Assembly: GCA_035578155.1 (NCBI GenBank)
Contig: JAPWDM010000016.1
Location: 12,320,608 to 12,384,607, forward strand
From: Brachynemurus nebulosus
Lineage: Eukaryota > Arthropoda > Insecta > Neuroptera > Myrmeleontidae
Length of the DNA: 64,000 nucleotides
Direction: 5' to 3'
Positions 1 through 64,000 of the stretch are shown one piece after another. Below the pieces are notes generated by a model. That model was not told the DNA's origin. It saw nothing but the letters and a program-made list of their open reading frames with translations, and did not search any database. Within the stretch, counting starts at the first letter, position 1. Each line of letters starts with the position of its first letter. The position numbers were made by a program, and so were the translations under genes.

Positions 1-463
1 TTAAAAATGTTATTAAAGTCACTGTTGATTTATAAATTAGGAATTTTGGATTTTTAGTATTTATAAAATAGAAATTTTGGATTTTTTTGGAAAGAAAAAA
101 TATCTTTATAAAGGCCTTCCAGTTTACTATTGAAGGTCCTTTTTTAATATTTAAAACTAAAACATAAAGGCAATTAGCGGATAAACATGGGCAGGAATGT
201 CCTCGTACGAATTGTGTTGGCTTTTTTTCTGCTACCTGTTTTCGGCACAAAATTGAAATTTACTGAGATACAGCCCTTAAATACTTAAAACCTTTTTTTA
301 AAGCCTCGATCAGCCGAACACTCATCACCAGTTTTGAAACCAACAAAATGACAATTCGGTTGTAGACTTTCAATCACATTTCGCTTGTAGACATTCAATA
401 CCGAAGATGAAGGGGAAAATTCGACTACCGTGATGGGGCCCCGCTGCTCACGGCATTTTTTTA
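1..463 (+). repeat. R1 dispersed repeat, copy A
   Basis: This is one of four well-preserved copies of a 0.46 kb repeat; the others are at 32140-32605, 39205-39670 and 52230-52690, with a decayed relative at 20455-20610. I orient the family by the 33-codon micro-ORF, which is sense here. The 3' end is the GC-rich stretch ending GCTGCTCACGGC near 455. The 5' end runs off the window. The repeat has no obvious terminal inverted repeat or poly-A tail, so its class is unknown. An overlapping antisense frame (285-467) stays open here but is interrupted in the copy at 32140-32605. Confidence 0.8.
187..288 (+). CDS. R1 micro-ORF, copy A (33 aa, signal-peptide-like)
   Basis: A 33-codon frame starts at an ATG in a good insect initiation context (AAACATGG) with an in-frame TAG four codons upstream, and ends in TAA. 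Residues 2-8 contain two arginines, residues 9-20 are hydrophobic (IVLAFFLLPVFG), and the tail is short and polar (TKLKFTEIQPL). That layout resembles a secretory signal or signal anchor. The same frame with the same length is open in three other R1 copies. I do not recognise a protein family. It could be a first exon, a micropeptide or a chance frame preserved because the copies are young. Confidence 0.4.
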   Translation: MGRNVLVRIVLAFFLLPVFGTKLKFTEIQPLNT

Positions 464-689
464 ACATGAGATAGAACTATGCTAATTATAATGCAATAAA
501 TGAGAAACAAAACTCTATACATGTATGTGTGTTATAACACATGTATGTGAATATACTTCACTTGTTCTCACAAAATTCTCTAATAAAAAAGTGAAATATT
601 TTTATACTTCATAAAGAACTGAGATAGAAATATAAATTACTTATTACAATGACAAAGAGAGCAAAATAAGGCAATAGTTAAAATTACGA

Positions 690-940
690 TTTTCTCGAAA
701 ACTACTTAACATAGAAAGAAAATTATAAGAACAATTTCTTCATAATTTTTTTTTTCCTTTTCAACGATGTAAAAATCGAACTGTCTTATGATAGGATCGA
801 ATGATAAAAAATGGCCAGAAAACCTACTTCTGGGCATCCGACGTGTCTGGCTAACGAACTTAGCCAAGCCAATTCAGAATCCAGTCCGCACACAAAATTT
901 CATAAGCGTTAGACGTTTCGTTCGAGAGTTATCGTGGGAA

Positions 941-998
<58 letters not shown>

Positions 999-1119
999 AG
1001 TGAATATCATTTTCGTATTCTAGGGACCCTCAAAACAGATTTCTGCCATAGTCCCGAACTCAGATTGCGTCATGAGACCTACTGTAATAGCTGAATTTCG
1101 AGTTTTCGAAATTCGCTAA
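690..1119 (+). mobile_element. K-family short element (copy 1, diverged 5' part)
   Basis: The stretch from about 810 to 1119 aligns with the 3' half of K elements at 24811-25317, 31441-31792 and 43913-44290. It shares the block CTACTTCTGGGCATCCGACG, a central (TA)n tract and a 3' end AATTCGCTAA. The 3' end forms a hairpin, GAATTTCG-agtttt-CGAAATTC (1093-1114), directly before GCTAA (1115-1119). The 5' part from about 690 is only loosely similar. No coding capacity is seen, so this is a non-autonomous unit. Confidence 0.6.
943..993. repeat. (TA)n microsatellite
   Basis: An uninterrupted TA tract of about 50 bp at the conserved internal position of the K element. Confidence 0.95.
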
Positions 1120-1139
1120 TAGCATTAAATTGTGTTCTT

Positions 1140-1140
<1 letters not shown>

Positions 1141-1193
<53 letters not shown>
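1141..1193. repeat. Poly-A tract
   Basis: A homopolymer run of about 53 A just downstream of the K copy. It could be a retroposon tail, but no element body abuts it clearly. Confidence 0.9.
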
Positions 1194-1194
<1 letters not shown>

Positions 1195-1676
1195 AAAGAA
1201 ACAAAGAAACGTTACGTAAATATGGACAAACCAATAAAATACAAATAAATAGATTTTAATCAAAGAACTCACCAAAGGGCGACGTTGAACCAAATATAAA
1301 ATAGGTTTAAACAGCCATTATAATTTTAATAATTCATTATAAAAAAAAAAACTTAGTGACAAAACATTATTACAAAAAAAAGAATATTTAAGTAAAGCAT
1401 TTGCAAATTTAATACAAATTACATCATTAGGCTTTTGTACTCAAGCAACGAAAATAAAAAGTGCTCTTTCTTTGATCTGTTACACTGTATCAGAGCTTCA
1501 AGAACAAAGAACCCAATCAGGCGCATGTGCGACTTGCAGTGACTCGCCGAACAGACAGAACAAACGACACGGTACACTCACATGCACTCTAGGTAATAGG
1601 GCAGCAGAAAGGCTAATCATAAATATACATTCAATAAAGTACCAATTTCTGAATAATAATAAGAAAAATTAATTTT

Positions 1677-1680
<4 letters not shown>

Positions 1681-1768
<88 letters not shown>
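1681..1768. repeat. (TA)n microsatellite
   Basis: A nearly perfect TA tract of about 88 bp, immediately before a degenerate tandem block. Confidence 0.95.
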
Positions 1769-1769
<1 letters not shown>

Positions 1770-1778
1770 GATAATCTT

Positions 1779-2245
1779 ATCCCGATTAAAGATTCCTGTG
1801 GGATGACAGAACCGAATTCGATGAAATATAATATAGAGACAGTATTTACTATGGGCACATGTATCAAGAATTTTAATAACACATAGGATAGTTTTATCCC
1901 GATTAAAGGTTCCCGGGGGATACAAAAGAAATTATTTAATCACGTCCAAATAATTAAACTGAATTCGATTAAATTTGGTACATAGACACGATTAATCCCG
2001 AGTTAACGCGTAGCCTAATTTTATCCTGATTGAAGGTTCCTGTGGGATGACTGAATCGAATTTGATGAAATTTAATATACAGTTACTATTTACTATGAAC
2101 ATATATATACTTAGTAATAATTTTAATGACACATAGGATAGTTTTATTCCCGTTGAAGGTTCCCGGGAAGAAGAAGGAGGGGATACAAAACAAAGAGAGG
2201 TGATCGAATTCAATGCGGGGGAAGCCGCGGGTCAGAGCTAGTATC
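1779..2245 (+). repeat. Degenerate tandem block with retroposon-like tail
   Basis: Four diverged units of roughly 100-130 bp each contain a version of TTTTATCCCGATTAAAGGTT followed by CCYGKGGGAT and a GAATTCGAT-like stretch. Units start near 1785, 1885, 2015 and 2135. The block ends in GAAGCCGCGGGTCAGAGCTA, a phrase that resembles the ends of insect retroposons; the block at 35691 begins with a related phrase on the other strand. No reading frame spans it. The class is uncertain. Confidence 0.5.
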
Positions 2246-2493
2246 TACATAATATATTGTGATGATCCAAAAAAGTTTGAAATATATTGTGCAGAATATT
2301 GTAACGTCTGTAGACTGTAAATGTTAATTCCACTTTATTTGTTTACAAATCCGGATCTATTTGTTGTTTTGTCGTGTCGTCCTATAATGTCTATTGTTTA
2401 AATCAGTTTGAATTATTAATTTGTTAAAAGAATAACACAGGCCTACGATGGTTTCCCCCTTTAAGATTTGACAACTGACTGATAGATTTTAGG

Positions 2494-3003
2494 GCGCTGA
2501 TTACGAAAAAAATATTCAAAAAATTCCAGCACGTCAGAATTTTTAGATATTAGGTATTAAAATTTTTGACTAAAATTATCTAGGTCGACCAAGTCAAGAA
2601 TAGATTATACATTTTTATTTATTTGCTATCTAATAAAAAGTCATTACATAGTTGTAATTGGCTTTTAGGAACACATTCTCATCAATGGTTTCATTAAATG
2701 AAACCTAATTAACTAAGTGACATATCTTTATTTTGGGGAAAAAAGGTGAATTTTAAGGTCATCCGCTAATGAGCTCATTATTGAGGGTAATTTATTTTTT
2801 TCTATACAGTTTTAATTGATAACTAAACCTCGCAAAACGGTGCTAACGGGGCCGTACTTATAAAAACTAACGACATAAATAAACATGCATAATCTATTCT
2901 TGACTTAGTCGACCTAGGTAATTTTAGTAAAAAATTTTAATCCCTAATATCTAAAAATTCTGACGTGCTGGAATTTTTTGAATATTTTTTTCGTAATCAG
3001 CGC
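2494..3003. mobile_element. Foldback MITE, 510 bp with about 115-bp inverted repeats
   Basis: The left arm (2494-2609, beginning GCGCTGATTACG) is repeated in inverted orientation at 2887-3003 (ending CGTAATCAGCGC) with few mismatches. The 277-bp centre has no coding capacity. A target duplication is not obvious. It is a non-autonomous terminal-inverted-repeat element of unknown superfamily. Confidence 0.85.
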
Positions 3004-3530
3004 ACCAAAATACTACAACAATTAAATTATTGTACAATTCTTATACATTTATAATTTATTGTACAATTTTTTTTATTTTTTTTTTTTTTTTTGCACGTTG
3101 TGGAATTGTTTGGAAGAAATTTTAATAAGCTACACTAGTAGTTTATTAATAATTAATAATTAAGAAGTTATAAACACGACTGTTTTGATAAAATATACAC
3201 AAAAGGTCAAAAAAAAAGTTATCGTTGAATTTTTGGTCACAATCGAGGGGCCTACAAAAACATATTCTCTAAACAGAACTGTCATTCGACTCCCATAAAA
3301 ATTCAGCAGCAACTTGTTTTTAAATTTTTAGTACCGTTTTTTGCAGTAGTCATATCTACCAAGAGTAACATACAGAATCTGTCAACACCACACGTAAGTA
3401 TTTAAATCAGTTCAAGCATTTAAAAGTTATGGTGAAATAAACAAACTTACATATCTGTATGCATACATATGTACAGGGACGATAAAAATGCTACACTCCT
3501 TTATTCAGATAATGGTGTAAAAAAATATAA
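3004..3530. other. AT-rich spacer, no gene seen
   Basis: This stretch between the foldback element and the provirus 3' LTR contains a T-rich run near 3065-3092 and no supported reading frame or RNA gene. The last bases before the LTR are AT-rich (AAAAATATAA), consistent with the ATAT-like target preference of errantiviruses. Confidence 0.6.
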
Positions 3531-3568
3531 AATATAAACTCGGCAGAAGTTTATGTTTAAAAAAAAAT

Positions 3569-3574
3569 TTTATT
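3569..3574 (-). terminator. Poly-A signal in the 3' LTR
   Basis: AATAAA on the minus strand, about 40 bp before the LTR end in element orientation. This is the expected place for proviral transcript 3' processing. Confidence 0.6.
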
Positions 3575-3643
3575 TCACAAAATACAAATTTTTACAAGAA
3601 TACAATTTTTTACAATATAATTTGAAATAAAATAATTTACTTT

Positions 3644-3659
3644 ATCACCGCGCGGTGAT
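3644..3659. promoter_or_regulatory. Perfect 16-bp palindrome in LTR
   Basis: ATCACCGCGCGGTGAT is a perfect palindrome and the most GC-rich spot in an otherwise AT-rich LTR, downstream of the presumed start site. It recurs at 10880-10895. It could be a dimeric-protein binding site or an RNA hairpin in the transcript leader. Confidence 0.5.
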
Positions 3660-3936
3660 CGAGTCAATTATCCGGCAAAGTAGTTGACTTCGGTAAAGTG
3701 TGTGTTGAACGACTGTTGTTTGGCCCATTTGTATCGTGACTTATATACGGTTGAATTTCCTGTTACTTTCTGGAATGACATTGGTCGTGTGTCCTGCGGA
3801 TATACTTAATGAATATAGGTCAGAAGTTGGACTTTCCTTTCACTTGAAATTATACTTGTTGTTTGTCACGTATGCTAATGTTGAATTTAGTGTAATATGA
3901 AGATATTGTTAAATGGCTATATTGTAGTTCATAACT

Positions 3937-3947
3937 CTTCCCTCCCT
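3937..3947 (-). promoter_or_regulatory. Polypurine tract (plus-strand primer)
   Basis: AGGGAGGGAAG on the minus strand directly precedes the LTR start AGTTATG. This is the position and composition expected for the plus-strand primer of an LTR element. It overlaps the env stop codon. Confidence 0.85.
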
Positions 3948-5511
3948 AAGATGGAAGTTCAATTTTGAAGGGGAATTGAACGACTGACGACCTGTCGATT
4001 GGTGGTGCCGTAGGTGCCAACATGTATTGGACTGATTCTTGTGTTGTTTTTGCTCTCTTGCATCTTCTGCATGTAACGTAACTCGTACCGATTACTATTA
4101 AGATTCCAATGGTGATGACTGTGACGGTCATGTGGGTGTAATGTTGATATTTGATAAATTGAATGGTATCCGTATTTTCTAGATGTTTCAGCTGTAACAG
4201 ATCTAAGTTTATATCTTTAGAAATGTCAGTAATATTAACAGTGTTATATAATATTTGTTCCAAAACTATGTTGTTGATGGTATTGTCTAGAGTCCCATAA
4301 GTTATTTGGTTGATCGTTACATGACATTGGTCTACGATGATATGTAGTTTTCCAATGAAGTTGGTAATGTTCTTTCCGCAGTTGTTCGTGATGTCGATTG
4401 AATGATTAGTTATGACGATTATGTGGTTGTCTTCTATTTCTTCTATGAATTCTTCTCCTATTGTGCGATGTAGCGTACATTGTGCTGGTTTATTTTCCAA
4501 TATCTTTATTTCGCATCGGTTAGCTTCCTTTGGTGTTAATATTACAGGTGGGCAGATAAAATCCTGTTCTATCTTATTGCAAGTCTTTTCTAGGAATTGG
4601 TAATGGGTTTTGTTATGCAGGATTATATTGGTTTTTGGTTTTATAATTTGATGGTTTTCAGGGATGGGTCTTATTTTGATAGTATTAAAAATATTATTCC
4701 TGAACTGTGGAATCATTACAGCGAATATGATATTGGTTCCGTTGTAGTAGGCTTTTAAGTTGAGTAGTTCATACAAGTGTTCATCACTAATAATGTTGAT
4801 ACTACTTTTCAAATTTTCATAAACTAACTTTAATTCATTCTTTGTAAGGATATGCCTAGATATCACATTTAACTTAGCTAGTTCTATTGATAATATAATG
4901 TCGTTAACGTGCTGGTTTAAGTATTGAAGTTGTGATTGTAAAGAAAAATAGTATTGTGACTGAAACAGTTGTTGTTCTATTTGGGGATATGTTTTCATAG
5001 CATTGGCTAAAATTTTAAGTTTAGCTTGTTCAGTATTTATAAAATCCGTGATGTTATTAAATCGCTCGATCATCTGTGTGTTTAATCTGTGTTGTTGGTC
5101 TATTCTGTCCTTTAGTAACAAACTATTATCTTTGAGGGTTTCTATTTGTTTGTTGATTTCTATCGCGTCGTTGTTGTCCATATTGCCAGATATTGCTTTT
5201 ATTACGGTCCCTAATGCGTTTATCAAACCTCTTTTACTTCTAATTGTCCTCGGTTCTAAGTTTTCTAAGTTTCGCTCTATTTTGTTGTATAAATCCTTTA
5301 GATTTTTCGTATTGTAAAATAATGTTGCGTTAAGACTAGTATTATAAATGTTATCTCTTAAGTACCCTAATGTGTCTCTAATGTTAGTTATGTTAATTAT
5401 ATGTATTAGATTATTATAATGGGAAACTACTCTAGTTGTACCTAAATTAAGTGCGATAAGTCCTTTTGTGTGCGATATGTCGTGGTATTCTATTCTTTGC
5501 GCGTTCGTCAT
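3946..5511 (-). CDS. env: Errantivirus envelope protein, copy 1 (521 aa)
   Basis: Full-length Env of the errantivirus/baculovirus F-like type, a class I membrane fusion glycoprotein. A furin-type site RSKR (residues 91-94) is followed by GLINALG, which fits the start of a fusion region. A hydrophobic membrane segment lies near residues 458-480 (VTVITIGILIVIGTSYV), followed by a basic CRRCKR and a cytoplasmic tail of about 40 residues. Many N-x-S/T sites are present. No signal peptide follows the first ATG, so the mature start may depend on splicing: a candidate 3' splice site (TTACAG on the minus strand, ending at 5522) lies just upstream of the ATG. Errantivirus env is generally made from a spliced mRNA. 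The frame is open and identical in the second copy. Confidence 0.93.
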   Translation of the reverse strand: MTNAQRIEYHDISHTKGLIALNLGTTRVVSHYNNLIHIINITNIRDTLGYLRDNIYNTSLNATLFYNTKNLKDLYNKIERNLENLEPRTIRSKRGLINALGTVIKAISGNMDNNDAIEINKQIETLKDNSLLLKDRIDQQHRLNTQMIERFNNITDFINTEQAKLKILANAMKTYPQIEQQLFQSQYYFSLQSQLQYLNQHVNDIILSIELAKLNVISRHILTKNELKLVYENLKSSINIISDEHLYELLNLKAYYNGTNIIFAVMIPQFRNNIFNTIKIRPIPENHQIIKPKTNIILHNKTHYQFLEKTCNKIEQDFICPPVILTPKEANRCEIKILENKPAQCTLHRTIGEEFIEEIEDNHIIVITNHSIDITNNCGKNITNFIGKLHIIVDQCHVTINQITYGTLDNTINNIVLEQILYNTVNITDISKDINLDLLQLKHLENTDTIQFIKYQHYTHMTVTVITIGILIVIGTSYVTCRRCKRAKTTQESVQYMLAPTAPPIDRSSVVQFPFKIELPS

Positions 5512-5532
5512 TGTTAAGAACCTGTAACAACA

Positions 5533-8500
5533 TTACTTTCTTTTAGGTTTTATTTTGGCTTTGTGATATTTGTAATTCTTTGTTTTAAAGGTTAATTTAT
5601 TGTCGTCAGTTACTTTTTTTGCATTGTACGGAGGTAATAATTTCGTGTTACGTTGTATATTTTTAACATAAACTGTGTCTCCTATGTTTAGTTGTGGTGG
5701 ATCGTTTCGTTTATTGTTGTTTTTGGCTAACGTTTGTTTTTGTTTTTCACTTTGTGCGTTTATAATTTCTTTAATTATTTTAATTTCATCCTGCTGCGTC
5801 TTTGTGTATTCTGTTATGGCATCTCTATTTGGGTGTAAAATTGTAGTGTCCCGTATTCCCTTAATTGTTTCAAAAGGTGTTAGTTCCGTACTAGAGTGGA
5901 TAGAATTATTGTAGGTAATCATAGTTAAATCTAACAGTTCACTGAGAGGTAGCTTTTTCTTTTCTTTTAGAATACGTAATATTTCTAATATGGTGTTATG
6001 TAATCTTTCAACGGGGGAGTTACCTGTAGAGTTACGGGCTGCTGTTATATGGTGTTCGATTCCATATAATTTAAGAAATTCCCTAACGTCAATGTTGGAA
6101 AATTCTAAACCGTTGTCGTGAATTATTTTTTTGGGTATTCCATTCCTAGCCATGTAATTTCTAAGGGTTTTTAATACCTCGTTTGAGTTCCTAAATGGGA
6201 TAACTGCACATTCCGCATACCTACTAAATTTGTCTAAGATAGTTAAAACGTTTGTTTTTTCTATATACAGTATGTCTAAATGTATTATTTCGAAAGGTCG
6301 TGTAGCTTGTTCGGTCTGTTCTTGTTTTAATCTTAAGGGGTGGCGTTCATATTTAAATTTTAAACATGTGTCGCACGTATTTATATAGGTTGTGATTTTA
6401 GATTTCATATTGTCGAAGTAATAGTTCCTTTTCAAGTGTTTCAACGTTTCTTCTATTCCTCGATGTACTGATAGTTCGTGGTATTCCTTGATTAGCTTTC
6501 CCTGTTCGTCGGTGTCCTGTATGTCGGTTAATATCTTCATACATCTAATAATTTTATATTTCGAAAAATACTCATCATATACCTTACTGATTACTTTCAT
6601 GGTGTCGTCGTCGGTTAAAATGGCGTTGAGTTTGTTTGGTGAAAAGTATTCCTTAATTATATTGATGCACTGTTGTTCTGTAGGTGTTTCTACTACTTCT
6701 ATGGTGATCCTCTTACGAGTTTTAAAGTAATATTCCGTAGATGTTTTCTCTCTTAGTCCTGTACTTATAACAATTTGATTGGAGAATTCGTTTAATGATT
6801 GTTCAGAGATCCTGATTCCTTCATTTAAGTTATCCACATTAGAATGGGCTGTCTCTACTTCTTGTGATGTAGTTAATGTATTTAGCTCTGTCGTTATTCT
6901 GCTGAGTGCATCCGCGTTTGCATTCACCTTCCCAGGCTTGTAATCTATATCGAAGTTGTAATCCAGTAGTTTTATTTTCCATCGGACTAATTTTGAATTA
7001 GGCTCCTTCAGTGAAAAAACCCATTTTAATGGTTTATGATCCGTTAGTATGTTGAATTTCTGTCCAAACAAATATGGTCTGAACTGTTTGCATGCCCATA
7101 CGATCGCCAATAACTCCTTTTCAATGGTACTATAGTTTTGTTCGGCCTTATTCAGTGTCCTTGAAGCATAGCATATGGGTTTATCCTGTCCCACGGGTCC
7201 TTGTGACAATACTGCTCCAATAGCATAGTTGGATGCGTCTGTTGTGAGTATGAACGGTTTTTCAAAGTCGGGATATTGTAGGATCGGATCACCTGTTAGT
7301 AAAGTTTTACAATACTCAAAACATTTTATGTATTCAGGGTCCTTAATATTAATCTTCACGTCTTTTCGTAGACACTTCGTCATTGGTCTTGTGATTTTAG
7401 CAAAATCTTTGATGAATTTTCTGTAGTATCCAAGTAATCCTAAGAATGATTTGATTTCGGTGGTTGTTTTTGGTACTGGAAATTGTTTAATAGCTTCTAT
7501 CTTCTTTGGGTTCGGTTTTATGCCTGCTGTTGTTACGACGTGTCCTAAAAATTCTATTTCTTTATGCAAGAATTCACATTTGTCTAGTTGGGTTTTAAAA
7601 TTATGTTGTCTTAACTTTTCAAATACCTTTCGTAGCATCTCTACATGTTCAGTTAATGAAGCGGAAAATATGATAATATCATCCATGTATACCAATACGT
7701 TTTTTCCTATGTATTCTCTCAACATATTGTCCATGACACGTTGGAAGGTTGCCGGGGCGTTCTTGAGTCCGAACGTCATACGCGTGAATTCGTAATGCCC
7801 ATTGTCAACTGTAAATGCTGTTTTAGGTATATCCTTTGGATCCATTTCTATTTGATGATACCCTGATGCGAGGTCCAATGTTGTAAAGTAATAACATTTT
7901 CCTAATTTGTCCAGTATATCGCTAATGTTCGGTAATGGATATTTATCGTCGATGGTCTTCTCATTGAGTTTACGATAGTCGATCACTAATCTCCATTTTT
8001 TCTTGCCCGAAGCGTCTGCCTTCTTCGCTACTATCCATATTGGTGATGACCATGGGGAGTTCGACGGTCGAATAATATTCTTTTCCAACATTTCATTAAT
8101 CTGCTTGGCTATCTCTTCTTTGTGAATGTGAGGATATCTGTAACTCCTGGTGTAAATTGGTAGATCATCCTTTGTGTTGATTGAGTGTTTCACGTCTGAA
8201 GTAAAGGTCATTGGTTGGTCCGATGTGTAGAATATGTCTCGGTAGTCGACACATACGTTGATCAGTGCATCCTGCTCTTCTTTGTTCAAGTGTTTCATGC
8301 GTATATTTTCCGTTACGAATTTGTAGTTTTCTGAGTAGTCTGTATCCATTGGTGTATTTGTATTCACATTGTTTAATTCCACGTAGTTATTTAACGATTC
8401 ACTATTTATGGGTTGTGCAAGTATGACGTGTTGTTTTTCGTTAGAATTATTGGTAATGAATACGTTTGTTTTGTAATCATGTGCAATGTATATTCCACTA

Positions 8501-9048
8501 ACAGTTTGTACTTGGGGATTTAATTTAATAGTAGGAATCAATATATCTCCGTTTTTTACTAAAGTGGGTACTTCAATCATGCGCTGTTCCTGTGACTCTA
8601 ATGTGAAAACTATCGGTGTAATGCATGGTTTGTAATATAGTCGGTTAATAACTAGCCCGAATTGTATTGTATGATTATTGTAATTTATTTTTGTTTTCAG
8701 TTGTCTCAATGTTTGGTTCCCTATGATGCCATCAAAATAATAATGAAATTTGAATACGAGAAATTCTAATGGCTCTGTGTTATCTAATTCGTTTAAGTAT
8801 GAGATGCGTATTTTATTATTAATTTTGTGTGTTTTGAGTGCCGTTTTTACTTCTACGTCTGTCGGGATTAAAGTTAGATTTTCAACATGCTTTGGGTCTA
8901 TAAAATTATTGTCAGCTCCTGTATCTATTAAGAATTTTAGTCTCTGTGGTCCGTTTTTTATTATTATGTATGGTAACGTCCCGTTCTTGGTCTGTTGTAA
9001 ATTTAATTCTACGTATCCGGCAGATTCGAGGCTGTAGGTAGAAAATCC
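5533..9048 (-). CDS. pol: Errantivirus Pol polyprotein (protease, RT, RNase H, integrase)
   Basis: Open in the -1 frame relative to gag from just below 9049-9051 (a TGA) to a stop at 5533; the first Met-like codon is a TTG at 8709. Domains in order: aspartic protease with LIDTGADNN (about 8925-8950); reverse transcriptase with LDLASGYHQ and VYMDDIIIF (about 7680-7700); RNase H with TTDASNYAIG (about 7220-7250); integrase with an H-H-C-C zinc finger (VHRGIEETLKHLK ... CDTCLKF, about 6350-6470) and a D-D-E core (HLDILY, HDNGLEF, SPVERLH). It ends in a lysine-rich tail. Gag and Pol overlap at 9009-9048, consistent with -1 ribosomal frameshifting as in gypsy-type elements. No internal stop or frameshift is seen. 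Confidence 0.95.
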   Translation of the reverse strand, partial: GFSTYSLESAGYVELNLQQTKNGTLPYIIIKNGPQRLKFLIDTGADNNFIDPKHVENLTLIPTDVEVKTALKTHKINNKIRISYLNELDNTEPLEFLVFKFHYYFDGIIGNQTLRQLKTKINYNNHTIQFGLVINRLYYKPCITPIVFTLESQEQRMIEVPTLVKNGDILIPTIKLNPQVQTVSGIYIAHDYKTNVFITNNSNEKQHVILAQPINSESLNNYVELNNVNTNTPMDTDYSENYKFVTENIRMKHLNKEEQDALINVCVDYRDIFYTSDQPMTFTSDVKHSINTKDDLPIYTRSYRYPHIHKEEIAKQINEMLEKNIIRPSNSPWSSPIWIVAKKADASGKKKWRLVIDYRKLNEKTIDDKYPLPNISDILDKLGKCYYFTTLDLASGYHQIEMDPKDIPKTAFTVDNGHYEFTRMTFGLKNAPATFQRVMDNMLREYIGKNVLVYMDDIIIFSASLTEHVEMLRKVFEKLRQHNFKTQLDKCEFLHKEIEFLGHVVTTAGIKPNPKKIEAIKQFPVPKTTTEIKSFLGLLGYYRKFIKDFAKITRPMTKCLRKDVKINIKDPEYIKCFEYCKTLLTGDPILQYPDFEKPFILTTDASNYAIGAVLSQGPVGQDKPICYASRTLNKAEQNYSTIEKELLAIVWACKQFRPYLFGQKFNILTDHKPLKWVFSLKEPNSKLVRWKIKLLDYNFDIDYKPGKVNANADALSRITTELNTLTTSQEVETAHSNVDNLNEGIRISEQSLNEFSNQIVISTGLREKTSTEYYFKTRKRITIEVVETPTEQQCINIIKEYFSPNKLNAILTDDDTMKVISKVYDEYFSKYKIIRCMKILTDIQDTDEQGKLIKEYHELSVHRGIEETLKHLKRNYYFDNMKSKITTYINTCDTCLKFKYERHPLRLKQEQTEQATRPFEIIHLDILYIEKTNVLTILDKFSRYAECAVIPFRNSNEVLKTLRNYMARNGIPKKIIHDNGLEFSNIDVREFLKLYGIEHHITAARNSTGNSPVERLHNTILEILRILKEKKKLPLSELLDLTMITYNNSIHSSTELTPFETIKGIRDTTILHPNRDAITEYTKTQQDEIKIIKEIINAQSEKQKQTLAKNNNKRNDPPQLNIGDTVYVKNIQRNTKLLPPYNAKKVTDDNKLTFKTKNYKYHKAKIKPKRK

Positions 9049-10385
9049 TCATCCTCTACGTAGTTTACATTGTTTAAATCAGTTTGGTCAAGTTCCACTG
9101 GTTTAGGTTCTTCATTAAATTGGTACTCTAATGGATTTGTTGACTCTATTTCTGTTTCTATTGGTTCGTAATAAAATTCTTGATTATTTTCAGTATTGAA
9201 CAATTCTTTTGAAATTACCCTCGGTGGTCCCGTTTGTCTAAATAGAGGGTTATTATTACTGATTCGTCTAGTATTACCTGACGTTGTATCCATAGGTTCG
9301 GGGGTAAACCTATTAGATTGTGTTTGTTGTTGCGGACGGACTGGACTTTGCTGTATTGGATGGTAATTATGTTGAGGTCGATTTTGATTAAAATTATTGC
9401 AAGGTCTCTGGTTTTGGGGTAAATATTGTAAACGAGGATGGTTTCCAAATATGTTTTGAACAGGTTGTATATTCGTATTAAAATGTTGTCGTGGTGTATA
9501 TGGAATGTGTGGTTGTGTTGGTGTGTGTACATGACGAATTATTTGTTTTGGTGGTGTATTATTTGCTTTTGGTTGCGACCTAACGTTTCCGTATTGCGTC
9601 TGTTTGTAATAAACGTTTAACTCTCTCTGCACACATTGCCATGCTTCTCCAAGTGTCTTAGGCTGGAAAGCACGAACAATGTTTCCTATATTCCTATTAA
9701 GTCCTGTTAGAAAACAATCTAGTGCTGCTTGATTGTAATGTTCAATTTTAATTTTCTTAACAGTTTCGTCGGTATTCATTAAAGATATGTTATTTATAAG
9801 TTGAGCTAAAACTTCGTTAATTCTACCAAAGAATAATTCAACTGATTGATTTCCTTGTGTTAGCGAGTATAAATCACGAGTTAAACTATATTCATCTCTC
9901 TTATCTGCATAATGCCCTATTAAAATTTCTTTGATGCTATCCCAATTTCTCACTCTACCATACTGATTTAGTACGTCATTTGCTGGACCTATTATTTTTT
10001 TTCTAATTTCGTTACTATAAAGGTTTTTTAAATTATCGTCAACTAAGCTAAATAATAGACCAACAGCCATATCAACGCTATCGATAAAATTAAACAAATT
10101 ACTTCTATTGCCGTCATAAGGAATAATTGTTTTAATAATATCAGGGATTTGAAAGTTTTTTAATAAAGTTTCTACTGCGTTAGCTGATTGATCGATAGAT
10201 ACTAGTCTAGGTTGTGCCATATTTTCTAATTTTTCACTTAAATTGTTTGATTCAATATTATTAATAATTTCAATATTATTAGCGAAGTCACAACTACTTG
10301 ATGTACTTGAATCTGAATTAAACGATAAACCGTCGTTTTTCTTCAGGAATTTAATACTTTTAGCAGTGGGGTAAGGTTTAGGCAT
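9009..10385 (-). CDS. gag: Errantivirus Gag (458 aa)
   Basis: First ORF of the provirus, starting at an ATG at 10385 after a leader of about 365 bp. The N-terminal two thirds are helical-looking and carry a capsid-like stretch (about residues 130-280). The C-terminal third is rich in P, Q and N (for example TPTQPHIPYTPRQHF), with scattered arginines and no CCHC zinc knuckle, as in many errantivirus Gags. The end overlaps Pol in the -1 frame. Confidence 0.88.
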   Translation of the reverse strand: MPKPYPTAKSIKFLKKNDGLSFNSDSSTSSSCDFANNIEIINNIESNNLSEKLENMAQPRLVSIDQSANAVETLLKNFQIPDIIKTIIPYDGNRSNLFNFIDSVDMAVGLLFSLVDDNLKNLYSNEIRKKIIGPANDVLNQYGRVRNWDSIKEILIGHYADKRDEYSLTRDLYSLTQGNQSVELFFGRINEVLAQLINNISLMNTDETVKKIKIEHYNQAALDCFLTGLNRNIGNIVRAFQPKTLGEAWQCVQRELNVYYKQTQYGNVRSQPKANNTPPKQIIRHVHTPTQPHIPYTPRQHFNTNIQPVQNIFGNHPRLQYLPQNQRPCNNFNQNRPQHNYHPIQQSPVRPQQQTQSNRFTPEPMDTTSGNTRRISNNNPLFRQTGPPRVISKELFNTENNQEFYYEPIETEIESTNPLEYQFNEEPKPVELDQTDLNNVNYVEDEDFLPTASNLPDT

Positions 10386-10750
10386 CGGAAATCATGCAAT
10401 AATATAGGAAAGTAAAGACTTACAACAATAGAACTGATGATTTCCACATATCCAGTTGAACCAGCGTACGTGCAGTTCTAGACTTTGACTGAGCGAAGTC
10501 GACCTTCTTCACGATAAACCGTCGTGAATTGATGTATCGCCACTACTTCTCGATAAGCCGTCGAGAATGTCGTTGTCCGGGAATATGTTGCTCCAAACCA
10601 CTGTTGGTGTTCCAGTCGAGTTGTATATTTTATTTGTTTGGTTTGTAGGTTCGGCTCCAAAGTCTTAAAAGACACTCGTAGTTTAACTGTCGCGTTAACT
10701 TTACGATGAGCGCTTAGATAGTGGAGGTTTACGAAATTTTCCTGCACTAT
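10386..10750 (-). other. Errantivirus untranslated leader
   Basis: This lies between the primer binding site and the gag ATG. It contains repeated CGATAAGCCGTCG-like phrases (near 10513, 10551 and in gag near 10326) and an 89-codon frame on the same strand (10478-10747) that is probably fortuitous. It presumably carries packaging signals and the env splice donor, but I cannot place these by eye. Confidence 0.6.
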
Positions 10751-10766
10751 CCTACCGGCTGCGCCA
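10751..10766 (-). promoter_or_regulatory. Primer binding site for tRNA-Ser
   Basis: On the minus strand TGGCGCAGCCGGTAGG directly follows the 5' LTR. It is complementary to the 3' end of an insect tRNA-Ser (acceptor strand CCTACCGGCTGCG plus CCA). The 17.6/297 group of errantiviruses also uses a tRNA-Ser primer. Confidence 0.9.
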
Positions 10767-11172
10767 AATATAAACTCGGCAGAAGTTTATGTTTAAAAAA
10801 AAATTTTATTTCACAAAATACAAATTTTTACAAGAATACAATTTTTTACAATATAATTTGAAATAAAATAATTTACTTTATCACCGCGCGGTGATCGAGT
10901 CAATTATCCGGCAAAGTAGTTGACTTCGGTAAAGTGTGTGTTGAACGACTGTTGTTTGGCCCATTTGTATCGTGACTTATATACGGTTGAATTTCCTGTT
11001 ACTTTCTGGAATGACATTGGTCGTGTGTCCTGCGGATATACTTAATGAATATAGGTCAGAAGTTGGACTTTCCTTTCACTTGAAATTATACTTGTTGTTT
11101 GTCACGTATGCTAATGTTGAATTTAGTGTAATATGAAGATATTGTTAAATGGCTATATTGTAGTTCATAACT
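10767..11172 (-). repeat. Errantivirus middle LTR (shared)
   Basis: A 406-bp LTR that serves as the 5' LTR of the complete provirus (3531-11172) and as the 3' LTR of the truncated second copy (up to 15186). Its sequence matches 3531-3936 at every position I compared. Confidence 0.95.
10977..10986 (-). promoter_or_regulatory. LTR promoter TATA box
   Basis: CCGTATATAA on the minus strand, mid-LTR, with a start-site-like ACAGTCGTTCA about 25-35 bp downstream. This is the likely promoter for the complete provirus. Confidence 0.6.
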
Positions 11173-11181
11173 CTTCCCTCC

Positions 11182-12747
11182 CTAAGATGGAAGTTCAATT
11201 TTGAAGGGGAATTGAACGACTGACGACCTGTCGATTGGTGGTGCCGTAGGTGCCAACATGTATTGGACTGATTCTTGTGTTGTTTTTGCTCTCTTGCATC
11301 TTCTGCATGTAACGTAACTCGTACCGATTACTATTAAGATTCCAATGGTGATGACTGTGACGGTCATGTGGGTGTAATGTTGATATTTGATAAATTGAAT
11401 GGTATCCGTATTTTCTAGATGTTTCAGCTGTAACAGATCTAAGTTTATATCTTTAGAAATGTCAGTAATATTAACAGTGTTATATAATATTTGTTCCAAA
11501 ACTATGTTGTTGATGGTATTGTCTAGAGTCCCATAAGTTATTTGGTTGATCGTTACATGACATTGGTCTACGATGATATGTAGTTTTCCAATGAAGTTGG
11601 TAATGTTCTTTCCGCAGTTGTTCGTGATGTCGATTGAATGATTAGTTATGACGATTATGTGGTTGTCTTCTATTTCTTCTATGAATTCTTCTCCTATTGT
11701 GCGATGTAGCGTACATTGTGCTGGTTTATTTTCCAATATCTTTATTTCGCATCGGTTAGCTTCCTTTGGTGTTAATATTACAGGTGGGCAGATAAAATCC
11801 TGTTCTATCTTATTGCAAGTCTTTTCTAGGAATTGGTAATGGGTTTTGTTATGCAGGATTATATTGGTTTTTGGTTTTATAATTTGATGGTTTTCAGGGA
11901 TGGGTCTTATTTTGATAGTATTAAAAATATTATTCCTGAACTGTGGAATCATTACAGCGAATATGATATTGGTTCCGTTGTAGTAGGCTTTTAAGTTGAG
12001 TAGTTCATACAAGTGTTCATCACTAATAATGTTGATACTACTTTTCAAATTTTCATAAACTAACTTTAATTCATTCTTTGTAAGGATATGCCTAGATATC
12101 ACATTTAACTTAGCTAGTTCTATTGATAATATAATGTCGTTAACGTGCTGGTTTAAGTATTGAAGTTGTGATTGTAAAGAAAAATAGTATTGTGACTGAA
12201 ACAGTTGTTGTTCTATTTGGGGATATGTTTTCATAGCATTGGCTAAAATTTTAAGTTTAGCTTGTTCAGTATTTATAAAATCCGTGATGTTATTAAATCG
12301 CTCGATCATCTGTGTGTTTAATCTGTGTTGTTGGTCTATTCTGTCCTTTAGTAACAAACTATTATCTTTGAGGGTTTCTATTTGTTTGTTGATTTCTATC
12401 GCGTCGTTGTTGTCCATATTGCCAGATATTGCTTTTATTACGGTCCCTAATGCGTTTATCAAACCTCTTTTACTTCTAATTGTCCTCGGTTCTAAGTTTT
12501 CTAAGTTTCGCTCTATTTTGTTGTATAAATCCTTTAGATTTTTCGTATTGTAAAATAATGTTGCGTTAAGACTAGTATTATAAATGTTATCTCTTAAGTA
12601 CCCTAATGTGTCTCTAATGTTAGTTATGTTAATTATATGTATTAGATTATTATAATGGGAAACTACTCTAGTTGTACCTAAATTAAGTGCGATAAGTCCT
12701 TTTGTGTGCGATATGTCGTGGTATTCTATTCTTTGCGCGTTCGTCAT
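11182..12747 (-). CDS. env: Errantivirus envelope protein, copy 2 (521 aa)
   Basis: The deduced protein is identical to the env at 3946-5511, including the RSKR cleavage site and the C-terminal membrane segment. It belongs to the truncated provirus, which keeps a 3' LTR but lacks its own 5' LTR, so expression would depend on an outside promoter. The polypurine tract at 11173-11183 overlaps its stop. Confidence 0.92.
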   Translation of the reverse strand: MTNAQRIEYHDISHTKGLIALNLGTTRVVSHYNNLIHIINITNIRDTLGYLRDNIYNTSLNATLFYNTKNLKDLYNKIERNLENLEPRTIRSKRGLINALGTVIKAISGNMDNNDAIEINKQIETLKDNSLLLKDRIDQQHRLNTQMIERFNNITDFINTEQAKLKILANAMKTYPQIEQQLFQSQYYFSLQSQLQYLNQHVNDIILSIELAKLNVISRHILTKNELKLVYENLKSSINIISDEHLYELLNLKAYYNGTNIIFAVMIPQFRNNIFNTIKIRPIPENHQIIKPKTNIILHNKTHYQFLEKTCNKIEQDFICPPVILTPKEANRCEIKILENKPAQCTLHRTIGEEFIEEIEDNHIIVITNHSIDITNNCGKNITNFIGKLHIIVDQCHVTINQITYGTLDNTINNIVLEQILYNTVNITDISKDINLDLLQLKHLENTDTIQFIKYQHYTHMTVTVITIGILIVIGTSYVTCRRCKRAKTTQESVQYMLAPTAPPIDRSSVVQFPFKIELPS

Positions 12748-12768
12748 TGTTAAGAACCTGTAACAACA

Positions 12769-15186
12769 TTACTTTCTTTTAGGTTTTATTTTGGCTTTGT
12801 GATATTTGTAATTCTTTGTTTTAAAGGTTAATTTATTGTCGTCAGTTACTTTTTTTGCATTGTACGGAGGTAATAATTTCGTGTTACGTTGTATATTTTT
12901 AACATAAACTGTGTCTCCTATGTTTAGTTGTGGTGGATCGTTTCGTTTATTGTTGTTTTTGGCTAACGTTTGTTTTTGTTTTTCACTTTGTGCGTTTATA
13001 ATTTCTTTAATTATTTTAATTTCATCCTGCTGCGTCTTTGTGTATTCTGTTATGGCATCTCTATTTGGGTGTAAAATTGTAGTGTCCCGTATTCCCTTAA
13101 TTGTTTCAAAAGGTGTTAGTTCCGTACTAGAGTGGATAGAATTATTGTAGGTAATCATAGTTAAATCTAACAGTTCACTGAGAGGTAGCTTTTTCTTTTC
13201 TTTTAGAATACGTAATATTTCTAATATGGTGTTATGTAATCTTTCAACGGGGGAGTTACCTGTAGAGTTACGGGCTGCTGTTATATGGTGTTCGATTCCA
13301 TATAATTTAAGAAATTCCCTAACGTCAATGTTGGAAAATTCTAAACCGTTGTCGTGAATTATTTTTTTGGGTATTCCATTCCTAGCCATGTAATTTCTAA
13401 GGGTTTTTAATACCTCGTTTGAGTTCCTAAATGGGATAACTGCACATTCCGCATACCTACTAAATTTGTCTAAGATAGTTAAAACGTTTGTTTTTTCTAT
13501 ATACAGTATGTCTAAATGTATTATTTCGAAAGGTCGTGTAGCTTGTTCGGTCTGTTCTTGTTTTAATCTTAAGGGGTGGCGTTCATATTTAAATTTTAAA
13601 CATGTGTCGCACGTATTTATATAGGTTGTGATTTTAGATTTCATATTGTCGAAGTAATAGTTCCTTTTCAAGTGTTTCAACGTTTCTTCTATTCCTCGAT
13701 GTACTGATAGTTCGTGGTATTCCTTGATTAGCTTTCCCTGTTCGTCGGTGTCCTGTATGTCGGTTAATATCTTCATACATCTAATAATTTTATATTTCGA
13801 AAAATACTCATCATATACCTTACTGATTACTTTCATGGTGTCGTCGTCGGTTAAAATGGCGTTGAGTTTGTTTGGTGAAAAGTATTCCTTAATTATATTG
13901 ATGCACTGTTGTTCTGTAGGTGTTTCTACTACTTCTATGGTGATCCTCTTACGAGTTTTAAAGTAATATTCCGTAGATGTTTTCTCTCTTAGTCCTGTAC
14001 TTATAACAATTTGATTGGAGAATTCGTTTAATGATTGTTCAGAGATCCTGATTCCTTCATTTAAGTTATCCACATTAGAATGGGCTGTCTCTACTTCTTG
14101 TGATGTAGTTAATGTATTTAGCTCTGTCGTTATTCTGCTGAGTGCATCCGCGTTTGCATTCACCTTCCCAGGCTTGTAATCTATATCGAAGTTGTAATCC
14201 AGTAGTTTTATTTTCCATCGGACTAATTTTGAATTAGGCTCCTTCAGTGAAAAAACCCATTTTAATGGTTTATGATCCGTTAGTATGTTGAATTTCTGTC
14301 CAAACAAATATGGTCTGAACTGTTTGCATGCCCATACGATCGCCAATAACTCCTTTTCAATGGTACTATAGTTTTGTTCGGCCTTATTCAGTGTCCTTGA
14401 AGCATAGCATATGGGTTTATCCTGTCCCACGGGTCCTTGTGACAATACTGCTCCAATAGCATAGTTGGATGCGTCTGTTGTGAGTATGAACGGTTTTTCA
14501 AAGTCGGGATATTGTAGGATCGGATCACCTGTTAGTAAAGTTTTACAATACTCAAAACATTTTATGTATTCAGGGTCCTTAATATTAATCTTCACGTCTT
14601 TTCGTAGACACTTCGTCATTGGTCTTGTGATTTTAGCAAAATCTTTGATGAATTTTCTGTAGTATCCAAGTAATCCTAAGAATGATTTGATTTCGGTGGT
14701 TGTTTTTGGTACTGGAAATTGTTTAATAGCTTCTATCTTCTTTGGGTTCGGTTTTATGCCTGCTGTTGTTACGACGTGTCCTAAAAATTCTATTTCTTTA
14801 TGCAAGAATTCACATTTGTCTAGTTGGGTTTTAAAATTATGTTGTCTTAACTTTTCAAATACCTTTCGTAGCATCTCTACATGTTCAGTTAATGAAGCGG
14901 AAAATATGATAATATCATCCATGTATACCAATACGTTTTTTCCTATGTATTCTCTCAACATATTGTCCATGACACGTTGGAAGGTTGCCGGGGCGTTCTT
15001 GAGTCCGAACGTCATACGCGTGAATTCGTAATGCCCATTGTCAACTGTAAATGCTGTTTTAGGTATATCCTTTGGATCCATTTCTATTTGATGATACCCT
15101 GATGCGAGGTCCAATGTTGTAAAGTAATAACATTTTCCTAATTTGTCCAGTATATCGCTAATGTTCGGTAATGGATATTTATCGTC
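12769..15186 (-). pseudogene. pol: Errantivirus pol, copy 2, 5'-truncated
   Basis: Carries RT from the DKYPLPNI region through RNase H and integrase, identical in sequence to 5533-7950. The protease and the first part of RT (fingers) are missing because the element breaks at 15186. The catalytic VYMDD, the RNase H and the integrase core remain, but there is no upstream gag or promoter. Confidence 0.92.
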
Positions 15187-15440
15187 ACTTTAGTGTTCAC
15201 TTCCTCGCAATACACGCATAGGTCATCCTGGATTTTCCCAATTCTTTTTGTATAAGTTTTGAAACATCTAAGTAGTAGAAATATAAGAGTTTGGAGCCCT
15301 CCTTCCCTCCTGCCGACTTTTTGAGTAACCTCGGCAGGAGGTAAAACTACCGGGGCGGTTCTAGAAGCCTCCGGCGGTGGGTGGAGTGATGTGAACGAAA
15401 ATTTTGTACAACCTAATGGACCCTAAACGAACTTAACCAA

Positions 15441-15469
15441 AACCTAACCTAACCTAACCTAACCTAACC
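15441..15469. repeat. Interstitial (CCTAA)n telomere-type repeat
   Basis: Six consecutive AACCT units, followed by further AACCGAACCTAAC variants to about 15535. AACCT is a rotation of CCTAA, the complement of the ancestral insect telomere repeat TTAGG. The mirror copy is at 18799-18825. Confidence 0.85.
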
Positions 15470-15540
15470 GAACCTAACAAATTTTTTTTTAACCTAACCG
15501 AACCTAACAAAATTTTTTTTAACCTAAGAATTCTAATTCT

Positions 15541-17376
15541 AATTCTAATGATCTAAAACTGCTGTGCAGGAAAGGGTTAATTAATTGAATTCAGCATAAT
15601 TCCGGAAAATAAAATAAAATTTCATACTCCAAATTAAAGTTTTCATCCATTTTTGAAAACGACGACAACTATTTTACTTTCCACCCTGTATACGTATTTA
15701 TGTATTCTTAAAGTATTAAATTGCATAAAGGAATGTTACGTTTTTTTGCATTAGACATAATTTTCAATTCGTTTGCTTAGAAATAATATTTGTCTTTAAC
15801 CGATAATTTTTTAGGTGTTTTTACAAAATTAAACTGCGAATAGTTTAAAAACATTTCACTGTCTATAAAAAGCAAATTTTTATTTAGCACTTTATTTTTT
15901 TCTCTATCATCAATAAATTAACAAACAAAAAATACTTATTCAATACCTACCTATATTTCTATAACTATTGTTTATGGTAAAAATATTGGGGGAATATATA
16001 AACATAATAATTCAAAATTTCAAAATTTTACTTTGCACAACACCAATTTTCATAAGTCCTGTGCTTAATTTCGTCCCTCTAAACTCAACAGTTGAGGTTG
16101 TCCGTTGTCTATCAGTCAAAGTTAATGATTTATTAAATATTTATTTTAATAACCATAGTAATATATTTTTAATATCACTAACTTCAAAAATAACGAATTT
16201 ACATACAAATTTTCATTCCCTATTAAACCCACTTAGGGGACGAATTTTCAAAAATCCTTTCTTAGTGCTCACCTACGTCACATAGGGAACTCCTATGCAA
16301 TATTCTTTTAAACCCAACGGTTTGGGCTGTGCGTTGTTTGTCAGTCAGTCAGTCAGTGTTAGAAATTTATTAAGTAGATATATTACCTAAATTACCAAAT
16401 ATTGGTAAATAATGTTCTTATTTACCCCTGAACTGCATGATTGCTTTTATTTAGGAGTAGAAGGGTTAACGCAACATTAATTTTTTTTTATTTCTATAAA
16501 AATGTTTATAAAAAATATGATAGTTTTATCGACGGCCGAATATTTTATGTTAAATGAATAGGTTCACGCGTATATAACAACAATACTATTCTTGAAAATA
16601 GATTTTCTAATATTGGTAGAATTTTCAATTGCTGAAAAAATATAAATTTCCTACTTTTACAATCAAATTTTTATTTGGTAATAAATTTGATGTATAAAAA
16701 TTCTAGCAGGTGCATTCTTGTAGCATATTTGTATGTAAATATGCAATTTATACATATGAGATGTACTCGCATATGCGATAAGGCGAAATATGCATTTATC
16801 AGCGAATTCTTCATATGTTTTATAACTTTGTGTGTCGTTAAAATACATATAAATTACATATAGGTAGTTAAGAAATTATTTTTTATTTTCTTTTTTATTA
16901 AATATAGATTGATCAAATATTTTAGGTTAAATGGGTAAATTCTTATATTTTACCACACGATATCGCGTGATTAGCGATATAGTAAAGTAATCATAGGTAT
17001 TTAAAATAAACATTACATAAGTAAGTAGCGGGTTTTTTTAGCTGAGTAGTATGTATTCTGGTATTAAATATCCTCATCGAAAGATAAAAAAAAATATACA
17101 GAGTGATGCATTTTTGTAAAATTTATGAGTATATATGGTGCACCATAATTGTAAATGGAATTTTTTATATATACATCAAGTTTAAGGCATAATATTAAAA
17201 ATTAGTTTGACTTATTTTTTAGGGATGGGTGTAAATCAAAAGATCAGTTTTTTTCTTTAAATTTTTTTTATTAAGTTAAGTTTTTACAAAAATAGGTACA
17301 CAATGATCACTTTTTTAACTTGTAAAATTTATAAGTATATTAAAAATTTGTGCATATGCAAGAAAGTGCTCTGTGA
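15541..17376. other. AT-rich interior, no gene supported
   Basis: No convincing coding region. Two related phrases (GTTGTCCGTTGTCTATCAGTC near 16097 and GCTGTGCGTTGTTTGTCAGTC near 16327, about 230 bp apart) form a degenerate duplication ending in a short (GTCA)n run. The plus-strand frame 15968-16285 overlaps one of them and looks fortuitous. Confidence 0.5.
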
Positions 17377-17748
17377 GGAATCAAAGATCACCAATTGAAT
17401 CGATTGGCCGACTTGTGTATTAAAATAGTGAAAAATTATCCAACAAACACCATTGAAACTATAGAGGTGGTTTGTAGACTTTTCAAGCGCAATTATAGAC
17501 GAAATGTCGGAAATATTGAGATAACGGAATATTTCTGTTGTATGGAATTTACGGATCATTACATCAATCTTCTTCAATGTTCTAACGCAGAATTAAGAGA
17601 ACTAAGTAAAGCGAAGCGTCGAGAGGAAATTATTAAACAAATTATCGACAACTCTGAAATGCTATGTGATGAATACGAACGATTTTACGACGAACTAATT
17701 GATTTCCACAATACATGGATTCCATTGTTGACAATAATTAATTCTTAA
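17377..17748 (+). CDS. Unrecognised ORF inside the inverted-repeat unit (no clear start)
   Basis: Open from after a TGA at 17374-17376 to a TAA at 17748, about 123 codons. No ATG lies near the start (first in-frame ATG about 17542), so it is 5'-incomplete, spliced or non-AUG. Composition is protein-like: charged helical stretches such as SNAELRELSKAKRREEIIKQ, and aromatic- and cysteine-bearing segments. The last codons fall in a 49-bp segment that is repeated at 18162-18210, where it forms the opposite-strand start of the next frame. I do not recognise the family. Confidence 0.4.
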   Translation, partial: GIKDHQLNRLADLCIKIVKNYPTNTIETIEVVCRLFKRNYRRNVGNIEITEYFCCMEFTDHYINLLQCSNAELRELSKAKRREEIIKQIIDNSEMLCDEYERFYDELIDFHNTWIPLLTIINS

Positions 17749-17763
17749 CACAACAATTGAAAA
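17715..17763. repeat. 49-bp direct repeat, left copy
   Basis: ATGGATTCCATTGTTGACAA and the following 29 bases recur at 18162-18210 with few changes. The two copies bracket the minus-strand pseudogene. Confidence 0.8.
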
Positions 17764-17773
17764 TTTACAAATT

Positions 17774-18181
17774 TCAAGAAGATCCAACGTTTTGAATTGC
17801 GATTTCAAGAAGATCCAATGTTTTTTTGAATTGCAATTTATAAGTTAGTCCAATGGGTCCATTATTCATAATACCCAGTTTTGGATTGCTTTGCAACCAT
17901 GCCAGCATCTGCTCGTTCAAATTGTCAAATCTCGCCGGCAATGATATGCATCCAATTTCTAATTCCAATATGGTCTTCATTTTTCATGAATCGAATTTTG
18001 ACGGCAACTGACTTGCTCCCATTATTTTATATACTTTTCCAATCTCCATATCAGAAAGTTTAATCCATCGTTTAACAGCGCCAAGATGATTCAATTCGTC
18101 CATAAAATTTCCCGCCATTTTTTGAATTAAGTCTCTGTTTCCAGATGAAGCACCAGCAGTAATGGATTCCATTGTTGGCAA
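17774..18181 (-). pseudogene. Unrecognised small protein with one in-frame stop
   Basis: A single minus-strand frame of about 135 codons from an ATG at 18181 to a stop at 17774 is interrupted only by a TGA at 17986-17984. The first part reads ...AVKRWIKLSDMEIGKVYKI and the second ...ISLPARFDNLNEQML. Both halves stay in phase, so this looks like one gene with one recent nonsense change. An ATG six bases after the stop could restart translation. The family is not identified. Confidence 0.5.
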
Positions 18182-18210
18182 TAATTAATTGTTAACAAAA
18201 CAATTGAAAA
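18162..18210. repeat. 49-bp direct repeat, right copy
   Basis: Near-identical partner of 17715-17763. On the minus strand it encodes the first residues of the pseudogene and its upstream region. Confidence 0.8.
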
Positions 18211-18480
18211 AAATTGTTTTACAACAATAAGATTTAATGTTTTCACTAAAGTTTCGAACAAAATTGTAAATGGAGAAATTCTGTCGCGCCCTTTTTATAG
18301 CAGAAAAATAGTATGATGACGTCAGCTATCACACGTTATGTGGCCATACAGGTTAAAATCTGCTGCTTCATTTTCGCATATTAGACAGAAATCTTCGCTA
18401 TTTGATATCAGTGTACATTCTAATGACGTCAGCTGGCAATTTATACAAGTTTAAACCTGTTTTCAGATAAAAATATGATA

Positions 18481-18780
18481 AAATTATGGAAGCAACACCA
18501 TCTTTTCGTGAAATTTTGAATCAAGGTACAGAGTTCGAGGTATTTCCGCCTAGCAACGCCATCTTTTCATGGAATTTTGAATCTAGGTACAGAGTCCCCG
18601 GAGGTTCAGACTAGCAGCGCCATCTTTTAACTATCAAAAAGGATTTTCAGCACCATCTGTTGACAATTTCTCAAACTTACGCATAGGGATCGTTAGTATT
18701 CAGACGAGCAGTGACATCTAGTAGTGAATTTACAGGGCTCGAAGGTGGCTGCGCCATCTGTTATGGAATTTTTGAATTCT
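18481..18780. repeat. Degenerate GCGCCATCT tandem block
   Basis: Units of about 55-60 bp each contain a version of AGCAACGCCATCTTTT (near 18501, 18553, 18614, 18649, 18706 and 18753). Some also carry GAATTTTGAATCTAGGTACA. The block directly precedes the right inverted repeat of the enclosing unit. Confidence 0.65.
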
Positions 18781-18798
18781 TAGGTTAAAAAAATTTTG

Positions 18799-18825
18799 TT
18801 AGGTTAGGTTAGGTTAGGTTAGGTT
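18799..18825. repeat. Interstitial (TTAGG)n telomere-type repeat
   Basis: Five TTAGG units in the right inverted repeat, mirror image of 15441-15469. Confidence 0.85.
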
Positions 18826-18996
18826 TGGCTAAGTTCACTTAGGGTCCATTAGGTTAGACAAAATTATCGTTCACATCACTCCACCCACCGCCGGAGGCTT
18901 CTAGAACCGCTCCGGTAGTTTTACCTCCTGCCGAGGTCACTCAAAAAGTCGGGAGGAGGGTAGGAGGGCTCCAAAATCTTATATTTCTACTACTCA

Positions 18997-20454
18997 TCTA
19001 TACCCCGTAAACATGAATAATAATCTAGTTTATAGCTATATATACAGGTGAACCATTTTAATCGACGCACCCGAATATCTCCGTTTGTAAGCCAAATACA
19101 AAAAAAATTGTTCAGACAAAAGTTGTTCAGGACATTGGGGGTCATCTGAATGTACTAATAACTTGAACCTTGTGATCATTTTTTTTAAATAGGTACCCCT
19201 GTTTTTGCCACCGAATTTGGAAAGAGTGTAAAATTTTACGGCCGAATTCATAGTTTACAATTTGTTGGAGTTACCTATAAAAAATCAAATCAAGGTTAAA
19301 TGTTGAAAATTCGCCAAACAAATATAATTTGTTGTCTAAAAATTTAACGAGAGTAACTGTCAACTAACTAGCTCGGATATTTTTGGGTTAACAGTTTTTC
19401 GAAGTCTGCTTTTAGGGAACAAATTTAAGCTGTAGCAAACAAAAATTTGTTCAGAAAAATATTAAAACGAATGTAATATATGGTAAGACAATTTAACAAA
19501 TAAAATAAGTTAGTAATATTTCATATTACCTATTTAATATAATTTTTATTTCTTATAAAAATCTACTTCCAAATCGCACTAAAAGTGAAAAAACTATAAT
19601 GTTATTATGGGTCTTAATACACACAAGTTAAATTTTCATTTGAAAAAACCGATAAAAATTCGATAATTTTAAAACAAAAGTCATAATTCGACAAGGAAAA
19701 GAAATCTGTTTTACGGGGGACATTTAATAAAACCTGCATGTACTGAAAATAAAATTGTGCTGGAGTCAAAAAATTAACGCATATAATTAAAACCGCGTAA
19801 GATAAACACGCGTAAACCGAGAGCTTACTGTATACTACAACTGCCACTTACCCACACAGATTACAGGTAGATAGATATGTATGTATGTACATTATAATAA
19901 GTAAGACTTTCTCAATATATTTATTGTATTGAAACCTTGTTTCTGTACTTTAAATGACTGTTGCAGATAAACGCATTATAATAATAATAACAAAATGAAA
20001 AAACCTTTCATTTCATAGTTACCAAGTTCAATTAACTACAAATGAACTGACCTCAACTGAACTAAATTTAATTGAGAGTAATATATACAACCACTTACAG
20101 TGTGGAGAGCGCAGCCATAGCTATTATAGAAAAATTATACATATGTACATGGATGTATCATACCCTAACGTAAAAACACATTAAACATCTATTAAAAATA
20201 AATGAAATTACTCCGCTGAATTAAAAGTGTTTCAATCAACAGTTAAATACGCAATATTTATCTATCCATTGAAATTCTATAGTTACTTAAAGTAGCATTC
20301 TAATCTAACTTATTGTACATGATCGCATAGCCGTAACTAGATAGACTTGACGCCAAATGGGAACGACTCACCCCAGAGTACTCGCTAGCTCTCACCAGAA
20401 ATAAAATAATTCTAATTTGTAGGTATGTCATGCATCCGTCATGAAATGTAAAAA
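18997..20454. other. AT-rich segment, no gene supported
   Basis: Only short frames without recognisable motifs. A minus-strand frame at 19036-19251 lacks support beyond its length. Confidence 0.5.
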
Positions 20455-20610
20455 AAAGCTCTGAGCAGCAGAACTTAATCACTCAAATCGAATTTTCCCC
20501 CCCATCTTCGTTATTTTTAAGATATCTAAATGTAATTGAAATTTATGTTTTTATTGTCTAAATATTAAAATTCCTATTTTGTAAATAAAAGTTGACACTA
20601 TTAATAACAT
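20455..20610 (-). repeat. Decayed R1 fragment
   Basis: CTCTGAGCAGCAGAACTTAA, then TCGAATTTTCCCCCCCATCT, and later TAAATAAAAGTTGACAC match the two ends of R1. The middle, including the micro-ORF region, is lost. Confidence 0.55.
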
Positions 20611-21401
20611 TCTTTTTTTAAAATTATTTGTTTATTACATTTATTGTTGTTTACCTTGTTATTTAAATTTAATAATTTTATATTATTTTATTATTCAAAT
20701 CGATTCATACATGCGAATTGTCTGTTTATATATAAATATCAGGGTAACCGAATCCGGCTCGGTGGAAATTTCATCTGTCTGGAATTTGCTAAGAACAGCA
20801 GAAGTGCCAATTGATGGTAATTGGGCAGTTACCGGTTGTTCATTTCTTTACAGGATATAATTGTATTTCGTACTACCGTCAGTTGGGGCGAATCCGGACA
20901 ATTTTTTCAGTTTTTTGTTAATAAATTGTTTAGAGTTAATCGAAAAAATTATAAAGAAATAATTTAAATGCTTTAGTAATCACGACCATATAGGATAGTA
21001 ACAAAAATATCAAAATTGATACTACAACATTTTTTAATCGAATTTTTCTCTGACAATTTAACTCATGTGTATTAAGTTCCATAAGAAATTTGTAGTTTTT
21101 TCACTTTTACGGTGAAAGAAGTTAGGTACTATTTTTACAGCGAAAAAAATGGTACTTAACTTTCTATTGGTAAGTAAAGATGAATAAAATGACACGAGAA
21201 TTTTTATTGGCACACAGTGACATCATTACGTTATATACCGCCATTACATATTTCATAACTATAGTAACAAAATCAACAAAATGTACGTGTAAATCACAGA
21301 CCAATGAACACTATTACATCTACTGATTATACTACTAGACAAAGCGTAAAGCCAGTTTCTAGGTATTTTTCTTGAAGCAGGTAACAAGGGTGAGACGGGT
21401 G
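20611..21401. other. AT-rich segment, no gene supported
   Basis: No coding region recognised. The phrase CGAATCCGGAC near 20890 and a related one near 20750 (CGAATCCGGCTC) also recur near 32655 (TGAATCCGGACAG), hinting at another low-copy repeat. Confidence 0.45.
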
Positions 21402-23496
21402 AAAGAGTCTGGAACCATTACCATAGGTGAATTTGCCCAAGAAATGAAATTCAACGATATGTATGCGATTGTGTAGCTTAGTGAAAGAGTAAACCATACG
21501 TATGGATTTTTCTCAATATCTTTACATTTCGCGGAGTTATAATACCAAATACCAAAAAATATTGGTCTTATTCAAACTTTTTTTTCTCGTAAACTATTAT
21601 AGATAAAACGATGAAACAAAATCCATATTGTTTGGTATGTCCAGTACTTTATTATATATTTTTTTCATTTAAAATGGACATTAAATACCCTTTATAAAAT
21701 ATGAAAAAAAAATTCATTAAATTTTTTTAGCTACTTGTACAAGAGTGACCACTTTCTTATTACTACCAAAAGAAAGCTCGCAAGCACTTCCATCATCTCC
21801 CTGAATTTTATTTTTGTCAAAAGGGTGGAACATATTGAAAAAAAATAAGAACATATATATTTGGTGATGTTCATGGTATGTGTATGTGCAGGTACAGGTC
21901 AACAAATCTGACTTTACCTCTTCAAGGTCATTAAAAATGCATTCTTAAAGAAGTGAGATAGTACTTAATATAAAGAAAAAATGACCTTGAAGCGGCAAAG
22001 TCAGATTTGTTGAACTGTACCTACTTGTTTTTGAATTATGTTTTTAAGAAATATTTTGAATGAATAAATGAATCATTGAATGTTTTTTTTTTTTTTTTAT
22101 TACATGAGAATCTGATGCCTGCTCTACACCTCGATCGAAGTTCCTCGACGAAGTAATCGCTAAAGTTGGCTGAAGTCGAAATATCGTTATAACACCAGCC
22201 AGGAAGAACCATGAAATAACCTTTTACACTCTCGTACTCGGTCCACTTTGCGAGAATTGAGAGTAAGCATAAGGAATCTAATATGTTTTATCTTCAAAAT
22301 GTAGACTTTTTTCATATCGGAGTTCTAAGAAACAATTAGTTACGAAAAAAGAACTAACTTCTCTCATTGTTTTTAACGTATTACTCAGTTCTACAATTAT
22401 TTCGCAAGTAAATCCAACTAACATTTTTACTTACCCGTTAGGTAAACTAGAACTGTTTACTTGATCAATTAGTGATGTATTTAACTTCATCAGTGAATTT
22501 AAAATTGTAGACTTGAGAAGTATGTTAAAAGCAATGAAAAAAATTAGTTCTTGATTCGTGGCTGATTATTTTTTAAAACTCCTATGTGGAATGAGTCTAC
22601 ATTTTGAACATAAAACATATTAGATTCCTTATGCCTACTCTCAATTCCCGCAAAGTGGACCGAGTACGAGAGTGTAGAAGGTCATTTCATGGTTCTTCGT
22701 GGCTGGTGTTATAACGGTATTCCGACTTCAGCCAACTTTAGCGATTACTTCGTCGAGGAACTTCGATCGAGAGTGTAGAGCAGGCATCAGATTCTCATGT
22801 AATAAAAAAAAAAACATTCAATGATTCATTTATTCATTCAAAATATTTCTTAAAAACATAATTCAAAAACAAGTAGGTACAGTTCAACAAATCTGACTTT
22901 GCCGCTTCAAGGTCATTTTTTCTTTATATTAATTACTATCTCACTTCTTTAAGAATGCATTTTTAATGACCTTGAAGAGGTAAAGTCAGATTTGTTGACC
23001 TGTACCTGCACATACACATACCATGAACATCACCAAATATATATGTTTTTATTTTTTTTCAGTATGTTCCACCCTTTTGACAAAAATAAAATTCAGGGAG
23101 GTGAGAGAAGTGCTTGCGAGCTTTCTTTTGGTAGTAATAAGAAAGTGGTCACTCTTGTACAAGTAGCTAAAAAAATCTAATGAATTTTTTTTTCATATTT
23201 TATAAAGGGTATTTAATGTCCATTTTAAATGAAAAAAATATATAATAAAGTACTGGACATAGCAAACAATATGGATTTTGTTTCATCGTTTTATCTATAA
23301 TAGTTTACGAGAAAAAAAAGTTTGAATAAGATCACTATTTTTTAGTATTTGGTATTATAACTCCGCAAAATGTAAAGATATTGAGGAAAAATCCATACGT
23401 ATGGTTTACTCTTTCACTAAGCTACACAATCGCATACATATCGTTGAATTTCATTTCTTGGGCAAATTCACCTATGGTAATGGTTCCAGACTCTTT
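21402..23496. mobile_element. Foldback element with about 1 kb arms
   Basis: The left arm (21402-22400) and right arm (22503-23496) are near-perfect inverted copies around a loop of about 100 bp. Outer ends read AAAGAGTCTGGAACC and GGTTCCAGACTCTTT. Each arm holds a nested hairpin of about 35-45 bp stems (left: 21890-21933 with 21987-22022, containing CAACAAATCTGACTTTACC). The mirrored 62-codon frames in the arms are a by-product of the symmetry. No transposase is present. Confidence 0.88.
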
Positions 23497-23895
23497 AATG
23501 AAATAATGTGAATTTTTGAGCAAATGCGACTATAATTATTGCAGGACATAATTTGTATACGTACGTATTTTGAAAATAAAGCGAATACCACTTTTCTTCT
23601 TTCAAAATTTTGCAGTTTCTTCTCCAAAAAGTAAAATTTTATTATCAATATTATATTTTGACAATAATTATTTGAAAGTGTAACTATGGATACGAATCAA
23701 TTACTATATAACAGAATACTATTGAGGTCGGAATTTAGTCGTAACTGATTGCTTCAATTATACATTTTTATTATATATGTCTCTATAATATAAAATATAA
23801 TATGTTCACTAGTCTGTGGTGTAAATACATTGAATATTGTACTATATTATGTATACTTAAAAAAAAAAGAAAATCAGTTTAGTCAACAATTAAAA

Positions 23896-24810
23896 ATGAG
23901 TCGATTTGGAAATTTTTCTGAATCTGAAATCAAAGAAAATGTCGCTAATTGTGTACCGAAAAATACAATAAATACACAGTTGTCAATTTGGAGGCAATTT
24001 AAGGCATTTTGTGTTGCAAGAAACTACAAATTGGAAAAGGATACTTCTATTGCAACTACTGGGCATTTAATATGAAAAAGATAAACGGAGAAGATTAGAA
24101 GGAAAGTGTAGTAAAAACTATATGGAATATTACAGCAAAATTAATACAAGAAAAATATTTTAATGAATAAAATTGCATTTAATCCATTTGAAGATATACA
24201 GTTTAGAAAAGCACGCGATGTTCGAAATGCAAAACGTAAAATTTTACAAATACAGCCAGAAAAAAAATATAGTTCCACCGCTTTAACAAAATTAGAGGTA
24301 TTTGCAATGGCCAAATTATATAATGAGGACGAACCAAGTGGACTTTTGAAAAAATTTTATCATCTTGCTGCGTTTGAACTAGCTTGGCGTGGAGGAGAAG
24401 CCGCGAACTGCAAAATATGTTATTTTCGACCAGAAATTAAAAATAATGGAGAACTTACTGGACGAATGGAATAAAATCCGGTATTCAATAAACCGCTCAA
24501 GGCGGAGATAAAAAATTAAGTGATAGTAAATGGCTAACTGCTAACATTGACGAAAAAGATCTTTGTTCTGTAAGATTACTTACAAAAATTATTGAAAAAC
24601 GAGGAAACCATATTATATGTTAAAGACTCTTCTTAACACCAAATCCTTTTTGGAAAAAAAACAAATTCTAAAGGATGGTAAAAAAATTCTCCAATAGGTT
24701 TAAATGAAATTCGAAATTGGACAAACACGTCTGCTTTAAAAATTGGATTAGATGTTTAACGAATCAAAATTACAAACCATTCCAATAAAGCAGCAACTGT
24801 TAGTGAATTG
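23896..24810 (+). pseudogene. Crypton-type tyrosine recombinase remnant
   Basis: The first block (ATG at 23896) reads MSRFGNFSESEIKENV..., then an N-terminal core-binding-like segment (PKNTINTQLSIWRQFKAFCV). The second block (24163-24474) contains GLLKKFYHLAAFELAWRGGE, matching the catalytic-arginine motif of Crypton/KIAA1958-like recombinases (usually LRGGE). A third block in other frames gives LFLTPNPFW, SPIGLNEIRNWTNTSALKIG and ITNHSNKAATVSEL, corresponding to the H-x-x-R box, here with K instead of R. Several stops and frame changes separate the blocks, so it is dead. A K element meets it at about 24811, before the catalytic tyrosine region. Confidence 0.8.
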
Positions 24811-25092
24811 CCAAATACCCCTGTCACAGCATCCTGCATAACATAGCGAATTTCCCTTTATAAAAATTCGTTTTTCTCGGAAACCAGTTGACATAGGATA
24901 ATGGTTTAAAAACCTTTTTTCTGTAATTTTTCTTCTTCTTTCTAGTGGTGTAAAAAAATGTCGGAAAATCTTTGGAATAAGTGGAAATTTTGGCAAAAAC
25001 TAATTTTTCTCAAGAACAAAGAGCACGTTCTGGGCATCCGACGTTTCTGGCTAACGAACTTGTCCAACGGTTTGCAGTTATCGCGCGGACAC

Positions 25093-25157
<65 letters not shown>

Positions 25158-25317
25158 TATATATATATATATAAAATATATATATATATATTTATATATA
25201 TATATATATATATATAAATTAGGGACCTCAAAACAAATTTATGCCATAGTCCCGGGCTCAAGTCGCGTCATATGACAGTAGCTGTAATAGCTGAATTCCC
25301 TTCTGGAAATTCGCTAA
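24811..25317 (+). mobile_element. K-family short element (copy 2) abutting the Crypton remnant
   Basis: A complete-looking 507-bp unit. It starts AATACCCCTGTCACAGCATC, continues through CATAACATAGCGAATTTCC and the TCTGGGCATCCGACGTTTCT block, then a compound (TA)n tract. It ends in the hairpin GAATTCCC-ttct-GGAAATTC (25293-25312) followed by GCTAA (25317). It directly follows the last recognisable Crypton codons, so it inserted into or next to that gene. No coding capacity. Confidence 0.75.
25092..25217. repeat. Compound (TA)n microsatellite
   Basis: Four TA tracts separated by AAATAAATAA, AAAATA and TTTATA interruptions, at the internal K position. Confidence 0.9.
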
Positions 25318-25596
25318 AAGTGGAGTTGGTGAATAGGAACTTATAAAAATAACAGGGCATTCTAATCCCAGTTCTACAAAACCATATCTCCAACTAAATG
25401 AAGCTAACATAATTTTAAGCTTATTCATTCTATTCGTGGTGAACATATTCAACAAAATAGCTCAACTAGCGCAGAAAGCACAAAAAATATTACACCTAAT
25501 AAAATTAATTATAATAACTGTATATTTAACAGTTGTTTATTCCAATAAAACTGTTTGATCTTTTTCGTTAAATTGTCTTACTGTATTGCACTCCAG

Positions 25597-25795
25597 CGTT
25601 GTATTTTTTTCCGAATAAATTTTTGTTCATCTAACTCAAATCTGTTGCCTGAAAGCAATTTAACTCGAAAAACTATCAATCCAAAAACGCTCCAGCTGCG
25701 TTCTCGCGTTTTTGTCAATTGATCGTTTTTCTCGTTAAATTGCTAGGCAACAGATTTTCGTTAGGTAAAAAAAAATTTATTCGAAAAAATACAAA
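25597..25795. repeat. Small foldback, about 80-bp arms
   Basis: 25597-25680 (GTATTTTTTTCCGAATAAAT ...) is inverted at 25717-25795 (... ATTTATTCGAAAAAATAC) with gaps. Both arms include CTGTTGCCTGA/CTAGGCAACAG and AATTTAACTCGAAAA/TTTTTCTCGTTAAATT. The loop of about 36 bp is GC-richer. It is a non-autonomous hairpin element. Confidence 0.75.
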
Positions 25796-25885
25796 CCTCT
25801 CGTGAAATAAGTGAAAAAATTTGACATATACGGTCTATACAATAAGAACGGGACGAGGCGAGAGTAGGGGCGCTATACGTTTCCG

Positions 25886-25888
<3 letters not shown>

Positions 25889-25951
<63 letters not shown>
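25889..25951. repeat. (TA)n microsatellite
   Basis: A TA tract of about 63 bp at one edge of the insertion that splits the P copy. Confidence 0.95.
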
Positions 25952-25956
<5 letters not shown>

Positions 25957-26276
25957 CCGCCATATTTGTGTGTATGGTAATTATTAAAAAAATACCCTAA
26001 ATGCGGTATTATTTAAAAATCTGTTATATAACAACACTATTTTATATAATAAGAACTTAATTTAAGATTATTTTTGAAATTTATTATATTCTTCAACTAA
26101 ATTTTTAATGTAATATACGAATCACTGAAATATAGGAATGAGTTCGGTTATTTATTTTTAGTGTTTTCAGCTAGCAACTAACTTCACTACAGTGCCACCA
26201 ACATACAGTAAACAAATTACCAAGCGCCCTAAAAAAATTTGATCACGTGGGTATCGATATATAATGAAAGCCCCGT

Positions 26277-26277
<1 letters not shown>
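25952..26277. mobile_element. Insertion between two (TA)n tracts
   Basis: Other P copies (40713-40776; 53722-53931) have a single TA region between the tandem-repeat body and the GGTCCGAAAACG terminal block. Here 326 bp of unrelated AT-rich DNA divides it, with TA tracts on both sides. It has no recognised ends or coding capacity. Confidence 0.55.

Positions 26278-26347
<70 letters not shown>
26278..26347. repeat. (TA)n microsatellite
   Basis: A TA tract of about 70 bp at the other edge of the insertion. Confidence 0.95.
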
Positions 26348-26350
<3 letters not shown>

Positions 26351-27250
26351 GCTACCTTTCGACATGTGTAAGGCCCCCTGTGAACGGAAGGAGCTGAAAT
26401 TCGGTAAGTAGAGCTCATTTCCGATGCACAACAATACTATCAAAGTGGGGTCAAATTTTGGGCAAATTTTGGATCCGACCCAACCATTAAGTGGGTGGTG
26501 GGAGGCAACAAAACAATGAAACTTTTCCAAACCAGTTGAAAATAATGTTCCGGTCAATTATCTACAACACATCCAAAATTTAGCTTCCTAGGGTGATTTG
26601 GAGGGAGTAGAGGGGGAAAAAGTGTTTTGGCTGGATCTAACACGCCCACAGCCCGCCAGAATTAACTTAGAGGGTTCAAATTTGGTATGTTGATAGAGTT
26701 CGTATCTAGGATCTGCTTTTTGGAGGTTTTAATATTTTACCCCCACCTCCACCATTTTTAAGCTACAATTTTATGCTTTTACGACGTTTTCGAAATTTGT
26801 ACCACTCGCACAGGTCACCCAAATAAGCCTAGAGGGCTGAAATTTTGTACTGGGATTGAATTAGTATGAAGGGGGTGCCTTTTGGCAGTCTCAACTTTGA
26901 ACGCTTACCCCCACCAATTTTATACCAAAAAGAACATGATTTTTCTTGTTTTTAGCAGTTTTGTCGGGTCAAAATCTCCCCAAATAAACCTAAAGGGCTG
27001 AAATTTTGTGTATAGGTTAAGTTAATAGCCAGCCACTGCTTTTTGGAAATTTCACCTTTACCCCCACGATTTTTACGCCAATATTTCCTTGGTTATTTTG
27101 CTTTTTTTCTAACACGTCTAGAGACTATCTGAGTAAACCTAAAGGGCTGAAATTTTGTTTCTGTATTCAGTTAATTTCGATGGTGTGCCCTTTAGGGATT
27201 CCACACTACCTTGCCCCCCACTTCTCCCATTTTTACATCGGAATTCAATA

Positions 27251-27681
27251 CCGTTGTTATATGTGCTTAAATGTGATTTATTAACTTCTCATAGGAAGTT
27301 ATTGTAATGGGTCCGATTTTACGAATCGCTAATTTTGACATATCTCGACGTTTCAATGTCACTAGAATCCGAATCTATCGTTTTCAGCGTGATGTCTGTG
27401 CGTGCGTTCGTTAGTTCGCTCGTTCGTTCGTGAATTTTTTTTCGTCTCGCATATCTCGAGAACAAATGATGATATCAACTCCATTAGATGCGTAATCAAA
27501 AACTGAAGACCGGATAAAGTTTTCAACAAATTCGGATTAGCGGTTTGTTTTCTGTGGTAAAAAAACAGAATTAACTTTATTAAGATAACATAGATTATAT
27601 GGATTTTTTACCATAACATTATTATATAATGGCCTAATAACCTTCCTTGATGTTAAAAACGCCAGTATATTATTATAAAAT
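27251..27681. other. Spacer with degenerate (GTTC)n, no gene seen
   Basis: Contains GTGCGTGCGTTCGTTAGTTC, a short GTTC-rich run, and the phrase TCTCGCATATCTCGAGAACA, which recurs at about 31833 (TCTCGCATATCTTGAGAACA) just past the other end of the K element. Confidence 0.5.
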
Positions 27682-28210
27682 TTAAATACCCCTGTCGCAG
27701 CATCTGCATAACATAGCGAATTTCCAATCATAAAAGTTACTTTTTTTCGAAAACCCGCTTACCTAGAATAATGGTTCAAAATGTATTTTCTGTGATTTTC
27801 TTGGTTCTTTACCACAATGTAAAAAAAATTGGAAAAACTTTTAAATTTTGGCAAATTGTTTGCAAAAAACTCATTTTTTTGAGGTTTTTGGAATTGGACG
27901 TGTCTGACTGGAGAACTCATACAAAATTTTTGGACTTCCAACGTTTTATTGTTTTATTATATTTGCATCCCAAACTAGTATCTATCCTATAAATATAACA
28001 AGTTTCATCCAAAATGAATTTTTCGGATATATAGGCACTTAAATTTTCGAAATTTCTAAATTAATTTAAAATAGAGTTAGTCTCCAGAAATTTCGTATTA
28101 TGGTAAATTTAATTTAATAAATGACAAGTATATAAGTATAGTAATTATAAAGCATTCGCATAGAACAATAGTTTTAAGTATGCATGCACATAAGCAAAAT
28201 AATTTTTGAA

Positions 28211-28622
28211 TTTTCCTGAAGGAAGGAAATATTTTCCCGTAATAAAAAGTATCCTAAATGTTGACGCAGGTAATAAGTTATCACTACACCAGATTTCATA
28301 AAAATCCGTTCAATAGTTTTCGCGTAATATGTGCACATGCTCAAAAAGTTTTTTTACTTTCCTGTGGGAATGAGCCACTTTCCCGAAATAAAAAGTATCT
28401 GAGATGCTGACTCAGGTAATAAGTTATCATCACACCAAATTGCATCAAAATCCGTTCAATAGTTTTTGCGTACTGTATGCACATGCTCAACATGGTTTTT
28501 CCATTTTCCCGTGGGAATGAGACATTTTCTCGAAGTAGAAAGTATCTTAGATGTTGATCCGGGTAATAAGTTGTCGGCACACCAAATTTCATTAAAATCC
28601 ATCCAGTAGTTTTTGTGTGATG
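28211..28622. repeat. Three degenerate tandem repeats of about 137 bp (left)
   Basis: Each unit has a version of TTTCCYGWGGGAAT, TTTTCCCGAAATAAAAAGTA, CAGGTAATAAGTTATC and AAAATCCGTTCAATAGTTTT. Mirrored in the inverted copy at 46660-47090. Confidence 0.8.
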
Positions 28623-29853
28623 CGTGAACAGACGAACAGACAGACAGACAGACAGACAGACAAAAATTTAAAAAATCGCTGTTTTGATATCTACATCGAT
28701 AACTATTTACAGTATCTGCACAATTTTTAAAAAATATTCCCTATACAGAAACGGTCTCGTTACATTTGTATTATATGTATAGATTACCTATTAATGGCTC
28801 TTTATTTAAAATATTAATTTTTTTTTAAAATAAATCGCCCCCTGTTCTAGGAAATATATATTTTTTAAATTTTTATAAAATTTCTTATGAAAGTGAGCTT
28901 CTTAGACAATTTTATTTTGTATTAATGTATTTTATTTTGTATTAATGTGAAACATGAACATTTAAATGTTGGCAATTTCTGTATTCTGGCGCTATCTATC
29001 TAGCGCGTTAGTTAACTACTTTATTTAAAAGTTCGAATAAAATTCCAGTCATTTTAATTTTTAATTGTTCAGGAACTTTAGTACCTTCAGTATCATAAAA
29101 GCAAGCAAAATAATATTACAATTTATTTATGTAGATACATATATGATGGAAAGTTAAGAAAAGAAAATGTTTTTTTGGAAGTGCGTGTTTAAGGTAAAAT
29201 CGAAAAAACTTGGAAAATTTAATTAGTAATTAATTTTTTTAAAATATTTTTAGGTTTGGTTGTAAATGAATCTACTGTTGATCTTTTAATATGATACTGA
29301 ACTATTCATTATTTAAAATGAAAAATTGTGTACTTATTAGATGATGAAAATAAAAAATTAGTAGTTTGAAAAACCGAAACAAATCGACCGACGTCTTGAA
29401 AAAGTCTGTCGGGACACCGGAGCAACGGAGCTAGAACCGTGACAAATCCGGGAAAACCAAGACGTATGGACACTCTACACGGATTGTGAATGTTATAAAC
29501 TTTAAGTTTTGATTTTTAAGCACATTATGAGTGAAATTGAAAATTAACAACGTGTGAAATTTGACATTTTAGTTAAAGTGCATATAAAATATAATACCTA
29601 CATGTTTTTATAAAAATGCAAATATAAATAAATGTTTTCTGTTTTTTTTTTTTTTTTTTTTTTTTTATTTTAATTGTTATTAATTATTTGGCTTTTTTAA
29701 TAATTTAGAATTTTTCTGTCAAATGAATAAATTCTGAAAATATGAATTTATGACATAATTTCAGTAAAAGTGAAAATGAAATTTTTCACCCACACTTTTG
29801 TAGTGTCAATGTACATCACTGGATCCCAATTTTCAAATGGATAGATAATTTCA

Positions 29854-30270
29854 GTAGCGTAGAAACTAATTATTAAAAAATTGCAAACCAAATGTGTTTA
29901 TATGATAATACGTACTTATAAAATTTATATACGTGTTCTTCCGAAAATCGTAAATACCTAATTAACTTTCTCTCGATGAAGTTGGATTGACAAACATTTA
30001 CATTAGGGATGTTATGGATATTCGTAACCCTAACTAAAACTACCGATATCCGAAATAATTAAATATCCGAAAATGAAAGTTTATAAGTCTAGTAAGTACT
30101 TAACACATTAATATTTTTTCTATATATCAATATCTAAAAATATTTCAGTCCCTTTTTGACAATCTTGCCAGAACTTAAACACTTTTTTAAATATTTTTAT
30201 TGTTAAAATCGAAACGTTATTTTGAAGCCGGTTAAAATTAATATATTTTACATTAAAATGTGTGGTCAAT
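29854..30270. mobile_element. Segment of about 417 bp present only in the left K copy
   Basis: The right copy reads straight across (ATTTCAAACAATCACCC near 45435). Here GTAGCGTAGAAAC...GTGGTCAAT intervenes between ATTTCA and ACAATCACTC. It could be an insertion here or a deletion in the right copy. It contains phrases rich in GATATCCG/ATATCCGAAA and no coding signal. Confidence 0.6.
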
Positions 30271-31578
30271 ACAATCACTCGCTAGTTAATTATCGCTAGA
30301 TTTGATGCTAGAAAATTGAGAAAAAACAGGTCATATAGATTTTTTTTTATTTAGATTTTATTTGTAATGATTGAATTACAAAATTCAAAAGGATGTTAAA
30401 AAATGTGTGTATTCACTATGAGCTTTTGCCTGTAGTAAATCCAGCTGCTCAAAATCGGTTCCAATATATCAGTTGGTCAGGACGGCATTTGTACATAATT
30501 TTAATATTTTCTTTAAGAAATAGTATTTTTTTTTTAAATACTTGTTTGATTTTTTCAAGGCGAGTACTTTTTACGATGTGTGTTTACCAAATTCTACAAA
30601 ATAATTAAAAAAAAAAACATTGTAACCCTACTATTTTGAAATTTTCAAAAAAATATCATGAAAATTACCTCATATATGCTTTTTCTGAGTTAATTATTGA
30701 AAAATATTCTATTTTCCGAGATTTTTAAGGTAAAACGAGCAGATGTATGGTTTTTGTTAAACAAATTTCAGATCTTTAATACATTTTTGCCTTAAAAAAA
30801 TAAATATTTAATATTTTCAAAAATGTATGATACAACTTGTCAAAATTTAAAATTATTTGTTTTGTTGTCAAAAGAAAAAAAAAACTGAATGTGCAAATTT
30901 ATTTACCACTAAAATGATGGGTTTATACATATAATTATAACGTAGTATTGTCATTTGGATAGAAAATTACGTAAAAATATTATTCTTTGAATATGATTTA
31001 ACGTAATTTTTATGCGATTGTAGCAAGCTCTTATTAATTTTAGGAAGGTGTAAACATCATCTAAATTCTGATCATATCACATAAATACTTGGGCCGTGAT
31101 TTTTTATCTAAAAAAAAATGGAATAGAGATACATTATAAAAACATTTAACTGACAAAGAAAAAGAATATAGCCGAATCGTTAAATTGGATTAAAAAAATC
31201 ATGACATGCTACTTAAAAAGCGGATTTTTTCGAATTTAGCTCGTAAAAAATGAGACAGAAAAAAAAAGAATGCGAGTGCGAGTGAAATGGAGAACGACAT
31301 ATTTCCTAGTTTTTCTCGAAAAGTAAGCAATTTAGAGCAACGGTATAAAAACATTTTTTATGAATTTTACCTTTTACTAGGGCTTGGTGTAAAAAAAAAA
31401 TTTGAAAAATTGCTTAATTCTGGCAAAAAACTCATTTTGTTGACAAAAAACGCCCGGAAAACCTACTTCTGGGCATCCGACGTGTCTGGCTAACGAACTC
31501 ATCCAACGATTTGGAAAATCGAATTCGCACACAAAATTTCATAAGCATTAAACGTTTCGTTCGAGAGTTATCGCGCGG

Positions 31579-31582
<4 letters not shown>

Positions 31583-31667
<85 letters not shown>
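31583..31667. repeat. (TA)n microsatellite
   Basis: A TA tract of about 85 bp at the internal K position. Confidence 0.95.
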
Positions 31668-31672
<5 letters not shown>

Positions 31673-32139
31673 AGTGAATATCATTTTCGTATTCTAGGGA
31701 CCTTAAAACATATTTCTGATATGGTCTCGGGCTTAGGTCGCACCATGACACCTGGCGTAAAAGCTGAATTTCCAGTTTTGGAAATTCGCTAAAAAAAAAC
31801 CGAAATAAGAAACTGTTTTTGAAATATATTTTGTCTCGCATATCTTGAGAACAAATGATGTTATCATTTGTTTGATAAGGGTGGAGTCCCCACCCTTAGG
31901 TACAGAAGGCAAAGCCCCCGGTATGGTGCAAGGGGCAAAGCCTCTATCGGGGGCCCAGGGCAGAAGTTACCCGAAATGGAAAAAGAATTATTTATGTACA
32001 GTAGTCTCTAGTCTTTAAGGACACCCAATGGGAAGTTGACAGTGTGGGTAGACCTGTCCCCCAAATTTTTTTCATAATAATACAGTTGGCATATATGTAT
32101 TTAAAGAAACAAATGAATTAAATACTATCATTTATCACA

Positions 32140-32605
32140 AATGTAATACATATATGTAAGTAATTTAAAAAATGTTATTGATGTCATTTTTATTTTATTT
32201 ATAAAATAGAAATTTTGGATTTTTTTGGAATGAAAAATTATCTTCATAATAATAAAGGCCTTCCAATTCACTATATAAGGTCCTTTTTTAATATTTAACA
32301 ATAAAACACAATGGTAGTTGGCGGATAAGCATGGATAGGAATGCCCTCGTTCGAATTCTGTTGGCTTTTTTCCTGCTAACTGCTATCGGCATAAAATTGA
32401 AATTTACTGACATTCAGCCCTTAAAAACTTAAAACCTTTTTTAAAGCCATGATCAGCCGGACACTCATCATTAGTTTTTAAATCACCAAAATGACAAATA
32501 GCTTATAGACTTTCAATCACATTTAGATATCTTGAAGCTACCGAAGATGAAGGGAAAAATTCGACTTCCGTGATGGTGTCCCGCTGCTCACGGCGTTTTT
32601 TTTCT
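32140..32605 (+). repeat. R1 dispersed repeat, copy B
   Basis: Aligned along its length with 1-463. The antisense frame found open in other copies has a stop here, whereas the sense micro-ORF stays open. Confidence 0.8.
32331..32432 (+). CDS. R1 micro-ORF, copy B (33 aa)
   Basis: Same length and layout as the copy at 187-288: basic N-terminus, hydrophobic core LLAFFLLTAIG, polar tail IKLKFTDIQPLKT, TAA stop. Differences from copy A include conservative changes (V to A, V to L, E to D) and an FFLLPVF to FFLLTAI change, with the frame and stop retained. Confidence 0.4.
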   Translation: MDRNALVRILLAFFLLTAIGIKLKFTDIQPLKT

Positions 32606-32725
32606 TTTGGTTATATAGTGTCCGGATTTGCGCCGATATGTGGGATGAATCCGGACAGTGCTTTTTTTGCAATATAAATCATATTCGATCATACATGTGG
32701 GTGAAATCGGACATAAAAAGAAAAT

Positions 32726-32763
32726 ACCCCTGTCGTAGCATTTGCATAACATAGCGAATTTCG
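32726..32763 (+). repeat. Isolated K 5'-end fragment
   Basis: AATACCCCTGTCGTAGCATT followed by TGCATAACATAGCGAATTTC matches the K left terminus. Similarity stops directly after it. Confidence 0.7.
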
Positions 32764-32865
32764 AAATATTTGGCACTGGCGGATCTCATCTAAGACCTGT
32801 ATTTTAAACTATTTTTAAAAACCGTTGTGTAGTTTTCTATGCCGCATTTGCATCCGCAGGACAGT

Positions 32866-33145
32866 TGTGGATCTCAGATAACATACTGTACTCATCTAAA
32901 ATAGTTTACCTCTGCAATAGTGAAAAATTTTCAAAATCGGTCAGTTATTTTATTTTTGACACTTCTGGGTCCCATGGACTTTGACGGACCTTACATAACG
33001 TAATCTATAACTATCTAAAATAGTTTAGCTCTCTAACAGAGAAAAAATTTTCAAAATCGGTCTGTTAGTTTATTCTTGGCGCTTAAAAGATCCCAGGACT
33101 CTGACCGACCTCATACAACATATAAGCTAAATCCATCTAAAATAA
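32866..33145. repeat. Degenerate tandem repeat, about 119-bp period
   Basis: About 2.3 units, each with CATCTAAAATAGTTTA (near 32893, 33012 and, partially, 33133) and TTTTCAAAATCGGTC (near 32927 and 33047), followed by GACYGACCT-type phrases. Confidence 0.7.
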
Positions 33146-35690
33146 ATAAAGCCGTTTCCAAGCAAAAAGGATATACATATATACAAAGATTGCTCGCTTA
33201 ATAGTACCTATAACATAGAATTAGCAAAAATTTTGTAAATTTTTTTGAATAGCACGCAGCCAATATTACTTAATGGATTGGTGAAGTGTCTATCATTAAT
33301 GGATCATCCCAGAGATGGTACAGCGGAGCTTAAATTTTGAAATTCGTTTTCGTTTTAGAATTACGGGTTTTCAAAGTTCAAATTTTTTTAGAGAAATTAA
33401 ACCTAATGTAAAATTTTTTATTCATTTCTATAACGAATAAACAACTAATATCAGATAATTGTATTATTATTTAAATGGAAACAAGATACGATTTTGTACA
33501 GAATTTCGGAATATCTACACGGAGGGAAAAATCATATAATTTTTGTAGATAAAATTTCAGAAAAATTACCATTCTCTCTTATAATGCGTGCGCGATCGAC
33601 GACCAAAGTAAAAAATATATTATAGCATGGTAAAATTTAATGTGCTAACACTAATAAGATCGTGAGTTCGGTACCGGCCGGGGGAGATACATCATCATCA
33701 GAACTACCATACCGCACCAATCATCTATAAGCATATCAACACCAAAAAGCAATAGTACAACATATATATACCAAACGATGCATATCACCTTAGTTGTGGC
33801 GCATCTAAACAATAGAAAAAAAAATGTGCTGATACAACTTCTATCACACTCTTATGCATATATGTTATAGTTTAATTTTTGTTGTCGTACTCTTTCATTT
33901 GTGCATCTGACCCGCAACCTTATGTTGCTTGGGCTGTACCTGTAAAAACTTTGAAGATGCCCGATCTTTTCCGACGTTCGATTCTTTATGATGCATACAA
34001 AAATGATTGGCAACAATATATTCTAATACTGAAGATAGTGAAGTAACAAAATTGACAAATTTTCCCTCAGATGTTAGTGGGTTTCCGAAAAAAGATGAAA
34101 ATGTTATTAAAATTCTCCACCAGAACCTCGGTTCCCCAAGAAAGGATGAAAATTGAAGTATTCCTAAAACTATTATTACGAGTATCTACAGAAAGGTCTC
34201 AAAGCTAAGCGTGAAAATTGGCTGTTCTATTGAAATATGAATATGATTACCTTAGAGTAAAAATATCTATATCGGGTGGGAAAATAGTAGATTAAGTCCG
34301 AACCCGGAGAGCGTCATCTGGATTACTTGAAGAACGGGTTGACTTTTTGAAAACGGGTGGATATAAAGAATTTTTTTTTACAGAATTAGAAATTAACGTA
34401 AGTAGCATTGAGACAATGTAACTTTATTTCGGTTCTCGGAGTAAAAACCGAAAACACGACTAAAATTGATAAATCGGACGGATGTGTAATTCAGAGGAAT
34501 TTGACAGTTTTTCTCAGGATTGGGAGCGGATGGGACACAGATATACTAGACTGATAACTAGCTATCTCATACGGCCTAACCCAGTGTCGCCAAAAAAAAG
34601 ATGGAAAATCCCAACCACAGAGGACAGAGACCCCGCAACTATCTCTTTTCTGAAATCACGAGTGTGTACTTCTGTGCTCATTAGGCTTCTTAGTTGTCAG
34701 TTTGTCAGTAGCAGTCGATGATTGAAGATCAACAACACGATAATGGACTTGATTGTTGTTGGTATTGTTACATCGGTTACATCCCCTAGTACATGCGTGT
34801 GGTGTCTGACCCACGTGACCGCCCCTATTATGTGCGTTACTCACACAAATACACAAAATCGCACTAATACAATGTAAACCCAGTGTGTGTATACAACATA
34901 TTGTCTATCTCTTACATGTTACACTGGTTCCAATAGTGTAGGCATAGATATGTTGTCTCTATTACTCTATGATCCCAACCAATATGTTATATACATATTC
35001 AGAGTTTGTGCTTTTGTGTGTAGTGTAGTGGATATTAGTATGTGCGATTGTTCCTATGTACCTGCTGCGGGCACATACATATGTACTGTAGAACTGCAGT
35101 ATGTATGTATCTAGTAACAATGACCTAACCACGGCCTAAAAATCAGTAACCACAACTTAACAATGCATGTTTGCTCTTGCAGAGCTGATGCACGACTAAT
35201 CACCTTGAGCTGTGACAAACCAAAAAATAACTCCAAGAGAGCTACACAATTTTGAATTTATGGCAATAACCTGTTGATGTTGACGCGCAAAAGAAGCTAC
35301 TTTGAATATCTTTGAATTTCTATATTTTTTTTTTTTTTTTTGGTTTTTTTCCCTTTATTTGTCTCTTTCTTTATGTTTTATTATAAATTGTATTATTATT
35401 TTTTTTCTAAAAAAAAATTTTATTTTGGTTTTCTTCTAATGTTCTGTAGGGTGGGAATTTAAAAATAATTTTTAGAATGACTGAGAATGGGATCAAAAAT
35501 TTACTTTTGACGACATTTCTACTTAAGAGTCTGTTGGCGAACGAAATCAATCATTACAAATATTTCGTACCGAATTTTGGAGTATCTGATCTAAAATTAA
35601 TTGGAGTTATAATTCTGATAACTTTACAGAGATGAAACCGCAGATCACAGGTATACAATATATAAATGTATTATATATTATACTAGCTGT
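33146..35690. other. No gene supported; possible SINE remnant near 33640-33830
   Basis: GAGTTCGGTACCGGCCGGG near 33663 resembles a diverged RNA polymerase III B box followed by a SINE body, but no convincing A box precedes it. The rest has only short unremarkable frames and an oligo-T/AT stretch at 35320-35440. Confidence 0.35.
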
Positions 35691-36302
35691 GGCCCATGGT
35701 TTCACCCACGTAAAATTATCTTAATCATTGGTCAAATGATTAGATCAATTTTAAATTAGATATTCGGAAATTCTGTACATTAATTATTTATAATGCCTGG
35801 CTCCGCTCGTCAAACGACTCTTAAGTAACAATCTTCATATTTTAATAGCATGGCTAATTTCCGCACCTTTATGTACCTAAATACCTGTATCAATAGCTAG
35901 TTTTAGGAGTATTTCCATTTTGGCCTTGCTTGGGGCACCAAGACAGTAGGGGACAATTTTAATATCACAATTAATTTGGGGCTTATTTGGTGGCCTTGAT
36001 GGACAATTCTGACCCCCAGGTTCATTCAAATTTGATATTCTAAAATCCTGAGCATAATTCTCGCCTAATAACCCTAAATTAACCATATTCATATTTCCAT
36101 AGCATATTTAATTTTCATAAAATATTGTCAAAATCCAACCGTTTAATCTTAATCCTATTAGATAGTGCTGGGGGTTAATTTTGAATTCACTTTGCATTTA
36201 AATTAAATATTCTAAATGTCTTTATAAAATCAGTTTCTTCTAGTGTTCCGCTCCGTTCGTCCAATGATCTTAAAATAGATATATATGCATGTTTATAGTG
36301 TA

Positions 36303-36623
36303 CAGTGAAAACTCGATATTTCGTCACTCTGTAACTCATCATATTCTATAACAATTCGTCGCTCCTAAAAAAATGTACGTAGTGTAGTTGTTTGTCTAAT
36401 TAACTTTTGAAATTTAAATAGAAAAAAATTAAAATGTGTCGTACCTAGTTGTAAAAAACAAAGAAATACTCAAAATAAAGGGATATCTTTCTTTAAATAA
36501 GTAAAAATATTTAGTTAATTTTTCTCTTTATTTTTCATTTTCAGACATATTTCATAATTCGTCTATTTCTGTAATTCATCGCCCCTTCGGTCTTGAGCAT
36601 GATGAATTGTCGAGTTTCTACTG
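36303..36623 (+). mobile_element. Tigger/pogo-like MITE, 321 bp, TA target duplication
   Basis: Ends CAGTGAAAACTCGATATTTC and GTCGAGTTTCTACTG form imperfect terminal inverted repeats of the Tigger type (CAGTRRAAACTCGA). TA dinucleotides flank both ends (36301-36302 and 36624-36625). The interior retains a short piece of a THAP zinc finger (36423-36500). Confidence 0.82.
36423..36500 (+). pseudogene. THAP zinc-finger fragment inside a Tigger-like MITE
   Basis: The frame reads KCVVPSCKKQRNTQNKGISF and then FK before a TAA. The C-x4-C pair, the basic spacer and the GxSFF-type end match the first part of a THAP DNA-binding domain (C2CH zinc finger) found in P-type transposases and some host regulators. 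The rest of the domain is missing. No ATG precedes it in frame. It looks like a coding remnant of a larger parent element. Confidence 0.6.
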
Positions 36624-37590
36624 TAGGTATTTAATTTTCATGCCTTGAGACTTTCTGTGGACACCCATATTGATAACTTTAGAAGCATTTGAATTTCGAA
36701 ACTTTTTTGAAGTTTGAGTGTTTTGGAGAACGTTTCTGAACCTGCATTAATCATCCAGCCATTAATTTATTGCGTTTTATATTACTCCAGAATCCTAGGC
36801 AATAATTTTAATCTCACTTAATTTTTTCAAAATATCAATATTGTTTAAGTAAAATTTAGTTAAGCTTCGCCGTCTTTTTTAGACCATTTTTGGGTCCTCA
36901 GCGCCCTAGGGGGTCATTTCAACTTCACATTCGTTTATTTCATGACCTCAGTAATGTTTTAGAAAAAGGTCAAGATCCATCCATTCTAGAAAGCTTTCAT
37001 TTTTTAGGATTTCAATACTATTTCAGCAAAATCTGGTAGAGATTCGTCCAGCCGTTTACTTTAGAATAGTCTATATTAGAATATAGGCTATCACGTATCC
37101 ACCAGTGAACCAATTTTTGAAAGTTGCTCTGCTCGTCAAACGACTCCAGCGTAGCCGTATTCTTATGTCAGAAATATAGGTACCTAATTTCAACAACTTG
37201 TGACTTTTCTGTAGACAATCATACTTATTTAGATTTTTAGGAGTGGAGTACTTTTGGTCATTAATTTTTGTGTAATTTTTGTTGCTTCAGACTCCTTTTA
37301 AACTGACGTTTATTTATTCCGAGATTTTAAAAGGGTTTGTGTAACATTTAGTCAAAATTCATCAAAACCATTATTTGAATTTTTTGAAAATAGTATTTTG
37401 TACAGTAAATAAGTAATTTAATAGTAGACATAGGTAAAAATATTTTAGGTGGTATTTATAGAAATATTTATTAATACTTAAAAATTACAAAAATTATTTT
37501 TTTCCAAACACTTAGCAACAATTTAAAAATTGTATAAAATTGTACTATGCCTACTTGCATATTAAGTATTATATTATGAAAATAATTTAG

Positions 37591-37810
37591 TTATTTCAAA
37601 TCCTATGTGAGTAATGTGGAATCTCTAAAAGGCACACTTTGAATGCTAACTCGACACATATACCAAATTTCAGCCCTCTAAGTTTATTTAGAGTCTCTAG
37701 GTGTGTCAGAACCACTAAAAAGTACGAAAAGCCATCTTTAGCGTAAAAATGATGGGATTAATATTATAGATAATTCGCTTAGATACTATATTCAACTGGT
37801 TTGGAAAAGT
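37591..37810 (+). repeat. P-family fragment
   Basis: AAATTTCAGCCCTCTAAGTT near 37667, with the neighbouring GAGTCTCTAGGTGTGTCAGA and a KCGTAAAAATGATGGG-like phrase, matches one tandem unit of the P family. Confidence 0.6.
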
Positions 37811-38799
37811 ATCATCATTTTAATCCTAAACTACAGTCAAAAAGTAACAAGACTGCGCATTCCGGATAGGAAGGGACTTTTTTTGAAAATTCAGAAGTAT
37901 TTGTTATGTATCGTAAAACTAAACTTCCGGAACTATGCATATTGTAGATCGATAATGATTAATCGGTGGTTTCCGTAACCGTGAGTCTAATAAAAATGCT
38001 CATTTTTATAATTTTTTGTAATTTTTTATAGATACCTACAATTTATTGACGAAAAGTAAATATTAAAACTTTCGGGAGAAAAATAACTTTTCGGAAGTAA
38101 AAATACATCTTAGCCTTTTTATAGAGTATTTCTTGTTGTTAGTAAATAATTTCACCTACTCAATACACCATTTCACTGTAGTTAAAAAATCGGGTTTTGT
38201 CCGAGTCTGATATTTCTCGCCATTTATCTGTTATGCCATTTGCTATTACTTATTGGCCTTACAAGGAAATGCACCCAGAGCAGAGTGAAATTCGCGATTT
38301 TAATGAAACTTCGCTGGTGTGTAGAATAGACAAAAATAAGGGACCTGTGTTTTTTTTATTGGCCATTTTCCACGTTTACGGCGTGAAAGCAGCTCCTAAA
38401 GTTGGGAGTTCAAATCGTATTTCTTAAGATATCTCGAAAACTATAAGAGATAGAGGAAAACTTTAAACTGACGAAATGTTACTCTTTGAAAGACCTAATC
38501 ACCTGTATAGGTTAAACATACCTGGTTTAACTTTTTTTTGTATGTTTTGTAGGTGTCAATCCCATTTCCCAAATCGCAAAACTTATTACAAAGCACCTGA
38601 AAAGTAAACCAAAGCGATTACTGCTTCTTGTGGAGCATTCATTAACACAGGCACACCAGAAATCTGTAATTTTCGGAACAATAGGTACAAAAAATATGGA
38701 ATATGAGTAACCAAATATACACATGGCTAAATTACCAATTAAGTAAGTACTGAAAAATACATGAATTATTTTCGGAAAGTAAAAATTTACATTTTCATG
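37811..38799. other. No gene supported
   Basis: A plus-strand frame at 38197-38427 contains no known motif. The phrase ATATCTCGAAAACTATAAGA near 38433 is shared with the foldback arm at 41230, suggesting related noncoding repeats. Confidence 0.45.
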
Positions 38800-39175
38800 A
38801 TAAAAGAACATGATTTTTCTTGTTTTTTAGCAGTTTCGTTCTGGTCAAAATCTCCCCAAATAAACCTAGAGGGCTGAAATTTTGTGTACAGGTTAAGCTA
38901 ATAGCCAGACACTGTTTTTTGGGAGTTTCAACTTTTTACCCTTACCCCCACGATTTTTACGCCAATATTTCCTTAATTTTTTTGCTTGTTTTCTAACACG
39001 TCTAGAGACTCTCTAAGGAAACCTAGAGGGCTGAAATTTTGTACGTGTATTCAGTTAGTATCCAGCTAGTACCTTTTAGGGAGTTCACATTACTTTTCCC
39101 CCCACTTCTCCCATTTTTACATCAGAGTTGAATGCTATTGTTAAATGTGTTTTAAATGCATTATTTTTATTCTAA
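38800..39175 (-). repeat. P-family partial copy (minus)
   Basis: Inverted relative to 39780-40880. It contains two to three tandem units (AGGGCTGAAATTTTG near 38871 and 39030). Together with the plus copy it flanks R1 copy C almost symmetrically: GTAGGCGAATAGTAATTTTA at 39182 mirrors 39735-39756. Confidence 0.75.
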
Positions 39176-39204
39176 ATACAAGTAGGCGAATAGTAATTTT
39201 ATAA

Positions 39205-39670
39205 AATTTAAAAAACGCCGTGAGCAGCGGAGCCCCACCACGGAAGTCGAATTTTTCCTTTCATGTTCGGTATTGAGTGTCTACAAGCGAAATATAATTG
39301 AAAGTCCACAAGCGATTTGTAATTTTGGTGGTTTCAAAACTGATGATGAGTGTCCGGTTGATCGGGGCTTTAAAAAAAGGTTTTAAGTTTTTAAGGGCTG
39401 AATCTCAGTAAATTTCAATTTTGTGCCGATAGCAGTTAACAGGGAAAAAGCCAACACAATTCGTACGAGGGCATTTCTATCCATGCTTATCCGCCAATTG
39501 CCTTTGTGATTTATTTTTAAATGTTAAAAAAGGAACTTAAATAGTAAACTGGAAGGCTTTTCGAAGATATTTTTTCTTTCCAAAAAAATCCAAAATTTCT
39601 ATTTTATAAATAATAAAAATCCAAAATTCCTAATTTATAAATAAACAGTGACTTTAATAACATTTTCAAA
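39205..39670 (-). repeat. R1 dispersed repeat, copy C
   Basis: Starts ACGCCGTGAGCAGCGGAGCC and ends with AAACAGTGACTTTAATAACA; close to copy D at 52230-52690. It sits between inverted P copies. The antisense frame (plus strand, 39186-39386) is open but has no ATG. Its stop overlaps the micro-ORF stop tail to tail. Confidence 0.85.
39383..39484 (-). CDS. R1 micro-ORF, copy C (33 aa)
   Basis: ATG at 39484, TAA at 39385-39383. Hydrophobic core IVLAFSLLTAIG, then TKLKFTEIQPLKT. Same length as the other three copies. Initiation context AGCATGG. Confidence 0.4.
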   Translation of the reverse strand: MDRNALVRIVLAFSLLTAIGTKLKFTEIQPLKT

Positions 39671-39779
39671 CTACTTAATATGTATGTATTTCATTTGTTA
39701 AAAAATTGTATTCACTTTTTTTAAATTTTTTAAAATTACTACTCGCCTACTTGTATTTAGAATAAAAGTAATGCATTTA

Positions 39780-40709
39780 AAACACATTTAACAACAGCAT
39801 TCAGTTCTGATATCAAAATGGGAGAAGTGGGGGGAAAAGTAATGTGGACTCCCTAAAAGGTACTAGCTGGATACTAACTGAATACACGTACAAAATTTCA
39901 GCCCTCTAGGTTTCCTTAGAGAGTCTCTAGACGTGTTAGAAAACAAGCAAAAAAATTAAGGAAATATTGGCGTAAAAATCGTGGGGGTAAGGGTAAAAAG
40001 TTGAAACTCCCAAAAAACAGTGTCTGGCTATTAGCTTAACCTGTACACAAAATTTCAGCCCTCTAGGTTTATTTGGGGAGTTTTTAACCAGAACGAAACT
40101 GTTAAAAAACAAGAAAAATCATGTTCTTTTGGGTATAAAAATGGTGGGGGTAGGGATTAAAAGTCGAGACCCCCAAAAGGCACCCCCTTGATACTAACTC
40201 AATCTGAATACAAAATTTTAGCCCTATAGGTTTATTTGGGTGACCTGTGCGAGTGGTACAAACTTCGAAAACGTCGAAAATGCATGAAATTGTAGCTTAA
40301 AAATGAGGGGGGTGGGGGTAAAATATTAAAACCTCCAAAAAGCACAACCTAGGTACGAACTTTATCAACACACCAAATTTCAAGCCTCTACGTTAATTCT
40401 GGGGGGCTGGGGGCCTGTTAGATCCAGCGAAAATCGTTTTTCCCCCCTCTACTCCCACCAAATCATCCTAGGAAGGTGAATTTCGGATATGTTGTAGATA
40501 ATTGACCGAAACATTATCTAAAAACGGTTTGGAAAAGTTTTATTGCTTTTCCGACCCCCACCACCCCCTTAAAGGTCGGGTCAGAAAAAAAATTTGCCCA
40601 AAATTTGACCCCACTTTGATAGTATGAGGTGCCTCGAAAATGAGCCCCATTTACCAAATTTCATCTGTTAACTTCCATAGGGGGGCCCTACACAAATTAA
40701 AGAGGGCGG

Positions 40710-40777
<68 letters not shown>

Positions 40778-40880
40778 GGGTCCGAAAACGGATAGCGCCC
40801 CTACTCTCGCCTCTCACCGTTCTTGTCGTATAGACTGTATAAGTCTAATTTTTTCAAGGAAAAATTCGACTAAAAATTTT
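39780..40880 (+). mobile_element. P-family repeat, copy 4
   Basis: Body of degenerate repeats of about 160 bp, each containing AAATTTCAGCCCTCTAGGTT (starts near 39892, 40050, 40214 and 40375). It then has a GGGGGGCCCTACACA block, (TA)n (40713-40776) and the terminal block GGTCCGAAAACGGATAGCGC ... CTAATTTTTTCAAGG. Copies at 52800-54075 and 25812-27250 have the same plan. No coding region survives. Confidence 0.8.
40713..40776. repeat. (TA)n microsatellite
   Basis: A TA tract of about 64 bp at the conserved position between P body and terminal block. Confidence 0.95.
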
Positions 40881-41068
40881 TTACCTTAAAATGTCAATAA
40901 AAACATATTAAAAATTCAAAACTGTTCATATGTTCTCTTTAAAAAAAAAAAAAAAAGCGCCTAAAAATAAGCATGAAAAACAGCGACCAGACTACTACCT
41001 TAATGTTGCTACCACGAGACCAAGATACTCTTCAACTGAAAAATTCATTGATATATGCATATGAACTT

Positions 41069-42545
41069 AAGGAAAGGTTCCCAGCTATCTGCCTCCGATT
41101 TCAATGCCGCTGAAATATGTTATTCTACGTCGAAATCTAAAGCACGCGTATTTTTTTTATCGGCGGAAAAACGGTTTGAAGGGGTGAAATCGCTCTTCAA
41201 AAATTGGGGTAAAAATTTAATTTTTCAAATATCTCGAAAACAGTAAGAGATAGAGGAAAAGTTTAAATTGTTGATATTGTTCTTTTTTAAAGAGCTATCT
41301 ATTAATATGCAATTTGTTCAAATTACATCAACAGGGGTGGTTGCGGGTTAAAATTTGGTGGTTAATTTTACAAAAAGGGAGTGAAAAATAAACAATATAA
41401 AAATTTTGTTTACAGATTTGAAATCTACGTCAAAAAATCTAATTGACCTGTTTTTGCTCAATGTTCTAATATTAAGTCTAGGGGTAGTTAACTAGGGGGT
41501 GTCAATAGTCGTACTACTTGGGTAGTTCAAGAAGTTCTTCTTCACGAAAAATAGTTTAAGACAATTAGAATAACGTAGAAATGAAATTTTCGAATTCAAA
41601 ATTCAGTTTGAGCAACACTAGAGAGGGGGTGAGTCACCCTCTTAAATTAAATACTAGTTTACATACACTAATTTTTGCTATTAGCATACTGACAGTGGTT
41701 AATAATGTCATAATAAGTGGTTCTGAAGTTGGACTATCGTACGTAAGGGTTTTATTAGGTTTGGTTTTTAATGGATATTATCGTTCTCGTTATCGAAAAT
41801 TATCGATACCGAAAATAACCATATTTTCAAAATGAATGGAAACCTAATAAAAACCTTACATACGATAGTCCGACTTCAGAACCACTTATTGTGACATTGT
41901 TACCTACTGTCAGTGTGTTAATAGCAAAAATTGGTGTATGTAAACTAGTATGTAATTTAAGAGGGTGACTCACCGCCTCTCCAATGTTGCTGAAACTGAA
42001 TTTTGAATTCCAGAATTTCATTTCTACGTTATTCTAATTGTCTTAAGCTATTTTTCGTGAAGAAGAACTTCTTGAACTACCCAAGTAGTACGACTATTTG
42101 ACACAGACACCCCCTAGTTAACTACCCCTAGACTTAATATTAGGACATTGAACAAAAACAGGTCAATTAGATTTTTTGACTTAGATTTCAAATCTGTAAA
42201 CAAAATTTTTATATTGTTTATTTTTCACTCCCTTTTTGGAAAATTAACCCCCAAATTTTAACCCGCAACCACCCCTGTTGATGTAATTTGAACAAATTGC
42301 ATATTAATAGATAGCTCTTTAAAAAAGAACAATATCAACAATTTAAACTTTTCCTCTATCTCTTACTGTTTTCGAGATATTTGAAAAATTAAATTTTTAC
42401 CCCAATTTTTGAAGGGCAATTTCATCCCTTCAAACCGTTTTTCTGCCGATAAAAAAAATACGTGTCCCTTAGATTTCGACGTAGAATAAATAACATATTT
42501 CAGCGGCATTGAAATCGGAGGCGGACACCTGGCAACGTTTCCTTG
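41069..42545. mobile_element. Foldback element with about 700-bp arms
   Basis: The left arm (41069-41762) and right arm (41840-42545) are inverted copies at roughly 95% by eye, with a 77-bp loop that contains ATTATCGATACCGAAAATAA. Ends read AAGGAAAGGTTCCCAG and GCAACGTTTCCTTG. The arm frames at 41581-41835 and 41827-42021 are mirror images, not genes. No transposase. Confidence 0.88.
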
Positions 42546-43272
42546 TTAGTACATAGTTTCTAAGGTAACGTATCTAACTAAGAGTAACAACTTACAGAAG
42601 TAATTATTTATGAAGAAAGCTGATAGTTCATTGTCCACTTGAAAGTACTTTCAATAACTTTAACACTTTGGAAGACTGTCTGTTAGTAGTCTCTCCAACA
42701 GTGCTCTCAAAATCTTATATAATGGTCGACAGTTGATGTTAAATTTTGATTAAGAGAGGTTAATAAAATTTTTACTTCCTATATTCGTTAAATAGAGTTG
42801 TAGGGCAGAAAAATTTGCTAAAAAAAGAAACAATTGTTCCAAAAATTTTTCTGAGGATTTCTCAAATTATCCAATTTATGTTGGATTTCTTATGCAATAC
42901 CTACATATTTTGTTTTTATGAGCAGTTTTTGTAATTTTTAGATTTTGATTTTTTTTAAATGTATTTTATTAAATTTGTAGCTTTTTTTTACTTCACTTCT
43001 TCGTATCCATTTTAAATTAATTTCACTAATTCTGATATTTCAATTTTAAATGTTCAATTTAACAGATTTTTATTAAAGGATTTATAAAGATATCTGTCTA
43101 CATAATAATAATTTATTATGACAAATTATCGCAAGTAAAAACAACATACAAAATTAATGTAAATATAGCTGAGAGTGCTATCAGAATATGAACGTGTTTC
43201 GAATTTCGAGAGTAACTGTTGCAGAAATGAGTTTATGCTTGTCCACTTGAGAGAATTAGAAACTTGTCTACA
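42546..43272. other. AT-rich spacer, no gene seen
   Basis: No motif, no supported reading frame. Confidence 0.5.
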
Positions 43273-43280
43273 CTTCGAGC

Positions 43281-43711
43281 CAGTGGCGTAGCAAGCAGGT
43301 GGCAGGGATGGCCCCCGCTAGGGGCGTCGAGGTAGGGGGGCGCCGCTGCGATGGTCTCGCTTTATCGAGACGATTATCGCACGATGCGGCGCCGTACGGC
43401 ACCGCAAGTATGTGTGCATCACACAGTTTAACTCAATGTACTTTATAACCGCTGCGGCGCCGCATCGTGCATGTAGCGTGCAGAAACCGTATGTGTGCAT
43501 CACATTTTGCGGTGCCCAGAAGCCCAGGTGGCTGTAGTTTGCGCAAAAGATGAGAGGAGACGTTTGATGTGATTGTGGGTAGGGGCGGATTTTTTAAGTT
43601 ACTGCCCCCCCCCCCTCTTGTTATCAAAGAGGGGGCGCTATTTCCAAGTTTGATCAGGGGCGCCACTTTCAAATCTGGCCAAGGGAGCCAGTCACCTCAG
43701 CTATGCCACTG
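43281..43711. mobile_element. hAT-type MITE, 431 bp, with 8-bp target duplication
   Basis: Terminal inverted repeats CAGTGGCGTAGC and GCTATGCCACTG are typical of hAT elements. An exact 8-bp duplication CTTCGAGC flanks it (43273-43280 and 43712-43719). It is GC-rich relative to its surroundings. Two inverted GC-rich segments containing TATGTGTGCATCAC lie inside. No transposase frame. Confidence 0.92.
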
Positions 43712-44035
43712 CTTCGAGCGCCGAGGATTTTTTTTACATAAACTGTCGGATAGTACTATCAGTTATGTGTTCACTTTTAATTACGACTCTCGAGACCAGC
43801 TCTTGATCGTTTTTCTCTCAGATGACACCTAGTCTACGATATAGGTAATATTTCAAAAAGAATCCCATTGTAATTTTTTGTAGAGTTTAAATAGGACAAA
43901 AACTAGCGCATTTTAGCGAATTTCCAAAACTGGAAATTCAGCTTTTACGCCAGGTGTCATGGTGCGACCTAAGCCCGGGACCATATCAGAAATATGTTTT
44001 GAGGTCCCTAGAATACGAAAATGATATTCACTAAA

Positions 44036-44038
<3 letters not shown>

Positions 44039-44121
<83 letters not shown>
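44039..44121. repeat. (TA)n microsatellite
   Basis: A TA tract of about 83 bp at the internal K position. Confidence 0.95.
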
Positions 44122-44125
<4 letters not shown>

Positions 44126-45621
44126 CCGCGCGATAACTCTCGAACGAAACGTTTAATGCTTATGAAATTTTGTGTGCGAATTCGATTTTCCAAATCGTTG
44201 GATGAGTTCGTTAGCCAGACACGTCGGATGCCCAGAAGTAGGTTTTCCGGGCGTTTTTTGTCAACAAAATGAGTTTTTGCCAGAATTAAGCAATTTTTCA
44301 AATTTTTTTTACACCAAGCCCTAGTAAAAGGTAAAATGCATAAAAAATGTTTTTATACCGTTGCTCTAAATTACTTACTTTTCGAGAAAAACTAGGAAAT
44401 ATGTCGTTCTCCATTTCACTCGCACTCGCATTCTTTTTTTTTCTGTCTCATTTTTTACGAGCTAAATTCGAAAAAAACCGCTTTTTAAGTAGCGTGTCAT
44501 GATTTTTTTAATCCAATTTAACGATTCGGCTATATTCTTTTTCTTTGTCAGTTAAATGTTTTTATAATGTATCTCTATTCCATTTTTTTTTAGATAAAAA
44601 ATCACGGCGCAGTTTGTTATGTGATATGATCAGAATTTAGATGATGTTTACACCTTCCTAAAATTAATAAGAGCTTGCTACAATCGCATAAAAATTACGT
44701 TAAATCATATTCAAACAATAATATTTTTACGTAATTTTCTATCCAAATGACAATACTACGTTATAATTATATGTATAAACCCATCATTTTAGTGGTAAAT
44801 AAATTTGCACATTCAGTTTTTTTTTTTCTTTTAACAACAAAACAAATAATTTTAAATTTTGACAAGTTCTATCATACATTTTTGAAAATATTAAATATTT
44901 ATTTTTTTAAGGCAAAAATGTATTAAAGATCTGAAATTTGTTTAACAAAAACCATACATCTGCTCGTTTTACCTTAAAAATCTCGGAAAATAGAATATTT
45001 TTCAACAATTAACTCAGAAAAAGCATATATGAGGTAATTTTCATGATATTTTTTTGAAAATTTCAAAATAGTAGGGTTACAATGTTTTTTTTTTTTAATT
45101 ATTTTGTAGAATTTGGTAAACACACATCGTAAAAAGTACTCGCCTTGAAAAAATCAAACAAGTATTTAAAAAAAAAATACTATTTCTTAAAGAAAATATT
45201 AAAATTATGTACAAATGCCGTCCTGACCAACTGATATATTGGAACCGATTTTGAGCAGCTGGATTTACTACAGGCAAAAGCTCATAGTGAATACACACAT
45301 TTTTTAACATCCTTTTGAATTTTGTAATTCAATCATTACAAATAAAATCTAAATAAAAAAAAATCTATATGACCTGTTTTTTCTCAATTTTCTAGCATCA
45401 AATCTAGTGATAATTAACTAGCGGGTGATTGTTTGAAATTATCTATCCATTTGAAAATTGGGATCCAGTGATGTTGTACATTGGCACTACAAAAGTGTGG
45501 GTGAAAAATTTCATTTTCACTTTTACTGAAATTATGTCATAAATTCATATTTTCAGAATTTATTCATTTGACAGAAAAATTCTAAATTATTAAAAAAGCC
45601 AAATAATTAATAATAATTAAA

Positions 45622-45625
<4 letters not shown>

Positions 45626-45666
<41 letters not shown>
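45626..45666. repeat. Poly-A tract
   Basis: About 41 A, the counterpart of the T run at 29641-29666. The length difference between copies shows slippage. Confidence 0.9.
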
Positions 45667-45667
<1 letters not shown>

Positions 45668-46659
45668 AGAAAACATTTATTTATATTTGTATTTTTATAA
45701 AAACATGTAGGTATTATATTTTATATGCACTTTAACTAAAATGTCAAATTTCACACGTTGTTAATTTTCAATTTCACTCAAAATATGTTTAAAAATCAAA
45801 ACTTAAAGTTTATAACATTCACAATCCGTGTAGAGTGTCCATACGTCTTGGTTTTCCCGGATTTGTCACGGTTCTAGCTCCGTTGCTCCGGTGTCCCGAC
45901 AGACTTTTTCAAGACGTCGGTCGATTTGTTTCGGTTTTTCAAACTACTAATTTTTTATTTTCATCATCTAATAAGTACACAATTTTTCATTTTAAATAAT
46001 GAATAGTTCAGTATCATATTAAAAGATCAACAGTAGATTTATTTACAACCAAACCTAAAAATATTTAAAAAAAATTAATTACTAATTAAATTTTCCAAGT
46101 TTTTTCGATTTTACCTTAAACACGAACTTCCAAAAAAACATTTTCTTTTCTTAACTTTCCATCATATATGTATCTACATAAATAAATTGTAATATTATTT
46201 TGCTTGCTTTTATGATACTGAAGGTACTGAAGTTCCTGAACAATTAAAAATTAAAATGACTGGAATTTTATTCGAACTTTTAAATAAAGTAGTTAACTAA
46301 CGCGCTAGATAGATAGCGCCACAATACAGAAATTGCCAACATTTAAATGTTCATGTTTTAATACATTAATACAAAATAAAATACATTAATACAAAATAAA
46401 ATTGTCTAAGAAGCTCACTTTCATAAGAAATTTTATAAAAATTTAAAAAATATATATTTCCTAGAACAGGGGGCTTTATTTTAAAAAAAAAATTAATATT
46501 TTAAATAAAGAGCCATTAATAGGTAATCTATACATATAATACAAATGTAACGAGACCGTTTCTGTATAGGGAATAGTTTTTAAAAATTGTGCAGATACTG
46601 TAAATAGTTATCGATGTAGATATCAAAACAGCGATTTTTTAAATTTTTGTCTGTCTGTC

Positions 46660-47090
46660 TGTTCGCCTGTTCACGCATCACACAAAAACTACTGGATGGA
46701 TTTTAATGAAATTTGGTGTGCTGACAACTTATTACCCGGATCAACATCTAAGATACTTTCTACTTCGAGAAAATGTCTCATTCCCACGGGAAAATGGAAA
46801 AACCATGTTGAGCATGTGCATACAGTACGCAAAAACTATTGAACGGATTTTGATGCAATTTGGTGTGGTGATAACTTATTACCTGAGTCAGCATCTCAGA
46901 TACTTTTTATTTCGGGAAAGTGGCTCATTCCCACAGGAAAGTAAAAAAACTTTTTGAGCATGTGCACATATTACGCGAAAACTATTGAACGAATTTTTAT
47001 GAAATCTGGTGTAGTGATAACTTATTACCTGCGTCAACATTTAGGATACTTTTTATTACGGGAAAATATTTCCTTCCTTCAGGAAAATAC
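46660..47090. repeat. Three degenerate tandem repeats of about 137 bp (right)
   Basis: Mirror image of 28211-28622, with the same three units. Confidence 0.8.
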
Positions 47091-47616
47091 AAAAATTATT
47101 TTGCTTATGTGCATGTATACTTAAAACTATTGTTCTATGCGAATGCTTTATAATTACTATACTTATATACTTGTCATTTATTAAATTAAATTTACCATAA
47201 TACAAAATTTCTGGAGACTAACTCTATTTTAAATTAATTTAGAAATTTCGAAAATTTAAGTGCCTATATTTCCGAGAAATTCATTTTGGGATGAAACTTG
47301 TTATATTTATAGGATAGATACTAGTTTGGGATGCAAATATAATAAAACAATAAAACGTTGGAAGTCCAAAAATTCTGTATGAGTTCTCCAGTCAGACACG
47401 TCCGATTCCAAAAACCTCAAAAAAATGAGTTTTTTGCAAACAATTTGCCAAAATTTAAAAGTTTTTCCAATTTTTTTTACATTGTGGTAAAGAACCAAGA
47501 AAATCACAGAAAATACATTTTGAACCATTATTCTAGGTAAGCGGGTTTTCGAGAAAAAGTAACTTTTATGAATGGAAATTCGCTATGTTATGCAGATGCT
47601 GCGACAGGGGTATTTA

Positions 47617-49236
47617 TAAAACATCATGAATTGAAAGCTAGATTTATCAGCTTTAATTTTCAATTTAGTTAAAAGTGTTTAAAGAGTAACATTGAATGTT
47701 ACTGTAATGGTGGCAATGTTGGGTAAAAATTTTTTTAATTAGTACCAGTGGATCTTTACTGTCAATTGTTGGTTGGATCTTTAAGTCAACATATTTTTCT
47801 CACCCTGATCCAGTCGAATGTTCTTAGGTAAGAGAATGTGTATAAAAATAACAAAATAGGCATAGACTTTAAAAAGACTTCGGAAATATTAATATACAAA
47901 AATTTTACTCTTTCTCATTTGTTTAAATAATTTTGGTTTGGACAATATTTAATGCAACCACCTCACAACCTAAACTTTTAAAATTAGTATTTACTACCTG
48001 TTAGACCATAAACGGTGGTAACAAATTTTAGTTTTCATTTTTTTCAATTACGTTTCGAAAAGTATTGGAAATCATGAAAGCCTTGAAAAAAATTAGCTGG
48101 AAAATTTTTTCGATTTTCAGTATGTATGTGTTTTGAGATTACTTTCGTATTTATGCCATGTATATGATAAATATGTGAAACAGAAAATGATAGACATAAT
48201 TCGTGCTCTGCCAATTGAAAATATAAAAGCCATCATAATAAAACCCTTGCAAAAGGTATGTTACACATGGTATAAGCGTGAATTCTAAATAAATATTATT
48301 TTTGTAAAAGAAAATTTCCATATGAAAGTCACATGAGCGGCGCTTATAGTTTTCTCAACACTTTCACATCTTTTTATACTTTTGGAGGTATAAGTGTGAA
48401 AATCTATCACCATCGCTTTGTCTAAAACAAGCTTACACAAAAAATTCCAGTCTTAAAATAATTTTCTTTATTCATGTGCCCGTGTCATCTAAATTAACTT
48501 CTAAATACGAGCAATAAACGTTCAAAAATTTTCCGAAATCAAACCTTATAATATTAGACATGGTTCAGTTTATAATTATAATTATAATTATAGCGGTGCT
48601 AAGATTCTCGCAGCAGAGGCAAATTCAAAATTTTAATCATACGGCGGGCGTTGATAAAAAATAAATTTACCTATAACGACCAAAAAAATCAAAAAAGTTC
48701 GTCAAATGTTTGTTAAACACGCATTAACACAGAATTTCGAGTCAGTTGCATAAATTTTTCACAATTCTTGGGATAAAATGTTTTTTGTTTTCATTTAATG
48801 TTAAAATTAGCGTCCAATTTATTAATTATACCCATGATAATCTGAAACTTTCACTTTCTATATGAGTTAACAGAATTCAATAACTGTTTTAAAAAAGCGA
48901 CACTGTAATTAATAGTGTAAGGTTCGATACTAATTATTTAAAAGTGGTCAAGCGGTCAAGTTATTTAAATGCGATGACAGACATGACGAATTTATAAGTA
49001 TTTAGTTGTTTTACATTTCACGACTTCTTTTCTCGATGGTGATTCACAAAAAAAAGAATACCCAAGCAGGTTAACAAACTGAATGTGTTTTATGGAAGTT
49101 TTGAACTTAAAATAAACACAACTGACCAAAATCAAGTATATCCATAACTTCCGAGGTATTTGTGAGACGTTTTAGAAAAAGGAGGAATGTAATAATTTTG
49201 AACGACCAAATTGATTTTCTTCCAAATTATATGCAA
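47617..49236. other. No gene supported
   Basis: AT-rich, without recognisable repeat ends. A short frame near 48180-48260 (KQKMIDIIRALPIENIKAII) is protein-like but too short to call. Confidence 0.45.
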
Positions 49237-49238
49237 TA

Positions 49239-50998
49239 AGGTAAGAGCACCAGTAGCCGTCATGTTAAGACATGAACAGAATTTCATATTAAATTTTTTC
49301 TTTAATAATAATTATACGAAATAACCAACAGTAAAGTCAAAACGGAAGAGAATTTTATGATCTTTCGGAAATATTTTAATTTATTTGAATATTTTTATAA
49401 ATAATATGTTAACCCCTCAATAAAAAAATAACGATGTTCCAGTATCCGTCATAGGAGAAACCTAGTATCCATCATTCTTTAGAATATGCTTAATCTTAAA
49501 CAACTGAGCTATATAATTAAAATACTTAAGGATAAAGCTTTATTAAAAAAATTCTGTTATTTCCTTTGTACAATTCCTGCAGATATTGCTTAGATTGGCA
49601 CTGAACTGATTCTTTTAGAATTCACTTTAACTTTAGTGCACCCATCGGTGATGCTATATCTTCTGAAACATTATCCATAATATCCATAAATGTTGTTTTT
49701 GTACATTCTTTTTCATTGGAATTAATAATATTGTGTACTGATTTTTGTCATTTCTATACAATTACATCATTATTAGTCGGGCTCAAAAAGATACTGATCC
49801 ATCATAATTCCATCAGACGCTCTGTATCTTTCAAAATTTCTATAAATTCTTTTTTCTCAAAATATTCCTCAATTTCCTTATGCCAGTTTTTAATATTTTA
49901 CGCTACCGAAGCCCTTGATTATCTTAAATTTTGAGATAATCGCTTAAATAACTCCGGATGTTTATTGCAAAAAGACAAGAACCATTTTCGTCCAGGTCGA
50001 CCATGAGTAAATGGATTTTCTCAAGTTTTAGATTAGTAGTTGGCTAGTGTCTAGCAGTTAAGGATCACAGTTTCATTTAAGTGTATCATTCACTTTACTA
50101 TGTTCTCATCTTCTTTGTTGGTTAAAATAATTGTGGAGGCACTTTTTGCATAATATGGACTACTTTCCTTTTAATTGATCCGACAATGTGGTCTGACAAT
50201 TATCTATGATATACGAAATTGTTTGACTACAATAGAAATCGGCATTTTCTTAACGAATAGCATATCAAAAGCATTTATTTAATCTTCATTACTTTATTTT
50301 ATATAGAAATTTACCTACAAAAAAGATGATACCAAAAACCGTTACTATAGGGTACCAGTATCCAACCTTAATTTATAAAGACTACTAAAATTTAATTGTT
50401 ACGGAAAATAATGACGGGTATTGGACAGTAGCTTTATCAAATTGTTGTGAATGTAATCCAGATTTTAAAATTTTAGTGTAAAAAACAGGAGAACATTGTA
50501 TCCTTTTTTAAAATACAATTTGTTATCTCAATAACCGTCACTATGACGGTTACTGGACAATGCCTGTATTTTATGTACCAGTAGCCCCCATCAAACATAA
50601 TAAATTTCTGTTAGGTTTTCTGGTCTAAAAACTATTTTTTAACAAAATTTAATTCATAATAAACCTCAAAAAACAAAAAAATATAACTAATTATTCGTTA
50701 AACCAAAATTACAGTAAAATTAAATTAGTGCTTACCTTATCTAAAACTTAAGAGTTTTAGTGAATATATGCAAATTTTACAAACACTAACTTTCAAATGA
50801 TTTTAAATTTATTATATCTAATGCTAATCGAATGCTATCATAAATGGCATAAATGGAATAAGAGTTGGGCATACTTTCCAGAACGTGTAGCAGGAAACAC
50901 AAAAAATATATGCTTGCTTAATACGATATCTTAGTATTTATCATTTTACTGAAATTTGACGGCAATTGCGTCAATGACGGCTACTGGTGCTCTTACCT
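49239..50998 (-). mobile_element. Degenerate pogo/jerky-type DNA transposon, 1.76 kb
   Basis: Near-perfect terminal inverted repeats of about 26 bp (AGGTAAGAGCACCAGTAGCC at the left, GGCTACTGGTGCTCTTACCT at the right) with TA on both outer flanks (49237-49238 and 50999-51000), as expected for the Tc1/mariner-pogo superfamily. The interior holds a broken minus-strand transposase (49600-50180). The inner part of the repeat, CCAGTAGCCGTCAT or its complement, recurs several times inside. Confidence 0.88.
49600..50180 (-). pseudogene. Pogo/jerky-like transposase remnant
   Basis: Minus-strand pieces in order: SPYYAKSASTIILTNKEDEN (linker into a CENP-B-type helix-turn-helix), HGRPGRKWFLSFCNKHPELF (the GRPGxxWFxxFxxRHPEL motif of CENP-B/jerky/Tigger proteins), NIKNWHKEIEEYFEKKEFI, then FLSPTNNDVIV and SNEKECTK, corresponding to the start of the DDE catalytic domain. 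At least five in-frame stops and small shifts are visible. The first catalytic Asp region is decayed, so it is inactive. Confidence 0.82.
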
Positions 50999-51272
50999 TA
51001 CCCTTTAAGATATTTTCTTAATAATTATAAACACAAAGTTGTTAGCTAACAGTACATGCAACTTATTTTTATTTTAATTATAATTCATTTTGTTTAATTT
51101 TGTAATATTATATTTCACCTATTATTCAGATTTCCCGACTACTGTTATTGGTAACCAACAAACTTCTCTGAATCCTATTTGCATAGTTTGTTATTTTATT
51201 TCCTGTACATCTGCATATTGGGTTTTTCCCCATTTCTTAATTGATTTCCATTTCTCAGGTGTCTTGATTTAC

Positions 51273-51696
51273 AGCTGTGTGAAGTTGGCACCCACTTTTG
51301 CAAATTTTTCGATTTAAGCTTGCACATTCGTTTGCCCACGATTGTCCACCAAAAATTTTCGTTTGTCCACTTTTGGTTTTGAAATGGCGGCCCAAAAACA
51401 TTTTTTGCACATTTTTCTCACTGGCATCTCCAAATTGAAACAATGGCTTCTGAACCACCTAAATCGTTTGTCCATCGTTTATCCACCATTGTCCACCAAA
51501 AATTTCAGATTGTCCACTTTTGGTTTCAAAATGGCGGCCCAAAAACTTTTTTTGCAATTTTTTTTGCACTGGCACCCACAAACTTAGAAAAATAAGTTAT
51601 TGAACCACCTAAATCGTTTGTCCATCGTTTGTCCAACATTCTCCACCAAAAATTTTCGAAAAATTTGCAAAAGTGGGTGCAAAACTTCACACAGCT
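51273..51696. mobile_element. 424-bp MITE with 9-bp target duplication
   Basis: Ends AGCTGTGTGAAGTT...ACCCACTTTTGCAAATTTTTCG are inverted at 51651-51696. A 9-bp direct repeat TTGATTTAC flanks it (51264-51272 and 51697-51705), which fits Mutator-like elements. The body is two and a half tandem repeats of about 137 bp containing CGTTTGTCCATCGTTTATCC and AAATGGCGGCCCAAAAACTT. Confidence 0.85.
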
Positions 51697-51705
51697 TTGA
51701 TTTAC

Positions 51706-52229
51706 ATACATTTTTAATTAAGGTAGTAGTCTGGTAACTCGCACTGTTTTTCATGCCTATTTTTAGGAGCATTTTTTTGAGGAAGAAAAAATGAAAAGTT
51801 TTAAATTTTTTTTTACATCTTAAAGTAACAAAAAAATTTTTTTTGAATAAATTAAATTTTGATTTATTTTATTATTATTATCACTTGAATTTGAGGCCTC
51901 AAGAAAAAGCACATGGGTGATTTTGACTCTTGGGGACATCTGAAATAAAAATTTCTTAATTAGTCAATCTATAGATATGTCATTTTGGTCGGAACTAGAA
52001 TTATGAAATTTTATCGAAAAACAACAAAATGGCGGACTTCGAAAAAAAAGTTATTTTGAAAACGTTATACACAGTGCTTCCACTGTTTGTTGGCTATTAT
52101 ATGTCTTGTTATGTAACTGAATAGAAAAATGCCAAAAATTTTCTTAAGGTTCCCAGCATTTGTTTTTCTTCACAGCGCTCCCGCTGTTGGCTAAATTATA
52201 TACACATTATACTATGTAGTCGCAGAGAA
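51706..52229. other. AT-rich spacer, no gene seen
   Basis: No recognised element or frame. Confidence 0.5.
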
Positions 52230-52690
52230 AAAAAAACGCCGTGAGCAGCGGAGCCCCATCACGGAAGTCGAATTTTTCCTTTCATCTTCGGTATTGAGTG
52301 TCTACAAGCGAAATGTAATTGAAAGTCCACAAGCGATTTGTCATTTTGGTGGTTTCAAATCTGATGATGAGTGTCCGGTTGATCGGGGCTTTAAAAAAAG
52401 GTTTTAAGTTTTTAAGGGCTGAATCTCAGTAAATTTCAATTTTGTGGCGATAGCAGTTAACAGGGAAAAAGCCAACACAATTCGTAGGAGGGCATTCCTA
52501 CCCATGCTTATCCGCCAATTGCCTTTATGTTTTATTTTTAAATACTAAAAAAGGAACTTAAATGGTAAACTGGAAGGCTTTTATGAAGATATTTTTTCTT
52601 TCCAAAAAAATCCAAAATTTCTATTTTATAAATAATAAAAATCCAAAATTCCTAATTTATAAATAAACAGTGACTTTAATGACATTTTTA
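52230..52690 (-). repeat. R1 dispersed repeat, copy D
   Basis: Very close to copy C, and followed by the same 100-bp linker and a P copy in the same order. R1 and P may therefore be parts of one composite element. Confidence 0.85.
52404..52505 (-). CDS. R1 micro-ORF, copy D (33 aa)
   Basis: ATG at 52505, TAA at 52406-52404. Hydrophobic core IVLAFSLLTAIA, then TKLKFTEIQPLKT. Differs from copy C at residues 2, 8 and 20 or adjacent positions without losing the frame. Confidence 0.4.
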   Translation of the reverse strand: MGRNALLRIVLAFSLLTAIATKLKFTEIQPLKT

Positions 52691-52799
52691 AATTACTTAA
52701 TATGTATGTATTTCATTTGTTAAAAAATTATATTCACTTTTTTTAAAATTTTTTAAAATTACTATTCGCCTACTTGTATTTAAAATAGAAATAATGCAT

Positions 52800-53719
52800 T
52801 TAAAACACATTTAACAATAGCATTCAATTCCGATGTAAAAATGGGAGAAGTGGGGGGAAAAGTAATGTGGACTCCCTAAAAGGTACTAGCTGGATACTAA
52901 CTGAATACACGTACAAAATTTCAGCCCTCTAGGTTTCCTTAGAGAGTCTCTAGACGTGTTAGAAAACAAGCAAAAAAATTAAGGAAATATTGGCGCAAAA
53001 ATCGTGGGGGTAAGGGTTAAAAGTTGAAACCTCCAAAAAACAGTGTCTGGCTATTAGCTTAACCTGTACACAAAATTTCAGCCCTCTAGGTTTATTTGGG
53101 GAGATTTTGACCCGAACGAAACTGTTAAAAAACAAGAAAAATCATGTTCTTTTTGGTATAAAAATGGTGGGGGTAGGGGTTAAAAGTCGAGACCCCAAAA
53201 AGGCACCCCCTTGATAACAACTCAATCCGAATACAAAATTTCAGCCCTCTAGGTTTATTTGGGTGACCTGTGCGAGTGGTACAAACTTCGAAAACGTCGA
53301 AAATGCAGTATATTGTAGCTTAAAAATGAGGGGGGTGGGGGTAAAATATTAAAACCTCCAGAAAGCACAACCTAGGTACGAACTTTATCAACACACCAAA
53401 TTTCAACCCTCTACGTTAATTCTGGGGGGCTGGAGGCGTGTTAGATCCAGCGAAAATCGTTTTTTCCCCCCTCTACTCCCACCAAATCATCCTAGGAAGC
53501 TGAATTTTGGATATGTTGTAGATAATTGACCGAAACAATATAACAGGTTTGGAAAAGTTTTATTGCTTTTCCGCCCCCACCACCCCCTTAAAGGTTGGGT
53601 CGGATCCAAAATTTGACCCCACTTTGATAGTGTTGCTGTGCATCGGAATGAGCCCCATTTACCAAATTTGAGCTCTTAACTTCCATAGGGGGGCCCTACA
53701 CATATTGAAAAGTAACGGG

Positions 53720-53789
<70 letters not shown>

Positions 53790-53835
53790 GATATATATAT
53801 ATATATAAGTATATATATATGTATATATATATATG

Positions 53836-53932
<97 letters not shown>

Positions 53933-54075
53933 GACATATATATCAGACTTTTTTTTCTACATATTCGTATTCTACAGGTCCGAAAACGAATAGCGCCCCT
54001 ACTCTCGCCTCTCGCCGTTCTTGTCGTATAGACTGTATAAGTCTAATTTTTTCAAGGAAAAATTCGACTAAAAAG
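52800..54075 (+). mobile_element. P-family repeat, copy 5
   Basis: Same plan as 39780-40880. Tandem units begin near 52913, 53070, 53233, 53397 and 53661. An exceptionally long (TA)n region (53722-53931) precedes the GGTCCGAAAACGAATAGCGC terminal block ending near 54075. Confidence 0.8.
53722..53931. repeat. (TA)n microsatellite, about 210 bp, interrupted
   Basis: The longest TA region in the window, with periodic GTATATA and TTTATAGA interruptions. Confidence 0.95.
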
Positions 54076-54097
54076 TAACATCTTATAACGTTTCTAA

Positions 54098-54270
54098 GGG
54101 GGCCTGTACACGATCAGTAATACTGTCAGTATTTTGAGATACTGACATTATTACTGATCATGTATTAACAATACTGAAGTATTCGTATATAGAATTTATA
54201 TTATAAAAATATTGATTCATTATTTCTGTCAGTAAATACTGACAGCATTACTGATCGTGTACAGGCCGCC
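54098..54270. mobile_element. PIF/Harbinger-like MITE, 173 bp
   Basis: GGCCTGTACACGATCAGTAA at the left end and TTACTGATCGTGTACAGGCC at the right are inverted copies. A TAA trinucleotide flanks both sides (54095-54097 and 54271-54273), as in Harbinger elements (TWA duplication). The interior contains further CTGTCAGTA/TACTGACAG palindromes. Confidence 0.75.
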
Positions 54271-54379
54271 TAAGGGTCCACAATGTCGAAAGCTTGTATA
54301 TTTGCTACAATTTAATTACTATTGGGCACAGCACTAATTTTTTGGGTTTTTTCACTTTACCATGTAGATACAAAGCTCA

Positions 54380-54715
54380 AACTAACCCGTGAAGCGGCCG
54401 GGCGTACTTAGACACCGGTACGCCGACTGCTAGATCGGGGGTTCGAATCTCACGGCCGGTTATGCTCGTGAACGCTATCTGCAGTTGTCCTTCATAAATC
54501 CAGATGAATATCGGCATAGTTCCTTAAGAAGACGGCTGCAGACGCATACCTACCAAATCCTAGCCTTCACACCACTTCCCTTGTCCTCGACCCACATCAT
54601 AATGAATTGTAATATGTAATAGAATAAAAATGGAACTAGAAAAACAATGATGTGGGTGACATATGTTATAGACTGTTGTCTGAAAAAGGGACGTGAAGCC
54701 CATTATTATTATTAT
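54380..54715 (+). mobile_element. SINE-like unit with tRNA-related head and (ATT)n tail
   Basis: GGGGGTTCGAATCTC (about 54429-54443) matches a polymerase III B box. The upstream AAGCGGCCGGGCGTA is a weak A-box candidate. The body runs to GGGACGTGAAGCCC and then (ATT)n at 54703-54715. It is not a functional tRNA: the cloverleaf arms do not pair convincingly. Confidence 0.5.
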
Positions 54716-55582
54716 TTTTTTTTTTTTTTTTTTAAATTGGAACACTGCTGCCCGTGGATGGCGCGGTCAGCAGTGTCCGGCGGCATCGCCAACGATGGGC
54801 ATGCGCCGCCATACACACAAGAAATTAAAACACACATAAAGACAGAGACACATAAATGCAATAGACAAAGGACAAACATACACATGATAAAATTCACCGA
54901 TGAGCCCTGCCATCCCAGGGCTTCATAAAGAGCGGAGAGTCCTTGGTGGCGGTACACTAAGTACTAGCCAAAACGTCCGGTCACCAAGGACTGAAAAACC
55001 AACGATGAAACTCCCCCCGAGGTGTAAAAGGCTTCGGAGTGGAGGAAACCGACTAGAAAAAAAGATAAAACACAAATAAATATCACAGGTAAGTATCACG
55101 GTATCACAGATAAAACTTGTTGCATCACTGGGAAGCCACAGGCCAACCAGTGAAGCAAGAAGGAGTTAAAAGAAAATACCGCTGTAGCCCCGTAACAACA
55201 GGCCTACAGCGGCAAAATAAAATATCACAGATAAGGAAAGACTAAAAAAAATTCAACAATATCGAAGAATAACAATAAAATAACAACAAAATATCACAGA
55301 CTGAAAAATCACAGTAAATATATCACAGCCTACCCACTGTACCCTCGGGGGCCTAGAACCGCCCCGTGGTACAGTGGGGATTGCAACAACACCGTTGGAG
55401 GCCGCATGGACCTCCAGTGGCAGAAAAACACAGAAAAAGACAAAAAACAATAACAAAAGAATTCCACGATTTGTGTCGTCCCATTTATTTATTTATTAAC
55501 CAACCAGGGCCCCGTTAGCCTGCCAGCCAGCTAGCAGTTACCGCCGAGCACGACGAGGACGTCGGGTTGGATTTATGCCCGG

Positions 55583-55584
<2 letters not shown>
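54716..55584 (-). mobile_element. LINE-derived noncoding unit A
   Basis: Read on minus, the unit ends with GCGCCATCCACGGGCAGCAG, then A-rich sequence and (AAT)n. It is homologous to units B and C and to the 3' region of the I-like LINE (59894 onward), sharing GGGCATGCGCCGCC, ATGAGCCCTGCCATCCCAGG and the stem-loop series. It is shorter than B and C, lacking a middle portion. The minus orientation is inferred from homology to the coding LINE. Confidence 0.7.
54905..55420. other. Stem-loop array in unit A
   Basis: Consecutive hairpins include GTCCTTGGTG/CACCAAGGAC, CACTGG/CCAGTG, CCGCTGTAG/CTACAGCGG (55179-55187 with 55204-55212), CCCACTGTACC/GGTACAGTGGG (55333-55343 with 55368-55378) and TGGAGG/CCTCCA. 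TATCACAG-type linkers lie between several of them (55083, 55104, 55225, 55294). Confidence 0.65.
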
Positions 55585-55649
<65 letters not shown>

Positions 55650-55650
55650 T
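55585..55650. repeat. (ATT)n microsatellite at a unit junction
   Basis: About 22 ATT repeats between units A and B. Confidence 0.95.
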
Positions 55651-57190
55651 TTTCTTTTTTTTTTTATTTTTATTTATTTTTTTTTTTTTACTTAAAATTG
55701 GGGTACTGCTGCCGGTGGATGGCGCGGTCAGCAGCACCCGGCGGCATCGCCTACAAAGGGCATGCGCCGCCAAAACGGGAAAATGATAAAAACGACACAT
55801 ATAGACAGGAGCACATAAATGCATTAGACAACGGACAAACATACACATGATAAAATTCACCGATGAGCCCTGCCATCCCAGGGCTTCATAACGAGCGGAC
55901 AGTCCTTGGTGGCGGTACGCTAAGTACTAGCCAGAACGTCTGGTCACCAAGGACTGAAAACCAACGATGAAACTCCGAGGTGTAAGGGGCCTCGGAGTGG
56001 AGAATACTGAGTAAAATATCACAAGATAAGAACATCACAATAACATCACAAAGAAAAAATAAGAAGAAAATCTTATTACGTCATTGGGGAGCCACAGGCC
56101 GACCAGCGCCGCAATAAGTAGTTAAAAACAATACCGCTGAAGGGCTGCAACAGCAAGCCCACAGCGGCACAACAAAATATTACAGATAAGAATAAAAAAA
56201 AAGTGACGTACCACCTCGGTTGGAAAAGGCCCTCAGTGGTACATCATTAAAACAAAACAGATTAAAAACAATCTTATTAAAAAATAAAAACAACAATATC
56301 ACAGATTTTAAAAAATTTCTTGCTCTGTGGCACGATTCCGCTCCCCATAGTCTCAACAATTCCGAAATGGCTTCGTCAACACCTAGGAACTCACATGTGT
56401 AGGGACAGTGACATCTGATTACTGAGCAGCAGGTACTGTTCTGTCAGACAGCTGATTACTGGGTACATGTGCCGTTCTGTCAGATGTCGGGGTCAACCCA
56501 CACGGGAGACCGGTATGATGACTAAGCCACGTTCGTCCGAGTCGAGGCTACAGAGAACGGGACAGCGCCACAGAGTATCACAGAAAGTCAATCTGACCTA
56601 TGTTCGTATTACTTCGACGGGGCGGAAGCCGCCACATCGACGCCCGCGAACGCATCCGTACGAGGGACGACGACGTCTCCTTACTGAGCGAGCTAGCTCA
56701 AGCCGTTCGGGCAGACGTCGACTCATACGTGTGGCCAATGAGAACGAGTGCGTCGGGAGCCGCATTCCTACCCATCGAAACAACAGGATCAAGGCCAGGG
56801 AAATATCACAGACCGAGACAATACCACCGCAGGCATGAAAACCCCAAGTGGCACAACAAGTATCGCAGATATAAAAGTATCACAGATTAGTTAAACAAAA
56901 TCACAGATGTAACATCACACATTTCAACTCGTCTGAACGGTCTCGTCGGACTCCGAAGATCACGCCCATGGGAATAGACAGCACTGACGACGCATTGAAT
57001 TCCGGTCAAGGTACCAATTAAACCAAATCAAACTGACGTAGGCATAACACTCACTCGGGGGATACAACATCGTCCCCTCCACACGATCATTCTTGTCGAA
57101 ACACAGTACCAGAGCCTCGTCAGCCTGCTAGCCGAAGCTAACAGTTGCCCGCCGGTTACGAACGGGGACGTGAAGGTTGGATTTTAGCCC
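55651..57190 (-). mobile_element. LINE-derived noncoding unit B (about 1.5 kb)
   Basis: Head-to-tail with unit C (57200-58718), similar along its whole length. The middle carries CGACGGGGCGGAAGCCGCCA and a GC-rich segment; frames there (56467-56838, 56600-56890) are not conserved as proteins between B and C in a way that supports coding. It ends at GACGTGAAGGTTGGATTTTA before ATTATT. Confidence 0.75.
55865..56250. other. Stem-loop array in unit B
   Basis: AGCCCTG/CAGGGCT; AGTCCTTGGTG/CACCAAGGACT (55901-55911 with 55945-55955); ACTCCGAGG/CCTCGGAGT (55972-55980 with 55990-55998, nine perfect pairs around a 9-nt loop); CCGCTG/CAGCGG; GTACCAC/GTGGTAC. The order matches the other units. Confidence 0.65.
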
Positions 57191-57199
57191 AGCATTATT

Positions 57200-58718
57200 T
57201 TTTTTTTTACTTAAAATTGGGGTACTGCAGCCGGTGGATGGCACGGTCAGCAGCACCCGGCGGCATCGCCTACAAAGGGCATGCGCCGCCAAAACGGGAA
57301 AATGATAAAAACGACACATATAGACAGGAACACATAAATGCATTAGATAACGGACAAACATACACATGATAAAATTCACCGATGAGCCCTGCCATCCCAG
57401 GCCTTCATAACGAACGGACAGTCCTCGGTGGCGGTACGCTAAGTACTAGCCAGAACGTCCTGTCACCAAGGACTGAAAACCAACGATGAAACTCCGAGGT
57501 GTAAAGGGCCTCAGTGTGGAGAAATCTGAGTAAAAATATCACAATAAAACAACATCACAATAATATCACAAAAAAAAAGAAAATAAGAGGAAAATCTTAT
57601 TACGTCACTGGGAAGCCACAGGCCGACCAGTGCCGCAATAAGTACTTAAAAACAAAACCGCTGAGGGGCCACAACGGCAAGCCCACAGCGGCACAATAAA
57701 ATATCACAGATAAGAATAGAAAGAAATGATGTACCACCTCGGGTGGAAAAGGCCCTCGGTGGTACATCGTTAAAACAAAACAGATTAAAACAATCTTATT
57801 AAAAAATAAAAACAACAATATAACAGATTTAAAAAAAAAATTCTTGCTCTGTGGCACGATTTCGCTCCCCATAGTCTCAACAATTCCGAAATGGTTTCGT
57901 CAACACCTAGGAACTCACACGTGTAGGGACAGTGACATCTGATTACTGAGCAACATGTACTGTTCTGTCAGATAACTGATTACTGGGTATATGTGCCGTT
58001 CTGTCAGATGTCGGGGTCAACCCACACGGGAGACCGGTACGAAGACTAGGACACGTTCGTCCGAGTCGAGGCTACAGAGAACGGGACAGTGCCACAGAGT
58101 ATCACAGAACGACAATTTGACCTATGTTCGTATTACTTCGACGGGGCAGAAGCCGCCACATCGACGCCCATGAACGCATCCGTACGAGGGACGACGACGT
58201 CTCCTTACTGAGCGAGCTCGCTCAAGCCGTTCGGGCAGACATCGACTCGTACGTGTGGCCGATGAGAATGAGTGCGTCGGGAGCCGCCTTCCTACCCATC
58301 GAAACAACAAGAACAAGGCCAGGGAAACATCACAGAACGAGCAAACATTAAAAAATACCACCTCAGGCATGAGAACCCAAGTTGGCATAACAACTATCAC
58401 AGGTATCAGATCACAATTTTTACATAAATCACAGACGCAATATCACCTTTTCGACACATCCGAACGGTATCATCGGACTCCGAAGATCACGCCTACTGGA
58501 GTATGCAGCACTGGCGACGCGTTGAATTCCGGTGAAGGTACAAGTAATGAAACTCAGGCTGACGCAGGCATAACACTCACTCGGGGGATACGACATCGTC
58601 CCCTCCACACGATCATCCTTGTCGAAACACAGTACCAGAGCCTCGTCAGCCTGCTAGCCGAAGCTAACAGTTGCCCGCCGGGCACGAACGGGGACGTGAA
58701 GATTGGATTTTAGCCCAT
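57200..58718 (-). mobile_element. LINE-derived noncoding unit C (about 1.5 kb)
   Basis: Second full-length tandem copy of the B unit, with the same flanking ATTATT and the same terminal phrase GACGTGAAGATTGGATTTTA. Divergence from B by eye is a few percent, with small indels. Confidence 0.75.
57375..57775. other. Stem-loop array in unit C
   Basis: Includes GATGTACCACC/GGTGGTACATC (57729-57739 with 57759-57769, eleven perfect pairs), CACTGG/CCAGTG and CCGCTG/CAGCGG. Linkers AATATCACAGATAAG (57701) and ATATCACAATAAAAC (57536) lie between stems. Confidence 0.65.
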
Positions 58719-59145
58719 CTATTATATTATTATTATTATTATAAACTTTTACGCCAACCTGGTGCTCATTACTCAGTAGGACAGTACTGGGTAACATTCA
58801 CCTATACTGGCATTATGCAAGGTATTAGGCTCTGTGGAAGGGTAATGTGCCAAACTAATCCGTAAACGTACCGTAATACATTCACGGACGGGCTTGTCAC
58901 ATCACTCCTTATATTGTTGTTGTTGTTGCTTGAAACGAGGTGTTATGCGTCTATTTTGGTGTACACTGGGTCGTACGACGAGACTTTCGTGGGAGCGTAG
59001 ATGTTGGCTCAATGACAGACGGCTGTGATAGAATGGTTCGTTTTCGTGTCCTCAGAGGATTGGTAGGATTAGGGACAGAGGGAAGGGAAAGGACTGTTTG
59101 TCCTTTTGTTTGACTGTTGGTATTATTATTATTATTATTATTATC
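58719..59145. repeat. Segment bounded by (ATT)n tracts, no gene seen
   Basis: ATT tracts at 58719-58741 and about 59128-59145 enclose about 385 bp with a short (TTG)n run (58914-58930). No RNA gene or reading frame is recognised. It may be another retroposon tail. Confidence 0.5.
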
Positions 59146-59849
59146 GTGAAAAATTAACGAAAAACGCGACTACACTTCAAAAACCCCCAGGCGGAGGGAA
59201 AAGTGTCCATGCAGCGTACCAGGTCAGGTACTTCTAGGTCAGGTACGTAATGTCCGTCATACAGCATCCCCTTCCTGGTCTTCCCTACCTAATAAATCCC
59301 CGAACCTCGCTGCAAAACCATGGCAGTGGGAGATTCGAGGGCAGGTCCAATGGATGTTCGAGGACCCGCTCTAAACGGGGCATGGGCGTTCAAAGGTGTT
59401 CATGAACTCCCGGAGAAAGTCGTCTCGTGCGACCGGAGCGTGCGGAGCGTCCCGATAATAACTGCTTTTTGCATTGACGCCGCTAACATGTTGGCATGAG
59501 ATCTACAAGCCGGAATGATATTAAGATTGCGCACAAAGGAGTTATGCATACCCCCCAGACATCCGATTATAAGTACGACCAAGCGGATAGTATAGCCCGG
59601 GTACAGTTGTCGCAGTTCATGTATTAGATCTTGATATTTAATCCTTTTTTGCTCCTCCTTTTCGACTATGTTAGTTTCCGCCGGAGCAGAGAACTCGATA
59701 ACATACATAGTCTGAGATGTTAAATCTTGGAGCACAACATCAGGCTTATTGGCGTTCAATTGCCTGGTAGTTGCAACCGGCATATTCCAAAAGATCTTGC
59801 ATTTTTGGTTGGCAACAAAGGATTCTACTTCCGCAGGATCGTAGGGCAA
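59146..59849 (-). mobile_element. 5'-truncated R4/Dong-like LINE in a TAA-repeat target
   Basis: A minus-strand fragment flanked on both sides by (AAT)n on its own strand (59850-59893 upstream; 59128-59145 downstream). It carries only the C-terminal endonuclease region (59400-59849) plus about 250 bp of 3' UTR. Dong elements are known to insert into TAA repeats, and the arrangement fits a 5'-truncated target-primed insertion. Confidence 0.72.
59400..59849 (-). pseudogene. Restriction-like endonuclease domain of an R4/Dong-type LINE (partial)
   Basis: The translated fragment contains NKPDVVLQDLTSQTMYVIEF, which fits the PD...E core of the PD-(D/E)XK endonuclease at the C-terminus of R2/R4-type LINE proteins. 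It continues with EEQKRIKYQDLIHELRQLY and a hydrophobic strand RLVVLIIGCLGG. It ends at 59400. The frame runs open into the upstream AAT tract, giving an artefactual poly-Ile/Leu start. The RT domain is absent through 5' truncation. Confidence 0.72.
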
Positions 59850-59893
59850 GATTATTATTATTATTATTATTATTATTATTGTTATTATTATTA
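59850..59893. repeat. (ATT)n microsatellite
   Basis: About 14 ATT units with one interruption. It is both the tail of the I-like LINE (as (AAT)n on minus) and the upstream target of the Dong-like fragment. Confidence 0.9.
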
Positions 59894-60008
59894 ATTTTTT
59901 TGTGAGTATCACCAACTAAGGGCATGCGCCGCCAAACATGAGAAATATAAACATACATAAAACAGACCGGAACACAAACGGACAAACATACACAAATAAA
60001 AATCCAAC

Positions 60009-60495
60009 GATGAACCCTGCCATCTCAGGGCTTAAAGAGAGCGGACAGTCCTTGGTGACGGTACGATAAGTACTAGACAGAGCATCCGGTCACCAAGGCC
60101 TGAGGACCATCGCTGCGACTCCCTCCGAGGTGTAAAGGGCCTCGGAGTGGAGGGACCTGACTAGGAACACAGAAACGACTAGAAAAAATATCACTAAAGG
60201 TATCACAGATAAAACTTATTGTGTCACTGGGAGGCCACAGGCCAACCAGTGAAGCAATAAGGAGTTAAAACAATACCTCTGTAGAGCCATAACAACAGGC
60301 CTACAGCGGCATAACAAAATATCGCAGAGAAAGAACAACAAATGATCTACCATCTCGGTACATCGTTAAAAAACAATAACAAAAACAAACAACAAGTATT
60401 AATAACAAACAGTATCACTAAGGGTGTAAAAAGCTCTTAGTGGCATAACGAAAGACTGAAAGTACCCTGCCAGACCAGCTGGAACAGGGTATTGT
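60009..60495. other. Stem-loop array in the I-like LINE 3' UTR
   Basis: In order: CCCTG/CAGGG (60014), CCTTGGTG/CACCAAGG (60050 with 60091), CTCCGAGG/CCTCGGAG (60123 with 60140), TCACTGG/CCAGTGA (60224 with 60245), CTGTAG/CTACAG (60279 with 60301), CACTAAG/CTTAGTG (60416 with 60435) and TACCCTG/CAGGGTA (60462 with 60485). Linkers are GTATCACAGATAAAA and AATATCGCAGAGAAA. Confidence 0.65.
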
Positions 60496-60615
60496 TAATA
60501 AATAAGACAAATACAAAATCGCGAAAACACATAAAATAAAATCACTGGAAAATAAAATTTACTATTGGGGGAGAATCAAGAGATGTCTTTGATAAAATTG
60601 GGAGATGAAATGCCC

Positions 60616-61343
60616 CTAAAGTCTTTGAAGAAGATGCGAATTTCGGAGAAATTCAAGCATCTTTCTTTCAGAGACAGCATCATAAACTAAAGCTTCGGCT
60701 ACATTATTCGGGAGCTGCAACCTTCGACGCAATGGCTCAATGGTTACATATTCCTCAACTATATGCCTCACGGTCAGTGCCGTCCCGTAGACGGCACACC
60801 TTGGCTGATCCTCACCGTATGGCCCAAGCATAAACGCGTCAGGGCCAGACTCTCTCGCCGGCTCAGATTTAAAGGTACCGGAATTCTTCGGACCTCAGGT
60901 TTCACCTGTCTGAGCTTGGCCGTGAGGTTGTCCCACTCTCGTTGCCATTTATGTTCGATCGCCGATCTAATGCACACTCTCAGATCCTCTGCGCGTATGG
61001 CAATGTTCTGTGACTCTCCGACTTCGGCTGCATGACGTGCTGCCTGGTCAGCGAGTTCATTGCCAGGTAATCCAGAAGAAGGCCGGAGCATGTAGAGGTA
61101 CGTTACGATGTTTTGCACCAGGGGATCGGTTGTATAAGAGTGGCAGATCGCTTGCAACGCGCCCAATGAGTCAGGGTTAATGAGGAATGCGAAAAATCGC
61201 AAATAATGCTGCAGTATACACAATGGCCTGGGGAGGAAGTGACCAAGCGTGAGGGTCGTCACGAATGATGGTGGCACCATGCGTAGCTGTTTTGGAACCA
61301 TCTGTGTATATGCAGAGACAGTCAAGTTCGCTAATGATCTCAT
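60616..61343 (-). pseudogene. LINE RNase H and C-terminal region (frameshifted)
   Basis: RNase H motifs: FFAFLINPDSLGALQAI (active-site Asp region) and GLPGNELADQAARHA, with the usual WVPSHVG segment before it decayed. A small deletion near 60830 moves the C-terminal part (GEDQPRCAVYGTALTVRHIV, resembling the LINE C-terminal zinc finger with some cysteines lost) into another frame. Catalytic integrity is doubtful. Confidence 0.75.
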
Positions 61344-62961
61344 AAAAGCGGGATCGATCTTCGAATGAACTGGTCTCCTCCTTGTTGAGACCAGTCAGAT
61401 CGAAACGACACCTTACGTTAGGGATCAGTCAAGGGGGTACTTCCATAGGACGTTTGGGAAACACCCTGGCGAACTGTAAGTTGAGACTCTCTCATAACTC
61501 CTGTGTTCGAACGGCGACTGGTCGACTTATGGTGGGACGTCGACCATAGGCCCTTGTAAATGGTATCTGAATAGAGTCGGGTGATTAATATGCGTAGGTG
61601 TTGCATATACCCCTGCTGTAAAATTGAGCAAGAGACGCTCACGTCTCAATCGCAGCGGAGGCAGACCCGACTCTACGCAGAGGCTCATAGAAGGGCTCGT
61701 TCGAAATACAACGTACGGGCATACGACTGGCCCTCGTAGCCAGTCGTATGCCTGCATGGTGAACAGGATCTAGGAGAAGAAGCGTAGACGCCCGAGGGGT
61801 GCAGTAAACAATGCGGCCATAATCAGTCCTAGTCAGAACTAGCGATTGATACAGGGGAAGAAACGACTCCCGGCCCGCACGCGTGTCCTTAAACATTGTT
61901 TCACTATTATTTGTAATTATTTAATAATTCACAGAGTTAAATCTTAAAAAAAACTAAAAGTGAAAACTAATTTTTCTATTCAAAATTGCTGGAATTTAGC
62001 GTTTCTCGAGAAAAATAAGACACTCTCGTTTCGCCAAAATTCGCTAAAATAATATTGATTTATCCCAATCATGTAATTCGAAAAGATATTGCGAAATCAC
62101 TTAAGCATGTTGATTGTCCTGCGACAACTCGCAGCTAAGGCTTGGAGGCGTGGGCGCCACGTAAGTTGTTTATCAAATATGAGTCCTAGAAACCTGACGC
62201 TATCCACGCACTGAAGATTGGATCCCTTTAAAGTAAGAACAGGATCCGGATGTGCGCTGCGCTTTCTGCAGAAGTGAACCACCGATGTTTTGTGTGGAGA
62301 AAAACGAAAGAAAAACGAAAACCAAGAGCTTCTGCAGAAGTCACCACTTCGTTGATGCTTTGTTGCAGCCGTTGTTGGATATCCTCAATGGAATCGGCTG
62401 CATAGAAGATTCTGAGGTCATCAACGTACAAGCAACGACGAATTGGGGATAATGCTGCAATATGACTGACTGCAATGGATAACAAGGTGACATTAATGGT
62501 GGAGCCATGAGGAACATCATTCTCCTGGGAGTGGGCCTCAGGGAGCGGGACGTGTCACCTACCCGGACACGACACGTACGGTCAGCCAGAAAACTCTTAA
62601 CGAACTGTGGGAGGTTACCTTTCAAACCCCAGTCGTGCAGCTTCTTGAGAATGCCATACCTCCAGGTCATATCATAAGCTTTCTCCAAATCGAAAAACAC
62701 AGGCACAAGGTTTCCTCGTTGTCGGCGGCACCCACATTGACGTTTGTGGGATTCCAGCCACCAGACGAGGCGGTTGTTCACCATTTTTTCCAATACCTTG
62801 CTGAAACCACAAGTCTAGGATATTCGACGGTAGCTAGATAGTTGCGATGAATCTTTACCCTCTTTTAGCAGCGGAATGATGGTAGCTTCTCGCCACTGCG
62901 GAGGGTAAACGCCTTACCAAAAAATTTCGTTGTAAAGATCCAGTAACCTACACTTACCAGG
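61344..62961 (-). pseudogene. LINE reverse transcriptase (frameshifted, with insertion)
   Basis: RT pieces on minus in several frames: REATIIPLLKEGKD (about 62870), FFDLEKAYDMTWRYGILKK (about 62650-62700), the catalytic CLYVDDLRIFYAA (about 62400), VDSVRFLGLIFDKQLTW (thumb, about 62190), then FLPLYQSLVLTRTDYG (about 61830). Frame changes occur near 62515 and near 62900. A 203-bp MITE splits the thumb region at 61897-62099. Confidence 0.82.
61897..62099. mobile_element. 203-bp MITE inserted in LINE RT, 9-bp duplication
   Basis: Flanked by CTTAAACAT (61888-61896) and CTTAAGCAT (62100-62108). Removing the insert and one duplicate restores a continuous LINE frame across the site. Ends TGTTTCACTATTAT and, inverted, TGATTTCGCAATAT are imperfect inverted repeats. 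AT-rich, noncoding. Confidence 0.75.
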
Positions 62962-64000
62962 TTAAGGCAGGTTTCGGATCATGGTGTAGAGAATCTCATC
63001 AGGTCCAAGGGAAGTATCCCCAGATCTCCGAAGCACCTCCAGTAATTCTTGAATGGTAAACGGATGGTTATACTGGAGAAGTTCATCAGAGAAAAAATCT
63101 AGATCATTTTGCTCATGTTGGATCTTGATCTGCAGGAAGTCTGGGTCATAATTTTGGGAGCCACTGACGCGCTCAAAGTGCTTAGCTAAGCAATTAGCTA
63201 TTTCTGCGCGTTCAGTAATGTTCCGTCCGTTGACGATGAGAAGGGAGGGCATTAGTGAACGGGAAGATTTCCCTGTAATGGCCCTCACTCTTCTCCATAC
63301 CTCCGAAGTTGTAGTGGAGGTATTAATGGCCGAAACATATTGCTCCCATGGTAGCCTCTTTTGTTCTTTAATTGTGCGTTTACAGCGTGCTTGTGCACGC
63401 TTGTAGGCTATGATATTTTCCTGCGTGGGGCGACATCTGAGTTCGGGGTACGCCCGCTTTTGCTCGGCAACTGCTACACTCACGACTTCATTCCACCATG
63501 GTAAGCGAAGTTTAGGTAGAATGTTGGATGACAGAGGTACACTCTTATGTGCTGCTTCAATGACACTGGAGGAAATTTGCTCCACATCATCTTCTACGTC
63601 TCCAGTCAGCTCGAGTGTACGGAATGAATCGCCGTACATGTCCCAGTCAGCTTGACGGAGACGCCATCTCGGCGAAGACGATTGTGGAGTCATCGGCGTG
63701 GTATTGCTTAAAATAATAGGTATATGGTCGCTACCGTGTGAGTCTGACGCCAGCGTCCACACATAACGGTGCGCCATAACTGGTGAGCCAAGTGATAAGT
63801 CGATAGCCGACAACTCACCGGTTCTTGCATTAATAAAAGTACTTTGATCGGTATTCAACAAGACCGTTTCAGACTCATCAAGAAAACGTTCGATAAGTCT
63901 TCCACGGGCGTCTCTTGTGCTACAGCCCCACATGGGACTGTGAACATTGAAATCTCCTAGTAACAAATGAGCAATTCCATGTATAAACCGATCACCCAAA
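62962..64000 (-). CDS. LINE ORF2, AP-endonuclease C-terminal part and start of RT (partial)
   Basis: Open frame of at least 345 codons entering from beyond the window edge. AP-type endonuclease motifs LLLGDFNVHSPMWG and SDSHGSDHIPI are intact. A connecting region rich in basic residues (YKRAQARCKRTIKEQKRLPW) precedes an RT0-like block FTIQELLEVLRRSGDTSLGP DE. It ends at a stop at 62962, just before the broken RT. The best-preserved part of the LINE. Confidence 0.85.
   Translation of the reverse strand, partial: LGDRFIHGIAHLLLGDFNVHSPMWGCSTRDARGRLIERFLDESETVLLNTDQSTFINARTGELSAIDLSLGSPVMAHRYVWTLASDSHGSDHIPIILSNTTPMTPQSSSPRWRLRQADWDMYGDSFRTLELTGDVEDDVEQISSSVIEAAHKSVPLSSNILPKLRLPWWNEVVSVAVAEQKRAYPELRCRPTQENIIAYKRAQARCKRTIKEQKRLPWEQYVSAINTSTTTSEVWRRVRAITGKSSRSLMPSLLIVNGRNITERAEIANCLAKHFERVSGSQNYDPDFLQIKIQHEQNDLDFFSDELLQYNHPFTIQELLEVLRRSGDTSLGPDEILYTMIRNLP

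What the first reader, a model, noticed from the sequence alone, without database searches (positions are those of the whole stretch)
54905..60495. Arrays of distinct stem-loops separated by a TATCACAGAT-type linker in LINE-derived 3' regions
Units A, B, C and the coding I-like LINE each carry six to eight different perfect hairpins (for example 9 bp at 55972-55998, 11 bp at 55333-55378, 11 bp at 57729-57769). Linkers such as AATATCACAGATAAG recur about 25 times between 55083 and 60420. The stems differ from one another, yet each is preserved between units. This looks like a structured RNA region, possibly for RT recognition, protein binding or nuclease protection. I know of no described counterpart.
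Basis: partly seen in the sequence, partly recalled or inferred. Interest (0 to 1): 0.75.

Follow-up and report, generated by a model that had tools for sequence, protein, structure and literature searches.

The report
Ribozyme-headed retrotransposon parasites with hairpin tails
The reported hairpins are the structured RNA tail of a common jumping gene, and the three repeat units are gene-less hitchhikers that pair this tail with what looks like a self-cutting RNA at their front end, a rare kind of genome parasite seen here in hundreds of copies.

Summary
The hairpins lie on the minus strand in the 3' UTR of a LINE (endonuclease, RT, RNase H). Three other copies carry ten hairpins (H1-H10) there. 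Units A, B and C are complete non-autonomous elements, about 0.85 and 1.5 kb, that share H4-H10. Stems vary about half as much as spacers between copies and show some compensatory change, so RNA-level selection is moderately supported. The linker core (sense CUGUGAUA) is enriched on one strand.

A model built from 21 copies found 28 in 42 sources, all at 5' ends of units or 5' fragments. P1 is fully paired in 25 of 28; the catalytic C is present in 27 of 28. Non-simple target duplications abut its first G and the poly(A) tail in 12 of 25 copies. A and B/C share little beyond ribozyme and 3' UTR. Three near-identical 5'-complete copies of the partner LINE lack this ribozyme. The closest match is the Drosophila R2/R1 hybrid SIDE. 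The hairpins most likely recruit the LINE proteins in trans (inferred). Cleavage and binding are untested.

The parts
54716..55583 (-). Unit A: complete non-autonomous element, about 0.85 kb; 5' end at 55583, poly(A) tail at 54716, (AAT)n on the 5' side
55504..55583 (-). HDV-like ribozyme fold of unit A: P1 GCCGGGC/GCTCGGC, P3 ACG/CGT, L3 TCCTCGT, GGTAAC, P4, catalytic CTAA
   Evidence: Rfam HDV families align here, below gathering score; 82.7 bits
55333..55378 (-). Hairpin between ribozyme and H4, 11 bp, in A; the copy L027 has a different complementary stem at this place (read by eye)
54740..55214 (-). Hairpins H10 to H4 of unit A, with CTGTGATA linkers between H4, H5 and H6
55679..57193 (-). 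Unit B: complete non-autonomous element, about 1.5 kb, starting directly in the tail of unit C
57109..57193 (-). HDV-like ribozyme fold of unit B, P1 down to 5 of 7 pairs
   Evidence: (105 bits)
55972..55998 (-). H6 of unit B: 9-bp stem, sense apical loop CCCCTTACA, a form of the CC(Y)UUUACA loop
57194..58719 (-). Unit C: complete non-autonomous element, about 1.5 kb; no clear target duplication found
58635..58719 (-). HDV-like ribozyme fold of unit C (P1 6 of 7 pairs)
   Evidence: RF00094 23.3 bits over the full model, gathering score 50; 108.3 bits
57728..57768 (-). H3 of unit C: GATGTACCACC stem, tandem G-A internal loop (by eye), loop CCTTTTCCA
59893..60610 (-). 3' UTR of the coding LINE, hairpins H1-H8 plus one arm of H9; H3 has a deletion; H10 and the rest of H9 are missing in this copy
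60463..60491 (-). H1 of the LINE 3' UTR
60416..60442 (-). H2 of the LINE 3' UTR (loop motif shared with H3 and H6 in other copies)
60215..60261 (-). H5 of the LINE 3' UTR; in the copy L010 a 16-bp stem with GGCC-UGU-GGCC top
60616..63999 (-). ORF2 fragments of the LINE (endonuclease PF14529 in this copy; RNase H PF00075 and a sub-cutoff RVT_1 in the copy L013), broken into several frames here

Best explanation
A, B and C are SIDE-like non-autonomous retrotransposons: a 5' HDV-like ribozyme fold, a middle without recognisable genes that differs between families, and about 500 nt of 3' UTR hairpins (H4-H10) shared with an autonomous RNase H-bearing LINE, then poly(A). Proposed cycle. (1) The element is transcribed as part of a longer RNA, in some cases from a neighbouring copy, because several copies lie head to tail in (TAA)n tails (arrangement shown, transcription inferred). 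(2) The ribozyme cuts at its first G and releases the exact 5' end (fold and position shown, cleavage inferred). (3) The hairpin array, with repeated loop and linker motifs, is bound in trans by the LINE's RNP and primes target-primed reverse transcription (constraint and sharing shown, binding inferred). (4) Insertion leaves target-site duplications abutting the ribozyme and the tail (shown in 12 of 25 copies).
For: Ribozyme: a strict fold scan gave 20 hits in 314 kb, 0 in the reversed sequence. Model R1 found 28 in 42 sources (21 seeds, 7 new), all at 5' ends of units or of 5' fragments. First base G in 28 of 28, P1 7/7 in 25 of 28, catalytic C in 27 of 28. Three Rfam HDV-like families align over their full models to C and two to A. 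P2 U-A to C-G change in 3 of 17 distinct sequences. Precise ends: 12 of 25 copies have non-simple duplications (up to 1 mismatch) abutting ribozyme and tail. Modularity: A and B/C share the first 81-86 nt and the 3' UTR; otherwise only short pieces, the best 33 nt at E 2e-5; against the LINE loci the middles give nothing better than E 0.019. Trans partner: H4-H10 shared with LINE copies L010, L013, L028. Structure: both-side changes in 28 cells against 12.2 +/- 2.7; mean pairwise difference 0.110 in stems, 0.199 in spacers; G-U 61 and A-C 43 among pairs predicted on both strands. Copy number: 622 exact ribozyme cores with control 0, a lower bound because some variants do not fit the patterns. 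R2/R1 hybrid SIDEs have the same layout and, in D. willistoni, occur in R1 tandem arrays (PMC3414825, section 7).
Against: Rfam matches are well below gathering scores (23.3 against 50; 22.5 against 44), with E-values of 0.014-1.7 for the HDV families that match over the full model even in 121-141 nt; at gathering threshold the window has no match. P2 is only 4 bp, where R2 ribozymes have at least 5 (PMC3774820, passages). Covariation within the ribozyme alignment is slight: 1 pair and 3 cells with changes on both sides. No cleavage, transcription or binding data. The structure scored came from one sense-strand copy, relatedness among copies inflates such scores, and two of its five measures do not clearly exceed shuffles (47 and 253 of 500). 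CTGTGATA sites are not predicted to be more unpaired than the rest of the element, so 'single-stranded linker' is unproven. Copies were fetched because they hold the exact 15-mer, so the sample cannot show linker conservation. 'Partner lacks the ribozyme' rests on three near-identical copies (L053-L055).
Confidence: 0.72

Rival explanations
1. The hairpins act as DNA: palindromes or binding sites in the double-stranded element or its cDNA (transcription-factor sites such as GATA, replication or cruciform elements), not as RNA.
For: Folding is stable on both strands, more so on the antisense strand in A, C and the LINE by z-score. The linker contains TATC and GATA words (seen by eye).
Against: G-U pairs on the sense strand outnumber A-C in register pairs, 190 to 52, and among states shared by at least 4 sequences, 11 to 3 (register taken from a sense fold); among pairs predicted on both strands the excess is small, 61 to 43. 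TGTGATA is on the sense strand only in the 10 elements counted.
Confidence: 0.12
2. Only the last one or two hairpins (H9-H10) matter for RT recognition; the rest is inherited hitchhiking sequence.
For: For zebrafish stringent LINEs a stem-loop of the 3' tail is recognised (PMC4176376, abstract); R2Bm binds a two-hairpin element and the R2Tg structure concerns the 3' 67 nt (PMC12222951, passages).
Against: H4-H8 are kept in both A-type and B/C-type copies, whose middles differ (L036 lacks H6); H4 and H5 show both-side changes (3 and 2 pairs).
Confidence: 0.25
3. The arrays are relics: the stems look preserved only because the copies are young, and the covariation is phylogenetic noise.
For: Many fetched copies look recent, with near-perfect duplications; covariation counts are small (10 pairs, 28 cells), and 47 of 500 shuffles reach the number of covarying pairs.
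Against: Stem and spacer divergence differ nearly twofold in the same copies; H10 pairs 551-585 and 552-584 show GC to AU in 5 and UA to CG in 7 of 24 copies with letters.
Confidence: 0.1
4. The 5' fold is not a ribozyme but a promoter or packaging structure that resembles HDV.
For: Sub-threshold Rfam scores; no assay.
Against: The HDV landmarks occur in order, the catalytic C is kept in 27 of 28, and in 12 of 25 copies a non-simple duplication ends at the fold's first G.
Confidence: 0.07

Closest known systems
R2/R1 hybrid SIDEs of Drosophila (Eickbush and Eickbush 2012, PMC3414825; abstract and sections 7 and 9 read)
   Same: HDV-like ribozyme at the 5' end from one source, 3' UTR of a second non-LTR element, no coding capacity, target duplications, copies mixed into tandem arrays of the partner
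   Different: Here not in rDNA but dispersed over contigs, 622 exact ribozyme cores; the middles of A and B/C differ; the 3' UTR is a hairpin array with repeated loop and linker motifs; the ribozyme donor is unknown
Alfalfa mosaic virus 3' UTR (PMC9414508, passages)
   Same: Linear array of distinct stem-loops flanked by a repeated short motif, with several independent protein-binding sites
   Different: Plant RNA virus, AUGC motif, coat protein as ligand; no homology claimed; binding here untested
Stringent-type LINE 3' tails (ZfL2, PMC4176376, abstract; R2Bm and R2Tg 3' UTR, PMC12222951, passages)
   Same: Structured 3' end used for recognition by the element's own protein
   Different: Those use a stem-loop, a two-hairpin element or a pseudoknot; here ten hairpins over roughly 800 nt, recognition untested
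Persaeus SIDE of Lepidoptera (PMC6740152, abstract)
   Same: Widespread, burst-amplified SIDE of a LINE in insects
   Different: Originated from a CR1 element; the word ribozyme does not occur in the paper (count)
Retrozymes (PMC7229834, abstract and section headings)
   Same: Non-autonomous non-LTR elements with self-cleaving ribozymes, also found in tandem
   Different: Hammerhead ribozyme and circular RNA; here HDV-like

Membership tests
HDV-like self-cleaving ribozyme | P1 of 6-7 bp starting at the cleavage site, P3 with conserved L3, P1.1, P4, J4/2 with catalytic C, P2 closing the pseudoknot | tested here: met
   P2 only 4 bp; P1.1 judged by eye; the CNRA form of J4/2 is recalled
HDV-like self-cleaving ribozyme | Score above the Rfam gathering cut-off of an existing family | tested here: not met
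   23.3 of 50 bits (RF00094), 22.5 of 44 (RF02682), 17.9 of 37 (RF01787). A cut-off, not a mechanism, but no existing Rfam family would list it
HDV-like self-cleaving ribozyme | Self-cleavage in vitro | not testable with these tools
   none
SIDE | No protein-coding capacity | tested here: met
   7 open frames of 80-179 aa in A-C give 0 Pfam families; other frames were not scanned
SIDE | 3' end homologous to the 3' UTR of an autonomous LINE | tested here: met
SIDE | 5' ribozyme plus 3' UTR, propagation by TPRT (target duplication, tail) | tested here: met
   (12 of 25 with non-simple duplication)
SIDE (internal-deletion type) | 5' end taken from the partner's own 5' end | tested here: not met
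   R1 finds 0 in L029 and L050-L055; three near-identical 5'-complete copies start with another sequence. Hence likened to the hybrid type only
Stringent-type LINE | RT specifically recognises its 3' UTR | not testable with these tools
   consistent sharing only
LINE, I superfamily | APE-type endonuclease, RT, RNase H, CCHC ORF1 | tested here: inconclusive
   PF14529 and PF00075 are above their cut-offs; RVT_1 is below its cut-off on a partial ORF (23.1 of 29.6 bits); CCHC knuckles in ORF1 seen by eye, no Pfam hit for that piece; no tree was made, so the clade is unresolved

The most novel reading that the evidence does not exclude
The 3' array is a polyvalent protein-assembly site: in the LINE three hairpins with unrelated stems carry one loop motif (CC(Y)UUU(A/C)CA), two of them kept in B/C and one in A, and they are spaced by CUGUGAUA, so each transcript carries several copies of one bipartite binding site for a LINE protein, as in alfamoviruses. 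A chimeric ribozyme-headed parasite captured this site and spreads as self-excising units inside LINE tails and tandem LINE arrays.
Probability: 0.25. Interest if true: 0.78.

Novelty: new variant of a known kind. Interest (0 to 1): 0.57.

Why it matters
SIDEs and ribozyme/LINE hybrids are described as rare (PMC3414825, discussion). Here one genome holds hundreds, in at least two families with different middles kept between the same two RNA modules. That is a natural deletion experiment telling which RNA parts a LINE needs, and it makes two questions testable: whether a LINE RNP reads a multi-hairpin array rather than one terminal stem-loop, and whether ribozyme processing lets promoter-less parasites live off read-through from head-to-tail arrays.

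Tried and rejected
MITE or palindromic-insert origin of the hairpins: rejected, since target duplications lie at the unit ends and the hairpins are colinear with the LINE 3' UTR.

Known RNA family for the hairpins: Rfam gives none at gathering threshold; the weak hits on the hairpins are to unrelated families and were ignored.

Protein-coding middle: 0 Pfam families for 7 frames.

Loop paralogy of H2/H3/H6 as proof of duplication: weak. A generic 13-mer triple is reached in 21, 16 and 14 of 300 shuffles for L013, L010 and L028. The longest exact repeat is significant only in L010 (0 of 500; 95 of 500 for L013 and 426 of 500 for L028). So it is kept as suggestive only.

Linker accessibility: no excess of unpaired probability.

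Ribozyme in the autonomous LINE: none found by R1, and no HDV family in the L054 5' end.

Species: not identified. One protein search with the endonuclease fragment gave four unnamed relatives.

Literature: searches for structured or hairpin-bearing LINE 3' regions were made; judged by titles and abstract starts, no listed paper describes such an array in a LINE, but the library lacks most subscription papers. PMC4035085 was listed but not read (one search failed). [quoted passage not shown]
Full report
What was claimed. Arrays of distinct stem-loops separated by a TATCACAGAT-type linker in three LINE-derived units and a coding LINE at 54905-60495, possibly for RT recognition, protein binding or nuclease protection.

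Check of the observation. The named hairpins are present. The + strand holds 25 ATCACA and 13 TATCACAG in the region against 1 and 1 on the other strand. In sense orientation (minus strand) TGTGATA occurs 5, 5 and 5 times in A, B and C, against shuffle means of 0.07, 0.22 and 0.20 (maxima 1, 2, 3 of 300), and never on the other strand. It occurs once in the window LINE 3' UTR (shuffle maximum 2) and 3, 3 and 2 times in the LINE copies L013, L010 and L028 (shuffle maxima 1, 1, 2). The 15-mer AATATCACAGATAAG has 436 + 444 exact copies in the 960 Mb genome and 0 for the reversed control. Folding energies are 4.6 to 8.6 SD below shuffles, on both strands. Six or more perfect hairpins per unit is true of A only.

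Orientation and anatomy. Reading frames put a LINE on the minus strand with endonuclease, RT and RNase H parts (RT below its Pfam cut-off on a partial frame), so the hairpin region is its 3' UTR. Copies in L010, L013 and L028 show the 3' UTR complete: ten hairpins H1-H10, then poly(A) and (TAA)n. The ten are assigned by homology and by eye; the energy fold of a single copy does not form every one of them. The window copy has a deletion in H3, and its match stops inside H9.

Sampling. I fetched 40 of the first 42 listed of the 880 places, all on contig C1. One of them, L030, was cut at wrong coordinates. Extraction found 48 pieces; 4 shorter than 380 nt (in L030, L038 and two in L045) were dropped and 4 window copies added, giving 48 copies. 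From these I chose 25 representatives for alignment A1. Because places were chosen by the linker 15-mer, nothing here tests linker conservation.

Are the stems under selection? On A1, with H6 left out because its alignment is shifted by an insertion, 92.9% of cells pair (shuffles 92.0). 28 cells carry a change on both sides, against 12.2 +/- 2.7 in shuffles (0 of 500), and sliding the partner by 1-3 columns gives 6-12. The covariation score is 0.098 against 0.083 (0 of 500). The number of pairs with such a change, 10, is reached by 47 of 500 shuffles, and the number of further pair types by 253 of 500. The best single cases are H10 551-585 (GC 14, AU 5, GU 4), H10 552-584 (UA 17, CG 7) and H4 44-63 (AU 12, GU 7, GC 4). 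Stem columns differ by 0.110 on average, hairpin loops by 0.152 and spacers by 0.199. G-U against A-C, a test of which strand is the RNA, gives 190 to 52 cells in register pairs (biased because the register came from a sense fold) and 61 to 43 in pairs predicted on both strands. Together this favours selection on the sense RNA, moderately rather than overwhelmingly.

Repeated loop. H2, H3 and H6 have unrelated stems but carry forms of the motif GG-CC(Y)UUU(A/C)CA-CC; 63 of 65 occurrences of the motif pattern in the window and loci L009-L049 lie between arms with at least 6 pairs, isolated mismatches allowed. Shuffle tests of the repetition itself are equivocal.

What the units are. Rfam searched at low stringency put HDV-like ribozyme families at the 5' ends of A and C. 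Focused searches aligned RF00094, RF02682 and RF01787 to C and RF02682 and RF01787 to A over the full model, below gathering scores and with E-values of 0.014-1.7. A strict scan for the HDV fold found 20 sites in 314 kb, none in the reversed sequences, and a covariance model built from 21 copies found 28 sites in 42 sources: 3 in the window and 25 in fetched loci, all at 5' ends of units or of 5' fragments. Loci without a site hold, where I looked (L009-L028, ranges), 5'-truncated or interrupted units; for L030-L049 I did not examine why. All 28 start with G; P1 is 7/7 paired in 25, 6 in 2 and 5 in 1 (unit B); the J4/2 C is present in 27, and L034 has T. P1 variants stay paired (GCTGGGC/GCCCGGC, GCTGGGC/GCCCAGC, GCCGGGC/GCTCGGC, GCCGGGC/GCTTGGT, GCTGGGT/GCCTGGT), by single-sided change through G-U. 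P2 changes U-A to C-G in 3 of 17 distinct sequences. On that alignment covariation as a whole is slight: 1 pair with changes on both sides (reached by 278 of 500 shuffles), 3 cells (3 of 500).

Exact ends. Of 28 copies, 25 have an identifiable 3' end; 12 of these show a non-simple duplication (12-16 nt matched, A-rich start included, at most 1 mismatch) abutting the ribozyme's first G and the poly(A) tail, and 13 lie in TAA or A-rich sequence or gave no clear duplication, unit C among the latter. 11 of 28 directly follow (AAT)n. B starts in the tail of C.

Modularity. A and B/C align over the first 81-86 nt (the ribozyme, 77-78% identity) and over the 3' UTR. Between them only short pieces match, the best being 33 nt at 85% (E 2e-5, T-rich), and against the LINE loci nothing is better than E 0.019. 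No Pfam family is found in 7 open frames of 80-179 aa. Exact ribozyme cores number 90 (A type plus a few others) and 532 (B type), with controls 0; variants such as L010 or L017 do not fit the patterns, so this is a lower bound.

Partner LINE. Five loci around ORF1 were obtained, one of them the window's own LINE (40 of 750 candidates were scored). L053, L054 and L055 share a 5' region that begins at GGTGGTGAGGACACC, directly after differing flanks or a tail. The ribozyme model finds nothing in L029 or L050-L055. So the units look like hybrids rather than internal deletions, with the caveat that three near-identical copies were tested.

Comparison with what is known. R2/R1 hybrid SIDEs of Drosophila join an R2 ribozyme to the R1 3' end, have R1-type 14-bp duplications and, in D. 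willistoni, occur within R1 tandem arrays; their ribozymes cleave in vitro; and the authors call non-LTR SIDEs rare (PMC3414825, sections 7 and 9). The R1 3' UTR is described there as 500-1,000 bp with six conserved regions, which might be a looser analogue of this array. For the array itself, the best analogue in organisation is the alfalfa mosaic virus 3' UTR, a linear array of stem-loops flanked by AUGC motifs with several coat-protein binding sites (PMC9414508, passages). Recognition of a stem-loop or a two-hairpin element is described for ZfL2 (PMC4176376, abstract) and R2Bm (PMC12222951, passages).

Verdict. The hairpin observation is real and its RNA interpretation gains moderate support. 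The stronger finding is that the units are abundant hybrid SIDE-like elements with an HDV-like ribozyme fold at their exact 5' ends. Function of the array (trans-recognition by the LINE RNP) is the most likely reading and is inferred.

Noticed in passing
G000 contig C1, for example 89401510-89465364 and 77194636-77304986 (places): The autonomous LINE forms head-to-tail tandem arrays: among the 100 listed of 706 H2 places, 43 of 43 neighbours closer than 16 kb are on the same strand and 16 are 6.8-7.3 kb apart, perhaps one LINE length. Possibly centromeric or tail-targeted insertion.
   Followed up: partly
L053-L055: The LINE's 5' end (GGTGGTGAGGACACC...) folds into long imperfect stems of its own; no Rfam HDV match in L054.
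   Followed up: partly
window 54370-54716, + strand: A tRNA-derived SINE-like element (B-box-like GGTTCGAATCTC, seen by eye) ends in (ATT)n directly beside unit A's tail; the tRNA search found no tRNA gene in the window.
   Followed up: no
window 59112-59851: Another repeat, 95% identical in L005/L013, lies between unit C and the LINE; the part of its open frame that was scanned (59400-59852, -) gives no Pfam hit, and by eye the same protein occurs upstream of the LINE in L052.
   Followed up: no
L017, L027, L036: A subfamily whose ribozyme P1 holds four G-U pairs (GCTGGGT/GCCTGGT) and whose J4/2 reads CAGA instead of CTRA, yet with clear duplications in L027 and L036.
   Followed up: no
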